From positions 1-53,529 of the forward strand of contig JAIXSO010000064.1 of assembly GCA_027484685.1 (NCBI GenBank): 53,529 nt of DNA, written 5' to 3'. Position numbers and translations under genes: made by a program. Each line of letters starts with the position of its first letter. Positions within the stretch are counted from its first letter, which is position 1. The notes under the pieces were generated by a model. The model saw only the letters and a program-made list of their open reading frames with translations, searched no databases and had not been told where the DNA came from. Below, piece after piece: positions 1 to 53,529 of this stretch. Origin of the DNA: Bacteroidota bacterium (GTDB lineage: Bacteria > Bacteroidota > Bacteroidia > UKL13-3).

Positions 1-2
1 AT

Positions 3-101
3 TCTTTTTTTCCTAAAAAGCCATCTATCAGAAAAGATGTAGAAGAAACAAATCCTGAAATGTTAATGTTGTTTGATCAACAACTTTCATTAGTGGCTTA
101 A
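3..101 (+). CDS. C-terminal end of an unidentified protein (5' end outside window)
   Basis: An open frame enters from the left edge and stops at TAA 99-101, giving 32 residues that end in LMLFDQQLSLVA. The tail is hydrophilic with a KKPSIRKDVEETN stretch and looks like a genuine C-terminus rather than random sequence, but I do not recognise the family. It converges on the truncated serine hydrolase on the other strand, with only 41 nt between them. It could be the end of a transposase or another mobile gene, since the neighbouring hydrolase is broken at this point, but nothing visible proves that. Confidence 0.35.
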   Translation, partial: SFFPKKPSIRKDVEETNPEMLMLFDQQLSLVA

Positions 102-142
102 ACCGAACTCAGGTTAATAACCAATTGAGCTAATTTGAATAT

Positions 143-328
143 TTACTTTTTTACTCCTAAAACATTTAATTCTAAAATATTTTGAGAAGAAACCACTGCG
201 TAACCTAACTCTGGAATTTGATACAGTTTTCTGATGCTATCGGCAAAAGAAAAAGCAGTTTGAGCAGTGACTAACCTCACAGCAAGCTGAAAACAAACCA
301 CAAAACATATACTTTTTCTTTTACTCAT
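143..328 (-). pseudogene. N-terminal fragment of a serine hydrolase (beta-lactamase-related, S12 family)
   Basis: The 61 codons encode a signal peptide ending VTA-Q and then a stretch (SIRKLYQIPELGYAVVSS) typical of the mature N-terminus of class C beta-lactamase-like serine hydrolases, just before the catalytic SxxK region. The frame stops at TAA 143-145 and neither other frame downstream continues the fold, so the catalytic domain is missing rather than frameshifted. It follows the SRPBCC gene by 11 nt, so it was probably the third gene of that operon before a deletion or insertion removed its 3' part. A complete relative lies at 1567-2943. The family call is from motif memory on a short fragment. 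Confidence 0.55.
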
Positions 329-339
329 CCTCTAATAAA

Positions 340-801
340 TTACATACTCATTTTTGCAAGTTCACTTTCTAGTTTATCAAAATTTTCTTCGTTTTTATCT
401 ACTGCAAAAACTTTAATTTTTTTGCACTCTTCGGCAGTATTAAACAGCATTTTAAAAACCAGCTTTGTTTCATTATCTGATAGAGATTCAAAGGCTGCAA
501 CTACCTGAAAAATGGGCTGCGAAAATCGTTTCCAAGCTATTAACGATGGCTCAATAATTTTAATAAACTCACACTCGTTTACATAGTTTCCTTTATCAGG
601 GCCATGCATTACAAAACTCCACTTACCTCCTACCCTAAATTCAAACTGTGTAAAAGTATTGGTAAAACCCAACGGACCCCACCAATTTTTTAAATGATTA
701 GGCTCTGACCAAGCCCTAAAAAGCAATTGCTGTGGCACATTAAATATGCGAGAACTTACTATTTCGCAATCAGGAGTAGTTGTTAAAATTGCAGTTGTCA
801 T
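340..801 (-). CDS. SRPBCC (AHSA1-like) domain protein
   Basis: A 153-residue single-domain protein of the START/SRPBCC superfamily, AHSA1-like branch. Diagnostic features are the N-terminal VSSRIFNVPQQLLFRAWSEP strand-helix, the WWGP motif at 40-43, FRVGGKW at 55-61 and a C-terminal amphipathic helix. These proteins form a hydrophobic ligand cavity; substrates are usually unknown, so no reaction is assigned. It has no signal peptide and is presumably cytoplasmic. It lies 15 nt after the GNAT gene and 11 nt before the truncated hydrolase, consistent with one minus-strand transcription unit. Confidence 0.85.
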   Translation of the reverse strand: MTTAILTTTPDCEIVSSRIFNVPQQLLFRAWSEPNHLKNWWGPLGFTNTFTQFEFRVGGKWSFVMHGPDKGNYVNECEFIKIIEPSLIAWKRFSQPIFQVVAAFESLSDNETKLVFKMLFNTAEECKKIKVFAVDKNEENFDKLESELAKMSM

Positions 802-816
802 AAAATTTCTATATAA

Positions 817-1284
817 TTAAGTTAGTTGGTAAATAAACTCTTCAATTTCCATATTTCGAGCGTTGGCAAATCCTTTATCTTTACCAATGGTTTTAAAACC
901 ACATTTCTCAAGTACCCTTTGAGAGCCAAAATTATCGAAAGCAACTCTAGCAAATAATGGACGTTTAACTGCATTGTTTACAAACATTTTTAAAGCCAAG
1001 GTAGCTAAACCTTTGCCCCAATAAGGTTGATCTATCCAATATGAAATATTGGTTTCGCCCATCATATCAAAATGAGCTACACTGCCAATAATTTTATTTT
1101 GCAAGCGTATAGTTTGCATGTTTATTTCAGGATTTGCTACAATTTTAGTCCACTTATCCATGTAAAACTCTTTATCTGTAGGATTTTCGGGCGTAAAAGC
1201 TGCGATCCAAATGCCATCTTTATTGGTTTGAAACTCAAATAATATTTCCAAATCAGCATGTATTGTTTTGATTAATTCAATCAC
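817..1284 (-). CDS. GNAT family N-acetyltransferase
   Basis: This 155-residue protein has the GNAT fold: a strand ending in an acetyl-CoA-binding loop (WIDQPYWGKGLATLAL, about 83-98, matching the Q/R-x-x-G-x-G/A pyrophosphate-binding pattern) and then NFGSQRVLEKCGF (118-130), the usual motif B of RimJ/RimL-like enzymes. The substrate could be a protein N-terminus, an amino acid or a small amine; the sequence does not decide. It is the promoter-proximal gene of a short minus-strand unit with the SRPBCC gene. Confidence 0.85.
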   Translation of the reverse strand: MIELIKTIHADLEILFEFQTNKDGIWIAAFTPENPTDKEFYMDKWTKIVANPEINMQTIRLQNKIIGSVAHFDMMGETNISYWIDQPYWGKGLATLALKMFVNNAVKRPLFARVAFDNFGSQRVLEKCGFKTIGKDKGFANARNMEIEEFIYQLT

Positions 1285-1566
1285 TGTTTTTTAGTTTAAA
1301 AGTTCAAAAAGTAATTATGCTTTATGTTTCTTAAATAGCTAGTAAAATTAACTGATATCAAAATTAAGCATTGCCCTTATTTATTTTATTACAAACATAT
1401 TTAATATAACCACTTTATCAAGGCTAATTTAACAAGTAGTCACTTTTTACAATTATGTTTTCCAGATAAACAATGAATTGTAATATTATAATTATCAGCA
1501 CAATAAAAAAAGGCTACTTAATTGATTAAGCAGCCTTTTTAAGTTTCACTATTATTTAAATTTCAA
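1285..1566. other. Intergenic region without a gene
   Basis: I see no coding potential in these 282 nt. They contain the upstream region of the GNAT gene and, near 1507-1540, the terminator of the serine hydrolase gene. Two genes transcribed the same way are separated here, so the GNAT promoter should also lie here, but no convincing TAnnTTTG element stands out. Confidence 0.5.
1507..1540 (-). terminator. Rho-independent terminator of the serine hydrolase gene
   Basis: A stem pairs AAAAGGCT-A-CTTAAT with ATTAAG-C-AGCCTTTT around a two-base loop and ends in a T-run on both strands. It lies 27 nt beyond the stop of the minus-strand serine hydrolase gene. Confidence 0.8.
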
Positions 1567-2943
1567 CTATTTACTTAATACAATTTTTTGTACAAACGTA
1601 CCTTGATCGGTAACTCCATTTATAAAATAAACACCTTGGTTTAAATGGCTAATATCAATTGGTAGGTTACTTGTATTTAAATTATTTAACTCTAACACCT
1701 TTTTTCCATTTAAGTTAGTAACGGTTAAATTAGTAATAGGCTCATTGCTTTGAATATTAACCAAACCTTGGCTAGGATTTGGAAATACATCAACTTGAGT
1801 TTTAGCGGTATTATTTAACTCGTTTACACCTACTTTTAGTGCTACTAAATCTTTGTGTAAGTTAAATACTATTCGGGTTAATATGGTATTGTTATCAATA
1901 CTATCTTGGTTGGTTAAAACCGAAATACTTACTTTGGTAATTGGGTCAAAAATGTTTTCGTTAATACCTCCAATATTGGTTCCTCCATGTCCGTAAACAG
2001 TGCGTCCATTAAAGTTATTGTATGAAAATATACCCAATCCATAACCTGCTCCGCTTCCAATACTTCTGGTAGTTTTTAATTTAACCAACATACTATCTGA
2101 AATTATTTTATTGGTATTAAACAATCCATTTAAATATTGCACATTATCATCAGCTGTGGCATATAATCCGCCCGCTGCCCAAGCTACGCTGTTCATAGCA
2201 TCGTAACTTAAACCCAATTGTTCCCAATCGGTTAACCTAGGAAAACCAATACCTACGCTCCAATGATGGGCTACTTCGGCACTTGTTGTTTCTTCGCTTA
2301 AAAGCTTGGTATTGGTTATGTTTAAAGGTGTATAAATATAGGTTTGATAAGCATTGGCTAACGACTTACCTGTAACTTGTTTTATAATTAATCCTGCCAA
2401 TAAAAAATTAGAGTTTGAATATTCCCAGCTAGTGCCAGGAGCAAAAGTAGGTGCCGGAATATATGGCACAATTTCTTCTGGAGTCCATTTTTTGGTTAAA
2501 TCAGCATTTACAAGTTCCCAAAACGCAGCATTTTCAGTATAACTGGCCACACCACTGGTATGATTCAATAACTGAATAATGGTTATTTTTCCATTTATGT
2601 TTGGATTATTGGTGAACCATTTGCCTATGGTATCGCTTAAGCTTAATAACTTTAACTCATGCAATTTTAAAACTACTGAACTGGTATAAGTTTTGGTATT
2701 GCTGCCAAGTGTAAAAAGCATTTCGTTTGTAGCAGGCACACCCTCATGCGATACGCCATAACTGCGTTTCCAAACGCCCATATTAGGTATTAACACTGCC
2801 GCAGCCGAACCTTTAATATTTAATTTAGTACATAAACTATCGTAAGTTCTATCGAGTTTATTAGCAATGTTAGCAGGCACTTGTGCCCGTAAAGTATTGG
2901 CACCTAAAAGACAAAGAAAACTTAAAGAGTATATTTTTTTCAT
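1567..2943 (-). CDS. Secreted serine hydrolase (beta-lactamase-related, S12) with T9SS sorting domain
   Basis: A 458-residue exported serine hydrolase of the penicillin-binding/class C beta-lactamase fold. I chose the ATG at 2943 because it begins a clean signal peptide (MKKIYSLSFLCLLGANTLRA, cleaved before Q21); the frame stays open for another 32 codons upstream without signal-like features. Catalytic motifs are SNTK at 81-84 (SxxK), YSN at 175-177 (YxN) and HGG at 319-321 (in place of KTG). Residues about 384-458 (VDVFPNPSQG through FVQKIVLSK) form a type A T9SS C-terminal sorting domain, so the protein should cross the outer membrane by T9SS and stay on the surface or be released. Members act as D-aminopeptidases, esterases or beta-lactamases; the substrate is not predictable here. 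Confidence 0.9.
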   Translation of the reverse strand: MKKIYSLSFLCLLGANTLRAQVPANIANKLDRTYDSLCTKLNIKGSAAAVLIPNMGVWKRSYGVSHEGVPATNEMLFTLGSNTKTYTSSVVLKLHELKLLSLSDTIGKWFTNNPNINGKITIIQLLNHTSGVASYTENAAFWELVNADLTKKWTPEEIVPYIPAPTFAPGTSWEYSNSNFLLAGLIIKQVTGKSLANAYQTYIYTPLNITNTKLLSEETTSAEVAHHWSVGIGFPRLTDWEQLGLSYDAMNSVAWAAGGLYATADDNVQYLNGLFNTNKIISDSMLVKLKTTRSIGSGAGYGLGIFSYNNFNGRTVYGHGGTNIGGINENIFDPITKVSISVLTNQDSIDNNTILTRIVFNLHKDLVALKVGVNELNNTAKTQVDVFPNPSQGLVNIQSNEPITNLTVTNLNGKKVLELNNLNTSNLPIDISHLNQGVYFINGVTDQGTFVQKIVLSK

Positions 2944-3029
2944 AAAATTAAATTGTTTTTTTTTACAAATAATGGATTTTAAATAATTACACCCAAACCA
3001 TTTATTTGAACGGCTTATTAAGCTATTTT

Positions 3030-3533
3030 CTAATAACACATTTGCTCAATTAACAGAGATAAATGCGGATATTGATTTGTTAAACTTTCTTTATTTGCCA
3101 ATTCAAAATCTGCAAAATCAAAACCGGGTGATACGGTACAGCCCACTAAACTAAAGCCATTGGGTACTTCGCAACGCGAGCCAAACCAATTACCTGCTTT
3201 TATTACACATTGAAAGGTTTCGCCATTTTCTATATCGGCTCCTAGTTTATGAGTAATTAAGTTTCCGTCAGGTTCAATTTCGTATACAGTTAGGGTTTGT
3301 CCGTAATAAAAATGCCACATTTCATCGCTGGCTATTTTATGAAAAGCCGAAAACTGCCCATGTTCTAATAAAAAATAAATTCCTGTACTTATATTTCTAT
3401 TTCCTTTAAAATCATTGGGTAAATTTTGCTTATTTATTTCAAAATTGGAACGATACGTTTCTTTAAACGAACCACCTTCTACATGTTTGGTTAAACCCAA
3501 TTTATTAATAAAGTAATCGGCTGTGTATTTCAT
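3030..3533 (-). CDS. Cupin superfamily protein, DUF985 type
   Basis: A 167-residue single-domain beta-barrel protein of the DUF985 (cupin_5) family. Characteristic stretches are KHVEGGSFKETYRS near the N-terminus, STGIYFLLEHGQFSAFHKI, SDEMWHFYYG and the C-terminal VSPGFDFADFELA. Family members have a metal-binding cupin pocket; a sugar- or nucleotide-sugar-related role has been proposed, but the activity is generally undefined. It ends 86 nt upstream of the serine hydrolase start and follows the flippase gene by 16 nt, so it may be the last gene transcribed with the polysaccharide operon or simply adjacent. Confidence 0.85.
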   Translation of the reverse strand: MKYTADYFINKLGLTKHVEGGSFKETYRSNFEINKQNLPNDFKGNRNISTGIYFLLEHGQFSAFHKIASDEMWHFYYGQTLTVYEIEPDGNLITHKLGADIENGETFQCVIKAGNWFGSRCEVPNGFSLVGCTVSPGFDFADFELANKESLTNQYPHLSLLIEQMCY

Positions 3534-3549
3534 TGTTTTATACTTAAAT

Positions 3550-4908
3550 TTAAATAGTTATAGAAATAACAAAAGCTGCAAGCATTAAGAAACTAAATAC
3601 AAAATATTCTACCACAGGCGTATATTCTTTGAACCTAATTCCTTCTATTTTACAGTAAATTACCAATTGAATTTTTTCAACTAAAAACGAAATGGCAGTG
3701 GCATAAGCAATGCCCGAAATGCCAAATAATTGAATAAACCAAATAGCTAAAATTACATTTACAATTAATACATTGGTAGAAACCAAATAAAATGCGCGTG
3801 TTTTTATTAAACCTGTAAGCACAGTTTGAGGGAAAATTAATCGGCTAATGATGAGTAATAATGAAATATTGAAAATTTTATATCCTTCTACCAAATCATT
3901 ATTATACAAAGCGATATACATTGGTTTACTAACAAAAAGTAAAATAATGGCCAATGGAAATAACCAATACATGAGTTTACGGCTACTATTTTTTAGCTTT
4001 TTTAACCCTTGGTTTAAAAGCCCTTGTTTGTTTAAATTGGCAATTTCGCCACTGTAAATATTACTCAACGAATTGGCCATAATTAAAAATATTGGAAGCT
4101 CTTTTGCACCATATCTAAACACAGCAAAATCGGCTTCGGTAAAATAATGAACCACTATAAAACTGTTTATATAATCCATACTTCCAGCTAAAAGTATAGA
4201 AAACATAAATGGCATTACCTTAATCATAAACTCTTGAATAAGCCTGGTGTTAATGGTAATGGTAGAGTATTTCATTAATAAAATAATGGTATAATTAAAC
4301 TTAAGCAAAGCCAAAATTACCAATAAATTTACCGCTAGATTTAAGGTTTGCCTAAAAAACAAAGGCAAACAAAGCATTAAAGTATGGGCTGTAAAAGTTA
4401 CTATACCCCAAATAATAAGTGACCGATATTTACCTTTTAGAAAAAAAATGTAATCAACTATAAATGTTGGTGTATTTAAAAAAACTACCAACGAAAACAT
4501 GTGAAAGAGGTACGTATCCTCCTTTTTATAAAATCCAAAGCAAAACGTAACAATACCTGCTAATAAAGAAAATGCCACCATTAAAGCAAAAGCATTGAAT
4601 AAAATTCGCCTCTGCTTATCTTCATTGCTTGCATTAAAAAAAGGAACCAACGTATTGCAAATACTCGATACCCAAAAAAATGTTAAACTAGAGCTTACCA
4701 CCATTAAGAATTCATAACGACTAATGATGCTTGTACCGTAACCAGGATTAAAGCGATAAAAAGCAATTTTTGCCAACACTATAGAAATTAAAAAGAAACT
4801 TCCATAACGCAAAAACTGATAAATCTGCAGCGAGTTATATTTAGTTAACTTAAGTTTTTCCTTACTTATCAATGTCGTGTTCGGGCAATATATTGCCATC
4901 TTTATCAA
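3550..4908 (-). CDS. Wzx-like polysaccharide flippase (MOP/MATE superfamily)
   Basis: A 452-residue integral membrane protein with about 12 hydrophobic segments, including internal charged loops and the paired-helix layout of polysaccharide flippases. It should move lipid-linked sugar repeat units from the cytoplasmic to the periplasmic leaflet of the inner membrane. The start overlaps the end of the Wzy-like gene by 47 nt in a different frame; a later start would reduce the overlap, but the first membrane segment begins only near residue 30, so the ATG is not critical. Last member of the four-gene polysaccharide operon. The call rests on topology and context more than on specific motifs. Confidence 0.8.
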   Translation of the reverse strand: MIKMAIYCPNTTLISKEKLKLTKYNSLQIYQFLRYGSFFLISIVLAKIAFYRFNPGYGTSIISRYEFLMVVSSSLTFFWVSSICNTLVPFFNASNEDKQRRILFNAFALMVAFSLLAGIVTFCFGFYKKEDTYLFHMFSLVVFLNTPTFIVDYIFFLKGKYRSLIIWGIVTFTAHTLMLCLPLFFRQTLNLAVNLLVILALLKFNYTIILLMKYSTITINTRLIQEFMIKVMPFMFSILLAGSMDYINSFIVVHYFTEADFAVFRYGAKELPIFLIMANSLSNIYSGEIANLNKQGLLNQGLKKLKNSSRKLMYWLFPLAIILLFVSKPMYIALYNNDLVEGYKIFNISLLLIISRLIFPQTVLTGLIKTRAFYLVSTNVLIVNVILAIWFIQLFGISGIAYATAISFLVEKIQLVIYCKIEGIRFKEYTPVVEYFVFSFLMLAAFVISITI

Positions 4909-6325
4909 CCCAATTTCTGCATATAAAGAAATAAACCATGCTCATATACATTACTACAGCCGTTGGGTTTTGTCCTAAAATTTGATTTCCATAGCTGGCA
5001 AACATAATACCAAAAAAACCCGCAGCCAAGGCTATCATTTGTGTTCGCAAATGAGGGTCTTTAATTTTGGTTATGTTATACATTCCAACCCCCAAACATA
5101 TAAATAAATGCAATAAATGCAAAGTTAAACCTACCACACCCATTTCTACCCAAATGCGAACATACCAACTATCTAATTGAACAGTGCTAAGCCAACGGCC
5201 TTTATAAAACCTATCGCCCCAACTTCCACCTGTACCAATTCCTGCTCCAATTGGCCTTGAAGCCAAATATGCTTTTAAGTTTTTTTGGTTTTCTAATCGC
5301 ACTAAAAGCGAGGGATCGTTAGGGTCTAATCCTGACCGCATACGCTGAATTTGATAATTACTACTGCCCACGGAGGTAAACTTGAGCAGCCCAAAAAACA
5401 TGCCTCCTATTAAACCGCCTATAACCAATATTTTTATATTACCAATCATTAAAAGGTAAATAAATAAACCACCAATAATTACAAACAATGGACCACGACT
5501 GCCTGAAAGGGCATAACCCCAAAATACCACCGCAAATGCAATCCAATAACCAATTTTTTGTTTCCTTGTGTTAATGGGCGAAAGCGCCAAAATAATACAA
5601 AACACCGCCATGTGAGCCATACCTGCTCCAAACTGACCAGCATCGGAATAAAACGACCAAATCCGCATTCTACCTTGAATACAATGCGTTACCTTACCAC
5701 CATCGTCTAACCATTTTTGTTCAAACGAATCTACTCCAATATAATGTTGTTTATAAGCATAAATGGATGCCACAATGGACCAACCAATGACTAATTTTAA
5801 CAAAAAGGTTAAATCCTTTCTATCGGGCATTAGTATAAGCATAAGTGGAATTTGCAAAACAGGATATAAACCTATGCCACGCATGGCGTAAAACCAAGCT
5901 TCTTTACTAGTAGCTTCTGGATTAAATAGTTCGAACATAATCCACATCATCCAAGCAAACGAAAGCCAAAATGCAGGATTATTAATACGCGCGGCTTGCT
6001 CTTTTTTAACAGTAAAAATGCACGCAATTACTGTAATGATAAAAACAGCATCTACCACCAAACCATAAGGAACTGAAGGTGGCAAATACCTACTTAAGCC
6101 ATTTACCAAAAAACTGTAATGAAAAACTGTTATAACCCCAATACGTGGATTTTTAAAAATGTAAACCAAATAAGCTACCACTAAAGGCAAACCAATCATG
6201 GCACCAGCTATGCCAATGCCTAATTTGGCTACAAAAACACCTAATGTAACCGCTATTGCAGCAACCCCAAATGAATGCAGCAATTCATTTAATTGCAAAC
6301 CTTTCTTTTGTTGTGCAAACGACAT
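4862..6325 (-). CDS. O-antigen ligase/polymerase family membrane protein (Wzy/WaaL-like)
   Basis: 487 residues with about ten to twelve transmembrane helices. The central part (YALSGSRGPLFVIIGGLFIY) and the long periplasmic loop with RxxxxxxxP..PIGAGIGTGGSW and a following SWYVRIWVEMGVVGL helix match the O-antigen ligase/polymerase superfamily (PF04932-like). Such proteins either polymerise undecaprenyl-linked repeat units or transfer glycans to an acceptor, in the periplasmic face of the inner membrane. It starts 2 nt after the co-polymerase gene ends, indicating tight co-expression with a chain-length regulator, which favours a polymerase (Wzy) role over a ligase role. Confidence 0.85.
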   Translation of the reverse strand: MSFAQQKKGLQLNELLHSFGVAAIAVTLGVFVAKLGIGIAGAMIGLPLVVAYLVYIFKNPRIGVITVFHYSFLVNGLSRYLPPSVPYGLVVDAVFIITVIACIFTVKKEQAARINNPAFWLSFAWMMWIMFELFNPEATSKEAWFYAMRGIGLYPVLQIPLMLILMPDRKDLTFLLKLVIGWSIVASIYAYKQHYIGVDSFEQKWLDDGGKVTHCIQGRMRIWSFYSDAGQFGAGMAHMAVFCIILALSPINTRKQKIGYWIAFAVVFWGYALSGSRGPLFVIIGGLFIYLLMIGNIKILVIGGLIGGMFFGLLKFTSVGSSNYQIQRMRSGLDPNDPSLLVRLENQKNLKAYLASRPIGAGIGTGGSWGDRFYKGRWLSTVQLDSWYVRIWVEMGVVGLTLHLLHLFICLGVGMYNITKIKDPHLRTQMIALAAGFFGIMFASYGNQILGQNPTAVVMYMSMVYFFICRNWVDKDGNILPEHDIDK

Positions 6326-6327
6326 AT

Positions 6328-8541
6328 TTAGTATTTTTGGCCCCCAAAAATAAGCTTCATTTTTTTACGCAACTTTGAGCGTTGCTTAGGAATTTCGCCA
6401 TAAATACTTTCTAACAAATCAGGCACTACTCTATTTAGCAATACCTTAACTTGATTTTGACGAACAGTTTCAAATTCTTTTAAAATACGTTTATCGCTAT
6501 TAGTCCAACTTTTATTTGCATGTACAATCAATATTGAAACATCTGACTGATCTAAAATTTGAATTGGAACTGGGTATTTATTTAAACTTGGTAATTCTAT
6601 AATTACAAAACTGTGTTTTCCTTCTTCCAAAGGCTTGTTATTATTGGCTTCAATTAAATCGGTAATGCTATCAGCATCCACTAATTTATCAATTACCTTA
6701 TACTCTTTTATTTGCAAATCGTGATGAGGTTTTGTACCCAATAAGGTTTCGCTTTTTGACGAAGTTTCTGGATATAACAAAATAACATCATTTTTAATTT
6801 GAGCTAATTTTGAAGAAATTAATTGTGAAAAATAACTTTTACCTTCACCGTTTTTGGTACTTAAAATGGTAATAACATGGCGTTCGGCATGAGGTTTATT
6901 ACGCTTCAATTCAATAAAAATAGAATTGATAACACGTTGAACCAAAGCCGCATTCATTTCTTCAATATTAATTACTTTACTTGACCCAATACTTAAATCG
7001 GGCAATGCACTTAATAAAGGTAAACCAATTTGATCCTCTACCCTTTCTGGCGTGCGCACAGAGTTATTCATTAACTCTCCAGCTATGTAATACGAAAGTA
7101 ATACCACAAAACCAGCTATAAAGGCAACTATAATAAGTAAACCACGTTTTGAAGGTAATGGCGTTAATGGAAAATAAGGAGTATCAACTGTTTTTAAGTT
7201 ATTACTCATTTCAATATTTTGCTGGCGCAATTTGGCTAAATTTAAACCATGTAAAATAGATAAATACTCTTTCTCGCTAATACCAATTTCGCGGTCTAAC
7301 TGACTCATGGTAGAACCCATAGGTGCAAATTGTGCATAAATTCCATCGTATTGTTTCAAGCGCGAATCGTAAACCATTAGCCTACCTCTACTTTCCTCTA
7401 ATTCAACTAATTTGGCCAACCACTCGTTAAGCAAAGCTTCTTGCGGAATCCATTCTATATTATTATTAAAGTTATAATAATCGCGGGCTTTATCTTTTAT
7501 TTTATCTTTTAAAACCTCCAACTGACTTTCCATATTGGCAACTTGGTCAGTATTCATTTTATAGGCTTTGGCATTGGCTATATTGATATTCAGTTGCGAA
7601 ATTTCTTGACGAATTTTCATCATTTCGTCATTGTTTTTCAAAACATCCGAATATTTCGACATTTTTTCTTCAATACGTGTAATGGCCGAATTAGCAGCCT
7701 CAAAACGCATTTTTTCTTTGTAATAATCGGTTAATAAATCCTCTTTACTTTCGGCCACAAACTTGGCCTGCTCGTAATAATTAATGATTTTATTATTGAT
7801 ACCAAAATCGCGCAACTTACCTTCAGAGTTTTGTAACGATCCAAACGAAAGTTTTAATTGTTCTTCAAAATATTTTACCACATTTTGAGTTTCAGAACCT
7901 TTTATTGACTTAAATCTAGCGCTAAAAGTTTGAATTAAAAAATTAAGCATATTAACTGCCACACCTGGGTCGGTAGTTTTTAAGCTCATTTCTATCATGT
8001 CAGAACTTGCTTTTCTGTTAGCTGTTAAAGCCGAAAGTATGTATTCAGGGTTGTAGTAAACATTTTTTACATTTAAAATACTGCGCACTGCATTTTTTGA
8101 AGTACTGTCTTTAATACTTCTAATACGTTTAAAGGTTCTTTCAAAACTTCCTGGCACTATCAATTTAGCCCTATCTTCTTCCGAAATTAATTCTTTCAGT
8201 GTATTAAAAGCCCTTTCGCCCAACACATCATCACTTGGTTGAGCCAAAAGTAAGTGCTGCGCCAAAAGCTTCATGCCCACTTCTTCTAGCGTTTCGCGGC
8301 TTTTTACGGTAATTAATAAGTTATCAAAAGCATTATTTACTTCAAATAAATCTATTTTGGTATCGTTATCATCGGTAATGCTATAGCCCGATGCTAAACC
8401 AGTATAAATGGTAGCATTGGTTTGGTATTCTCTTTCTTGATTGCGGGTAAGAAAAAATACGGTAACAGCCATTAACAATGGAAATAGCAATAACCACTTC
8501 CACTTTTGTGCAATTATTCTTAAAAATGAAATAATAGTCAT
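6328..8541 (-). CDS. Polysaccharide co-polymerase, Wzc/GumC-like, with degenerate BY-kinase-type P-loop domain
   Basis: 737 residues. A Wzz-type domain lies between transmembrane helices at about 14-31 and 463-485, with a long coiled-coil periplasmic region (about 200-400). The cytoplasmic C-terminal domain has a P-loop (STKNGEGKS, about 559-567) like CpsD/Wzc tyrosine kinases. However, the Walker A' aspartate motif (normally LLIDADxR) is NDVILLYPETSS, the Walker B-like strand is FVIIELPSL, and the C-terminus has only two tyrosines (YGEIP and the final Y) rather than a tyrosine cluster. So it probably controls chain length and export, but tyrosine autokinase activity is doubtful. Its start overlaps the TolC-like gene stop by one base (TAATG), suggesting translational coupling. 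Confidence 0.88.
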   Translation of the reverse strand: MTIISFLRIIAQKWKWLLLFPLLMAVTVFFLTRNQEREYQTNATIYTGLASGYSITDDNDTKIDLFEVNNAFDNLLITVKSRETLEEVGMKLLAQHLLLAQPSDDVLGERAFNTLKELISEEDRAKLIVPGSFERTFKRIRSIKDSTSKNAVRSILNVKNVYYNPEYILSALTANRKASSDMIEMSLKTTDPGVAVNMLNFLIQTFSARFKSIKGSETQNVVKYFEEQLKLSFGSLQNSEGKLRDFGINNKIINYYEQAKFVAESKEDLLTDYYKEKMRFEAANSAITRIEEKMSKYSDVLKNNDEMMKIRQEISQLNINIANAKAYKMNTDQVANMESQLEVLKDKIKDKARDYYNFNNNIEWIPQEALLNEWLAKLVELEESRGRLMVYDSRLKQYDGIYAQFAPMGSTMSQLDREIGISEKEYLSILHGLNLAKLRQQNIEMSNNLKTVDTPYFPLTPLPSKRGLLIIVAFIAGFVVLLSYYIAGELMNNSVRTPERVEDQIGLPLLSALPDLSIGSSKVINIEEMNAALVQRVINSIFIELKRNKPHAERHVITILSTKNGEGKSYFSQLISSKLAQIKNDVILLYPETSSKSETLLGTKPHHDLQIKEYKVIDKLVDADSITDLIEANNNKPLEEGKHSFVIIELPSLNKYPVPIQILDQSDVSILIVHANKSWTNSDKRILKEFETVRQNQVKVLLNRVVPDLLESIYGEIPKQRSKLRKKMKLIFGGQKY

Positions 8542-9380
8542 TATGGTTTCTTAACCTCTCTTTTTTTAAAATTTATTAACGGAACTGTTAATGTTGTTTC
8601 TAATCTGTAATACGATGATAAAAAATCGCGTTTGGCTTGCTCATAACCAATTTCGGCCACTGCCATAATATTGCGCAACCTACTTAATTCAGAAGGTTGA
8701 GTTTTACCTCTGCGCATTTCAATAAAAGCTAACTCGGCTGTAATACGACTTGTTTCCAAATCTTGACTTTTTACCATGAGTAGTTTTTGGTTTGAAATCA
8801 AAGCAAAATAATCGTCAATGATTAAACGTTTGTAAATTCTACGAGCTTCATCTTGCTTGTATTTAGCCATATCGGCTTCCGACCTAAGTGACTTTAACCT
8901 AGCCGAACGGCCCATTAAATCGCCTAAAGGCAATACCACATTGATACCAAAACGATAACCTGCTGCCAAATTTTGTGTAGCCACATCATTAACCTGATTA
9001 CTTGCAATGATATTGGTTATTTGATTTCCATAACCCCAATTGTAAAATAATTGAACTGAGTTTAACCAAATCCATTTGATATAATCACGGTTGTATTTAA
9101 ATTTCATGGTTTCGGCCACTGCCATTTTTAAATTAGCCGAATTTTCTGTTGCATAGTAAAGTATTGAATCTAATGGAATTAATTGCTCTTCAATATCTTT
9201 ATTTATATCAAACATCAATGTATCAATACTTTTTAGGTCAATAGTAGCAGCAGGATTAGCCATTCTTGATTTTAAGCTATCGCTTCTTTCATAACCCACT
9301 TGAGCATAACCAGCTATACCACTAAATAATAGCAGTATAAACGCACCAAAATTTACCAGGAATTTGAAATTTATAGTCAT
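8541..9380 (-). CDS. TolC-like outer-membrane protein of the polysaccharide operon (short form)
   Basis: 279 residues with a signal peptide ending GYA-Q. The mature part resembles outer-membrane efflux proteins (TolC family): long amphipathic helices (about 80-105 and 170-265), and a strand segment (YRFGINVVLPLGDLMG) similar to the TolC beta-barrel strands. Typical TolC proteins have two such repeats and 400-480 residues; only about one repeat is present here. First gene of the polysaccharide operon, coupled to the co-polymerase gene. It may act as the outer-membrane exit for the glycan in place of a Wza-type (OPX) protein. Family assignment is from pattern, not a computed alignment. Confidence 0.75.
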   Translation of the reverse strand: MTINFKFLVNFGAFILLLFSGIAGYAQVGYERSDSLKSRMANPAATIDLKSIDTLMFDINKDIEEQLIPLDSILYYATENSANLKMAVAETMKFKYNRDYIKWIWLNSVQLFYNWGYGNQITNIIASNQVNDVATQNLAAGYRFGINVVLPLGDLMGRSARLKSLRSEADMAKYKQDEARRIYKRLIIDDYFALISNQKLLMVKSQDLETSRITAELAFIEMRRGKTQPSELSRLRNIMAVAEIGYEQAKRDFLSSYYRLETTLTVPLINFKKREVKKP

Positions 9381-9598
9381 TAAAAAATTGGTTTGAATTA
9401 TGAATTAATTGACTTTCAAAATAGCAATTTTATTAATAATGAAGCAAGTTTTAGCCAATGATATAATAAACAACTGTTTGTGTTTTGTTTAATTTTGTGA
9501 AATACAGCGATTAACATGAAAAGAAAAAAAATAATTTTTACCAAATTAAACTTTTCAATATTTTCACCATCCATAACCTACAATAAATACATACTACT

Positions 9599-10045
9599 AT
9601 GAAAAAGTTAATTAAATTAAGCCTTGCCATAGTGTTAACCATGGGCGTTAACCTATTATTTGCTCAAAAAGGAGCTGACGAAAAAGCCAAAATGATGGTT
9701 ACTAAGTTAACCGAAAAGCTAGCTTTAACAGCCGACCAACAGCAAAAAGCTACTGTTATTTTTACCGAACATTTTAACAATATGGTTGGTTTAAAAGCTG
9801 AGTTAAAAAAAGCGAATAGCGACCAAGCGCGAACTGCCATTAAAGAGCAACGCAAAAAAACCGATCACCGCTTTATAGGCATTTTAACTGATGACCAAAA
9901 AGTAAAATATCAAGCAGCTAAAAAAGAATTGCGCCAAAGCATGAAAAACAAAAGAGCAGGAAAAGGTAAAGGCGGAAAAGGCAACAAAAACGCACCTCCA
10001 ATGGACCCAGAAATGGAAAGCCATTTAGATGATGAAGCTTTTTAA
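9599..10045 (+). CDS. Spy/CpxP-like periplasmic protein with LTxxQ motifs
   Basis: 148 residues: signal peptide (MKKLIKLSLAIVLTMGVNLLFA, then QKG), a helical body and a Lys/Gly-rich tail (about 112-130) before an acidic C-terminus. LTADQQQK (about 44) and LTDDQKVKYQ (about 97) are the repeated LTxxQ motifs of the Spy/CpxP family, small helical periplasmic proteins that act as ATP-independent chaperones or as envelope-stress regulators. It is divergent from the polysaccharide operon across 218 nt and monocistronic, closed by a terminator 20 nt downstream. Confidence 0.8.
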   Translation: MKKLIKLSLAIVLTMGVNLLFAQKGADEKAKMMVTKLTEKLALTADQQQKATVIFTEHFNNMVGLKAELKKANSDQARTAIKEQRKKTDHRFIGILTDDQKVKYQAAKKELRQSMKNKRAGKGKGGKGNKNAPPMDPEMESHLDDEAF

Positions 10046-10065
10046 TAAACCAATTATTTCATAAG

Positions 10066-10095
10066 AAAAACTGCCTCGCAAGGGCAGTTTTTTTT
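10066..10095 (+). terminator. Rho-independent terminator of the Spy-like gene
   Basis: AAAAACTGCC pairs with GGCAGTTTTT across a seven-base loop and is followed by more T. It lies 20 nt after the stop at 10045. Confidence 0.88.
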
Positions 10096-10265
10096 GTTTT
10101 AAATTGTTTTCGATAATCGTTGTTCGATAATCATTTTTAATTCTTAAACTTTTATAACGTTTTGCGGATTTAAGAAGTAGAGGATTTGTAAGCCCGAAAT
10201 TTTCGATTAAACACCGAATATCAAATGTACAAAACAAACTTTAAATTAAGCCCACCCCCAATTTC

Positions 10266-10283
10266 TTAAAACCGCTTTTGTGT
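10266..10283 (-). repeat. Short repeat 3' of the 10291 gene (degenerate copy)
   Basis: Read on the minus strand, CACAAAAGCGGTTTTAAG follows the stop of the small membrane-protein gene. It resembles the repeats after the two next orphan genes (AAAAGCGGTTTG and CAAAAGTGGCGGTTC near 11497-11527 and 10771-10788). Confidence 0.4.
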
Positions 10284-10290
10284 ACTGTTT

Positions 10291-10554
10291 TTATTTTCGG
10301 TTTAATATTCTTTTTCCATTGATTATTAGAATACTTATAAACGAACTTATTGCTATAATTTTTAGGTCTTTAAATCCCGAAAATAGTATTTCTTTTGGGG
10401 TTGGAATTCCTTCGTTTCCAATAAATGCAATTAGAGTATATTCTGTCTGATTAAAATAAGAGGAATAAAATATTTCATAAACTCTGTAAATTCCAAATAA
10501 TAAAATAAAAATAGAAGTTATGATTATGAATAAGATAATTATACGTTTTGACAT
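10291..10554 (-). CDS. Small two-helix membrane protein, unknown function
   Basis: 87 residues. The N-terminal 24 residues (RIIILFIIITSIFILLFGIY) form one transmembrane helix and a second lies near the C-terminus (IIAISSFISILIING), with a short basic tail (KRILNRK). Between them is a roughly 40-residue loop containing NEGIPTPKE. I do not recognise a family. It belongs to a run of small orphan genes on the minus strand (10291-12080) that are each followed by related short repeats. Coding status rests on signal-like composition and frame; it could be a cassette-type gene. Confidence 0.5.
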   Translation of the reverse strand: MSKRIIILFIIITSIFILLFGIYRVYEIFYSSYFNQTEYTLIAFIGNEGIPTPKEILFSGFKDLKIIAISSFISILIINGKRILNRK

Positions 10555-10643
10555 TTTTTGTTTAAAGCGCTATTTGTTTTTTATAATACGTAATTTCTTT
10601 TCTAACAACTTATTTCTTTAGAATGTTCTTTGTCATTCACGCC

Positions 10644-10667
10644 ATTGCAGGCGTCCTCGCCTGCAAT
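10644..10667. repeat. Perfect 10-bp inverted repeat (GC-rich hairpin)
   Basis: ATTGCAGGCG and CGCCTGCAAT flank a TCCT loop, giving a perfect 10-bp stem in otherwise AT-rich DNA. There is no T-run after it on either strand, so it does not look like a terminator; a dispersed palindromic (REP-like) element is more likely. Confidence 0.6.
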
Positions 10668-10770
10668 CATAGTCTATTTTTCAAAATAATCTAAATAGTG
10701 AGTAAGTATATTCATTTCGTTATGGTTGGTATTGTAAAAACTTTGATAGAAGCACAAAGCTTGATTTAAC

Positions 10771-10807
10771 CACCGAACCGCCACTTTTGGGTAGATGCTG
10801 TTATAGG
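10771..10807 (-). repeat. Short repeat 3' of the 10825 gene (copy A)
   Basis: On the minus strand this contains CCTATAACAGC followed by CAAAAGTGGCGGTTC. The 15-mer recurs exactly after the next orphan gene (11500-11514). Copies sit just beyond the stop codons, the spacing expected for gene-cassette recombination sites or transcript-end elements. Confidence 0.55.
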
Positions 10808-10824
10808 GCGTTTTTCCTTATTCG

Positions 10825-11364
10825 TCAGGCATCTCCATTTACCATTAATTCGTAGTAATGTCCTGTTGTTATATTTATTTTAAGATTGAAATAGCAGTTT
10901 CCTCCATCTGCCACCATTATCAAATTCGTTTTCCAAGTTTTGTTCCAAGTTTTGCAAAAACAATTTACCCAAACTTCTTTGTCTCCTTTAGAATTTATAA
11001 CCGCTATATACTGTCTTTTGTAACGTGTCAAGTCGATGATAAAATTTTTCTTGTCAAGTTTATACTCTGGGTGTTTGTTATTAATTTCTTTGAACTGTCT
11101 TTCTTGGTCAAGGTTATAGTCGTTGATACATTGGTTCAGAATTGTTTCAATTTTAAGCAAGTCGTTATTTGTTAAGTCAGTCGGTTTACTGCCTTTAAAA
11201 ACCCAATGTTGAGTCGTGTCAAAAGGCAAAATGGCAACAATAGAACTGTCAACGATGTAACCATTTTGTTGTTGTTTCTTATTTTTAGTTTCTGTCTTAG
11301 TGTGCCCGTAACTTGCAAGGTAGCATGCCATTACTAGAGAAAAGAATGTAAATTGTTTTGTCAT
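10825..11364 (-). CDS. Exported hypothetical protein
   Basis: 179 residues with a weak signal peptide (MTKQFTFFSLVMACYLASYGHT). The mature part is soluble, with a C-terminal half (DLTRYKRQYIAVINSKGDKEVWVNCFC, then GGNCYFNLKINITTGHYYELMVNG) suggesting a beta-rich fold with three cysteines. I recognise no named family. It is a single orphan gene followed by repeat copy A, and its codon use (more GTC and GTT in antisense view) looks slightly different from neighbours. It is likely periplasmic or surface-exposed, by inference from the signal peptide alone. Confidence 0.65.
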   Translation of the reverse strand: MTKQFTFFSLVMACYLASYGHTKTETKNKKQQQNGYIVDSSIVAILPFDTTQHWVFKGSKPTDLTNNDLLKIETILNQCINDYNLDQERQFKEINNKHPEYKLDKKNFIIDLTRYKRQYIAVINSKGDKEVWVNCFCKTWNKTWKTNLIMVADGGNCYFNLKINITTGHYYELMVNGDA

Positions 11365-11449
11365 TGGTGTCTGTCTTTTAAAATGCCTTATAAAGTTTTC
11401 GAGCTTAACGAAGGTAGCGATTTTTAGAACAAATGTTGATACTAAGAAC

Positions 11450-11470
11450 CATCCCGAAAGCTTTGGGATG
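11450..11470. repeat. AAAGCTTT-core near-palindrome
   Basis: CATCCC-GAAAGCTTT-GGGATG is palindromic apart from one unpaired G. The same architecture, with an AGCT centre flanked by C/G runs, occurs at 18879-18896 and 33431-33448. Confidence 0.55.
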
Positions 11471-11499
11471 ATTAATCACAAATGTGTCTGCGGAGAACG

Positions 11500-11527
11500 G
11501 AACCGCCACTTTTGACAAACCGCTTTT
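11500..11527 (-). repeat. Short repeat 3' of the 11557 gene (copy B)
   Basis: The minus strand carries AAAGCGGTTTG directly followed by TCAAAAGTGGCGGTTC, i.e. both the motif seen after the 10291 gene and the 15-mer seen after the 10825 gene. Confidence 0.55.
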
Positions 11528-11556
11528 AGTACCAGTTTTTCTTTCTGTCGACAATG

Positions 11557-12080
11557 TCAAGTCCATAAAAGTGCAGGATTTGCTATGTTTAAATCTTTGA
11601 AGTCAGGCTTATACCAGTCAACATTTGAATGGCCTGTCAATGTGTTTTCTTTACGTATTATTTCTATGAAATATAAATTGTCGTCTGTCCGCGGTTTACC
11701 GTATGAAAACCATTTCCAATAGATTTTGTCAGTCGAACCAATAGTCAGTTTATTTTCAAATTCCGAAATGTCTTGCGGGTTGAAAATGGTTAATGTTTCT
11801 TTTTCATTAAAAGTCAAAATAAGAGTATTAGTTAAACTGTCAAAAGTCGCTAATTCGAGTTGATGATAATTGTCATAAGGTCTACCAAACCAATGGCCGT
11901 AAAAGCATAATGCCCCCCCTTTTAGTTGTCCTTGTTTCTTATTGTATTTTTCAACAAACTCTTCTGTCAATAATTTCGCTACCAAAGTTTCTGTTCGTTT
12001 TTTGTCTATCGATTTTTTAATAAAAGTCGATTTGAAATTAGTCCTGTTATAATTGCTCCTATAGTTATTGCTGTCGTCAT
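11557..12080 (-). pseudogene. Hypothetical protein with N-terminal membrane anchor, interrupted by a -1 frameshift
   Basis: Only the downstream part (11557-11985, 142 residues from a TTG) is a long frame, but it continues upstream without ATG to about 12100. In the other frame an ATG at 12080 starts MTTAITIGAIITGLISNR, a membrane helix, which hits TAG at 12006-12008 just after a six-A run (T-run 12013-12018 on plus). Joining the two by a -1 shift at A-AAA-AAT gives one continuous protein: membrane anchor, basic KKSIDKKRTET linker, then a soluble domain of unknown family (GHWFGRPYDNYHQLELATFDS). This is either an indel in a homopolymer, a sequencing error, or programmed frameshifting on a canonical X-XXY-YYZ heptamer. 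Followed by repeat copy B. Confidence 0.6.
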
Positions 12081-12178
12081 AAAATTGGTACTAACGCAGA
12101 GTGTGAAAAAACTATTCACAATTTAAATTCAAACATGAAGATAAAAGCATAAAAACAAAGTGTAAAATTATTACTAGT

Positions 12179-12411
12179 TTATTGAATTTCTTGTTGGTGT
12201 CGCTTGGCTTTAACTCCAGCAAGGGCAAAAATCAACTCTTTGTCTAACTCAAAATGTACTTTTATCCAAGTAAAGGGTTGTAAAGGTCGTTAAGTAAACT
12301 TTCAGGAATTTGTAACCTTGCATCTTAAATTTCTTGTGCTACTGTTTCTATGGCTTTTACTTCTATTTAACTTAATGTTATTGCACTGTCAAAATTAAAG
12401 TAATTTGTTAC
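12179..12411 (-). pseudogene. Decayed small gene, unknown family
   Basis: Minus-strand translation gives FNFDSAITLS-stop-IEVKAIETVAQEI-stop-DARLQIPESLLNDLYNP, then a frame change into WIKVHFELDKELIFALAG and VKAKRHQQEIQ-stop. The stops are TAA where a CAA or AAA codon would keep the frame, and a single-base shift near 12270 joins the two halves. About 80 residues can be reconstructed. A helical protein with QIPESLLNDLYN could be an antitoxin-like or regulatory small protein, but I do not identify it. The coding-like composition across two frames is the evidence; no start codon remains. Confidence 0.45.
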
Positions 12412-12527
12412 TCCTTAAATTATAAATTATAGCAGCTTTTAAATTACACTTAAAGCAACTTTTGCAAGTAAACTAACTTATTATAAAAAAAGTAAATTAC
12501 TTTTTTGGGGGTTCAAAATTAATATTA

Positions 12528-12561
12528 AAAAACCGCCTTAGTTCTTGGCTAAAGCGGTTTT
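12528..12561 (-). terminator. Rho-independent terminator of the YCF48-like gene
   Basis: AAAACCGCCTTAG pairs with CTAAAGCGGTTTT (one mismatch) around a TTCTTGG loop, with T/A runs on both sides. It lies 31 nt beyond the stop of the minus-strand gene at 12592. Confidence 0.85.
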
Positions 12562-12591
12562 GGTTATATTTAAATTCAAATAATTGGTTAA

Positions 12592-13821
12592 CTAATTTTT
12601 GATAATTGTTTTTTTTACCACTCTTTTAGATGTGGTAATTACTAAAAATAACAAACCTACTTTAGTTTCGTTTAGGTCAATGGCCAATTTTTGATTAGTC
12701 TCTTTATTGTAGTTAAAGTTAATATTCATTCCTTGGGCATCAAAAACCTTTACATCCAAAATATCATTGCCTTCTATAAAAAGCTTGTTATTATTTACTG
12801 GATTTGGATAAACCGTAAATGGTTCATTATTCACCTCATTTATACTTGTACTATTTGTAAAATTTCCCTGTTGACGCCAGATGCCAGCCACTCCACCATT
12901 AAACCTACCCACTACATAGCCAGTTTTATTAGGGGTGAAATAAATTCCACGCATAATTACCGAAATACTAAATTTTTGCTCTGTCCAAGTTGTTCCACCA
13001 TTTACTGTTTTGTAAATAATTCCTTCAGCATTTGTGCCTACCGTATATCCTGTATCTGAATCAGTAAAATATATAGAAAATAAAGTGGTATTGGAATCAA
13101 TAGTTGTTTTGGTCCAATTTGAACCACCATTGATAGTTTTATAAACAATGCCTTTGGTTCCAACAGCATATCCTAAATTGGCATTTATAAATTGAAGTGA
13201 AAGTATGGTATTGGTCTCCAAATTTGGTAAATTAAGCCTTTGCCAGTTTTGTCCACCATTAATAGTTTGAACTATACCAATTGTATCGTTACCACCTGCA
13301 TAACCAACTTGCTCATTAATAAACTGAACAGTTCTGTATGGGTAATCTGAATTAAGTAATGGATTCCAGTTAATACCACCGTCAGTTGTCTTATAAATAG
13401 TTCCTGAACTTATACCACCTGTTAGATTCCCACTAGCTGCATACCCAATTTGAGACGTTAAGAAATATAATGAATAAATGTTTTTTGAAGTACCAGTCGT
13501 TAAAGTATTCCAATTTAATCCACCATCAACCGATTTAAGCACAAGTCCCCCATTTCCGGCTGCAAAAACCGTGTCTTTACTGGTTGGGAAAACGGTTAAA
13601 AAGGTTTGTGTGGTATTTGTAGTTAGTAAATTCCAACTTGTTCCAGCATTTGCAGTTTTTAAAATTGTTCCTCCATTACCAACTGCGTATCCTATGCTGT
13701 CGTTAAAAAATCGTACCGATGTTAATGACTCCTGTGCAGGGTTGGGTGTAACTCTTACCCATTGGGCAAATAAGTTTAAACCAAATAATAATGTTACTAA
13801 AGTAAAAATGGTTTTTTTCAT
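12592..13821 (-). CDS. Secreted YCF48-like beta-propeller protein with T9SS sorting domain
   Basis: 409 residues: signal peptide (MKKTIFTLVTLLFGLNLFA-Q), then about six repeats of the type SVRFFNDSIGYAVGNGGTILKTANAGTSWN, the YCF48/BNR-like propeller blade with GYAVG and GG/NGGxxW signatures. The C-terminus (VYPNPVNNNKLFIEG through KRVVKKTIIKN, about 335-409) is a T9SS sorting domain. It should be exported to the cell surface by T9SS; the propeller may bind a ligand or partner, but enzymatic activity is not indicated. The gene is monocistronic, with its own terminator. YCF48 homologues in photosynthesis are assembly factors; that role does not transfer here. Confidence 0.88.
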   Translation of the reverse strand: MKKTIFTLVTLLFGLNLFAQWVRVTPNPAQESLTSVRFFNDSIGYAVGNGGTILKTANAGTSWNLLTTNTTQTFLTVFPTSKDTVFAAGNGGLVLKSVDGGLNWNTLTTGTSKNIYSLYFLTSQIGYAASGNLTGGISSGTIYKTTDGGINWNPLLNSDYPYRTVQFINEQVGYAGGNDTIGIVQTINGGQNWQRLNLPNLETNTILSLQFINANLGYAVGTKGIVYKTINGGSNWTKTTIDSNTTLFSIYFTDSDTGYTVGTNAEGIIYKTVNGGTTWTEQKFSISVIMRGIYFTPNKTGYVVGRFNGGVAGIWRQQGNFTNSTSINEVNNEPFTVYPNPVNNNKLFIEGNDILDVKVFDAQGMNINFNYNKETNQKLAIDLNETKVGLLFLVITTSKRVVKKTIIKN

Positions 13822-13932
13822 AATGTTGTTTTGTTATAATTTATTTTTATGCAAAAAAACATTTGGGGCAGTTATTTCTAAAATTTTTGGCTGATTAAGT
13901 AGTCCTGAATCATGATTTGATACACAAAATTT

Positions 13933-15138
13933 TCAATCCCCTTTTTTATCACTTTGATTATCAGCAGCTTTTTTAAACTCGTTAGGAGTGATACCTTCTT
14001 GAAGTTTAAAGGCCGAAAAGAAAGCAGACCTGGAGTTAAAGCCTACTTTTTCGGCTATTCCAGTTAAATTTAAATGATTCATTTCTGAATTATTCAAATG
14101 TTTTTTGGCTTCTACTACCCTAAATGAATTAACAAATTGATTGAAATTTTTCTTAGCATATTGGTTTATTAATCGTGATACCTCTTTTATGTTGAGGTTA
14201 GTCATTTCTGCTACCATAAATAAACTGATATCCTTGTTTAAATAAACTTGTTTTTGTTCAAATAAATCAATTACTAAATCAAAGTTTTTTAAATCAATGT
14301 CATTGGTTAAATTTTCTTCTTGTATGGATTCATCAGTTTTGTTTAAAGGTAATTGATTGTTAACTTCTTGCTCTGCCAAATTATTATTATCTGAAGAATC
14401 ATTTAACAATAGCTCATTATATTCGCTTATTGGTAAATCAATTTCTTTTTGCAATAAACCATTTATAGTTATCCAATAAATCAAAATTAAGTTGGTTATA
14501 GCACTAACATATATTGCGCTGACTCTAGAGTTCTGAAAAACAGCGAAATAAACTGCTAAAAACTCTAAAAGAAAGTTAACAATAAGCATATAGCCAGTTA
14601 CTTTAACCCATTTCAGCAATTTGCCATTTAAATTAGTATAAAAAAGTGGAATAATTTTGCTGTAACTATTCACCAATCGTATTGATAATATGGCATAAAT
14701 AATGCTATAAAGGGGCCAAATAAAAGTATATAAAATTCCAAAAAATGTTTTAGCTTTTACATTATAAAACTTGTTTCGGGTATCATTTGGTAGTAAAAAA
14801 ATAAAAAATAAAAATAAAAACTCAAACAAGCCAGGTAAAAGATGCAATAAGTGCTTGCGCTTGAGTTGATTAGCCACATTTAATACATAAATATAAAAAA
14901 CAGGAACTATAAGAAAAAAAAATCCACATGGGGTGTGTAATAACCTTGGGAATAAATTTATAACACCACTAAGCTTAAAAATCCAAGGAAGCATACCAGA
15001 TGCGCTCAGGAACAAAAAAGCACTTAATAACTTATTAGAATTGTTGGGTAACGGCCTAAAGAAAACAATTACTGAAAAAACAGTAGCTTGTGTAAATGCA
15101 ATGGCAATAATTAAAAATAAATTGGTTGACTGTGGCAT
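13933..15138 (-). CDS. AraC-type transcriptional regulator with N-terminal membrane domain
   Basis: 401 residues. Residues 1 to about 235 carry six or seven transmembrane helices; a charged Asn/Glu-rich linker (about 240-285) follows; the last ~100 residues (DISLFMVAEMTNLNIKEVSRLINQYAKKNFNQFVNSFRVVEAKKHL, then IAEKVGFNSRSAFFSAFKLQEGITPNEFK) form the double helix-turn-helix of AraC proteins. Membrane-anchored AraC regulators are common in Bacteroidota and probably sense a membrane or periplasmic signal. Neighbours do not identify its target; the TonB-dependent receptor lies 508 nt upstream, and the YCF48 gene 111 nt downstream. Confidence 0.88.
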   Translation of the reverse strand: MPQSTNLFLIIAIAFTQATVFSVIVFFRPLPNNSNKLLSAFLFLSASGMLPWIFKLSGVINLFPRLLHTPCGFFFLIVPVFYIYVLNVANQLKRKHLLHLLPGLFEFLFLFFIFLLPNDTRNKFYNVKAKTFFGILYTFIWPLYSIIYAILSIRLVNSYSKIIPLFYTNLNGKLLKWVKVTGYMLIVNFLLEFLAVYFAVFQNSRVSAIYVSAITNLILIYWITINGLLQKEIDLPISEYNELLLNDSSDNNNLAEQEVNNQLPLNKTDESIQEENLTNDIDLKNFDLVIDLFEQKQVYLNKDISLFMVAEMTNLNIKEVSRLINQYAKKNFNQFVNSFRVVEAKKHLNNSEMNHLNLTGIAEKVGFNSRSAFFSAFKLQEGITPNEFKKAADNQSDKKGD

Positions 15139-15646
15139 TGGAAATTATGGTTTAACTAGGAAGTAAGTTAAATGCATGCAAAAGTATTAATTATGTTTAT
15201 AAAACTCAATACACCGTTATTGAATATCACTAAATACAGATTCTTATTTGGTAAAAAAACATTGTGTTTAAATACTAAGAATTTAAACTGCACATTATTG
15301 CTGGAGGATTCCTTTTATAAATTAAAACTTGACATCCTATTACAATGGTATAGTTACAGGCTAAAAAACAAACTCAAATACTACGGCTATAGGGTTTATA
15401 AATGTTCTTTGTTTTATTATATTTAAAATTGATTGCTTATTTAAATTAATAAGGGTGTAACTATATACAAGAAAGAAAGAATTTTAAGTTAATCTGTTTA
15501 TTTACATGCAAGTATTTGAAAAATAAGCAAAGTATTTTTTTGTATATTGAAGCTCCTTTTTAAATGCTTTCTGAAAAAACTGCTTAATAGGGAAGGTGTT
15601 GTTTTGAATTCGAATAATTTAATATTGTAAATTAATACTTACCAAA
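15139..15646. other. Intergenic region, nothing recognised
   Basis: 508 nt between the receptor gene and the AraC-type regulator. It should hold the regulator promoter and the receptor terminator, but I see no clear hairpin plus T-run. An 84-codon plus-strand frame inside (15172-15426) has no family features and a cysteine/lysine/tyrosine-rich composition typical of translated AT-rich non-coding DNA. Confidence 0.4.
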
Positions 15647-18025
15647 TTAAAACTCAAACTTCATTCCGCCAGTTGGAAATATAGCTAGTCCATCATAATA
15701 ATTCTGTCCACTAATAGCATTAAAACTTTCACTATTTGCTATCTGCTTGTTAAAAATATTTACAATGTCAACAAATATTGTCATGGTAGCTTTTTTAAAT
15801 TTAAAATTGTAGTTAGCCCTCATGTCAAGACTGGTAAAATCAGGAAGTCTAAGCTCATTTCTACCTATTAGTTCTTTCGAGTATCTTAAATAGTTGTTAC
15901 TGTTTAAAACGTCACGATGAATAATATAGTTGTCTTTCGGCTTGCCTGTGGCGTATCTATACTTCATTGAAAAGAGCCAATGCTTTGTAGCCTTGTAACT
16001 AAGCATAAAATTAAATTGATGTGGTTGACTAAACGCAAAATCATATTCTCCAATTCCGTCATGGTCATTTCGTTTAATTTCAATGTAAGAGTACCCAAAT
16101 TGTCCATGAATTTTTTTGACTAACCGTTTAGTTAAGTTGATATCAAGTCCTTTTCCCCAACCTGTTCCATTATTGTTTTTCAGAACAGTACCATTAACTG
16201 GTGTAACAACCATATTGTCAAAACTTTTATACCAAGTTTCTATTGTTAGCTTTAAATCGCTTGTAAAATATTTTCTGTAACCAAGAATGTATTGAGTTAC
16301 TTCCTCCATTTTTAGTTTACTACTTCCTGGAAGGTCAGCAATGTCAGAGTAAACAGGGTCTTGAAAGTAAATGCCATATCCAAAATTGAAACTATTTCTT
16401 TCATTGATAAAATAACTACCACTTAATCGAGGAGATATAACGTATTGGTTTGAAAATCCTGTGTAATCATATCTTAATCCAGCATTTAAAGATATCCTTT
16501 TACCAAATAGAATAGAATAATTGAGGAAACTAGAAATATTGATATTGGTATTATTAAAATTTGCATTTACAAACTGCGGATAAATTGGTTGATATTTTAA
16601 ATTAGGGTTGATTAAATCAACTGGCCTATAAACAAAATTGGTATCATTACTATTTAGGATTCTTTCGTTATTTAGATTCAGTAAATCCATTTCAATACCT
16701 GTAGCCAATTTTTGATTCTTATTTATTGTTAAATTAAAAAGTGACCTATAACCAAACTTTGTTTCAGCATAATTTTGTGTCTGAATATTTTCATTATATG
16801 ATATTACTGGATTGTTCAAATTACCAAGTGTATCAGCATCAGGATAAGCTTTTCCAACTTTTACATTTGAAGTATATGAGGTAAAATAAAGCACATTTTT
16901 CCAATAACTTTTATTACTCGTTAAGGTTCTTAAGTTTAAACCGAAAACAATCTTATTACGTTTAAAGTTTGGGAGATAAAGAAGGTTTAGTTTTTTGTCA
17001 GCATAAACGTTATCTATATCTCTCACGTAGCTTTCAGGACTTACAATTGCTAAAAAGGATAATTTATTTTTTGCGTTTAATTGTGTGGTAGTTTTCAAAA
17101 TAACATCACCATAAATTGGGAGACCGATATCTTTTAAGCCAATTAAATTTACCAAACCATAAAAATTTTGATAACGAGCAGATAAAAAGATGTTGGTTCT
17201 TTTAAGAATTTTTGTTGGACCATCATAATTAACTGTTATTCCAAGAAGGTCAATTTGTCCGTCAATAATAGCATTTTCTTTATTTCCCTCTTTAATTCCT
17301 AATCCCAAATATGATGCACTTCTTCGCCCATATTCAGGCCCAAAACCACCTCCTTGAAATTGAGCATTATCAATTACTCTGGGTGCAAAAATGCTAAATC
17401 TTCCACCATTTGGGTCGTTAAAAAAGCTATTCCCTTCTAAGTGTCCAACCTCTGTTAACGGAATATCGTCCACCATGTATACATTATCTCTAACACCTTG
17501 CCCTCTAACTGCTATGGCAGAATAAATACCACCACTACTCGACACACCGGGTAGCATACCAATTGCTCTAAAAATATCGCCTTGTGACCCAGGATTTAAT
17601 GAAATTTCTTCTCTTGAAAAACTATATGATGAAATTGGCGTTACTCTGTTATTTTCAAATTTGAAGGACTTTACTTCAACACTTTTTAAGTTATGTATTC
17701 CTTCCTGTAGACTAACTTCTTGGAAAGTTGATTTATTAGGTAAAACATTGATATCATTTAAAAGTTGGGTTTCATAACCTAATAGTCTTATTTCTATAGA
17801 CTGAATACCAGATTTTACTTTCATAATTTCAAAAAAGCCAAGGGAGTCACTTTTAACGGATATTTGAGTATTAGATAATATGATTAAGGCCCCTACTATT
17901 GGTTGTTTATTATCTTTGTCAATAATCCTTCCTTTTATACTGCCAAAATCTGTTTGTTGCCCAAACAAAGACTGTGAAATGAAGGTTAAAAAAAGTATTG
18001 CAATTCTTCGGAGTTGTTGAGGCAT
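15647..18025 (-). CDS. TonB-dependent receptor with carboxypeptidase-regulatory-like domain
   Basis: 792 residues: signal peptide ending LFG-Q, then a carboxypeptidase-D regulatory-like domain (GSIKGRIIDKDNKQPIVGALIILSNTQISVKSDSLGFFEI, about 25-110), a plug domain (SRGEIFRAIGMLPGV-like SLNPGSQGDIFRAIGMLPGVSSSGGIYSAIAVRGQGVRDN region, about 140-240), and a 22-strand barrel to the C-terminus ending GMKFEF. It should import a ligand across the outer membrane with TonB energy. There is no SusD partner, so a siderophore, cofactor or peptide is as likely as a glycan. It lies 37 nt after a Crp/Fnr-type regulator gene and is probably cotranscribed with it. Confidence 0.9.
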   Translation of the reverse strand: MPQQLRRIAILFLTFISQSLFGQQTDFGSIKGRIIDKDNKQPIVGALIILSNTQISVKSDSLGFFEIMKVKSGIQSIEIRLLGYETQLLNDINVLPNKSTFQEVSLQEGIHNLKSVEVKSFKFENNRVTPISSYSFSREEISLNPGSQGDIFRAIGMLPGVSSSGGIYSAIAVRGQGVRDNVYMVDDIPLTEVGHLEGNSFFNDPNGGRFSIFAPRVIDNAQFQGGGFGPEYGRRSASYLGLGIKEGNKENAIIDGQIDLLGITVNYDGPTKILKRTNIFLSARYQNFYGLVNLIGLKDIGLPIYGDVILKTTTQLNAKNKLSFLAIVSPESYVRDIDNVYADKKLNLLYLPNFKRNKIVFGLNLRTLTSNKSYWKNVLYFTSYTSNVKVGKAYPDADTLGNLNNPVISYNENIQTQNYAETKFGYRSLFNLTINKNQKLATGIEMDLLNLNNERILNSNDTNFVYRPVDLINPNLKYQPIYPQFVNANFNNTNINISSFLNYSILFGKRISLNAGLRYDYTGFSNQYVISPRLSGSYFINERNSFNFGYGIYFQDPVYSDIADLPGSSKLKMEEVTQYILGYRKYFTSDLKLTIETWYKSFDNMVVTPVNGTVLKNNNGTGWGKGLDINLTKRLVKKIHGQFGYSYIEIKRNDHDGIGEYDFAFSQPHQFNFMLSYKATKHWLFSMKYRYATGKPKDNYIIHRDVLNSNNYLRYSKELIGRNELRLPDFTSLDMRANYNFKFKKATMTIFVDIVNIFNKQIANSESFNAISGQNYYDGLAIFPTGGMKFEF

Positions 18026-18062
18026 TTTTTATTTGCAAAAGTAGTAATGCCTAGTTTTAATA

Positions 18063-18650
18063 TTATTGACAATTAGCAACAATTCGGGCATTTTGTTTTT
18101 GTCGGCAATAGGTTTCTTTTGAAATACCAAGGTATGAAGCGATGAGATTGTCGGAGACGTAGAGTAAAAAATCAGGCTTAAATTTAAACAGCCATTCAAT
18201 TTTGTCGTGAGAATTTAACGTATTGAATGCTGCAATTCTTTCCATCGATTCTTTGTATTTGCCTTCTATAATTTTTATATAGGCTTGAGCAAATTTTGGC
18301 ACATTTTCCATCAATATTTGAAATGAATCACGATTGATTTTATAAACTATTGTTGCTTTTTTAGCTTTTGCGCAAAGTTGCGAGGGTATTTTGTTTTTAA
18401 AGCTTCCTAAATCTGTAAACCAATTGTCTTTAAGAATTAGGTCAGTGGTTTTCTCAACACCTTTTTTGTCTACTTGTAAAACTTGGAGTAAGCCACTTTG
18501 AACAAAATATATAGAACGGCAAACTTCTCCTTCAGAGAATAGATATTCATCTCTTTTCAACTTTACTTTTACAAAATGGCTCAAAACATCCTCTAAAAAT
18601 TCTGGATTCTTTCCAACCATTTTTATTATGTCATTTTTTAAAGCTTTCAT
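18063..18650 (-). CDS. Crp/Fnr family transcriptional regulator
   Basis: 195 residues from the ATG at 18650; the frame can be extended 17 codons to 18701 but the extension (MRHIFKLCVTHAVIDNN) does not resemble family N-termini. An N-terminal cyclic-nucleotide-binding-type beta barrel (EYLFSEGEVCRSIYFVQSGLLQVLQ, about 34-58) is followed by a dimerisation helix and a C-terminal winged helix with recognition helix LIASYLGISKETYCRQKQ. The phosphate-binding cassette residues of E. coli Crp are not evident, so the effector may not be cAMP. First gene of a probable two-gene unit with the TonB-dependent receptor. Confidence 0.85.
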   Translation of the reverse strand: MKALKNDIIKMVGKNPEFLEDVLSHFVKVKLKRDEYLFSEGEVCRSIYFVQSGLLQVLQVDKKGVEKTTDLILKDNWFTDLGSFKNKIPSQLCAKAKKATIVYKINRDSFQILMENVPKFAQAYIKIIEGKYKESMERIAAFNTLNSHDKIEWLFKFKPDFLLYVSDNLIASYLGISKETYCRQKQNARIVANCQ

Positions 18651-18878
18651 ATTGTTGTCTATAACCGCATGGGTGACGCATAACTTAAATATATGTCTCA
18701 TTTTACAAGACCTATCTCCTATATTTGGTCAGATTAGCCCCATAAAAAGGCTTTTTTCAAATGTATTATTTAACTACAAATCATCAAACAGGAAGTTTAT
18801 TGCTAACCAAATCAGGAAAATTAGAACAACTAAAATAAGAGTTGTTTTTACTTCGTTGTTCGTTAATTACATCCCCCT

Positions 18879-18896
18879 TGCCAAAAGCTTTCGGCA
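18879..18896. repeat. AAAGCTTT-core palindrome
   Basis: TGCCAAAAGCTTTCGGCA is palindromic apart from one A/G mismatch pair. It shares its centre with the elements at 11450 and, in part, 33431. Confidence 0.55.
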
Positions 18897-18995
18897 TTCT
18901 TCGACCTTGGTTTGGTCACGCCATAAAGCGTGAGGGAATTTTTCCCGCACATTTCTTTGTGTTTAAAACTAACACTTCGTCCAATAGCTACCGTT

Positions 18996-19155
18996 CAGGC
19001 TCAGCAATAAACTAAGTACTAAGTACTTTGAACTCTGTACTATCGCTTCGGCTCCGCTCAGCGACCGTACTTCGGCAGGCTCAGCGATAAACTAAGTACT
19101 TCGAACTTAAAACTTCGAACTTCGAACTATCGCTTCGGCTTCGCTCAGCGACCGT
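18996..19155. repeat. Tandem duplication of a composite block (two copies, about 80 nt each)
   Basis: Each block begins with CAGGCTCAGC(A/G)ATAAACT followed by AAGTACT (18996 and 19076) and ends with ATCGCTTCGGCT(C/T)CGCTC followed by AGCGACCGT (19039-19068 and 19126-19155). The two copies differ at one base in each shared part. The second copy touches the rpiB stop codon. Confidence 0.8.
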
Positions 19156-19584
19156 TTAGCAACTAATCTTATCCACTCTATTTTGGTGGCGGCCACCTTC
19201 AAAATGAGTAGTTAAAAAAGTCATGGTAATGCGTTTGGCCAATTCAATATCAATAAAACGAGCAGGTAATGCCAATACATTTGCATCGTTGTGCGTGCGT
19301 GCTAGGCTGCTGATTTCATCAGTCCAGCATAATGCACCTCTAATGCCTTGGTGTTTGTTTACACTCATATTTACGCCATTGCCACTGCCACAAATAATAA
19401 TTCCTAATTCATTTTCTTTGTTTTCAATGCTGGTAGCTAACGGATGCGAAACATCAGGATAATCCATTGATGCAGTAGAGTGTGTACCAAAATCGGTAAC
19501 AGTGTAATTTAAATCGGTAAGCATAGCTTTAATGATTTCTTTGTACTCAAAACCTGCGTGGTCGGCTGCAATGGCAATTTTCAT
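19156..19584 (-). CDS. rpiB: Ribose-5-phosphate isomerase B
   Basis: 142 residues, the usual length of RpiB. It interconverts ribulose-5-phosphate and ribose-5-phosphate in the non-oxidative pentose phosphate pathway, in the cytoplasm. Family marks: MKIAIAADHAGFEYKE at the start, DYPD at 41-44, the catalytic cysteine in IIICGSGNG (C65), NKHQGIRGALC and a HNDANVLALPARF stretch. It follows tatC by 20 nt on the same strand and is probably cotranscribed; the pairing has no evident functional logic. Confidence 0.96.
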   Translation of the reverse strand: MKIAIAADHAGFEYKEIIKAMLTDLNYTVTDFGTHSTASMDYPDVSHPLATSIENKENELGIIICGSGNGVNMSVNKHQGIRGALCWTDEISSLARTHNDANVLALPARFIDIELAKRITMTFLTTHFEGGRHQNRVDKISC

Positions 19585-19604
19585 AATATAATGATTTTAA
19601 TTTA

Positions 19605-20438
19605 TTATCTAATTTTATTTTTTTCAACTCCACGTGCTATAAAAATACTCAATTCGTATAACAAGTATAGCGGTAAAGCCATTAATATTTGGCTAGCCAT
19701 ATCAGGCGAAGGAGTTAAAATACCTGCTAATACCAATATTACTAATACAGCATGTTTACGGTATTTGCCCATAATACGCGCACTTAAAATGCCAATTTTT
19801 ACTAAAAAATATACCAAAATTGGCATTTCAAACATCAACCCGCAAGCAAAGGTAATGGTTGATACAAAAGATATATACGACTCTAAGTTGATTTCATTGC
19901 TTACCAAAGTACTAACTTGGTAAGAACCCATAAACGAAACCGAAACAGGTGTTAAAAAATAATATCCAAAAGCTATTCCTACAAAAAATAAACCTGAGCT
20001 AAAAAATACCAGTCCACGCGCGTAGCCAATTTCTTTTTTGCTTAAGGCAGGTTTTATAAAACGCCATAATTGCCATAAAATATAAGGAAAAGCTATGATA
20101 ATTCCAGCTATAAAAGCAATCCACAAATGTTGGGTAAATTGCCCTGTCATGTCAATATTTTTTAGGGAAAAATCAATACTTTTTACACAGTATTCGTCAG
20201 TTCCTTTAGCCCAATACGATAATTTACACAACATGCGGTAACTGAAAAAATCAGTGCGCATAGGACCAAAAATAATGATATCGAAAAGGATATATTTATT
20301 AAAAAAAGCTGCTACAGCCCCAATTAATATGGCAATTACAGAACGAACTAAGTGGCTTCGTAACTCATCTATATGGTCAAAAAAAGTCATTTCCTTGGTA
20401 TCGGAAAAGTGGTCATCTGGCAATTGATCTAAAGACAT
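19605..20438 (-). CDS. tatC: Sec-independent protein translocase TatC
   Basis: 277 residues with six transmembrane helices. The N-terminal MTFFDHIDELRSHLVRSV matches the conserved cytoplasmic segment of TatC that binds twin-arginine signal peptides, and the later FEMPILVYFLVKIG and GILTPSPDMASQ are also typical. A long periplasmic first loop (about 45-85, containing two cysteines) is a feature of several Bacteroidota TatC proteins. TatC works with TatA/B in the inner membrane to export folded proteins; no tatA is nearby. Confidence 0.95.
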   Translation of the reverse strand: MSLDQLPDDHFSDTKEMTFFDHIDELRSHLVRSVIAILIGAVAAFFNKYILFDIIIFGPMRTDFFSYRMLCKLSYWAKGTDEYCVKSIDFSLKNIDMTGQFTQHLWIAFIAGIIIAFPYILWQLWRFIKPALSKKEIGYARGLVFFSSGLFFVGIAFGYYFLTPVSVSFMGSYQVSTLVSNEINLESYISFVSTITFACGLMFEMPILVYFLVKIGILSARIMGKYRKHAVLVILVLAGILTPSPDMASQILMALPLYLLYELSIFIARGVEKNKIR

Positions 20439-20515
20439 ATTTTTTAAACGAGCGCAAAAGTAACTATTTTAGTTGATAGTTTTTAGTTGACAGTTGATAG
20501 GTAAATGAGGAGGTG

Positions 20516-20610
20516 TGATTTGTGATTTATGATTTGTGAGATGAGAGATGGGAGCTGAGAGATGGGAAATGTGAGATGTGAGATATGATTTTTGATGTGT
20601 GATTTTTGAA
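20516..20610. repeat. Degenerate purine-rich tandem repeat (GAGATGGGA/GTGATTT words)
   Basis: Repeated words TGTGATTT, TGAGATG and GAGAGATGGGA fill about 95 nt upstream of tatC. A similar array stands at 46078-46136. There is no fixed period. Confidence 0.65.
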
Positions 20611-20648
20611 ATGGGAAGACAGATGAATAATTTGCAATTAATACAAAG

Positions 20649-20680
20649 CTAGCTGCTAGAAGCCAGAGGCCAGCAGCTAG
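20649..20680. repeat. Inverted repeat (9-bp stem)
   Basis: CTAGCTGCT (20649-20657) pairs with AGCAGCTAG (20672-20680) around a 14-base loop, 9 nt before the rel stop codon end. It could serve as a weak transcription-end structure for rel but lacks a T-run. Confidence 0.5.
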
Positions 20681-20689
20681 AAACCAACT

Positions 20690-22900
20690 CTATCCAATAT
20701 CAACCCTAGTAACTGAAATTAATTGACTGGCTTGTTTAATTTTGTTCATCAGTTCTTCTAAATGTTTGGTATCGCTTACTTGTAAGGTAATATTTCCTTC
20801 AAACATACCTTCGTTTGCAGTAACATTTATCGACTTCATATTTATTTGTAATTGGGTAGAAATAATATTGGTAATAGCACTCACAATACCTACACTATCA
20901 ATACCTTGTACTTTTATAGACGTTAAGAAAGATTTACTGCTATTTAAGCTGCCATCGGCCCAACGAGCTTTGATAATTCGATAACCATAATTACTCATTA
21001 AACTAATTCCATTGGTACAATTGGTTCTATGAATTTTTACACCCTCTCCTACTGTTACAAAGCCAAAAATATCATCACCAGGAATTGGACTACAACATTT
21101 GGCAAACGCATAATCAACAGGGTCACCATCGCCAATTATTACAGCATCTTTGGTTAAAGGTTTGGCTGGCTTTTTGGCTAGTTTTTGTTCTTCGGTTAGT
21201 ACTTGTTTTTTGGTTTCAGCTTCTAAAATTGCCGTTAGGTCAATTTTAGTTCTGTCAATTTTTTCGGTAACTAATTGATAATAAAGTTCGGTAACACTTG
21301 GTAATTTATAAAACTTTATAATGCTATTAAGTGCTTCGCTACTAAAAGGAATTTTGGCATTTTTAAACTTACGTTCCAAAATTTCTTTACCCATGGTTAC
21401 ACTTTGGTTGCGTTCTTGCTTAAAGTAATCTCTAATTTTTGATTTGGCTTTAGCAGTAACTACCCAAGTTAACCACTCTTCAGTAGGTTTTTGTTTGGTT
21501 GATGATAAAATTTCAACCTGATCGCCATTACCTAATTTATAAGTAATAGGCACCAGTTTATTATTTACCTTAGCACCAATACATTTGGCTCCCAAACCTG
21601 AGTGAATATCGAAAGCAAAATCCAACACGGTTGATTGAGCAGGTAACTTACGCAAATCGCCTTTAGGCGTAAATACAAAAATTTCTTCGGCAAATAAGTT
21701 TAGTTTAAAATCATCTAAAAACTCCACTGCTGAACCATCAGTATTTTCGAGCATTTCGCGCACTTTGGCTAGCCATTGCTCCAATCCATTGTCGTTTACT
21801 TGTGTTCCATCTTTGTATTTCCAATGGGCAGCATAACCTTTTTCGGCTATTTCGTCCATTCGTTTACTACGTATTTGCACCTCTACCCAACGGCCTTTTG
21901 GCCCCATAACAGTGGTATGCAAACTCTCATAACCATTGGCTTTTGGAATACTTACCCAATCGCGCAATCTATCAGGGTTTGGCGTATAAAAATCGGTAAC
22001 AGTTGAATACACTTTCCAACAATCGCTTTTTTCGTTTTCGTATTCATCGTCAATAATTATTCTAATGGCAAATAAATCAAACACTTCGTCAAACGATACA
22101 CCTTGCTTTTTCATTTTATTCAAAATGCTGTGTATGCTTTTAGGGCGTCCTTTTATTTCATAATTTAAACCGGTTTCGTCTAAAGCTTTTTGTAGTGGTT
22201 CAATAAATTTTTTGATATACCTATTGCGCTCAGCTTTGGTTTCTTGTAAACGGTTTTTTACATATTTATAACTATCAGGATCAAGGAATTTGGTAGCCAA
22301 ATCTTCCAACTCAGTTTTCATGGCATAAAGCCCTAATCTGTGAGCCAAAGGCGCATACACATAAGCAGTTTCGCTAGCTATTTTTAATTGACTTTTGGCA
22401 CTCATGCTTTCTAAAGTGCGCATGTTATGCATTCTATCGGCTAGTTTTATTAAAATTACCCTTACATCTTCGCTTAAAGTAAGGAGCATTTTTTTGAAAT
22501 TTTCGGCCTGCATCGATTTATCTTGCTGATCGAAAACGCCCGAAATTTTTGTCAATCCATCAATAATGCGAGATACTTTTGGGCCAAATTTCATATCCAA
22601 AAGTTCCAGTGTAATATCAGTATCTTCTACAGTATCGTGTAATAAAGCGCAAATAATAGAAGTAGTTCCAAGTCCAATTTCTTCAGCACAAATTTGAGCT
22701 ACCGCAATAGGATGCAAAATATAAGGTTCACCACTTTTGCGTCTCATATTTTTATGTGCTTCAAGGCTAATATTAAAAGCTTCGCGTATATTGGCTCTAT
22801 CTTGCTTGCTTAAAGCTACTTTGCACGACCGTAATAAATGTCTATATGCTTTTACAATTTGCTCGTTTTCTTGCTCTTGATTAATTACCGGACTCGACAT
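20690..22900 (-). CDS. rel: Bifunctional (p)ppGpp synthetase/hydrolase (RelA/SpoT family)
   Basis: 736 residues, the standard long RSH architecture. HD hydrolase domain about 25-200 (HPIAVAQICAE, HDTVEDTD with the catalytic HD, and LADRMHNMRTL); synthetase domain about 240-350 (GRPKSIHSILNKMKKQGV, FDLFAIRII, PKANGYESLHTTV); TGS domain about 410-470 (FTPKGDLRKLPAQSTVLDFAF); a zinc-finger-like region with CC (FAKCCSPIPGD); and a C-terminal ACT domain. Both HD and synthetase active-site motifs are intact, so it should make and degrade (p)ppGpp. Cytoplasmic and ribosome-associated in homologues. Confidence 0.96.
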   Translation of the reverse strand: MSSPVINQEQENEQIVKAYRHLLRSCKVALSKQDRANIREAFNISLEAHKNMRRKSGEPYILHPIAVAQICAEEIGLGTTSIICALLHDTVEDTDITLELLDMKFGPKVSRIIDGLTKISGVFDQQDKSMQAENFKKMLLTLSEDVRVILIKLADRMHNMRTLESMSAKSQLKIASETAYVYAPLAHRLGLYAMKTELEDLATKFLDPDSYKYVKNRLQETKAERNRYIKKFIEPLQKALDETGLNYEIKGRPKSIHSILNKMKKQGVSFDEVFDLFAIRIIIDDEYENEKSDCWKVYSTVTDFYTPNPDRLRDWVSIPKANGYESLHTTVMGPKGRWVEVQIRSKRMDEIAEKGYAAHWKYKDGTQVNDNGLEQWLAKVREMLENTDGSAVEFLDDFKLNLFAEEIFVFTPKGDLRKLPAQSTVLDFAFDIHSGLGAKCIGAKVNNKLVPITYKLGNGDQVEILSSTKQKPTEEWLTWVVTAKAKSKIRDYFKQERNQSVTMGKEILERKFKNAKIPFSSEALNSIIKFYKLPSVTELYYQLVTEKIDRTKIDLTAILEAETKKQVLTEEQKLAKKPAKPLTKDAVIIGDGDPVDYAFAKCCSPIPGDDIFGFVTVGEGVKIHRTNCTNGISLMSNYGYRIIKARWADGSLNSSKSFLTSIKVQGIDSVGIVSAITNIISTQLQINMKSINVTANEGMFEGNITLQVSDTKHLEELMNKIKQASQLISVTRVDIG

Positions 22901-23011
22901 AACTTTACTGAGGATTTAGTGGCAATTTATAACATTTAATTGAACATTTAAACGTAAGTTTATAGTATATTTTGCCTTATTCCTTCTTATTGACCAATGT
23001 TTAACACACTG

Positions 23012-23425
23012 CTATTTTAAACCATTGGTTTGATTTATTAATTCAGCAGCTTTTCTAAGATTTTTTACACTTTTATACTCCAAATAACTTTCAACTCCAA
23101 TAGGGACTAAACATGACGCTAACAATATTTGTTCCCATTTTTCAACAAACGGTATTGAAAATCCTAAAGCTGCGCCAGCTAAAATACCTGCATAATAACT
23201 AAAATTGGCTTGTTTTTTTGCTTTTTTTATAAGTTTAACTGCTTGTATATTATTACCAGCAATTCTAGTAAAATCCTCTATACTAATTGGCTCAGTACCT
23301 TGTTTGATATTATAAACTGTAAAAAAATTGTACTTAATATTTATTTTGGTAGAATCGGTTTGAGCCATGCTTTTTAAACCAAATAATAAAAAGCTTAGTG
23401 TAATTAGTTTCTTTATAATATTCAT
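23012..23425 (-). CDS. Exported or membrane protein of unknown function
   Basis: 137 residues: signal peptide (MNIIKKLITLSFLLFGLKSMA-Q), a short mature domain with QGTEPISIEDFTRIAGN and a hydrophobic pair (YYAGILAGAALGFSIPF and ILLASCLVPIGV, about 78-110) that may form a hairpin in a membrane, then a basic helical tail. I do not recognise a family. Monocistronic by spacing (111 nt from rel, 121 nt to the TPR gene). Confidence 0.7.
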   Translation of the reverse strand: MNIIKKLITLSFLLFGLKSMAQTDSTKINIKYNFFTVYNIKQGTEPISIEDFTRIAGNNIQAVKLIKKAKKQANFSYYAGILAGAALGFSIPFVEKWEQILLASCLVPIGVESYLEYKSVKNLRKAAELINQTNGLK

Positions 23426-23495
23426 AATGGTAAAGGTTTATACCATGCTAAACAAGCAGTATATTATATTGTTTGATTAATAAAATTTAGTGCAT

Positions 23496-23525
23496 AAAAA
23501 AAGCTGCCTTTTAAGGGCAGCTTTT
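23496..23525 (-). terminator. Rho-independent terminator of the TPR gene
   Basis: AAAAGCTGCC and GGCAGCTTTT pair around a seven-base loop with a run of T on each side. It lies 21 nt beyond the stop of the minus-strand TPR gene at 23547. Confidence 0.88.
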
Positions 23526-23546
23526 CAATTTATTTATTAGTTTAAA

Positions 23547-24014
23547 TTACTTTAAGTTCTTTAATACTTCAATGGCGTTTTTATTGCTTGGATCGTATTC
23601 TAAAGCTTTTCTATACATAGCTTTGCATTCATTTTTCATATCTTTTTGTAAGAAATAATAACCTAAATAATCGTACGATGAAGCTACATTTTTTGATAAA
23701 CTTGCTTTTTGTTTATTAAATTTAGCAGTATCGGCAGTAGCAACTTCAATGTATTTTTCAAATAATTCTTTGGCTACAGTTGTTTTAAGTAATGAGTCCA
23801 TTGAGGCATTTGCATTAGCTCTTTGATACCAAGCATCGGCAAAATCAGGTTGAGCAATATTAATTTTAGCAAATGCCGAATCGGCTTTACCATACATTTT
23901 AGCGTTGTTATAATATTTACCAATATTGTAATTATCAATTAAAGTAACTTTTTTGACAGTACTTAAATATTCTTCATAAATTAATGCAGCTTCGGTATAT
24001 TTTTTTTTTTTTTT
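23547..24014 (-). CDS. C-terminal part of the interrupted TPR protein
   Basis: The frame runs open from just after the TAA at 24015-24017: five AAA codons, then YTEAALIYEEYLSTVKKVTLIDNYNIG and on through MYGKADSAFAKINIAQPDFADAWYQRANANA to the stop at 23547. An internal ATG at 23897 could restart translation, but the sequence upstream of it reads as normal TPR helices and is in the same frame as the preceding gene (24015-25175). So it is the rest of that protein rather than an independent gene. The TPR-like tail ends YRKALEYDPSNKNAIEVLKNLK. Confidence 0.75.
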   Translation of the reverse strand, partial: KKKKKYTEAALIYEEYLSTVKKVTLIDNYNIGKYYNNAKMYGKADSAFAKINIAQPDFADAWYQRANANASMDSLLKTTVAKELFEKYIEVATADTAKFNKQKASLSKNVASSYDYLGYYFLQKDMKNECKAMYRKALEYDPSNKNAIEVLKNLK

Positions 24015-24016
24015 TT
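24000..24016. repeat. 17-nt T-run (A-run on coding strand) at the gene break
   Basis: Seventeen consecutive T on the plus strand. On the coding strand the first two A complete a TAA stop and the other 15 give exactly five lysine codons in frame with the downstream TPR region. Confidence 0.9.
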
Positions 24017-25175
24017 AAATTTTAGCAATCTCCACTTTAACATCGGTTTTATTAGCATCTATATTTAAGGCTTTGTTTAAGTTAATCAATGCTAAACTAT
24101 CTTTACCAGTTTTAGCTTGTAGTTTACCCAAATATTCAAAATCGCTTGAGGTTAATTTTTCAGTAGCCACTTTGCCCATTAAGGTTTCCATAGCTGTTAG
24201 GCCTTTTTGAAAAGTAGGGGCATCGTTTTTTAAATTTCCTGCTTCGTAGCAAGAGTAAGCATATAAACGATTGATATAAATATTATTGGTTTTATCGTTG
24301 GCTCTAGCTTCTTCTACATTTATTAATGCCTCAGCATATTCTTTAGCTTTGAATAAAATTAAAGCAAAACGCAATTGATTAGCCGAACTTACCTCAGAGT
24401 TTTTCAAGTAGTTTTTATAAGATTCTTTTGCCAAAGCAAATTTACGCTGAACTGAGTAAAACTCAGCTTGGTTTTTAAATGCAGTAGCATAATTGGGGTC
24501 TTTAGCAAAAGCAGTATCTAAAGCTTCTTTAGCTACTTGTAAATTTTTTACCCTAATCCAAATCAAAGCAATTTTAGCAAATGCTTTTGGTCTGTTTGGG
24601 TCTAACACAGTTGCACGGTTATAAAAAGTAGCTGCTTTACTTCCATCAGCCATTTCTAAATAAACATCACCAGTAGTGGTTAAAACATCATAATCTTCTT
24701 TCGAAATTTTATAGGCTTCTTCCATTAAAGCAGAAGCTTGTGCCAATAATTTAGTTTCGCCAGCTAACATACCACTACCAATGGCAACTAAACCTTTAGC
24801 ATTTACAAATTCATCTCTTTTGTTTTTACATAAAGCAATGGCTTTATCAAACTGCGCTTGTGCCTCCGCAATTTTATTTTCTTCCAATAATAACTCTCCT
24901 AATCCAGCATAAAGTTGCGGAGTTTTAGGAGCAGTAGCTAAACCTGCATTGTACGAAATTAAAGCCGAATCAGGTTTAAATAAACTATTATAAGCTTGGC
25001 CTAAATAGTAATAAGCCTCGCCATTGGCAGGTTCTTTTTGAGTAATAGATTTAAAAATATTTCTTGCATGTTCAAATTTCTCAAAATCAAGTGCCTTTAA
25101 ACCATCGTTTAAAGTTTGTGCATTTAAGGCAAAACCTCCAATTAAAATGTTTGCCAATAAAACCAGTCGTTTCAT
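24015..25175 (-). CDS. Exported tetratricopeptide-repeat protein, N-terminal part (interrupted at poly-A tract)
   Basis: 386 residues from the ATG at 25175, which starts a signal peptide (MKRLVLLANILIGGFALNA, then QTLN); the frame extends 17 codons further upstream without signal features. About nine TPR units follow (for example GEAYYYLGQAYNSLFKPDSALISYNAGL and PQLYAGLGELLLEENKIAEAQAQFDKAI). It stops at TAA 24015-24017 immediately before a poly-A tract, and the same frame continues with further TPR helices to 23547, giving an original protein of about 540 residues. TPR proteins of this type are periplasmic scaffolds; no partner is evident. Confidence 0.8.
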   Translation of the reverse strand: MKRLVLLANILIGGFALNAQTLNDGLKALDFEKFEHARNIFKSITQKEPANGEAYYYLGQAYNSLFKPDSALISYNAGLATAPKTPQLYAGLGELLLEENKIAEAQAQFDKAIALCKNKRDEFVNAKGLVAIGSGMLAGETKLLAQASALMEEAYKISKEDYDVLTTTGDVYLEMADGSKAATFYNRATVLDPNRPKAFAKIALIWIRVKNLQVAKEALDTAFAKDPNYATAFKNQAEFYSVQRKFALAKESYKNYLKNSEVSSANQLRFALILFKAKEYAEALINVEEARANDKTNNIYINRLYAYSCYEAGNLKNDAPTFQKGLTAMETLMGKVATEKLTSSDFEYLGKLQAKTGKDSLALINLNKALNIDANKTDVKVEIAKI

Positions 25176-25289
25176 ATATTCTTTTTGTTTGTAAATTAAA
25201 TAGTTTTTAGTCAATTTATGTGCCACTACCTTTTCTAAATGTTTGTTTTTTGTAATAAGTAACCAAAATTTAACAATGAGTTGTATCTG

Positions 25290-26294
25290 TTAATCTTTTA
25301 AACCTAGCCATTCTTTAGCAGTTTTGTGCAAAACCTGCTCTTTTTGTTCTTGGGTTAGTTCTTTCATGTTATCAATAAATTTACCATGTTCTAAATCGCC
25401 AAGTGGAAAAGGAAAATCGCTTCCTAATGCTATTTTATTGGCACCAAACATATTTATTAAAAATTTAAATGTTTCATCATCGTGCACCAAGCTATCAATA
25501 TAAAACTTATCGAGGTAATTACGTGGGTCGGCCACTTTATTTACATTACATAAATCGGGGCGAGCATGGTAAGCATGGCTTATGCGACCAATTGTTTGCG
25601 GAAAACAACCTCCACCATGCGCAAATAAAATACGCACTTTTGGAAATTTATCGAAAATGCCACCAAAAATTAAGCTACAAATAGCCAAACTTGTTTCGGC
25701 TGGCATGCCAATTAACCAAGGTAAAAAATATTTAGGCATTCTATCTTGCCCCATCATATCCCACGGATGCACAAAAATAGGCATATCAGCTTTTTCGGCT
25801 GCCGCAAAAAACGGATGGTAGTATTCGTCATCCAAATTTCTGCTTTCTATATGAGTACCAATTTCAACACCAGCCAAACCTAATTCGTATTTGCAACGCA
25901 ACATTTCTTCAATAGCCAAATCTACATCTTGCATTGGCAAAGTAGCTAAACCTAACAAACGCTTTGGATTTTCATCTTGAATTTTAGCCAAATAATTGTT
26001 GTAATACTTAGCCCAATCGTGAGTATGTTCGGGTTTGGCCCAGTAATAAAACAAAACAGGAATAGGCGAAAGTGCCATGATATCAACGCCATGTTCGTCC
26101 ATGTGGGCAATGATACGTTTAGGGTCCCAACACAAATCGTCAATGGTTCTAAAAAAAGTCCCATCGGCTTTCATCATATTTGCCCTACCTGGCTGAAAAT
26201 GATCTAAATAAATAAACTCATCGCCATAACCGTATTTTTCTTTAAGGTTTGGCATAAATTCGGGTAAAATATGTGCGTGAACGTCTATTTTCAT
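25290..26294 (-). CDS. acmsd: ACMSD-type amidohydrolase (2-amino-3-carboxymuconate-6-semialdehyde decarboxylase)
   Basis: 334 residues that follow animal ACMSD almost end to end from memory: MKIDVHAHILP, CWDPKRIIAHMDEHGVDIMALSPIP, LPMQDVDLAIEEM, PIFVHPWDM, RMPKYFLPWLIGMPAE, FAHGGGCFP and GSDFPFPLG. Metal ligands H6, H8, H176 and D293, the catalytic H226, and the substrate arginines R49 and R237 are all in place. The enzyme is zinc-dependent and decarboxylates ACMS to 2-aminomuconate semialdehyde in tryptophan (kynurenine) or 2-nitrobenzoate breakdown, diverting flux from quinolinate. Cytoplasmic. No other kynurenine-pathway gene lies in the window. Confidence 0.92.
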   Translation of the reverse strand: MKIDVHAHILPEFMPNLKEKYGYGDEFIYLDHFQPGRANMMKADGTFFRTIDDLCWDPKRIIAHMDEHGVDIMALSPIPVLFYYWAKPEHTHDWAKYYNNYLAKIQDENPKRLLGLATLPMQDVDLAIEEMLRCKYELGLAGVEIGTHIESRNLDDEYYHPFFAAAEKADMPIFVHPWDMMGQDRMPKYFLPWLIGMPAETSLAICSLIFGGIFDKFPKVRILFAHGGGCFPQTIGRISHAYHARPDLCNVNKVADPRNYLDKFYIDSLVHDDETFKFLINMFGANKIALGSDFPFPLGDLEHGKFIDNMKELTQEQKEQVLHKTAKEWLGLKD

Positions 26295-26550
26295 TGGGTA
26301 AATGTTTGAAATTTACAATTGCTACCAACTGTAAATTCCCGCAATAATAAGTTTATAAACGTAAATTTTTGAATGATTTTTGGTAATAGAATAATTGGCA
26401 ATAAGCAATTGGCAATGCTTGTTTAAGCATTCGCTTGGATATTACTTAAAACAAAAACAATCGTCATGCAACGCATCTCCTCTGGACACAAACAAACATT
26501 GTATTTAATAATTGATTTTATTATTTACATTTCCTGCATTTTTAAGCAGT

Positions 26551-27639
26551 TTATTTGTTCAATATCTTAATCTCTATTCTTCTGTTTAAGGCACGGCCTG
26601 CTTCGGTAATGTTATCGCTTATTGGGTTGGAGCTTCCAAACCCTGCTTTCTTTATTCTTTGTTCTGAAATGCCATTTTCTATTAAATAATTGGCTACTGC
26701 TATAGCCCTGTTTTCTGATAAAAGAATATTCTTTTCTTCGTTCCCTATATTATCAGTATAACCTATTATTTCTATAAACAAATTTGGATTATCCTCCATG
26801 GCTTTTAACAAAGCTTGCAAAGCATTAGATGATTCAGGAAGAAGATTTGATTTATTAGTAGCAAAAAATACTTTTTTTAAAACTAATTGGTCGCCAATAT
26901 TTAAAGTATCTATTTTTGTGGGCTGTATTAAAGGCTTATCTCGTTTATATTGGCAATCGCATTCAGCAGAGTCTTTTATTTCAACCAAACTAATATTATC
27001 TACATAATAATAGGTATCTAAAAAATTACTTCTATTTTTTTTTACTAGAGATGTAAGATTCATAGCAGTATCAAAATTACCTATTGTGAAGTATTTTTCG
27101 TTGCCTTTTGCCTGAATTGTTTTGCATACATACATCCAATTTTTTTTATCTCGCATTAAGCTATCTTCAGAATAATCCAAATTATAATAAGTTACGTTTT
27201 CAAACATTTTGTTATCCTTTTTGGCTTTGATAGCCTTTGGGGTTAAAGAAAAGTTTAAACAAGGTATTGCATGCTCATTCTTTAAGTCAAGTAAAACATT
27301 AGCTGATAAACAGTATATTTTATCTACTTTAAGTTTTTCTAATAATTTTATTTGAACATATTCAACATTGATATATTTACCAAAATAGGTATTTTCTTTA
27401 TGAAATTGTAAATGCAATCCAACACAATAATTATCTGCAAATTTTTTATCAATAAATCCAGTATATCTGTAATCTGGCGTAGCATGGTTGGGTTTATACC
27501 AAGTAGATAAACTACTCAAAGATCTAAAAGAGAAAAAGTGTTTATGTTTTTCAAAATCACCATTTGGTATTAGGTTTTGTGCGTTAACAGCAAAACCTAG
27601 TACCATGGCTAAAAATATGATGAATAAAATCCTTATCAA
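26551..27639 (-). CDS. OmpA-family outer-membrane protein
   Basis: 362 residues: signal peptide (MIRILFIIFLAMVLGFAVNA-Q), a beta-rich middle domain beginning NLIPNGDFEKHKHF (a carbohydrate-binding-like start seen in many Bacteroidota surface proteins), and an OmpA C-terminal domain (about 250-362: FATNKSNLLPESSNALQALL, IIGYTDNIGNEEKN, LSENRAIAVANYLIENGI, AGRALNRRIEIKIL) that binds peptidoglycan. It starts 18 nt after gpmI and is probably cotranscribed with it. Position is the outer membrane or periplasm, tethered to the wall. Confidence 0.88.
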   Translation of the reverse strand: MIRILFIIFLAMVLGFAVNAQNLIPNGDFEKHKHFFSFRSLSSLSTWYKPNHATPDYRYTGFIDKKFADNYCVGLHLQFHKENTYFGKYINVEYVQIKLLEKLKVDKIYCLSANVLLDLKNEHAIPCLNFSLTPKAIKAKKDNKMFENVTYYNLDYSEDSLMRDKKNWMYVCKTIQAKGNEKYFTIGNFDTAMNLTSLVKKNRSNFLDTYYYVDNISLVEIKDSAECDCQYKRDKPLIQPTKIDTLNIGDQLVLKKVFFATNKSNLLPESSNALQALLKAMEDNPNLFIEIIGYTDNIGNEEKNILLSENRAIAVANYLIENGISEQRIKKAGFGSSNPISDNITEAGRALNRRIEIKILNK

Positions 27640-27657
27640 TTACCTAAAAGTTGAATA

Positions 27658-29208
27658 CTACAAAGCCACTGTTTCTTTATTTTTATTAATCAAGCATTTG
27701 CCATCCATTTCTGTTGGTTGGTTTATGCCCATTAATGCCAATACGGTTGGGGCTAAATCGGCTAATTTTCCATTATTTAAATGATGTGTGTGTTCTGTTT
27801 CTACCAAAATACAAGGCACTTCATTAGTGGTGTGTGCTGTATTGGCCGAGCCATCATCGTTTAGCATAAATTCACCATTGCCATGGTCGGCAGTAATTAA
27901 AAACGAGTAGCCATTTTTTAAACCTTCAGGAACAATTCGTCCCAAACATTCATCTACTTTTTCTACTGCTTTTATTTCGGCACTAATCACGCCTGTATGT
28001 CCCACCATATCAGGGTTTGCAAAATTTACTACCATAAAATCAGCTTCATTTTTGGCTATTTCATCTAAGGTAAATTGGCAAACACCTTCGGCATTCATTT
28101 CAGGTTTAAAATCGTAAGTGGGAACATCCTTTGGCGATGGTGCCATGTGGCGTGTTTCGCCATTAAATTCTTTTTCTTGTCCACCACTAAAAAAGAAAGT
28201 TACATGCGGATATTTTTCAGTTTCGGCTATGCGTACTTGCTTTTTATTGTTAGTTTCCAACACTTCGCCTAAAGTATTGTTCAACTCAATATCGGCAAAC
28301 ATTACTTCTACGTTTTTAAAGTTTTTATCGTAAGCTGTTAGCGTAATGTATTTTAAAGGCAGTTTTTTCATTTGCTGTTCAGCAAAATCTTCTTGTGTTA
28401 AAGCTTGTGTAATCTCACGGCCTCTATCGGTTCTGAAGTTAAAACAAATTACCACATCGTCAGGACTAATAGTAGCTAGCGCATTGTTATTTTCATCCAC
28501 ACAAACCAATGGTTTTAAAAATTCATCGGTTTCGCCTGCATCGTACTTTTGCTGAATAGTGGCTAAAACATCTTTGGTTTTTTCACCAGTTCCATTCACC
28601 ATTAAATCGTAAGCCAGCTTTACTCTTTCCCAACGTTTATCGCGGTCCATGGCGTAATACCTACCAATAACACTCGCCAATTTTCCGTTGTTTTTTTCTA
28701 AATGCTGTAAAGTATCTTTTAAATAATTGACGCCATTATTGGGGTCTGTATCGCGGCCATCAGTAAAAGCATGTAAGTAAAAATTACTAAAATTAGCTTC
28801 TTTAAAAATAGAGCATAATCCTTTTAAATGATTTAAGCTGCTATGCACTCCACCATCACTTAACAAACCCATTAAATGAATTTTTTTGTGGTTGGTTTTG
28901 GCGTATTCAATGGCATTTTTTAAAACAGCAATTTCAGCTACTTTATTTTCGCGAAACATTTTATCAATCAATACCAATTGTTGGTAAACTACTCTACCCG
29001 CGCCAATATTCATATGACCTACTTCGCTGTTACCCATTTGCCCATCGGGCAATCCAACCGATTCGCCACTAGTTTTTAACAAACAATGCGGATTGCTTTT
29101 TATTAATTGATCAAAGTTGGGAGTATTGGCTAATTCAATAGCATTGCCTGGGTATTTGGTTCCTTGTCCCCAGCCATCTAAAATTAAAAGTATAACGCGC
29201 TTATTCAT
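27658..29208 (-). CDS. gpmI: 2,3-bisphosphoglycerate-independent phosphoglycerate mutase
   Basis: 516 residues, normal for GpmI. It interconverts 3- and 2-phosphoglycerate in glycolysis and gluconeogenesis, in the cytoplasm, using two manganese ions. Signature pieces: LLILDGWGQG with metal ligand D11, GNSEVGHMNIGAGRVV with the phosphorylated S61, the FTDGRDTDP and GRYYAMDRDKRWERVKLAYD substrate loops, TVMVVNFANPDMVGHTG-like DFMVVNFANPDMVGHTGV, and TADHGNGE. It is followed after 18 nt by the OmpA-family gene. Confidence 0.97.
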   Translation of the reverse strand: MNKRVILLILDGWGQGTKYPGNAIELANTPNFDQLIKSNPHCLLKTSGESVGLPDGQMGNSEVGHMNIGAGRVVYQQLVLIDKMFRENKVAEIAVLKNAIEYAKTNHKKIHLMGLLSDGGVHSSLNHLKGLCSIFKEANFSNFYLHAFTDGRDTDPNNGVNYLKDTLQHLEKNNGKLASVIGRYYAMDRDKRWERVKLAYDLMVNGTGEKTKDVLATIQQKYDAGETDEFLKPLVCVDENNNALATISPDDVVICFNFRTDRGREITQALTQEDFAEQQMKKLPLKYITLTAYDKNFKNVEVMFADIELNNTLGEVLETNNKKQVRIAETEKYPHVTFFFSGGQEKEFNGETRHMAPSPKDVPTYDFKPEMNAEGVCQFTLDEIAKNEADFMVVNFANPDMVGHTGVISAEIKAVEKVDECLGRIVPEGLKNGYSFLITADHGNGEFMLNDDGSANTAHTTNEVPCILVETEHTHHLNNGKLADLAPTVLALMGINQPTEMDGKCLINKNKETVAL

Positions 29209-29343
29209 GCTGCAATTAATTACAATTTTAGCTATTGAACAAGTTTTTAAATTACATATTTATGTGCTATTGCTCAATAAAAACAACCTTTTTAATTTAT
29301 AATTTATGATTTCAAATAATTACAAGAAACCACGAATTGTAGT

Positions 29344-30363
29344 CTATTTAGCAGTTTCGGTATAAATAACTTCTAACAATGTTTGGCCAACTGCCTTTAA
29401 GGTATTTTGGTCAATATTGTTCATATTATCATTAACCGTATGCCACCAAGCCGGAAAACCCGTTTCTTGATTATAATGAATAATATCTATAGCCGGAATT
29501 TGGGTGTATTTATTTACATAAACATGGTCATCGGTAATTGCACCACTTTGTAAAAACTGAAAAGTATTTGAATAACCAAGCAAAGCCGCTTTACCCCAAA
29601 CCAAACGTAAAATATTTTCGCCTTGAGTTACACTGTTATTTTCCCAAACAAATTTAGCTCCTTTACCTCCAACCATATCTAAGTTAATGGCATACTGTGC
29701 TTTGTAATTTAAAGGCACTTGGTTTTTACCCCAGTATTGCGTTCCTAAACAATATGAATCTTCAAACTCAGGTTTGCCTAAATCTTCGGCATCAAAACAC
29801 ATAAAATCAACACCAATATCTAATTTATTGGCTTGTATAACTCTTGCCATTTCAAGCATTACTCCTATTCCACTTGCACCGTCATCGGCAGCTAAAACAG
29901 GTTTGGTTTTATTGGCTTCCACAGGATCGTTATCAGCATAAGGGCGGCTATCCCAATGTGCAGTAATTAAAATACGTTTACTGGCCTTTGGATTGGTTTG
30001 TGCAATGATGTTTACAATGTTTAATTTACGTTTATCCCAATTGGTTACAGTTCCTTTTTGTTTAACTACAGTTGCTCCAAATTTTTCAAATTGCGTAGCT
30101 ATATAATCAGCACATTTTAAACTAGCAGAACTAGCTGTTACTCTTGGTCCAAAATCAACTTGTTTTTGCATAAAATAATAAGCCGAATCAGCATTAAAAT
30201 TAGGACTAATTTGCTTAGCAGCCTCTGCTATTGGTTCGTTACTTGTAGTTGAATTGGCAGTAGTTTTATTGTTATTATTATCATTGCCGCAGGCAACAAG
30301 CGTTAAAATAGTTCCAACAAAAATTAGGACTTGTTGTACTTTAAAGATTTTAGAATTATTCAT
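29344..30363 (-). CDS. M28-family glutaminyl-peptide cyclotransferase lipoprotein
   Basis: 339 residues with a lipoprotein signal (TLVAC, C25). The catalytic domain has the zinc ligands and acids of M28 glutaminyl cyclases: H136 in ITAHWDSRPYAD, D160/D161 in AADDGASGIGVMLE, E193 in FDAEDLG, D229 in LDMVGG and H308 in WWHTVNDNMNNID. The WHT-x-x-D-N-x-x-N-x-D ending matches human QC (WHTMDDNEENLD). It should turn N-terminal glutamine into pyroglutamate on exported proteins at the periplasmic membrane face. A plain aminopeptidase is the alternative. The genome window has many Ala-Gln signal-peptide junctions, supporting the cyclase reading. Confidence 0.85.
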   Translation of the reverse strand: MNNSKIFKVQQVLIFVGTILTLVACGNDNNNNKTTANSTTSNEPIAEAAKQISPNFNADSAYYFMQKQVDFGPRVTASSASLKCADYIATQFEKFGATVVKQKGTVTNWDKRKLNIVNIIAQTNPKASKRILITAHWDSRPYADNDPVEANKTKPVLAADDGASGIGVMLEMARVIQANKLDIGVDFMCFDAEDLGKPEFEDSYCLGTQYWGKNQVPLNYKAQYAINLDMVGGKGAKFVWENNSVTQGENILRLVWGKAALLGYSNTFQFLQSGAITDDHVYVNKYTQIPAIDIIHYNQETGFPAWWHTVNDNMNNIDQNTLKAVGQTLLEVIYTETAK

Positions 30364-30500
30364 TGATAAGTAAATATGGGCTGCAAAATAACTATAATTA
30401 GGAATGTTTTTAGTGAAACAATATGTTAATTTTAAAGTTTGAATGATTAAATTAACTTTTAAGAATTAATATTGACCCCAATTTTTAAAACAAATAAAAC

Positions 30501-31355
30501 ATGTTACTAAACAAAATGAAATCAATAGCTGCAGCACTAATGCTAACAGCAGCTTTATCAACCAGTGTTATTGCGCAGCAATTAAAAGTGCCTGCTGCAA
30601 GTCCTGCACAAACTATTAAACAATCTTTTGGCTTATCGGAAATTACTATTGATTACTCTCGCCCTAGTGCAAAAAACCGTGTGGTTTTTGGTGATGTAGT
30701 TCCTTTTGGAAAAGTTTGGCGCACTGGTGCGAATAGTGCCACAAAAATTACTTTTGGCGATGATGTAAAAGTAGAAGGAACAGAAGTAAAAGCGGGCACT
30801 TATGCCATTTACTCTATTCCAAATAAAGAAAGCTGGGAAATAATGCTGTATAAAGACCTAACATTAGGTGGCAATGTAGCTGACTACAAAATGGAAAATG
30901 AAGTGTTACGCTTTAAAGTTAAAACCATGGCTATGAGCAATAAAGTAGAAACTTTTACTATGGGTGTGGCTGATATTACTGCTACTTCGGCCAATATTGA
31001 ATTGATGTGGGAAAACACCAAAGTAATGTTTGCGGTAATGACCGAAATTGATAGTAAGATAATGAAAAACATTGAAAGCAGTGTGGTTAAAGACAACCGT
31101 CCTTACTACCAAGCAGCAAGCTATTACTATGATAACAACAAAGATTTAAAAACTGCTTTAGATTGGGTAAACAAAGCAATGGTGGCTAATCCTAAAGCAT
31201 ATTGGGTGGTGATGTTAAAAGCCAAAATTCAGTTAAAACTTAACGATAAAAAAGGTGCTATTGAAACAGCTAACTTAGTAATTAAAATGGCTACTGAAGA
31301 TAAAGACGACAGCTATGTAAAACAAGCTGAAAAATTGATTGCATCAGCTAAATAA
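30501..31355 (+). CDS. DUF2911 domain-containing exported protein
   Basis: 284 residues. Signal peptide (MKSIAAALMLTAALSTSVIA-Q from a second ATG at 30516; the first ATG at 30501 adds five residues). The DUF2911 domain spans about 28-175 (SPAQTIKQSFGLSEITIDYSRPSAKNR, FGKVWRTGANSATKITF, EVKAGTYAIYSIP, WEIMLYKD); its function is unknown. A helical tail with a TPR-like repeat (KTALDWVNKAMVANPKAYWVVMLKAKIQLKLNDKKGAIE) completes the protein. Exported to the periplasm by inference. Divergent from the glutaminyl cyclase gene. Confidence 0.9.
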   Translation: MLLNKMKSIAAALMLTAALSTSVIAQQLKVPAASPAQTIKQSFGLSEITIDYSRPSAKNRVVFGDVVPFGKVWRTGANSATKITFGDDVKVEGTEVKAGTYAIYSIPNKESWEIMLYKDLTLGGNVADYKMENEVLRFKVKTMAMSNKVETFTMGVADITATSANIELMWENTKVMFAVMTEIDSKIMKNIESSVVKDNRPYYQAASYYYDNNKDLKTALDWVNKAMVANPKAYWVVMLKAKIQLKLNDKKGAIETANLVIKMATEDKDDSYVKQAEKLIASAK

Positions 31356-31373
31356 TTGAATATTTAATTCAAT

Positions 31374-31413
31374 AAAAAAGCGAACCAGTTTTAAAAATTG
31401 GTTCGCTTTTTTT
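31374..31413 (+). terminator. Rho-independent terminator of the DUF2911 gene
   Basis: AAAAAGCGAACCA pairs with TTGGTTCGCTTTTT (with an extended AT-rich loop) followed by T. It begins 19 nt after the stop at 31355. Confidence 0.88.
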
Positions 31414-31572
31414 GTTTATAATTTTAGTTGATTACTTCCTGTAAGATAATGAATAAAAAACAGTTAAGCCAAATAAACTGTCGTTTTCACTAACATAATC
31501 ATTGTTATTTTTTATTTTATTTGATAGCATCCAAAATATTTTTTTCAAAGAAAAATATAAGCCATTTCAACA

Positions 31573-31609
31573 AAAAACCCGAACCATCAAAATGATGATT
31601 CGGGTTTTT
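31573..31609 (-). terminator. Rho-independent terminator, probably of groEL
   Basis: AAAAACCCGAA and TTCGGGTTTTT form the base of a stem extended by CATCA/TGATG around a short AAA loop; T/A runs lie on both sides. It stands about 107 nt downstream of the groEL stop on the minus strand and could also back up the DUF2911 terminator on the plus strand. Confidence 0.75.
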
Positions 31610-31616
31610 ATTTATT

Positions 31617-31650
31617 GGTTTAAAGACGTTGTATGCAACGTCTCTAAACC
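31617..31650. repeat. 34-bp near-perfect palindrome between terminator and groEL
   Basis: GGTTTA-A-AGACGTTG, loop TATG, CAACGTCT-C-TAAACC: 14 of 15 pairs match. No T-run follows, so this looks like a dispersed palindromic element (AACGTCTC-type) rather than a terminator. Confidence 0.7.
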
Positions 31651-31715
31651 GTATTCTAAAATTCGAATTCCGAAATTATTTACTTCGCAATCCTCACTTC
31701 GAATTTCGAACTAAA

Positions 31716-33368
<1,653 letters not shown>

Positions 33369-33430
33369 TTAATTTTTGATTTAAGATTTTTTGATTGATT
33401 GTGTTAGTAAGAATTACCCTATCAACTGAC

Positions 33431-33448
33431 TCCCGATAGCTATCGGGA
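33431..33448. repeat. Perfect 18-bp palindrome between groES and groEL
   Basis: TCCCGATAGCTATCGGGA equals its own reverse complement. It lies 14 nt after the groES stop inside the groESL transcript. It resembles dispersed palindromes I associate with Bacteroidota intergenic DNA; a role in differential groES/groEL mRNA stability is possible. Confidence 0.8.
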
Positions 33449-33461
33449 CACCAACTAATTG

Positions 33462-33737
33462 CTATACAATAGCAAAAATATCGCTTTCGCGCATAATTAA
33501 ATACTCTTTACCATCAACGGTAACTTCGGTTCCAGCATATTTACCGTACAGTACGCTATCGCCAGGCTTAACAGTCATAGGCTCATCTTTTTTTCCTGCT
33601 CCTGCTGCCACAACAATACCTCTTTGCGGTTTTTCTTTAGCTGTGTCTGGAATAATAATTCCACCAATTGTTTTTTCTTCTGCCGGTGCTGGCTCCACCA
33701 ACACTCTGTCGGCTAATGGTTTTAATGATACTGACAT
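33462..33737 (-). CDS. groS: Co-chaperonin GroES (Hsp10)
   Basis: 91 residues with the GroES pattern [41 protein letters not shown] (mobile loop near 18-35) and the C-terminal [26 protein letters not shown]. It caps the GroEL ring. First gene of the groESL operon; the upstream region (33738-34025) is shared with a divergent gene and holds a strong inverted repeat at 33895-33950. Confidence 0.98.
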
Positions 33738-33894
33738 ATTATTTATTTTTTTTTAAATTTTTGATTGTTTATGCATAAACCTAAATAATTAAGTTTACAA
33801 TTTGTGTTTAGCACTTATTGTGCCATTGAGGTTTTGTATGACAAATTTTCAACCTTACACAGTCCTAATTTTTAATACCCTTGATTTTTGGCAG

Positions 33895-33950
33895 ATTACG
33901 TTTGACAAAATTTTCGTTAAAAGGCTGAAAAATTGTCAAAAGAGCGTAAT
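33895..33950. promoter_or_regulatory. Long inverted repeat between groES and a divergent gene
   Basis: ATTACG-TTTGACAA(A)ATTTT pairs with AAAA(A)TTGTCAAA-agag-CGTAAT across a 13-base loop: about 19 pairs with a four-base bulge. A third similar half-site, TGACAAATTTT, stands at 33839-33849. There is no T-run, and both flanking genes are transcribed away from it, so a terminator role is unlikely; an operator or 5'-UTR structure is plausible. Confidence 0.5.
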
Positions 33951-34025
33951 TGCTTACACCATGATTTATTTTTTTAAAAATATTTTTTTTATTTTTACGA
34001 TTGTAAAATATAATCAATTACTATC

Positions 34026-34733
34026 ATGAAAACTTTATCATCAAACTGGTTTTTTGAAGATTTACTTGACCTAGAGTACAAAAAGTATGTATTGTTAGCC
34101 TATTTGCAAGATGTAGATAAGCATTTTACCCAAATTAAATTATATCCGCAATTAAATGAATTGGTCAATCATTACAGGTTGCTAAAGCGTTTTATGGATC
34201 AAAAAAACAACTTGTATCTCGATTTTCCAGAACGCATAGATGCACTAGACCTAGCCAATTTTAAAGTATTATACAAAAAAGTGGTAACCGATGATGAAGT
34301 AATGGAAGTTATTTCTGAAATTATTGGCTTTGCCTTACCAAAAATTAAACAACAATTGGATGTAGGAAAAGAAATTTATGACTTTATAGAAAGCGAAATT
34401 GTATTTTACCCAATTGGTATTTTACCATTGTATCAGCAAGAAGGATATTTGCTTTTAAAAGATGGCATGAAACCTCAAATTGATGTGTACGAATATTCGG
34501 TTAAATTATTTGAAAACAAGTTTGACACTTACAAAGCTGTAAACACCACTTTTGTAGAAACTTTTCAATACGGAATTTCAAATACATTGGAAAACATAAA
34601 AATTAATTTGATAAAACACCGAACCAAACTGCCAAATCCCGCCACATTTGTAGCCGAAACCAAACATACTTACCCTGTAAAAGAAACTTTATTGCATGTA
34701 ATAAAACACCTTTTAGCAAAAAATATTAAATAA
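34026..34733 (+). CDS. Conserved-looking cytoplasmic protein of unknown function
   Basis: 235 residues, no signal peptide or membrane segment. It is rich in helices (DLEYKKYVLLAYLQDVDKHFTQIKLYPQLNELVNHYRLLKRFMDQKNNLYLDFPE) with a middle VSEIIGFALPKIKQQLDVG and a tail ending HTYPVKETLLHVIKHLLAKN. I do not recognise a domain. It is divergent from groES, 288 nt away, and 90 nt upstream of the ECF sigma factor gene, so it could share control with either. A housekeeping-type composition suggests a genuine Bacteroidota-specific family. Confidence 0.8.
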   Translation: MKTLSSNWFFEDLLDLEYKKYVLLAYLQDVDKHFTQIKLYPQLNELVNHYRLLKRFMDQKNNLYLDFPERIDALDLANFKVLYKKVVTDDEVMEVISEIIGFALPKIKQQLDVGKEIYDFIESEIVFYPIGILPLYQQEGYLLLKDGMKPQIDVYEYSVKLFENKFDTYKAVNTTFVETFQYGISNTLENIKINLIKHRTKLPNPATFVAETKHTYPVKETLLHVIKHLLAKNIK

Positions 34734-34823
34734 TTTAATAGTATTGTGCAACCGCTACCATTGGTTTATTTGACTAATGTGTAACTTAACCAAAGTTATT
34801 TTAAAAAATTACTAAACTAAAGC

Positions 34824-35387
34824 ATGAATCTTTCTATTGAAGATATGATTACAGGTTGCAAAGAAGGCGACAGAAAAGCTCAAAAGGCTTTTTACGACCA
34901 CTTTGCATCAAAAATGCTAGGAGTTTGCATGCGTTATGCAAAAGATAGGGCCGAAGCCGAAGATATGTTGCAAGAAAGTTTTATTAAATTATTTCAAAGC
35001 ATACATACTTACCGAGGTGAAGGCAATTTTGAAGGTTGGGTAAGGCGCGTGGTGGTTTTTAATGCCATTAATTTGTACAAACACAGGCTTCGTCATTTTA
35101 AAGAAGATTTGGACGTGCAAGATTATGACGCAAAATACGATGACGATGTAGTTTCAAAAATTTCGGTTAAGGAAATTTTAGCTTTTGTGCAGCAAATGCC
35201 TGATGGCTATAGGTTAATTTTTAACTTATACGCCATTGAAGGATTTACGCATAAAGAAATAGGCGAACAGCTTGGAATTGCTATTGGAACCAGTAAATCG
35301 CAATACGCTCGTGCCCGCGATTGGATGAAAAAAGCACTTACCAAACATTACAACATTTTAAATGAACCATTTGAACAACCAAGATAA
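34824..35387 (+). CDS. ECF-type RNA polymerase sigma factor
   Basis: 187 residues with sigma-70 region 2 (FYDHFASKMLGVCMRYAKDRAEAEDMLQESFIKLFQSI, then FEGWVRRVVVFNAINLYKHR; about 23-95) and region 4 (FVQQMPDGYRLIFNLYAIEGFTHKEIGEQLGIAIGTSKSQYARARDWMKK; about 120-172) and no regions 1 or 3, the extracytoplasmic-function layout. Its 3' end overlaps the start of the next gene by 26 nt. The partner has a cytoplasmic duplicated motif and a membrane anchor, so this sigma factor is probably held inactive by it and released on an envelope signal. Confidence 0.93.
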   Translation: MNLSIEDMITGCKEGDRKAQKAFYDHFASKMLGVCMRYAKDRAEAEDMLQESFIKLFQSIHTYRGEGNFEGWVRRVVVFNAINLYKHRLRHFKEDLDVQDYDAKYDDDVVSKISVKEILAFVQQMPDGYRLIFNLYAIEGFTHKEIGEQLGIAIGTSKSQYARARDWMKKALTKHYNILNEPFEQPR

Positions 35388-36999
35388 ATTTGAAAAACAG
35401 CTAAAAGAGCAGTTCGACAGTTTTGAGGCCAAGCCAAATGAGGCCTTATGGGATAATATTGCCCAAAATTTACCGGCCGATAATTTTGAAAAATCGATTG
35501 CTGCCAAATTAAATACCTTGCAGGTTGAACCTAGCGAAGGCATTTGGTTAGCTATTGAAAAACATTTACCTCAAATATCAAAATATAGCAAAAAACTGGT
35601 TTATTTATGGACTTTTGCGGTGCTAACTGTGGGTGTTATTGTAGGTATTTTTATCAATAAATTTACTACTGAAATTAGCCAAAACGATACCTTAACTCAT
35701 CCAAAAGCTTTTGTATGGTTAGATTCTACTGCCATTGGCAATGGAAACTCAAATAGCTCCGCTAGTTTATTAGCAAATACCAATAATAGCAAACAACAAC
35801 TAGCTTTAAATACTAAAAAAGCTGAAAATAAGGCGGTTGCCCCTACTCTACAATCTCTTAAAATTCAAAAAAATAATAACAAGAATTCAATTTCTAGCGA
35901 ACCTAATATTCAAAGTATTAATAATAGAACAAAAAATAATAGCAGCACAAAACCGATCATTGCTAGTGCTATTGTTTCGTCTCCAGCAATTATTGGTTCA
36001 TCTGTAAATAACAACGTCAATAACCCAATTGCTAAGAATGATGGTATGAATGACAATGCTATCAATTCAAATAATGGTGGAAGTAATAATAACAACAATA
36101 CTGCCATTGCTAAAAATGATGAACCTATAAACACAGTTGTTGGTGAACAAAATAAACCAAAACCAGTAAAAGCAATAGAAATTACAGAACCTGAAACCAA
36201 AATAGAAACTCCTGCCAAGGTAGATAGCAGCACCAATACACCCAATGTAAAAACTACCAATGCGCAACAAGCATCGGAAAACGATTACATGGGACCATCG
36301 TTAAAACGCGAAAAATTAACCATAATAGCCTATGCCGGAATGGGTTATAGTTTTATGCGTTATGCCGAAGGAACTGATAAAACTAACAGTGCTGCCAATA
36401 TTAATTTGCGCGAAAAAACCGAAAGCACCGAATCTGAAATTTCAGGCGGATTTTTAGTGGGTTACGATATTACCAAACGTATTACTTTAAGTTCTGGTAT
36501 TATTATGGCTAACTTTAAGCAAACCATGAGTTTTAATTTGGATACTGCTAAAAATATAATGGGCAATTACGAAGAAAATTTGATTTACAGAAACGACAGC
36601 ATCACTGCAGGAAACAATTTTGTTAAATCACTAAAATACTCGTACACCGAAATTCCTATTTATGTTACTTACAAAATTGTAGAAACTCCTAAATTTGAAT
36701 TAGCCGCCCAAACTGGTTTGGGAATTGGCTTTTTAACAGGAATAAATACTTACATTATTGCACAGAATAATGTGGGCGTTTATGAAATAAGCAATAAAAA
36801 CGATTATCCTGCTTTTAAAAACACTTTGTTTTTTACCTTCCAACCTCAGTTTACTTATAATTTAAGTGCACCTGGAGTTTCCATTGGCTTTATGCCAGTC
36901 ATAAAAACCAGTTTAACCAATATTGTATCTGACGAAAAATGGTTGAAACAATACCCTTATAACATGAGCTTCAACTTATTTTTAAGAAAAAGATTTTAG
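35362..36999 (+). CDS. Predicted trans-envelope anti-sigma/outer-membrane beta-barrel protein
   Basis: 545 residues in four parts. (1) Cytoplasmic residues 1-75 contain two copies of a 31-residue unit (8-38 and 40-70) sharing D-x-FEK, a P/EPxE-x-x-W core and a final LP. (2) A transmembrane helix at 79-99. (3) An Asn/Lys/Thr-rich low-complexity linker, about 110-300. (4) A beta-barrel-like domain, about 313-545 (LTIIAYAGMGYSFMRYAEG, ISGGFLVGYDITKRITLSSG, YSYTEIPIYVTYKI, ELAAQTGLGIGFLTG, LRKRF end) of the PorT/outer-membrane-protein type. It overlaps the ECF sigma gene. The layout suggests that an outer-membrane state is read by the barrel and passed to the sigma factor inside. Confidence 0.85.
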   Translation: MNHLNNQDKFEKQLKEQFDSFEAKPNEALWDNIAQNLPADNFEKSIAAKLNTLQVEPSEGIWLAIEKHLPQISKYSKKLVYLWTFAVLTVGVIVGIFINKFTTEISQNDTLTHPKAFVWLDSTAIGNGNSNSSASLLANTNNSKQQLALNTKKAENKAVAPTLQSLKIQKNNNKNSISSEPNIQSINNRTKNNSSTKPIIASAIVSSPAIIGSSVNNNVNNPIAKNDGMNDNAINSNNGGSNNNNNTAIAKNDEPINTVVGEQNKPKPVKAIEITEPETKIETPAKVDSSTNTPNVKTTNAQQASENDYMGPSLKREKLTIIAYAGMGYSFMRYAEGTDKTNSAANINLREKTESTESEISGGFLVGYDITKRITLSSGIIMANFKQTMSFNLDTAKNIMGNYEENLIYRNDSITAGNNFVKSLKYSYTEIPIYVTYKIVETPKFELAAQTGLGIGFLTGINTYIIAQNNVGVYEISNKNDYPAFKNTLFFTFQPQFTYNLSAPGVSIGFMPVIKTSLTNIVSDEKWLKQYPYNMSFNLFLRKRF

Positions 37000-37003
37000 T
37001 TTT

Positions 37004-37039
37004 TAGCCACAGATTACGCAGATTAAACAGATTACGCAG
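37004..37039 (+). repeat. AGCCACAGATTACGCAG repeat, copy 1
   Basis: TAGCCACAGATTACGCAG followed by ATTAAACAGATTACGCAG, i.e. two partial copies of a short motif. Inverted relatives lie at 37888 and 38991. Confidence 0.75.
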
Positions 37040-37162
37040 TAAAAGTAACCGCAAAGGGCTCAAAGTTTTTCGCAAAGCTCGCTAAGGTTTTTGGCAAAAG
37101 ATTTTTTGGGTAGCACGTATTATTTAATCAATTATTATATAACAAATTGTAATAAAACCTAA

Positions 37163-37801
37163 GTGAAAATCTACTATAAAATCTTAAATTCGACTATATT
37201 TACTCTCTTTTGTGTTTTTTTAACTTGTTGTAATAATCAACAATTAGTTAAAAATAAGCCCTACTCAATTGAATTGCTAAATATTGGATTACCTGATAAT
37301 ATTGACACAAATAACTTAAAGAAAATAGGTGCCGATTTGTACATAAGGTTTGACCAAAACTCAGACAGTTTGCTAGTTAAGGTTGGTTCATATTTTAAGC
37401 CTTCTGAAGATGGATTATTTCATTTTGAAACAAAAAGTAAATATTACAAATTAAAAATCACCAATGAACAAAAATCTAAGCTAGCTTACATTGCAAACTA
37501 TTTTCTTTCAAAAAAGGATGGCACAATTTCTAAAAAAAGGGGAGTAAATAAAGTAGGTTGTAACTTATTAGGAACTTGGGCAGCAATTTATACAGACTCA
37601 AGTGGGAAAAAACATTTTTATAACTTTGAAATGAATGGTTTACCCCAGCAACTGGAAAGTATTTGTGAGGATTTTTATTTTAAGGCTTCATCAAATGAAC
37701 TCCCTGCAAATATTAATAACATAGACCCACTGAATACCGATTCTATAATGAATTATCTTTTACTTCAAAAATCAATGAAGGATATCCCAATTTTAAGGTA
37801 G
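37163..37801 (+). CDS. Lipoprotein of unknown function
   Basis: 212 residues from a GTG start. The signal ends FCVFLTCCNNQ, with a lipobox at C22 or C23, so it should be acylated and placed in an envelope membrane. The mature part has no recognised domain; it includes NIDTNNLKKIGADLYIRFDQNSDSLLVKVGSYFKPSEDG and GVNKVGCNLLGTWAAIYTDSSGKKHFYNFE. A second exported orphan follows, and inverted copies of the AGCCACAGATTACGCAG repeat flank the gene. GTG start chosen because it begins the signal sequence with no other candidate upstream. Confidence 0.7.
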   Translation: MKIYYKILNSTIFTLFCVFLTCCNNQQLVKNKPYSIELLNIGLPDNIDTNNLKKIGADLYIRFDQNSDSLLVKVGSYFKPSEDGLFHFETKSKYYKLKITNEQKSKLAYIANYFLSKKDGTISKKRGVNKVGCNLLGTWAAIYTDSSGKKHFYNFEMNGLPQQLESICEDFYFKASSNELPANINNIDPLNTDSIMNYLLLQKSMKDIPILR

Positions 37802-37887
37802 AGGAATTTTATTAGTAGGTTATAACGACTTCGGATTTTTTAAAATACTATTTTTACAAAGATTTCTTAGAAGACAATGATTTTTTT

Positions 37888-37914
37888 CTGCGTAATCTGT
37901 GAAATTTGTGGCTA
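37888..37914 (-). repeat. AGCCACAGATTACGCAG repeat, copy 2 (inverted)
   Basis: On the plus strand it reads CTGCGTAATCTGTGAAATTT then GTGGCTA, the reverse complement of copy 1 with a few differences. It lies between the two exported orphan genes. Confidence 0.75.
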
Positions 37915-37977
37915 TTTTGAGAATTAACAAATCCTATTATATTAAATTTATATTGCCATTTAAATAAGATACCTTTT

Positions 37978-38961
37978 GTGAAACAAAAATTTAAAACTTT
38001 ACTATTAGTATTAGTGCTTCCATATTCTATTTATTGTCAAAATTTAACTTATGAAGATATTTATGAAATCAACACAAAACTCGCTATAAGTTCAGTTTAT
38101 AAATCAAGTGGAAAGTTAAATTGTGCTATCGAAGTTCTTAAACAATTAGATTCTAATTATAATTTTATTTCAAAATCAAATTACACATCTAGATTAAACT
38201 TTAATTTGGCTGAATGCTACTTAAACAAAGGAGATAGCAATTTGGCTGAAAAGTACTTTTTGAAAACTTTAAATTTTAATTCCCCTAATCTAATTTCGGA
38301 AATTGCTCTAAAAAACTCGCCTTACAACTATATTTATCTAAAAAATAAAACTACTTTAGATAGCCTGTATTTAAGCTTTTTGTTTAATGAAAAGCTCCAA
38401 AAAAAACTGGCTAAAAACAAAGAAAAAATGTTCGAATTGATTACAAAAGACCAATTCGTAAGAACTGAACTATCAAACATGCAATTCAATAAGATATTTT
38501 CTTTTTCAAAAGATTCTATAGTTTCAGCAATTTGGACCAATGTTGATTCTTTAAATACAAACCAATTATTAAAAATGATTGAAGAAGATAAAGAGTGTTA
38601 CATTGCTAAGTTTGAATTTACCAATTTTTACATACTAAATCTGCATTTATCTCGATATGATACCGCTGTTTTGAAGAAACTTTTTGAGTATAATGAAAAG
38701 TGTTTAGGAAAGGCAAACTATTTGAATGCAATAATTTTAGAAAATAGGTTTTATAGTAAATATGGAATTCAACCATTGAGAACATATTTAATGCAAGAAA
38801 ATTTTTCCGATAAACTTAATTTTGAATCAATTGATAAAGAACGAAGAAAGTATGGATTACCTAGTTTGTTTTTTGATATACTTTCATACAAAATGCAAAT
38901 ACCAAATTATTACAAAAGCTTTCATAAAAAGTTTTTTAGTTGCAATGATGTTAAGAAATAA
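37978..38961 (+). CDS. Exported helical (TPR-like) protein of unknown function
   Basis: 327 residues from a GTG start; signal peptide ends VLPYSIYC-Q. Mature helices near the N-terminus (LAISSVYKSSGKLNCAIEVLKQL, then LNFNLAECYLNKGDSNLAEKYFLKTLNF) are TPR-like pairs; the rest, including DKERRKYGLPSLFFDILSYK near the C-terminus, is not recognised. Periplasmic or surface location by inference. It has no obvious link to mtaB, which begins 115 nt downstream. Confidence 0.72.
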   Translation: MKQKFKTLLLVLVLPYSIYCQNLTYEDIYEINTKLAISSVYKSSGKLNCAIEVLKQLDSNYNFISKSNYTSRLNFNLAECYLNKGDSNLAEKYFLKTLNFNSPNLISEIALKNSPYNYIYLKNKTTLDSLYLSFLFNEKLQKKLAKNKEKMFELITKDQFVRTELSNMQFNKIFSFSKDSIVSAIWTNVDSLNTNQLLKMIEEDKECYIAKFEFTNFYILNLHLSRYDTAVLKKLFEYNEKCLGKANYLNAIILENRFYSKYGIQPLRTYLMQENFSDKLNFESIDKERRKYGLPSLFFDILSYKMQIPNYYKSFHKKFFSCNDVKK

Positions 38962-38990
38962 TCTCAAAATATTTGGAGCCAGTAATTTTT

Positions 38991-39017
38991 CTGCGTAATC
39001 TGTCAAATCTGTGGCTA
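38991..39017 (-). repeat. AGCCACAGATTACGCAG repeat, copy 3 (inverted)
   Basis: CTGCGTAATCTGTCAAATCT then GTGGCTA on the plus strand, the same orientation as copy 2 and differing from it at two positions. Confidence 0.75.
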
Positions 39018-39075
39018 TTTTTTTTCAATGGCTTTTTTTCTCCAAAACCAATAATCTTTTATATTTTTGTACGCT

Positions 39076-40383
39076 ATGCAAAAAACAGTTGCGTTTTATA
39101 CGTTAGGTTGTAAATTAAATTTTTCTGAAACCAGTTCAATTGGTCGCCAATTAACTGAAGCTGGAATGCAAAAGGTTGCTTTTGAGGCTGGTGCCGATGT
39201 GTATGTGGTTAACACTTGCTCGGTAACCGACAATGCCGATAAAAAATGCAAGAAAATTGTAAAAGAAGCTTTACGCCATAACCCAAATGCTTTTGTGGCT
39301 ATAGTTGGCTGCTATGCGCAATTAAAACCAAACGAAATTGCTAAAATTCCAGGTGTAGATGTGGTGCTTGGTGCTGCCGAAAAATTTAATATTGAAAACT
39401 ACCTGAACGATATTAGCAAACGCGAAGTAGCCATAGTTAAAGAAGGAAAAATTAAAGAAGTTTTAGATTACCATGCCAGTTATTCTATTGGCGACAGAAC
39501 TCGTTCGTTTTTAAAAGTACAAGATGGTTGCGATTATTTTTGTTCGTTTTGCACCATTCCGTTAGCTCGTGGTAAAAGCCGCAGCGATACCATAGCTAAT
39601 ATTGTAAAACAAGCAGAAGAAATAGTAAGTCAAGGAATTAAAGAAATTGTGCTAACAGGAGTAAATACTGGTGATTTTGGACAAGGAACTGACGAAAATT
39701 TTTACCAATTACTACAAGCTTTAGAGCAAGTAAATGGTTTGGAACGTATCAGAATTTCGAGCATTGAACCCAATTTACTTACCGATGAAATTATAGAATT
39801 AGTGGCTAAATCAAACGTAATTGTGCCACATTTTCATATTCCGTTACAAAGCGGTAGTGATAAAATTCTACAATCAATGCGCAGAAGGTATTTAACTGAA
39901 TTATATACCTCGCGCGTTAATAAAATCAAAGCCCTAATGCCTCATTGCTGCATTGGAGTAGATGTAATAGTGGGTTATCCGGGAGAAGAACACGAAGATT
40001 TTATTGATACTTATAATTATTTAAACGAACTAAATATTTCGTATTTGCATGTATTTACTTACAGCGAAAGAGTGAACACCACAGCCTACAAATTACCCGG
40101 CAAAGTAAATTTAAGTGAACGTGCCGATAGAAGTAAAATGCTACATATTTTAAGCGATAAAAAACGTTTGGCATTTTACAACGAACATATTGGTAAAACT
40201 TATCCTGTGCTTTGGGAAGCCGAAAACGACAATAATGTAATGTATGGATTTACAAGTAATTACATAAAAGTAAAAACCAATTACGACCCTATGTTGGTTA
40301 ACGAAATAGTAGCAGTAGAAATTACGGCTATTGATAATGAAGACATGGTAGCTAAATGTAAGCTTTTACAAATGGTTTATTAG
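39076..40383 (+). CDS. mtaB: tRNA t6A37 methylthiotransferase MtaB
   Basis: 435 residues from the ATG at 39076 (a TTG three codons earlier is less likely). The N-terminal UPF0004 domain has FYTLGCKLNFSETS (C12), VNTCSVTDNADKKC and VGCYAQ cysteines; the radical-SAM core has DGCDYFCSFCTIPLARG (CxxxCxxC binding the second 4Fe-4S cluster) and RISSIEPN; and a C-terminal TRAM-like region follows. TLGCKLN is characteristic of MtaB, as against TxGCxxN in MiaB and RimO. It adds a methylthio group to t6A at position 37 of tRNAs reading ANN codons. TATTTTTG at 39062-39069 sits 6 nt before the ATG and could be the -7 element of a near-leaderless transcript. Confidence 0.95.
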   Translation: MQKTVAFYTLGCKLNFSETSSIGRQLTEAGMQKVAFEAGADVYVVNTCSVTDNADKKCKKIVKEALRHNPNAFVAIVGCYAQLKPNEIAKIPGVDVVLGAAEKFNIENYLNDISKREVAIVKEGKIKEVLDYHASYSIGDRTRSFLKVQDGCDYFCSFCTIPLARGKSRSDTIANIVKQAEEIVSQGIKEIVLTGVNTGDFGQGTDENFYQLLQALEQVNGLERIRISSIEPNLLTDEIIELVAKSNVIVPHFHIPLQSGSDKILQSMRRRYLTELYTSRVNKIKALMPHCCIGVDVIVGYPGEEHEDFIDTYNYLNELNISYLHVFTYSERVNTTAYKLPGKVNLSERADRSKMLHILSDKKRLAFYNEHIGKTYPVLWEAENDNNVMYGFTSNYIKVKTNYDPMLVNEIVAVEITAIDNEDMVAKCKLLQMVY

Positions 40384-40544
40384 TTTTGGCTTGTTTTATG
40401 CTACAATTCAGCTCGTTGTATATATTTTTATGTACTAAATTATTATTCAGTAAAATATTATTTCTAAAAAACTGTTTTTCGTAGAAATAATAAAATTTCC
40501 TAAAATTAAATTTCAATCATTCCATTAACTATGTGCGTTGGGCC

Positions 40545-40595
40545 GACAAAAATGCGGGCCAGCCTAGGCCATGCGGGCTGAAGCATATTTTTGTC
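40545..40595. repeat. GC-rich island framed by an inverted repeat
   Basis: GACAAAAATGC (40545-40555) pairs with GCAT(A)TTTTTGTC (40583-40595). Between them lies CGGGCC..GCCTAGGC..GCGGGC, a GC-rich core with its own 8-bp palindrome (GCCTAGGC) in an AT-rich setting. It looks like a structured element; identity unknown. Confidence 0.45.
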
Positions 40596-40770
40596 TAGCT
40601 TTTTTGTTTCTTTTTCAGCAATGGAAAAAGAAAGAAGAAATAACTTATCCATTAGCTAACTTGGTTGCCAGTTGAAGGAGATTCCTACTGAATGACCCAA
40701 CGTAATTTTATATTAATTTTTTAAAAAAATTATCCGCTCGAACTGACAATCTACAATTCACCTTATAAAC

Positions 40771-40806
40771 AAAAAACGCAAGCACTTTTGGTACTTGCGT
40801 TTTTTT
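40771..40806 (-). terminator. Rho-independent terminator of the peroxiredoxin gene
   Basis: AAAAAACGCAAG pairs with CTTGCGTTTTTT around an 11-base loop that itself contains CAC/GT pairing. It lies 20 nt beyond the peroxiredoxin stop on the minus strand and could act in both directions. Confidence 0.88.
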
Positions 40807-40825
40807 ATTGTTAGCTAACTAAGTA

Positions 40826-41299
40826 TTAGTTTAATTCAGCTAAAGTAGCGTTAATTGCTTCAAAATTAGGCAAATCGCCAGGACTTGCTAATACTTCAGC
40901 ATACTGAATAACACCTTCTTTGTCAATTACAAAAGCTGAGCGTTTTGAAACACCTTGCATACCAAAAGCAGGGAAAGTTTCGTACAATGCGCCATAAGCA
41001 GCCGAAGTTGTTTTATTAAAATCCGACAATAAATCGAATGATAAATTTTGTTCAGTTTTAAATTTATCTAATACAAATAATGAATCAACCGAAATAGCTA
41101 CCACATCAGCTTTATCGTTTTTATACATTGTAATGGCATCGCGCACTGTACATAATTGTGCTGTGCAAACGCCTGTAAAAGCTAATGGAAAAAAATGTAC
41201 CACTAAGTTTTTACCTTTAAAATCTTCTAATTTAACTTCCTTTTTTTCAGTATTTAATAATGAAAACGAGGGTGCTTTATCTCCTTTTTGTAGTGTCAT
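40826..41299 (-). CDS. Peroxiredoxin (AhpC/TSA family, AhpE/Prx-like)
   Basis: 157 residues. The peroxidatic site is FFPLAFTGVCTAQLC: P38, T42 and C45 give the PxxxTxxC motif; C50 lies five residues later, and a conserved arginine follows (RSAFVIDKEG). It reduces hydroperoxides in the cytoplasm, with an unidentified thiol donor. C50 might act as a nearby resolving or accessory thiol, which is not the usual arrangement for AhpE-type enzymes, so the subclass is uncertain. Monocistronic with its own terminator. Confidence 0.9.
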   Translation of the reverse strand: MTLQKGDKAPSFSLLNTEKKEVKLEDFKGKNLVVHFFPLAFTGVCTAQLCTVRDAITMYKNDKADVVAISVDSLFVLDKFKTEQNLSFDLLSDFNKTTSAAYGALYETFPAFGMQGVSKRSAFVIDKEGVIQYAEVLASPGDLPNFEAINATLAELN

Positions 41300-41363
41300 G
41301 TTATATTTTGTTGTTATAATTTTTAAACTGCAATACTAAAAAAATGTTTTGAAAGGACTGACA

Positions 41364-42107
41364 TTAAATTTTTATTCTTTTGATAAACCTCAATTTATGA
41401 CTGTATTTTTTGGTATCGCTGTTTAAAATGCCATAATTATCCATTTTATCAATCCTTACTTTACCACTTGCATGAATAATGGTTTCGTTATTCAGCATGA
41501 TTCCAACATGGGTAATTTTGCCTTCTTCATTATCAAAAAAAGCCAAATCGCCAAGTTGTGCTTCTGCTAAAAAAGCCAAAAGTGTGCCTTGTTCGGCTTG
41601 CTGATAAGCATCGCGTTTGATGGCAATACCCAATTGGTTAAAAACTGTTTGCGTAAATCCGCTACAATCAATTCCCCAAGGCGATTTGCCGCCCCACAAA
41701 TAAGGAGTATTTAAATATTGCAAAGCAGTTTGCTCCAAATCTCTATTATTACCAATATTCTCAAAATCAAACGAATACCCATCAATAACAAACTGCTCTT
41801 TAGGATAAATTTTACTTCCCGTGCTAATAAACATGGGTACATTATTTACCTTAATTTGAACAAATGGAAACTGTGTTACCACTTTGGCATTACGTAAATT
41901 ATTCCATTCTGTTTCTGTAATTAAATGAGCCTGAGTATCGTTAATCCAACCAATATAATTATCGTCAACGGTTTCAATTTTTAGCCAATTGGGCTGCACA
42001 TGCAAAACTTTGTATTTTTCGCCAAACAGCAATTGACTCACCATTTCGCTTTTGCTACTCGGTTCGCCTCTTAATGGAATGATGGGGAGTAAACTTATAC
42101 CAAACAT
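41364..42107 (-). CDS. NlpC/P60-family cysteine peptidase with N-terminal SH3 region
   Basis: 247 residues. Residues about 5-60 and 75-110 are bacterial SH3-type domains (LLPIIPLRGEPSSKSEMVSQLLFGEKYKVL); the NlpC/P60 catalytic domain starts near 124 with active residues C148 (WGIDCSGF), H200 (ITHVGIML) and H212 (IIHASG). Enzymes of this layout (YkfC-like) cut gamma-D-Glu-diaminopimelate bonds in murein peptides. There is no signal peptide, which fits cytoplasmic recycling of imported muropeptides. Divergent from the HPt gene with 54 nt between them. Confidence 0.9.
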   Translation of the reverse strand: MFGISLLPIIPLRGEPSSKSEMVSQLLFGEKYKVLHVQPNWLKIETVDDNYIGWINDTQAHLITETEWNNLRNAKVVTQFPFVQIKVNNVPMFISTGSKIYPKEQFVIDGYSFDFENIGNNRDLEQTALQYLNTPYLWGGKSPWGIDCSGFTQTVFNQLGIAIKRDAYQQAEQGTLLAFLAEAQLGDLAFFDNEEGKITHVGIMLNNETIIHASGKVRIDKMDNYGILNSDTKKYSHKLRFIKRIKI

Positions 42108-42161
42108 TATTTTTGAAAACTTAAATTTTATTGTTTATTTGCGTCAAAGCTAAATAAAAAG

Positions 42162-42506
42162 ATGAACAATATTGACTTAACATATTTAAATGAAATTTCG
42201 GGTGGCGATAATTCGTTTATAAAAGAAATGCTAGACCTTTTTGTAAATACTACAGCCATTGAAGTTAATGAGTTTGACCAACTTTTAGCTGCAGGCAATT
42301 ACGAAGGAATAGGCCAATTAGCACATAAAATGAAAGCACCTATCCAAATGATTGGCGCTAGTGAATTATTTGATAAAGTAAAAGCCATAGAAAACAGCGG
42401 TAAAACACGCAGCAATATTGAAAATATTCCTAATATGATAAATGAGGTAAAAGTAAAAATTGGCGATTTAACCAACGATATACACGCATTGTTAGCTACT
42501 ATGTAA
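42162..42506 (+). CDS. Stand-alone histidine phosphotransfer (HPt) protein
   Basis: 114 residues, a four-helix bundle. The phosphorylatable histidine is H55 in IGQLAHKMKAPIQMIGASELF, matching the HPt motif (HxxKG-like, here HKMKAP). HPt proteins relay phosphoryl groups between response-regulator receivers in phosphorelays. No kinase or response regulator lies in the window, so the partner must be elsewhere. It converges on rpmA with a shared terminator. Confidence 0.85.
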   Translation: MNNIDLTYLNEISGGDNSFIKEMLDLFVNTTAIEVNEFDQLLAAGNYEGIGQLAHKMKAPIQMIGASELFDKVKAIENSGKTRSNIENIPNMINEVKVKIGDLTNDIHALLATM

Positions 42507-42528
42507 TAAAATAAAGAGTTTAAAGCAC

Positions 42529-42566
42529 AAAAAAGCCCGATATCAATATTGAAATCGGGCTTTTTT
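42529..42566. terminator. Bidirectional terminator between HPt gene and rpmA
   Basis: AAAAAAGCCCGAT pairs with ATCGGGCTTTTTT, extended by TC/GA inside, with A and T runs serving both strands. It starts 22 nt after the HPt stop and 18 nt after the rpmA stop on the other strand. Confidence 0.9.
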
Positions 42567-42584
42567 ATTGAATAATTTTCTAAA

Positions 42585-42866
42585 TTATGCTTCAGCAGTT
42601 TCAGCTTTTGGAGCTAAAGGTAATACTGATACATAACTACGATCGTTCGCTTTTTTGCGGAAAACAACTGTTCCATCAATTAAAGCAAATAATGTATGGT
42701 CTTTTCCAATTCCAACATTATCGCCTGGGTGATGTTTAGTTCCACGTTGACGGATAATGATATTACCAGCATCAGCGCGTTGTCCACCAAAAATTTTAAC
42801 GCCTAAACGTTTACTATGCGATTCTCTACCGTTTTTCGAACTTCCGACACCTTTCTTGTGAGCCAT
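42585..42866 (-). CDS. rpmA: 50S ribosomal protein L27
   Basis: 93 residues. It starts [24 protein letters not shown], the canonical mature L27 N-terminus without a processed leader, and continues [36 protein letters not shown]. It sits at the peptidyl transferase centre of the large subunit. It follows rplU by 33 nt on the same strand. Confidence 0.98.
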
Positions 42867-42899
42867 GGTATTTTAAATTTTTTTTAGTTAAACAATAAA

Positions 42900-43211
42900 T
42901 TAAGCGTTTATAGCTTCAATTTGAATTTGAGTGAAACATTGGCGATGGCCATTGAATTTTCTGTATCCTTTTCTGCGTTTTTTCTTAAAAACAATAACTT
43001 TATCACCTTTTAAGTGCGATAAAACTTTAGCTTTTACAGTTGCGCCAGCTACGGTTGGTAAACCTACAGTTACATTGCTACCATTATCTAATAGCATAAC
43101 TTTGTCGAATTGAACACTGGCGCCTTCTTCGTGTTGTAAGCGGTGTACATACACTTTCTGGTCTTTTTCAACTTTAAATTGTTGGCCAGCAATTTCTACG
43201 ATTGCATACAT
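42900..43211 (-). CDS. rplU: 50S ribosomal protein L21
   Basis: 103 residues with the L21 signature [65 protein letters not shown] (C-terminal RNA-binding motif [15 protein letters not shown]). A large-subunit protein that binds 23S rRNA. First gene of the rplU-rpmA operon; a good promoter is at 43243-43273. Confidence 0.98.
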
Positions 43212-43242
43212 GATTTTTATATTTATTTAATTTTAAGGGCTG

Positions 43243-43273
43243 CGAATATAAAGTAAACTTATTTAATTACAAA
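43243..43273 (-). promoter_or_regulatory. Bacteroidota-type promoter of rplU-rpmA
   Basis: On the minus strand: TTTG, exactly 19 nt, then TATATTCG, one mismatch from the TAnnTTTG consensus with ideal spacing. It ends 31 nt before the rplU start codon. Confidence 0.65.
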
Positions 43274-43290
43274 TACTTGCCTTATTTTTT

Positions 43291-43324
43291 TTAGTTTTTA
43301 GTACTTAGTTTTTAGTACTTAGTT
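43291..43324. repeat. 14-bp tandem repeat (about 2.4 copies)
   Basis: TTAGTTTTTAGTAC occurs twice in tandem (43291-43304, 43305-43318) and starts a third time (TTAGTT). It lies just upstream of the rplU promoter region. Confidence 0.8.
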
Positions 43325-43384
43325 ATGGGTAGTAGATTGTTATTCTTTTCGCATTTTTGGCATTTGGGATTTAGAAAACTGATT

Positions 43385-45142
43385 TTATTTGTCAAAATTG
43401 TGTTCTTTCCAATTATAAGGCTCATAATAATATCTGTAATTTATTGAGTATTTGCGTTCAGCCCTTTTAAATATAACTGTTTTAACATTTGGTAATTGGT
43501 TCAAAGTTTCAACCCAAAAGCTTGGCATTTTTTTATCCTTACCATTCTCAGCTTTTTTACTAAGTTTATCCCAAACCAAAGGTCTTTTCCATTCAAAAGG
43601 ATGAGCAATGATATTTCCATTCCGATTTTCATTATATGTTTCACTTTCGTAATAAGTTATCTCCAAAGTATCACATTTTATTCTAACCAGATTTTCTATT
43701 TTACAATCAATTAAGTTATCGTACAAAACACTAATTTTATTTAAATTACGAGTATTCCAAGAATATCCTATTTCAGCAAATTCATATAATTTATTGATAT
43801 CGGTACTTATTATTTTTACATTGACGTCCTTATATATTCTGCTCCACTCCAAAAATTGAAGGAAATTTCCTTCAAAATCAATTAATTCAATATCCTTTAT
43901 TTTGGAATTTGATAAAAATACCCTTCTCAAAAAATGTGGTTGTTTTGGAAATTTCCCTATGAAAGTTAATTTGTTTAAGTTGTTAAACCTAAAACTACTA
44001 ATGTAATCAGACTTACCAATTTTCCCTTTATAAGTTGGATATGGAAAATCTTCGGGAGAATAAAATGTAAGTTCTTTTAAATTTTCAAACCAATAGTCCT
44101 TATAATAATTGGAGTGGTTTTTTAAATCTAAAATATTGGTCTGTAAAGAAACTAATTGTGTTAATTTACACAAATCTGAAAGATTATCGGTAATTTTCAA
44201 GAAATTACAATTAAATGATTTTAAGCTATGGCTTGCGCTTAGTAGGCATTTTGGCAAACTATTAAAGTAAATTATTTTTTTACTTTTTCGCTCTTGTTGT
44301 TCTATGTATCCTGGTTTATTCCATAATAAATTGATGTGTTGAATGTTGTTTTTGGAAAACAAATCATTCTTTAAATAATAGATAGAATCTGCTGCAAGTG
44401 AAATTATTTCTAGATTTTTAAGTTTTGCTAAATTGTTTTGATTAATGTCTAAACTTCCCCATGTTGAAATGGTAAGATATTTCAAATTCTCTAATTCATA
44501 CAATTCATCTAGTGGTTTAAAAATAAAGTAGCTTTTTAGATAGTCTTTCTTTTTATAAAAATCATAATCTCTAGTTATTTTTTTTTCATTGAAATAGATT
44601 GTATCATAACGATTCATACTAGTTGAACCTTCACAAAAAATGATTAAGTTTTCGAGTTGTTTCAACTTTTTTATATTGGTTGGAATAATAAATCGTCTAG
44701 CTAATCTAACTTGTAAAGTTCTTAAGTTTTTCAGTTGAACCAAATTGTTAAATAAATTGCACAAAAACAATGTATCACTATATGCATCGTCAATATAAAC
44801 ATTTACAATATTTTGGTTTTTAGATAAGTCTAAAGTAAAAGTATCTTCGTAAAATAAACTAATAGTTAGACTAGTTGCATTTATTGGAATGGGGCATTTA
44901 GTATTGTTACAATAATAAAAAGTTGAGGTATCATTTTCATATTTTCCTTGTCCCTTTATTAAATCTAAATCATAATAAGCATAATTATTATTATAATTAG
45001 GACTAGTATAATGAGGATAAGACCAATGTGGCTCTTCATAATGATTCTCAATTATCAAACTATCGCAACGATACCTGCCTAATTGTGCATAAACTTTGTT
45101 GAATGCAACTAAAAACAGTAAAATAGATAAAAGTAACTTCAT
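43385..45142 (-). CDS. Exported leucine-rich-repeat-like protein
   Basis: 585 residues: signal peptide (MKLLLSILLFLVAFNKVYA-Q), then irregular leucine-rich repeats of the LKxLENLxxF type (LRTLQVRLARRF, LKQLENLIIF, LENLKYLTISTWGSL, LKNLEIISLAADSI, LTQLVSLQTNIL, NLKELTFYSP, LNKLTFIGKF), and a C-terminal part with FWVETLNQLPNVKTVIFK and a YRYYYEPYNWKEHNF tail. LRR surfaces usually bind proteins. No T9SS sorting domain is present, so it probably stays periplasmic or outer-membrane-associated. Function unknown. Confidence 0.75.
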   Translation of the reverse strand: MKLLLSILLFLVAFNKVYAQLGRYRCDSLIIENHYEEPHWSYPHYTSPNYNNNYAYYDLDLIKGQGKYENDTSTFYYCNNTKCPIPINATSLTISLFYEDTFTLDLSKNQNIVNVYIDDAYSDTLFLCNLFNNLVQLKNLRTLQVRLARRFIIPTNIKKLKQLENLIIFCEGSTSMNRYDTIYFNEKKITRDYDFYKKKDYLKSYFIFKPLDELYELENLKYLTISTWGSLDINQNNLAKLKNLEIISLAADSIYYLKNDLFSKNNIQHINLLWNKPGYIEQQERKSKKIIYFNSLPKCLLSASHSLKSFNCNFLKITDNLSDLCKLTQLVSLQTNILDLKNHSNYYKDYWFENLKELTFYSPEDFPYPTYKGKIGKSDYISSFRFNNLNKLTFIGKFPKQPHFLRRVFLSNSKIKDIELIDFEGNFLQFLEWSRIYKDVNVKIISTDINKLYEFAEIGYSWNTRNLNKISVLYDNLIDCKIENLVRIKCDTLEITYYESETYNENRNGNIIAHPFEWKRPLVWDKLSKKAENGKDKKMPSFWVETLNQLPNVKTVIFKRAERKYSINYRYYYEPYNWKEHNFDK

Positions 45143-45183
45143 AATGGTAAAATGAACTCAAATATAAATACTTAACTCCGAAT

Positions 45184-46047
45184 TTATCCTAAAAACTCTT
45201 CAATGGCTACGTTTACTTCTGCACTTTTTTCTATTTGTACAAAATGGCCTGCATTTTTTACAATTTTAACTAAACTATTGGTTATTAGAGCGTTTGATTT
45301 TTTAGCAATGCTCTGAATACTCTCGGTTGGATGCAATAATTTATTAGGAATCATGGCATCGTTATCGCCAAAAATAATAAGCGTTGGCATGGATAAACTT
45401 GGCAAAAACTGCTGCACTTGCTCATTTAACATAGCCGAAATAGATTCTTTTACCATGCGTTGCCACTTTACACTAGAGTGAATTGGAATAAATTCTTTGG
45501 CATCTTTTACCAAGTTTTTGATAATCAATTTATCAAAATTATAAAAGCTGCTATGAATAGCACTTTCTAAGTTTTGTTCGTTGGTTGAAAACAATTGCCC
45601 AAACTGCATGCTATTGTTAATCATCATTTTATCAAATTCGGTAAAATATTCTAATCCGCTTGCAGCTACTAAAACCAATTTATTTACCAAATGAGGATAA
45701 CGCAACGAAAGCACCAATGCCACTTGCCCGCCCATGCTATGACCAATCAAAACCACATCGGTTAAGTTTAATTTATCAATAAATTGTTTCACACATTCAG
45801 CATAAAAAAACATGCTGTATTTATAATCACCATTGCTGGAGTGTCCGTTTCCAGGCAAATCAAGGGCAATACAACGGTAAGTTTTACTTAACTCAGCTAT
45901 ATTACTCTGCCAAACACCTTTAAAATTGGCCAACCCGTGAATAAAAACCAATGTTTTTGAGCCACTTCCTGTTTCGGTATATGCAATTTGAATTTGCTTT
46001 TCTATTTCTACTTTTTTCAAAAACTTAATTATTACTAACGTTCGCAA
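45184..46047 (-). CDS. Alpha/beta hydrolase
   Basis: 287 residues of the alpha/beta-hydrolase fold. The oxyanion HG motif is at FIHGL (about 36-39), the nucleophile elbow is GHSMGG with S104, the acid is D in IFGDNDAMIP (about 231) and the base is H in NAGHFVQIE (about 266). An esterase, lipase or C-C hydrolase (MhpC-like) is possible; the substrate cannot be named. A start at the internal MR...VEIEKQ could be later, as the first 15 residues are not conserved-looking. Intracellular, no signal peptide. Confidence 0.9.
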   Translation of the reverse strand: MRTLVIIKFLKKVEIEKQIQIAYTETGSGSKTLVFIHGLANFKGVWQSNIAELSKTYRCIALDLPGNGHSSNGDYKYSMFFYAECVKQFIDKLNLTDVVLIGHSMGGQVALVLSLRYPHLVNKLVLVAASGLEYFTEFDKMMINNSMQFGQLFSTNEQNLESAIHSSFYNFDKLIIKNLVKDAKEFIPIHSSVKWQRMVKESISAMLNEQVQQFLPSLSMPTLIIFGDNDAMIPNKLLHPTESIQSIAKKSNALITNSLVKIVKNAGHFVQIEKSAEVNVAIEEFLG

Positions 46048-46077
46048 GGTATTGTTTTTTTGTTTACTTTTTTGATA

Positions 46078-46136
46078 TGAGAGTTGAGAGATGGGAAGTG
46101 AGAGATGGGAGGCGAGAAATGAGAAAATGAGAATTT
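46078..46136. repeat. Degenerate purine-rich tandem repeat (GAGAGATGGGA words)
   Basis: GAGAGATGGGAAGT and GAGAGATGGGAGGC and related words repeat here, matching the array at 20516-20610. Confidence 0.65.
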
Positions 46137-46139
46137 GGA

Positions 46140-46345
46140 GACTAGCTACTAAAAACGAAATCCAAAATTCAAAACTCGAAAACCCTCAACTCGTAACCCG
46201 TAACAAATAACCCAATAACTCGTAACTCGCAACAAAATAAAACCCGCAACTCGCAAACTCGCAACCCAATAACTCGCAACCCAATAACTCGCAACCCCAA
46301 AACCCGTAACCCGTAACCCGAAATAAATAACTCGTAATAAAAAAC
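46140..46345. repeat. Tandem repeat array (AACTCGCAACCCAAT family)
   Basis: The 15-bp unit AACTCGCAACCCAAT occurs at 46256-46270 and 46271-46285 and partly at 46286-46298; the flanks (46170-46345) are made of degenerate AACTCGTAAC and CCCGTAAC words. All three minus-strand frames stay open across part of it because the repeats lack stop codons, producing spurious frames; no gene is called. Confidence 0.8.
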
Positions 46346-46373
46346 TCTCCATAAAAAGAAACCTGCAACAATA

Positions 46374-46404
46374 TTTGGCATTTATATTGTCAATATTACT
46401 ATTT
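46374..46404 (+). promoter_or_regulatory. Weak candidate promoter of lon
   Basis: TTTG at 46374-46377, 19 nt, then TACTATTT, which keeps the TA but not the TTTG of the Bacteroidota -7 element. ATG of lon is 25 nt further on. Confidence 0.25.
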
Positions 46405-46429
46405 TTACGATTACTAAAAACATTTATAA

Positions 46430-48907
46430 ATGATAGATATGGCTGATGATGTGATGTTTGAAGAGTGGACAGAAAACGATGATTCGAATTTTGAAACCAT
46501 TCCAATTAACTTAAACGATAAAGATTTAGATTTAAAGGTGGAAGATTTGCCCGAAGTGCTGCCAATTTTACCACTACGTAATACAGTGTTGTTTCCAATG
46601 ATGGCTTTGCCTGTTAGCATTGGTAGGGTAAAATCTAACAAATTAATAAAAGACGCTAAAAAGAATAAATCGTTTATTTTGGTTGTGGCACAAAAAAATG
46701 TAAATGCTGAAGAGCCAACCATAGACGATTTATATACTACCGGAACTTTAGCCAAAGTTTTGCGTATTATCAAATTGCCCAATAATCAGGAAACTGTGTT
46801 TTTGCAAGGTGTAAAGCAAATTACTTTAAAATCGGTTGAAACTACTGAGCCTTATTTAAAAGGAACTTTTACCATTAATGAACAAATTGACGATAGCAAA
46901 GAAACTTTAACAAAGGATTTATTATCGACTATAAAAAGTGTAGCTTCTGATTTAATGCAATTGCAAGGTTCGTTTTCGCCCGATTTAATTAATGGCGTAA
47001 AACGAATTGATAATCCATTTTTATTAATGGCATTGGTAGCTACCAATTTAAATAGCGATATTGCTGCTAAGCAAAAAATTCTTGAGAACGATTCGGCTGG
47101 AAAAATGGCTGCCATTTTAGTGGAGCAAATGATGGCTGAAAAGGAGTTGTTAAAACTGAAAAATAAAATTCAAGATAAAGTTCGTGGCGATATGGATAAA
47201 CAGCAACGCGAGTTTTTCTTACATCAGCAAATAAAAGCCATTAACGAAGAGCTTGGTTCTGAAAGTCCTGAACAGGAAATTGAAACCATAAAAGCAAAGG
47301 GTAAAGATAAAAAATGGAAACCTGAAGTAGAAGAAGCGTTTAATAAGGAAGTAGAACGCTTACGCAGAATTAACCCTATGGCTCCTGATTACAGTATTCA
47401 AATAAATTACTTGAATACTTTGTTAGACTTGCCTTGGAGCGAGGTTACCGTTGATAATTTTGATTTAAAACGCGCTGAAGAAATTTTAAACGAAGATCAT
47501 TTTGGACTTGAAAAAGTAAAAAAACGTATTTTAGAATATTTGGCTGTTTTAAAATTAAAAGGCGATATGAAAAGCCCTATTTTGTGTTTATACGGCCCTC
47601 CGGGAGTGGGGAAAACCAGTTTGGGTAAATCAATAGCCAAGGCGTTAGATAGAAAATATGCTCGTATAGCTTTGGGTGGATTGCACGATGAAAGCGAAGT
47701 ACGCGGACACCGCAGAACTTATATTGGCGCTATGCCTGGACGTATTATTCAAAACCTAAAAAAGGTAAAAAGTAATAATCCGGTTTTTGTGTTAGATGAA
47801 ATTGATAAAATACAAACTAGTTTTAGAGGTGACCCATCAAGTGCGTTATTAGAGGTGCTTGACCCTGAACAAAATGGTACTTTTTACGATAATTTTATTG
47901 AAATAGATTACGACCTTTCGAACGTAATGTTTATAGCTACTGCCAATAATTTGGATGCCATTCAACCTGCCTTGTTAGATAGGATGGAAATTATTGAAAT
48001 TAATGGTTATACGCTAGAAGAAAAAATTGAAATTGCTAAAAAATATTTGATTCCAAAACAAGAAAAAAACCATGGTTTAAAAGAAAATAGTTTTACCATA
48101 AGCAATGAAGTTTTGGAAAAAATTATAGACGGCTACACACGTGAAAGTGGTGTACGTGGTTTAGAGAAACAAATTGCAGCGGTAGCGCGCCATGTGGCTA
48201 TGCAAAAAGTTATGTTCAAAAAGAACAAAAAAACTTTTTCGGTAGCCGATTTACAAACCATTTTAGGAGTAGAACGTGGCGAAAAAGAAATGTATCAAGG
48301 TAATGAGGTAGCCGGTGTGGTTACAGGTTTGGCTTGGACAAGCGTAGGTGGTGAAATTTTATTTATAGAAAGTAGCCTAACGCAAGGCAATGGAAAACTA
48401 CAACTTACAGGTCAGCTTGGCGATGTAATGAAAGAGTCGGCTTTAACGGCTTTAACATTTTTAAAAGCACATTGCGATTATTTGGGCATTAACCCTAAAG
48501 TATTTAACCAATTTGATGTGCATATACATGTGCCTGCGGGAGCGGTTCCAAAAGATGGACCATCGGCTGGTGTTACCATGCTTACCTCGTTGGCAAGTTT
48601 GTTTACCCAACGTAAAGTAAAACCTCAATTGGCTATGACTGGCGAAATTACTTTACGTGGAAAAGTATTGCCAATAGGCGGTGTAAAGGAGAAAATATTA
48701 GCAGCAAAACGTGCTGGAATTAATACCATTTTGCTTTGCGAAGCCAATAGAAAAGATGTGGAAGAAATTAACAAAAGCTATTTAACTGATATTACTTTCC
48801 ATTATGTAAAAAACATGTTAGAAGTAGTTGATTTTGCTTTACTTGACGAAAAAGTAAACAATCCAGTAAATATGGAAATTGTTGAAGTTAAACCAGCTAA
48901 AGTTTAG
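46430..48907 (+). CDS. lon: ATP-dependent protease Lon
   Basis: 825 residues. An N-terminal substrate-binding LON domain (LPEVLPILPLRNTVLFPMMALPVSIGR, about 35-240), a helical linker, an AAA+ domain with Walker A GPPGVGKTS (about 389) and Walker B FVLDEIDKI, and a C-terminal proteolytic domain with catalytic Ser in PKDGPSAG (about 712) and Lys in GGVKEKILAA (about 755). Cytoplasmic hexameric protease of misfolded and regulatory proteins, including many antitoxins. A terminator follows. The next locus is a toxin-antitoxin pair. Confidence 0.98.
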   Translation: MIDMADDVMFEEWTENDDSNFETIPINLNDKDLDLKVEDLPEVLPILPLRNTVLFPMMALPVSIGRVKSNKLIKDAKKNKSFILVVAQKNVNAEEPTIDDLYTTGTLAKVLRIIKLPNNQETVFLQGVKQITLKSVETTEPYLKGTFTINEQIDDSKETLTKDLLSTIKSVASDLMQLQGSFSPDLINGVKRIDNPFLLMALVATNLNSDIAAKQKILENDSAGKMAAILVEQMMAEKELLKLKNKIQDKVRGDMDKQQREFFLHQQIKAINEELGSESPEQEIETIKAKGKDKKWKPEVEEAFNKEVERLRRINPMAPDYSIQINYLNTLLDLPWSEVTVDNFDLKRAEEILNEDHFGLEKVKKRILEYLAVLKLKGDMKSPILCLYGPPGVGKTSLGKSIAKALDRKYARIALGGLHDESEVRGHRRTYIGAMPGRIIQNLKKVKSNNPVFVLDEIDKIQTSFRGDPSSALLEVLDPEQNGTFYDNFIEIDYDLSNVMFIATANNLDAIQPALLDRMEIIEINGYTLEEKIEIAKKYLIPKQEKNHGLKENSFTISNEVLEKIIDGYTRESGVRGLEKQIAAVARHVAMQKVMFKKNKKTFSVADLQTILGVERGEKEMYQGNEVAGVVTGLAWTSVGGEILFIESSLTQGNGKLQLTGQLGDVMKESALTALTFLKAHCDYLGINPKVFNQFDVHIHVPAGAVPKDGPSAGVTMLTSLASLFTQRKVKPQLAMTGEITLRGKVLPIGGVKEKILAAKRAGINTILLCEANRKDVEEINKSYLTDITFHYVKNMLEVVDFALLDEKVNNPVNMEIVEVKPAKV

Positions 48908-48930
48908 TATTTGGTTTCAATTATTATATT

Positions 48931-48960
48931 AAAGCCTCATAGCAATATGAGGCTTTTTTT
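48931..48960 (+). terminator. Rho-independent terminator of lon
   Basis: AAAGCCTCAT pairs with ATGAGGCTTT around an AGCAAT loop, with a run of T after it. It starts 24 nt beyond the lon stop. Confidence 0.9.
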
Positions 48961-49066
48961 ATGGTTTAAGTTATTAATAAAAGCGTTTTATTTGAAACAA
49001 TAAAATTCCTAAAAGGCTAGCTGTGTGATTGGTGATTTTTGAAGACCGATATTTAATTGAATTTGG

Positions 49067-49351
49067 TTACTTAAAGAGGGTGCCCAAAGCAATCTCATAA
49101 ACAATAAAAGTTTTGTTTTCAATTTTGAAAGCGATAACCCAATCATGAAAAAAAATGCAGCTATAGTTTTTTTGTCTGAATTTTGAATATTTACACAATT
49201 GATATTGAACATTTGGATTCGAATAATCTGCAATGAATTCAAAAACTTTTTCAATAAATCTATAACCGCTTCCTTTGGTGTTTTTGCTTTCTACAAAATT
49301 AGCAATTTCGTATAATGTATCTAAAGCATTTTGCTTATACAAAACCTCCAT
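49067..49351 (-). CDS. ParE/RelE-superfamily toxin
   Basis: 94 residues with ParE character: an N-terminal helix pair (ALDTLYEIANFVESKNTKGSGYRFIEKVFEFI) followed by beta strands (YQLCKYSKFRQKNYSCIFFHDWVIAFKIENKTFIVYEIALG). RelE-like members cut mRNA at the ribosome; ParE members poison gyrase; the strands and the K/R/H residues do not decide which. The start codon follows the antitoxin stop with no gap (TAA-ATG), typical of a translationally coupled type II module. Confidence 0.85.
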   Translation of the reverse strand: MEVLYKQNALDTLYEIANFVESKNTKGSGYRFIEKVFEFIADYSNPNVQYQLCKYSKFRQKNYSCIFFHDWVIAFKIENKTFIVYEIALGTLFK

Positions 49352-49600
49352 TTAAGCCAATTTATTTTTCAAAAATGTTTTAGCATTATTGGCATTTAGA
49401 GGTGTTGAGGTATTTGGATTTGATTCAAAATATTGATCCCATTCTGCATCAGTTAATGGTCTTCCAATTCCTAAAGCTAAATCTCTTGATGTAATTTTTA
49501 TATTATTTCCAATTGATTTTGCAAACGGAAGCGTTGCAATATATTCATCAAAAATATGTGCATGTTCTTCTGTATCAATTTCAATTGTTCTAATTATCAT
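49352..49600 (-). CDS. Type II antitoxin of the ParE-type module
   Basis: 82 residues, acidic overall. Segments LPFAKSIGNNIKITS and GRPLTDAEWDQYFESN, with a flexible asparagine-rich tail, fit small antitoxins paired with RelE/ParE toxins; I cannot identify a clear ribbon-helix-helix or HTH DNA-binding domain, so autoregulation is uncertain. First gene of a two-gene unit and directly abutting the toxin. Confidence 0.7.
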   Translation of the reverse strand: MIIRTIEIDTEEHAHIFDEYIATLPFAKSIGNNIKITSRDLALGIGRPLTDAEWDQYFESNPNTSTPLNANNAKTFLKNKLA

Positions 49601-49705
49601 GTTTCAAATATAAAAAAAATTATAAACTAAAACTCGTACTAAATTTAAACTTTTATGGTTTTATTTGAATGTGGAAGATTTGGCAATTAGAGTTAGACTA
49701 TTTAA

Positions 49706-50497
49706 ATGATGATTTATAAAACAATATTCTTTTTACCCTTTTTATTATTTGGCAATTTTGTAAAAAGCCAAGTACTAATTTCTATAAATTCGAAAAAGAA
49801 AATTGACACTTTAACATTTCAAATCAATCAATTTGAAAAAATAATATTATTGGTTGATGCAAATAATCGAGTATCAAGAATTTGCAATATTAAATACGAT
49901 AAATTGGATGGATTTCAATATTATTTGAATGAATATTTTTTGGATTCTTTAGTGAAATTTTCTAACGATTTGCCAACTAAAGAAAAATATATTAATTTAA
50001 ATACAGGAGTATTAAATGAAATTTATAAACCCAATGGTGAATTGTCATTAACTTATAATACAAATCTTTCAATAAGAAATAAACCAACTACTCCATTTGG
50101 AATGAAAGAAGCAGGATTCCCTTTACTTTTTCAATATGATTCAATGGGGAATCTATTCAATATAAGCGAGGTAGATAGTAATTTTAATTACAATGGTGAA
50201 AGTTTATATCTAGACAGTGAAAGAAGAATCGTTCAAGTTAGAAGTTTTGTGAATAATATTTCTGTGATTTTGCTTAATCGATTGAGAAATATTCAAATTA
50301 GAGATTTAAATTTTACTGGTGAGAAATATGATTTGATAATTAACAATGATTTTAACAATTTCAGAACGGTAAGCGAAATTCAGATCTATAAAAACCGTTC
50401 TAACGAATTGAACAACTTTAATTTAATACAAACAATTAAAGTTAGAAAAAACGGCAAAGTAAAAGGTGTTAAACCTAACTCAAAATTGGTGTTTTAG
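49706..50497 (+). CDS. Exported protein of unknown function
   Basis: 263 residues: signal peptide (MMIYKTIFFLPFLLFGNFVKS-Q). The mature part shows repeated beta-strand pairs (YDSMGNLFNISEVDSNFNYNGESLYLDSERRIVQV, YKPNGELSLTYNT) that resemble YD/RHS-like or lipoprotein-localisation-like repeats loosely; I do not assign a family. It ends in KVRKNGKVKGVKPNSKLVF. Its stop lies 28 nt before the pbpC start. Confidence 0.7.
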   Translation: MMIYKTIFFLPFLLFGNFVKSQVLISINSKKKIDTLTFQINQFEKIILLVDANNRVSRICNIKYDKLDGFQYYLNEYFLDSLVKFSNDLPTKEKYINLNTGVLNEIYKPNGELSLTYNTNLSIRNKPTTPFGMKEAGFPLLFQYDSMGNLFNISEVDSNFNYNGESLYLDSERRIVQVRSFVNNISVILLNRLRNIQIRDLNFTGEKYDLIINNDFNNFRTVSEIQIYKNRSNELNNFNLIQTIKVRKNGKVKGVKPNSKLVF

Positions 50498-50525
50498 ATT
50501 TTATTCAAGTTATATTCGCCCATAC

Positions 50526-52889
50526 ATGCAATTCATCCGCACTCATAAATACAAACTAATATTGGCCCTTGCGCTTATTGGTTTTTATTTGATGTTGCCC
50601 AAACCTTTGTTTAAGACCAAATACAGTTTGGTGCTTTTTGATGAAAAGAATAATTTACTCCAAGCTCAAATTGCACCTGATGGACAATGGCGTTTTCCTC
50701 AAGCTGATTCGGTTCCCGAAAAATTTAAAACTTGCCTTATAACTTACGAAGACAAAAGGTTTAACTACCATTTTGGAATAGATTTTTTAGCATTGGCGCG
50801 AGCCATTAAACTAAATTTTAGCAAACAAAAAACCATCAGTGGAGCCAGTACCATAACCATGCAAGTGGCACGAATGGCCAATAAAAGCAAACGCAATATT
50901 TGGAACAAAGTATATGAAATGCTGTTGGCTGTTAGAATTGAATGTGGCTTTTCAAAAAATGAAATCATTAATTTATATGCGGCTCATGCACCTTTTGGAG
51001 GAAATGTAGTTGGATTGGAAGCTGCTAGTTGGCGTTATTTTAACAGACCCGCTCATTTATTAACTTGGGCGGAAGCGGCTAGTTTAGCCATTTTACCCAA
51101 TGCACCATCTATAATCCATCCATCAAAAAACAGGAATTGGCTGCTGCGTAAACGCAATCAATTATTAGATCAATTATTAACAGAAAAAATAATTGATACA
51201 GAAACTAACAAATTATCCAAACTTGAGCCCATACCTGATAAACCATTACAGTTAGCGCAAGATGCACCACATTTAATTCAGTTTATTGCCAAGCAAAATA
51301 AAAAACAAAAGCTGCCTAATAAAGCCATAACAACCAGCATAAATGGTTATTGGCAAAAACAGGTTAACCAAATATTGTTTTTACATAACAAACATTTGGC
51401 AGCCAATGGCATTAACAATGCTTGTGCTTTGATTATTCATGTGCCAAGCGGTACCATTAAATCGTACATTGGCAATATTTATAAACCCAACGAAAATTCT
51501 TTTGATAATTTTGTAGATATTATACAAGCGCCACGCAGCCCGGGCAGTACTTTAAAGCCATTTTTGTACGAAGCCATGTTAGAAGATGGCATGATATTAC
51601 CCAATACTTTAATTAACGATATTCCAACTCAAGTAGCAGGCTATTCTCCACAAAATTTTGATTTAGGTTACAGTGGTGCAGTGCCTGCAAACAAAGCACT
51701 TTCAAGGTCGTTAAATGTGCCAGCTATCAGAATGTTAAATGCTTATAAATACCAACGTTTTTACGAACGTTTAAAAATGTTAGGCATTACTACTTTAACC
51801 AAACCATCATCGCATTATGGCTTAGCATTGATACTTGGAGGCAGCGAAAACAATATGTACGAATTAGCCTCCACTTACGCAAATATGGCTAGGCTATTGA
51901 ATAATTATGCCAACAACAACGGACATTATAATAACGATAATTGGTTCAATGCCAGATATGAATACAAGGCGTTGAGCAATAAACCATTTATGGAACTGCC
52001 TACATTTGGCAAAATGAATGCGGCAAGTGTGTATCAAACTTTTGAAGCCATGGACGAAGCCATGCGCCCGGGCGATGAAGCCCTTTGGCAACAATTTGAA
52101 AGTAGTAGAAAAATAGCTTGGAAAACAGGTACAAGCTTTGGTTTTAGAGATGCTTGGAGTATAGGCGTAACGCCTGAATATGTGGTAGCGGTGTGGGTTG
52201 GTAATGCCGATGGACAAGGAAAACCAGGATTAATTGGAGTGCAAGCCGCTGCGCCTATTATGTTTGATATTTTTAAAATTTTGCCACGTACTACTTGGTT
52301 CAATCCACCTTTTGACGAAATGAAAAAAGCAATAGTTTGCCAACAAAGTGGTTATAAAGCCAATCCAAATTGCTGGCCTATTGACACCATTTACATCAAT
52401 AAAAAAAACGACAAAACTGCTGTTTGTCCTTACCACGAATTGGTGCATTTAGACAAAAGCAATACTTTTAGGGTAAATAGCAATTGCGAAAGTGTAAGCA
52501 ATATGAACCATGTAAGTTGGTTTGTATTACCTCCCGCTGTAGAGTATTATTACAAAGCATCGCATCCTAATTACAAAACTTTGCCTCCATTCAGAAACGA
52601 TTGTAACGATGGCAATGCCAAGCAGGTAATGGATTTAATTTATCCTAAAAAATCAAACCGATTGTTTATACCTGTGGAGCTTGATGGAAACACCGGAAAA
52701 GCCATTTTTGAAGTAGCTCATAAATATGCGCAAGCCAAAGTATTTTGGTATTTAGATGACGCTTATATTGGCAATACCCAACGTTTCCACCAAATGCAAA
52801 TTGCACCCAAAGCAGGCAAACACGCATTAACGGTTACCGATGAAAATGGAAATAGCCTACAAGTAAATTTTGAAATTTTGGGGCGGTAG
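50526..52889 (+). CDS. pbpC: Penicillin-binding protein 1C
   Basis: 787 residues from ATG 50526 (the frame is open to 50466, but that would overlap the preceding gene). One TM helix near residues 10-28 (KLILALALIGFYLMLP), then a glycosyltransferase-51 domain (ITYEDKRFNYHFGID and the GASTITMQVARM motif), then a transpeptidase domain with SxxK at SPGSTLKPF, SxN at SRSLN, and KTG at AWKTGTSFG. The C-terminal domain (about 600-787, BiPBP_C: WYLDDAYIGNTQRFHQMQIAP) is typical of PBP1C. A periplasmic-facing, membrane-anchored enzyme that polymerises and may crosslink peptidoglycan. Confidence 0.96.
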   Translation: MQFIRTHKYKLILALALIGFYLMLPKPLFKTKYSLVLFDEKNNLLQAQIAPDGQWRFPQADSVPEKFKTCLITYEDKRFNYHFGIDFLALARAIKLNFSKQKTISGASTITMQVARMANKSKRNIWNKVYEMLLAVRIECGFSKNEIINLYAAHAPFGGNVVGLEAASWRYFNRPAHLLTWAEAASLAILPNAPSIIHPSKNRNWLLRKRNQLLDQLLTEKIIDTETNKLSKLEPIPDKPLQLAQDAPHLIQFIAKQNKKQKLPNKAITTSINGYWQKQVNQILFLHNKHLAANGINNACALIIHVPSGTIKSYIGNIYKPNENSFDNFVDIIQAPRSPGSTLKPFLYEAMLEDGMILPNTLINDIPTQVAGYSPQNFDLGYSGAVPANKALSRSLNVPAIRMLNAYKYQRFYERLKMLGITTLTKPSSHYGLALILGGSENNMYELASTYANMARLLNNYANNNGHYNNDNWFNARYEYKALSNKPFMELPTFGKMNAASVYQTFEAMDEAMRPGDEALWQQFESSRKIAWKTGTSFGFRDAWSIGVTPEYVVAVWVGNADGQGKPGLIGVQAAAPIMFDIFKILPRTTWFNPPFDEMKKAIVCQQSGYKANPNCWPIDTIYINKKNDKTAVCPYHELVHLDKSNTFRVNSNCESVSNMNHVSWFVLPPAVEYYYKASHPNYKTLPPFRNDCNDGNAKQVMDLIYPKKSNRLFIPVELDGNTGKAIFEVAHKYAQAKVFWYLDDAYIGNTQRFHQMQIAPKAGKHALTVTDENGNSLQVNFEILGR

Positions 52890-52976
52890 GGTCGAACCTA
52901 TGTGTTCGCCCTATTCTTGCAACACAAAATTATTTTGTTACATATACTATTAAATAAAAAGATCGTTTAAAAGATT

Positions 52977-53393
52977 ATGAAAAGAAAAATTATTTTGTTT
53001 GGATGCTTAATTACCTTAATTTATGGTTTTAAGCCGACAAACTTTGGATTAGAAAGCATATCATTTAATTTGAATCACGAATCAATTGCCACTTGGACAT
53101 TACTTCAAACAAAAATTGATACAATTGTTTTAAATAATTTTGGTGTTAAGGATACAATTCAGCTTGTTAGTTGGTGCGACCACGGTTGTTTTGAAGGAGC
53201 GAAAATTAGTATTGAAAAAAATAATAAGAAAATTATAACAATAAAATCTAATACTGAGTTTCAAAATCACTTAGATTCTTTAAAAAATAATTTATTACTT
53301 AAAAAGGAAAAAGCCAGACCAATACAATTAAAAAATATACTTAGTTTTATCCCAAATTATGCATTAACATTTAATAATTTCCATAATTATTAA
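52977..53393 (+). CDS. Exported protein of unknown function
   Basis: 138 residues with a signal-like N-terminus (MKRKIILFGCLITLIYGFKP). The mature part includes LLQTKIDTIVLNNFGVKDTIQLVSWCDHGCFEGAK and a basic C-terminal helix region ending FIPNYALTFNNFHNY. The paired cysteines (CDHGC) could form a disulphide or metal site. No family recognised. Located between pbpC and the transposase fragment. Confidence 0.6.
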   Translation: MKRKIILFGCLITLIYGFKPTNFGLESISFNLNHESIATWTLLQTKIDTIVLNNFGVKDTIQLVSWCDHGCFEGAKISIEKNNKKIITIKSNTEFQNHLDSLKNNLLLKKEKARPIQLKNILSFIPNYALTFNNFHNY

Positions 53394-53431
53394 TAAATAC
53401 AGAACTTTGTGAAGATAAAAATTTTCACCAT

Positions 53432-53529
53432 ATGGGTGCAATCGATAACATTGAATTTAGCGACCATCAAGTAACAGCTTGGGGCGGAATGAAGTTAATG
53501 AAAGACTTGCTTGATTCGAGTAAAATAAA
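53432..53529 (+). mobile_element. Start of an IS1380-type transposase (3' end outside window)
   Basis: From ATG 53432 the frame encodes MGAIDNIEFSDHQVTAWGG, then MKLMKDLLDSSKI, and runs off the end. FSDHQVTAWGGMKLMKDLL matches the conserved N-terminus of Bacteroidota IS1380-family transposases (FSD..VTAWGGMKLM). No inverted repeat can be confirmed because the element is cut. The frame is open back to a TAA at 53394-53399 region without another ATG. Confidence 0.8.

Follow-up and report, generated by a model that had tools for sequence, protein, structure and literature searches.

The four genes at positions 3,550 to 9,380 of the window (the whole 53,529-nt stretch of Bacteroidota DNA analysed here) likely form the exporting part of a polysaccharide pathway of the Wzx/Wzy-dependent type, one operating without a Wza-like OPX protein, the polymer leaving through a homo-oligomer of a half-size TolC-like protein, hereafter half-TolC. 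The gene for this protein sits beside that of a polysaccharide co-polymerase (PCP), and the pairing recurs in many families within and beyond the class of the window. The operon comprises the following features:

8541-9380, minus strand: half-TolC gene, 279 aa (open reading frame list, Pfam OEP, AlphaFold2, Foldseek, conserved position beside the PCP gene)
8539-8543, minus strand: TAATG stop-start overlap of the half-TolC and PCP genes (read directly)
6328-8541, minus strand: PCP gene, 737 aa (AlphaFold2 model, Foldseek match to Wzc, alignment, motif counts)
4862-6325, minus strand: gene of the Wzy-type polymerase / O-antigen ligase family, 487 aa (Pfam Wzy_C, related genes at the equivalent place)
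3550-4908, minus strand: Wzx-type flippase gene, 452 aa as an open reading frame, start uncertain (weak MurJ matches, synteny)

The operon and its proteins

Open reading frames, Pfam and the sequence itself bear out the arrangement given in the initial annotation, namely minus-strand genes for a TolC-like protein, a Wzc-like co-polymerase, a Wzy-like protein and a flippase, with a TAATG overlap and a 2-nt gap. The TAA stop codon of half-TolC shares one base with the ATG of the PCP gene (...CCATAATGACT), and by their coordinates the PCP and wzy genes are 2 nt apart. As listed, the flippase reading frame starts at TTG, which gives a 47-nt overlap with wzy; because the flippases of some relatives are 440-442 aa long, a later start is likely. 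Promoter and terminator scans returned 20 and 6 sites vs. 33.7 and 5.5 in shuffled sequences, nothing above chance, and a tRNA scan found none. A Pfam scan of the products of 36 of the window's 52 open reading frames of at least 100 aa returned neither a glycosyltransferase nor an OPX protein. The earlier claim that repeat-unit synthesis must be encoded elsewhere holds for the window locus, which also lacks an initiating transferase; a second, paralogous cluster on contig C15 of the same genome does carry glycosyltransferases, and the window copy probably draws on precursors made elsewhere, e.g., by the C15 cluster.

Half-TolC matched Pfam OEP (PF02321) at 54.1 bits (cut-off 22) in a single stretch, residues 70-263, and thus carries the TolC-family domain above its curated cut-off, with one repeat in its 279 aa rather than the two per chain that typify the family. 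Its AlphaFold2 model (mean pLDDT 76) begins with a hydrophobic, signal-peptide-like helix and a linker, followed by one TolC repeat of the form helix-strand-strand-helix-helix: a helix at 82-107, strands at 109-116 and 141-148, a long helix at 152-223 and a helix at 229-264, with the helical tip at approximately residues 205-240. Foldseek placed CmeC, OprM and TolC at the top of its list (CmeC, E 9e-5, probability 1.00), in agreement with the TolC-like fold first proposed for this protein and not with an unrelated one. A sequence search of the PDB with half-TolC gave no match at E 5 or less. NCBIfam scanning, which was not confined to half-TolC, yielded nothing above its cut-offs. VIA-align was dropped as fold evidence, as unrelated long-helix proteins reached scores as high as those of TolC.

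The short length does not reflect a fragment or pseudogene. OEP matches in the window's own genome (25 match rows, grouped by hand) fell in 14 open reading frames, 12 of which were at least 420 aa long; the two-repeat TolC genes there keep long open frames, and the only short ones are the two adjoining a PCP of the window type. All 36 distinct half-TolC proteins found beside such a PCP, the window's included, are likewise one-repeat or shorter, and lengths among 20 relatives from the phylum were 222-318 aa. The TolC barrel has 12 strands. With one repeat, and hence two modelled strands, per chain, six half-TolC chains would be needed to complete a barrel of that size, which makes the trimer suggested in the initial annotation unlikely; six or more copies is our best reading.

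Pfam matches of the PCP to Wzz and GNVR were both below cut-off. Its AlphaFold2 model was nevertheless matched by Foldseek to Wzc (9r62, E 4e-17; 7nhr, E 1e-14; probability 1.00) and contains long periplasmic helices (219-294 and 368-448) and a cytoplasmic BY-kinase-like domain. That domain retains a P-loop, whereas the Walker B Asp (Glu in the alignment) and a tyrosine tail are missing, so that the protein has the fold of the PCP-2a (Wzc) class without its active BY-kinase motifs. The same holds for most PCPs of the window type (n = 58), of which 55 have the P-loop GK[ST], two the Walker B pattern and none at least three Tyr in the last 30 residues, vs. 15, 15 and 13, respectively, of 15 ordinary PCPs. 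The Walker A' motif was set aside as evidence: a strict pattern matched only one of the 15 ordinary PCPs, and a loosened version matched all 15 and 29 of the 58 of the window type, in which part of the motif may, judging by sequence, survive.

The 487-aa polymerase matched Wzy_C marginally (32.2 bits, cut-off 31.7). For the flippase Pfam returned MurJ alone, below its cut-off (13.2 vs. 27.4 bits), and the protein was assigned by resemblance and synteny, relatives having a flippase at the equivalent place; the flippase of the C15 cluster matched Polysacc_synt at 72.6 bits.

Conservation of the pair and distribution of OPX genes

Half-TolC lies directly upstream of the PCP gene in all relatives' loci whose upstream stretch was covered, a statement that excludes two loci cut inside the PCP gene (L075 and L100). 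Several of these loci (L056-L101) represent one contig twice (e.g., L057/L072), so distinct proteins were counted. Among 395 genomes of the phylum, 23 other genomes matched with 24 loci, all of which contained half-TolC, in 22 cases directly upstream of the PCP gene; our half-TolC profile (A2) missed the half-TolC of G141 and a likely counterpart in G062, so that half-TolC in L150 was assigned by Pfam and the likely counterpart in L151 by 69% identity to that of L150. Eighteen of these 24 loci had a sugar-transferase match of at least 180 bits, one (L152) had a weaker match and five had none. The class sample consisted of all 20 new strong loci (at least 418 bits) and 20 of 22 weak loci (at most 273 bits; G307 and G499:C59 were excluded). 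Half-TolC was present in 34 of the 40, to which the strong loci contributed 19 and the weak ones 15; one strong and five weak loci showed none within the stretch read. On named plasmids, six of seven loci had half-TolC within 1.5 kb. The pair is accompanied by Wzy, and in most loci by Wzx and glycosyltransferases, across the window's GTDB phylum and on a named Rhodothermota plasmid; Hymenobacter yonginensis, a non-pathogenic species, is among the carriers.

An OPX gene conserved beside the operon in relatives, which would have spoken against the initial annotation, was looked for and not seen. Across the same 58 genomes, the window's own included, none of 25 half-TolC match rows (one, G018 C13, a weak partial match, and two from the own genome) had an OPX gene within 3 kb, vs. 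65 of 82 ordinary-PCP match rows, counted down to a cut at E 3.5e-29. An OPX profile built from 14 control-locus OPX proteins and two of the window's own genome matched, among relatives' and phylum loci, none but L070 and L071, both part of its training set, and gave no match in the 40 class-sample loci even at E 10. The 15 control loci (L165-L179) were picked for having both genes and are therefore no test of adjacency; one, L174, gave neither in the open reading frame table. The profile did detect an OPX absent from its training set, a large one lying 2 kb from half-TolC on the opposite strand in Phocaeicola massiliensis, the one near case seen. In G398 the OPX gene is 15 kb from the PCP gene, and in the window's own genome PF02563 matches were confined to contigs C10 and C13. 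Because some loci lie near contig ends, an OPX gene beyond the end could be missed.

Three cluster-carrying genomes, G545, G673 and G570 (96, 92, and 96% complete, respectively), had no PF02563 match. Each contains sugar transferase, half-TolC, PCP and flippase matches, with Pfam OEP scores for half-TolC of 70, 63, and 54 bits, and L199, a locus of this set, has Wzy and glycosyltransferase matches as well.

Proposed export route and alternatives

In the route we propose, the flippase would pass lipid-linked repeat units, Wzy would join these units into a polymer at the PCP, and the product would exit via a homo-oligomeric half-TolC ring whose helical tip docks on the periplasmic helices of the PCP. 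The ring would consist of six copies (a 12-strand barrel) or more; eight copies, e.g., would correspond to a PCP of eight-fold symmetry. The initial proposal that a TolC-like protein replaces OPX is strengthened by conservation across the phylum, by clusters with no OPX beside them in nearly all loci and by the three OPX-less genomes; the channel function itself is one that we infer, and some orthologues without a barrel fit it poorly.

These orthologues come from four close relatives, two of which are almost the same; they are 177 aa long and lack the beta-hairpin (window residues 96-165), yet they retain the tip and the position next to the PCP gene under purifying selection (dN/dS 0.10-0.15). 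Since the hairpin is absent and the protein still constrained, its conserved role in these relatives is not that of a pore. They argue for an adaptor role, in which half-TolC would sit in the periplasm or be tethered to the outer membrane and would use the helical tip to regulate or brace the PCP. That the tip is the most conserved segment (0.72 vs. 0.57-0.60 in other structured parts) points the same way. We nonetheless judge this reading unlikely, given that the hairpin is kept in the 32 other aligned sequences, with conservation (0.58) close to that of the helices, and that an adaptor would require a different outer-membrane exit. None of the four barrel-less loci contains wzx, and the three reaching past wzy have one glycosyltransferase; a search of the four genomes with the short half-TolC frame found no flippase relative, which fits a reduced function.

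Alternatively, the polymer could leave through an OPX encoded elsewhere in the genome, with half-TolC as an accessory. OPX genes are indeed present in 57 of the 58 relatives, in all 23 cluster-bearing genomes of the phylum and in 37 of the 40 of the class sample, where they might act in trans, and the Phocaeicola locus brings one close by. Export in trans is nonetheless improbable in our view, because it does not account for the three cluster-carrying genomes without a PF02563 match and because an OPX often has a PCP of its own, as the 65 of 82 ordinary-PCP matches indicate. Even the Phocaeicola OPX is directly followed by a 369-aa reading frame, placed like the putative Wzz-like 355-aa frame behind the large OPX of the window's own genome. 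TolC-family proteins serve many systems, and half-TolC might neighbour the PCP by chance while working for an efflux or type I secretion system that has nothing to do with the operon; a pairing kept across so many families contradicts this, and we regard it as very improbable. Export through a half-TolC ring remains the reading we prefer.

Relation to known export systems

TolC-type factors usually partner with a membrane fusion protein. Half-TolC shares domain and fold with the outer-membrane factors TolC, OprM and CusC but differs from them in that each chain carries a single repeat, where theirs carry two, and in having a PCP as its neighbour. With capsule export by Wza-Wzc in E. coli (PMC12881504), the operon shares the Wzx/Wzy logic and a Wzc-fold PCP; here, however, the cluster lacks OPX, the candidate for the exit is a TolC protein with a single repeat, and the kinase domain has neither the Walker B Asp nor a tyrosine tail. 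The composite OPX/beta-barrel translocons of Myxococcus (EpsY/EpsX and WzaX/WzpX; PMC9601211, PMC9603273) likewise combine a PCP with long periplasmic helices and a separate outer-membrane beta-barrel exit, but keep OPX and use an 18-stranded barrel, whereas the cluster described here has no OPX and a TolC-type hairpin. A pseudokinase partner, EcpK, has been proposed in Myxococcus (PMC12004946), to which the window PCP bears some likeness.

Three outer-membrane polysaccharide routes were distinguished in 2022, namely Wza-like OPX, synthase-linked barrels and composite OPX/barrel, in PMC9601211, where the genome survey begins from the OPX domain; an OPX-less cluster would for that reason have been invisible to it. 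We found no description of a half-TolC/PCP export cluster among the literature matches listed. The widespread Bacteroidota clusters suggest an overlooked exit route for sugar polymers. We lean, by a little, toward regarding them as a further, OPX-free class of translocon, in which a ring of identical half-TolC chains could vary in copy number so as to fit the PCP ring's symmetry (six copies, or eight forming a 16-stranded barrel), with a PCP that has lost tyrosine phosphorylation; this class would extend across Bacteroidota, gut Parabacteroides and Bacteroides among them, be reduced to a docking tip in one lineage, and have been overlooked as surveys begin with the OPX domain. If half-TolC is the exit, one channel family would be common to polysaccharide secretion and TolC-type efflux, the half-size subunits would offer a natural test of ring-symmetry matching between two membranes, and part of Bacteroidota surface glycan export would need re-annotation. 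The PCP is currently labelled "hypothetical protein" in five of the six annotated named records.

Operon Content and Predicted Folds

The genome carrying the window comprises 4.5 Mb in 72 contigs, of which the window is contig C21. ORF calling, Pfam matches, and direct reading defined one operon of four genes:

3550-9380, minus strand: one-repeat TolC-type protein ("half-TolC"), Wzc-fold co-polymerase (PCP), Wzy, and Wzx

The 279-residue half-TolC contains a single Pfam OEP repeat, and its structural model (mean pLDDT 76, <50 in the inter-strand loop) consists of a helix, two strands, a long helix, and a further helix; as modeled, it is half of one TolC protomer. The top Foldseek matches were CmeC, OprM, and TolC (probability 1.00, E 9e-5 to 1e-3, TM-score ∼0.5), and the PCP model matched the Wzc fold, with a longest helix of up to 81 residues. 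OEP matches occurred in 14 ORFs of this genome, with an open frame of at least 420 aa in 12; the two short ones, on C21 and contig C15, each adjoin a PCP of the window's family. The C15 cluster encodes a half-TolC (245 aa), a PCP (40% identical), a flippase, a polymerase, and four glycosyltransferases (GTs) plus a divergent fifth. A common arrangement in related loci of the C15 type is half-TolC, PCP, Wzx, Wzy, GTs, whereas those of the C21 type run half-TolC, PCP, Wzy, followed in most by Wzx; wherever the upstream stretch is present, half-TolC lies directly upstream of the PCP. Directly after the window flippase is a Cupin_5 (DUF985) gene (3030-3533), which also adjoins the operon in relatives L057, L059, and L072-L075, and window positions 1567-3039 encode a protein that combines a beta-lactamase fold and a type IX secretion tail (Por_Secre_tail).

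Distribution of the Cluster and Position of OPX Genes

Across 58 genomes (own plus relatives), a Wza-type exporter (OPX) gene lay within 3 kb of none of 25 half-TolC matches vs. 65 of 82 ordinary Wzc matches. The window's genome has two OPX genes, on C10 and C13, and we read the ORFs behind them as one Wzz-like (355 aa) and one Wzc-like (835 aa) protein.

With a 15-row PCP alignment as query, 24 of 395 phylum genomes gave a match, including the window's own; the remaining 23 genomes contain 24 loci, each of which was read. Half-TolC was directly upstream of the PCP in 22 of these loci (L141 included); it was on the opposite strand 1.5 kb away in L142, and at a distance of 13 kb in genome G138. 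Among the 22, our half-TolC profile missed those of L150 and L151, which were identified by Pfam OEP (57.9 bits) and by 69% identity to the L150 protein, respectively. All 23 genomes encode an OPX somewhere, the nearest 15 kb from the PCP (G398) and the rest on other contigs or >100 kb away. A broader 16-row alignment matched 59 of 395 class genomes, a sample overlapping the first; half-TolC was present in 19 of 20 new strong loci and 15 of 20 weak loci. Six-frame searches of the fetched stretches of L198, L209, L211, L212, L215, and L220 found neither half-TolC nor OPX.

OPX was present in 37 of the 40 class-sample genomes, with no match in G545, G673, and G570 (96, 92, and 96% complete; same family). 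Genome incompleteness could explain one such absence, three less easily. Loci of these three genomes encode a response regulator, a sugar transferase, half-TolC, a long PCP, and a flippase; L199 additionally has Wzy and GTs, and L196 and L200 run off contig ends. The 933-aa PCP of L199 (7986-10787), from a genome without an OPX match, has two LysM stretches, which may anchor it to peptidoglycan; the domain scan was of this PCP, and those of L194, L196, and L200 measure 914-924 aa.

Seven plasmid records matched most of the PCP length. Half-TolC lies within 1.5 kb on plasmids of Aureispira, Hymenobacter, Salinibacter ruber, Parabacteroides distasonis, Bacteroides finegoldii, and Phocaeicola massiliensis, and a Flammeovirgaceae plasmid has just a weak half-TolC match ∼5 kb away. 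Annotated records label the genes "TolC family protein" and "hypothetical protein" ("AAA family ATPase" in the Flammeovirgaceae record). On the B. finegoldii plasmid, a gene annotated as a BamA/TamA family outer membrane protein (L163:12874-14061) is directly upstream of half-TolC. The P. massiliensis plasmid is a counter-case, with an 859-aa OPX containing five SLBB stretches on the opposite strand, 2 kb from half-TolC:

L162:8424-12114, divergent from the half-TolC cluster: SLBB-rich OPX and a 369-aa ORF behind it

Pore or Adaptor

TolC builds a 12-strand barrel from three two-repeat chains. One-repeat chains would need six copies for 12 strands. The Wza-Wzc complex is eight-fold (PMC12881504), and eight half-TolC chains would give 16 strands. 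Alternatively, half-TolC could brace or regulate the PCP through its helical tip rather than itself forming the pore, a reading kept alive by four half-TolC genes (177-aa products) that have lost the β-hairpin in frame:

L093:2491-3024
L094:312-845
L095:8269-8802
L097:9434-9967

The gap corresponds to residues 96-165 of the window protein and removes the two strands, a portion of the first helix, and the beginning of the long one. The N-terminus and tip are retained, and the proteins still match Pfam OEP (26-28 bits); this lineage therefore keeps the tip and PCP without a barrel. L093 and L097 are 99% identical, and dN/dS among the four is 0.10-0.15 vs. 0.03-0.05 in three full-length pairs, so purifying selection persists. 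In L093, L095, and L097, the genes for half-TolC, PCP, and Wzy are accompanied by a single GT gene and one for a metallo-hydrolase; L094 stops at Wzy, and no wzx was seen in any of the four clusters. The C15 flippase had no match in the genomes with the short frame (G001, G002, G007, and G008; G002 88% and G007 65% complete), but a divergent flippase could escape such a search. We read this lineage as either a reduced system or one in which the tip has a second, structural role.

Kinase Domain, Precedents, and Possible Regulation

The GK[ST] motif is kept in 55 of 58 cluster PCPs (15/15 ordinary PCPs), whereas a Walker B pattern occurs in 2 of 58 vs. 15 of 15, and at least three tyrosines within the last 30 residues in 0 of 58 vs. 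13 of 15. This pattern resembles the BY pseudokinases proposed for EcpK and HfsB of Myxococcus and Caulobacter (PMC12004946), but here the degenerate kinase domain is fused to the PCP. The component families are all known and their combination looks new: none of the full-text matches listed, from a collection with few subscription papers and preprints, describes a Wzx/Wzy pathway whose product leaves through a TolC-type protein. The word TolC is absent from the main texts of two OPX surveys, and the survey of Schwabe et al. searched by PF02563.

Upstream of half-TolC, some loci carry a single-domain response regulator and then a response-regulator/sugar-transferase fusion (L130:6780-8395, L150:12610-14288, L199:11505-13066), a gene pair that recalls the EpsW-EpsZ control of Myxococcus (PMC12802240).
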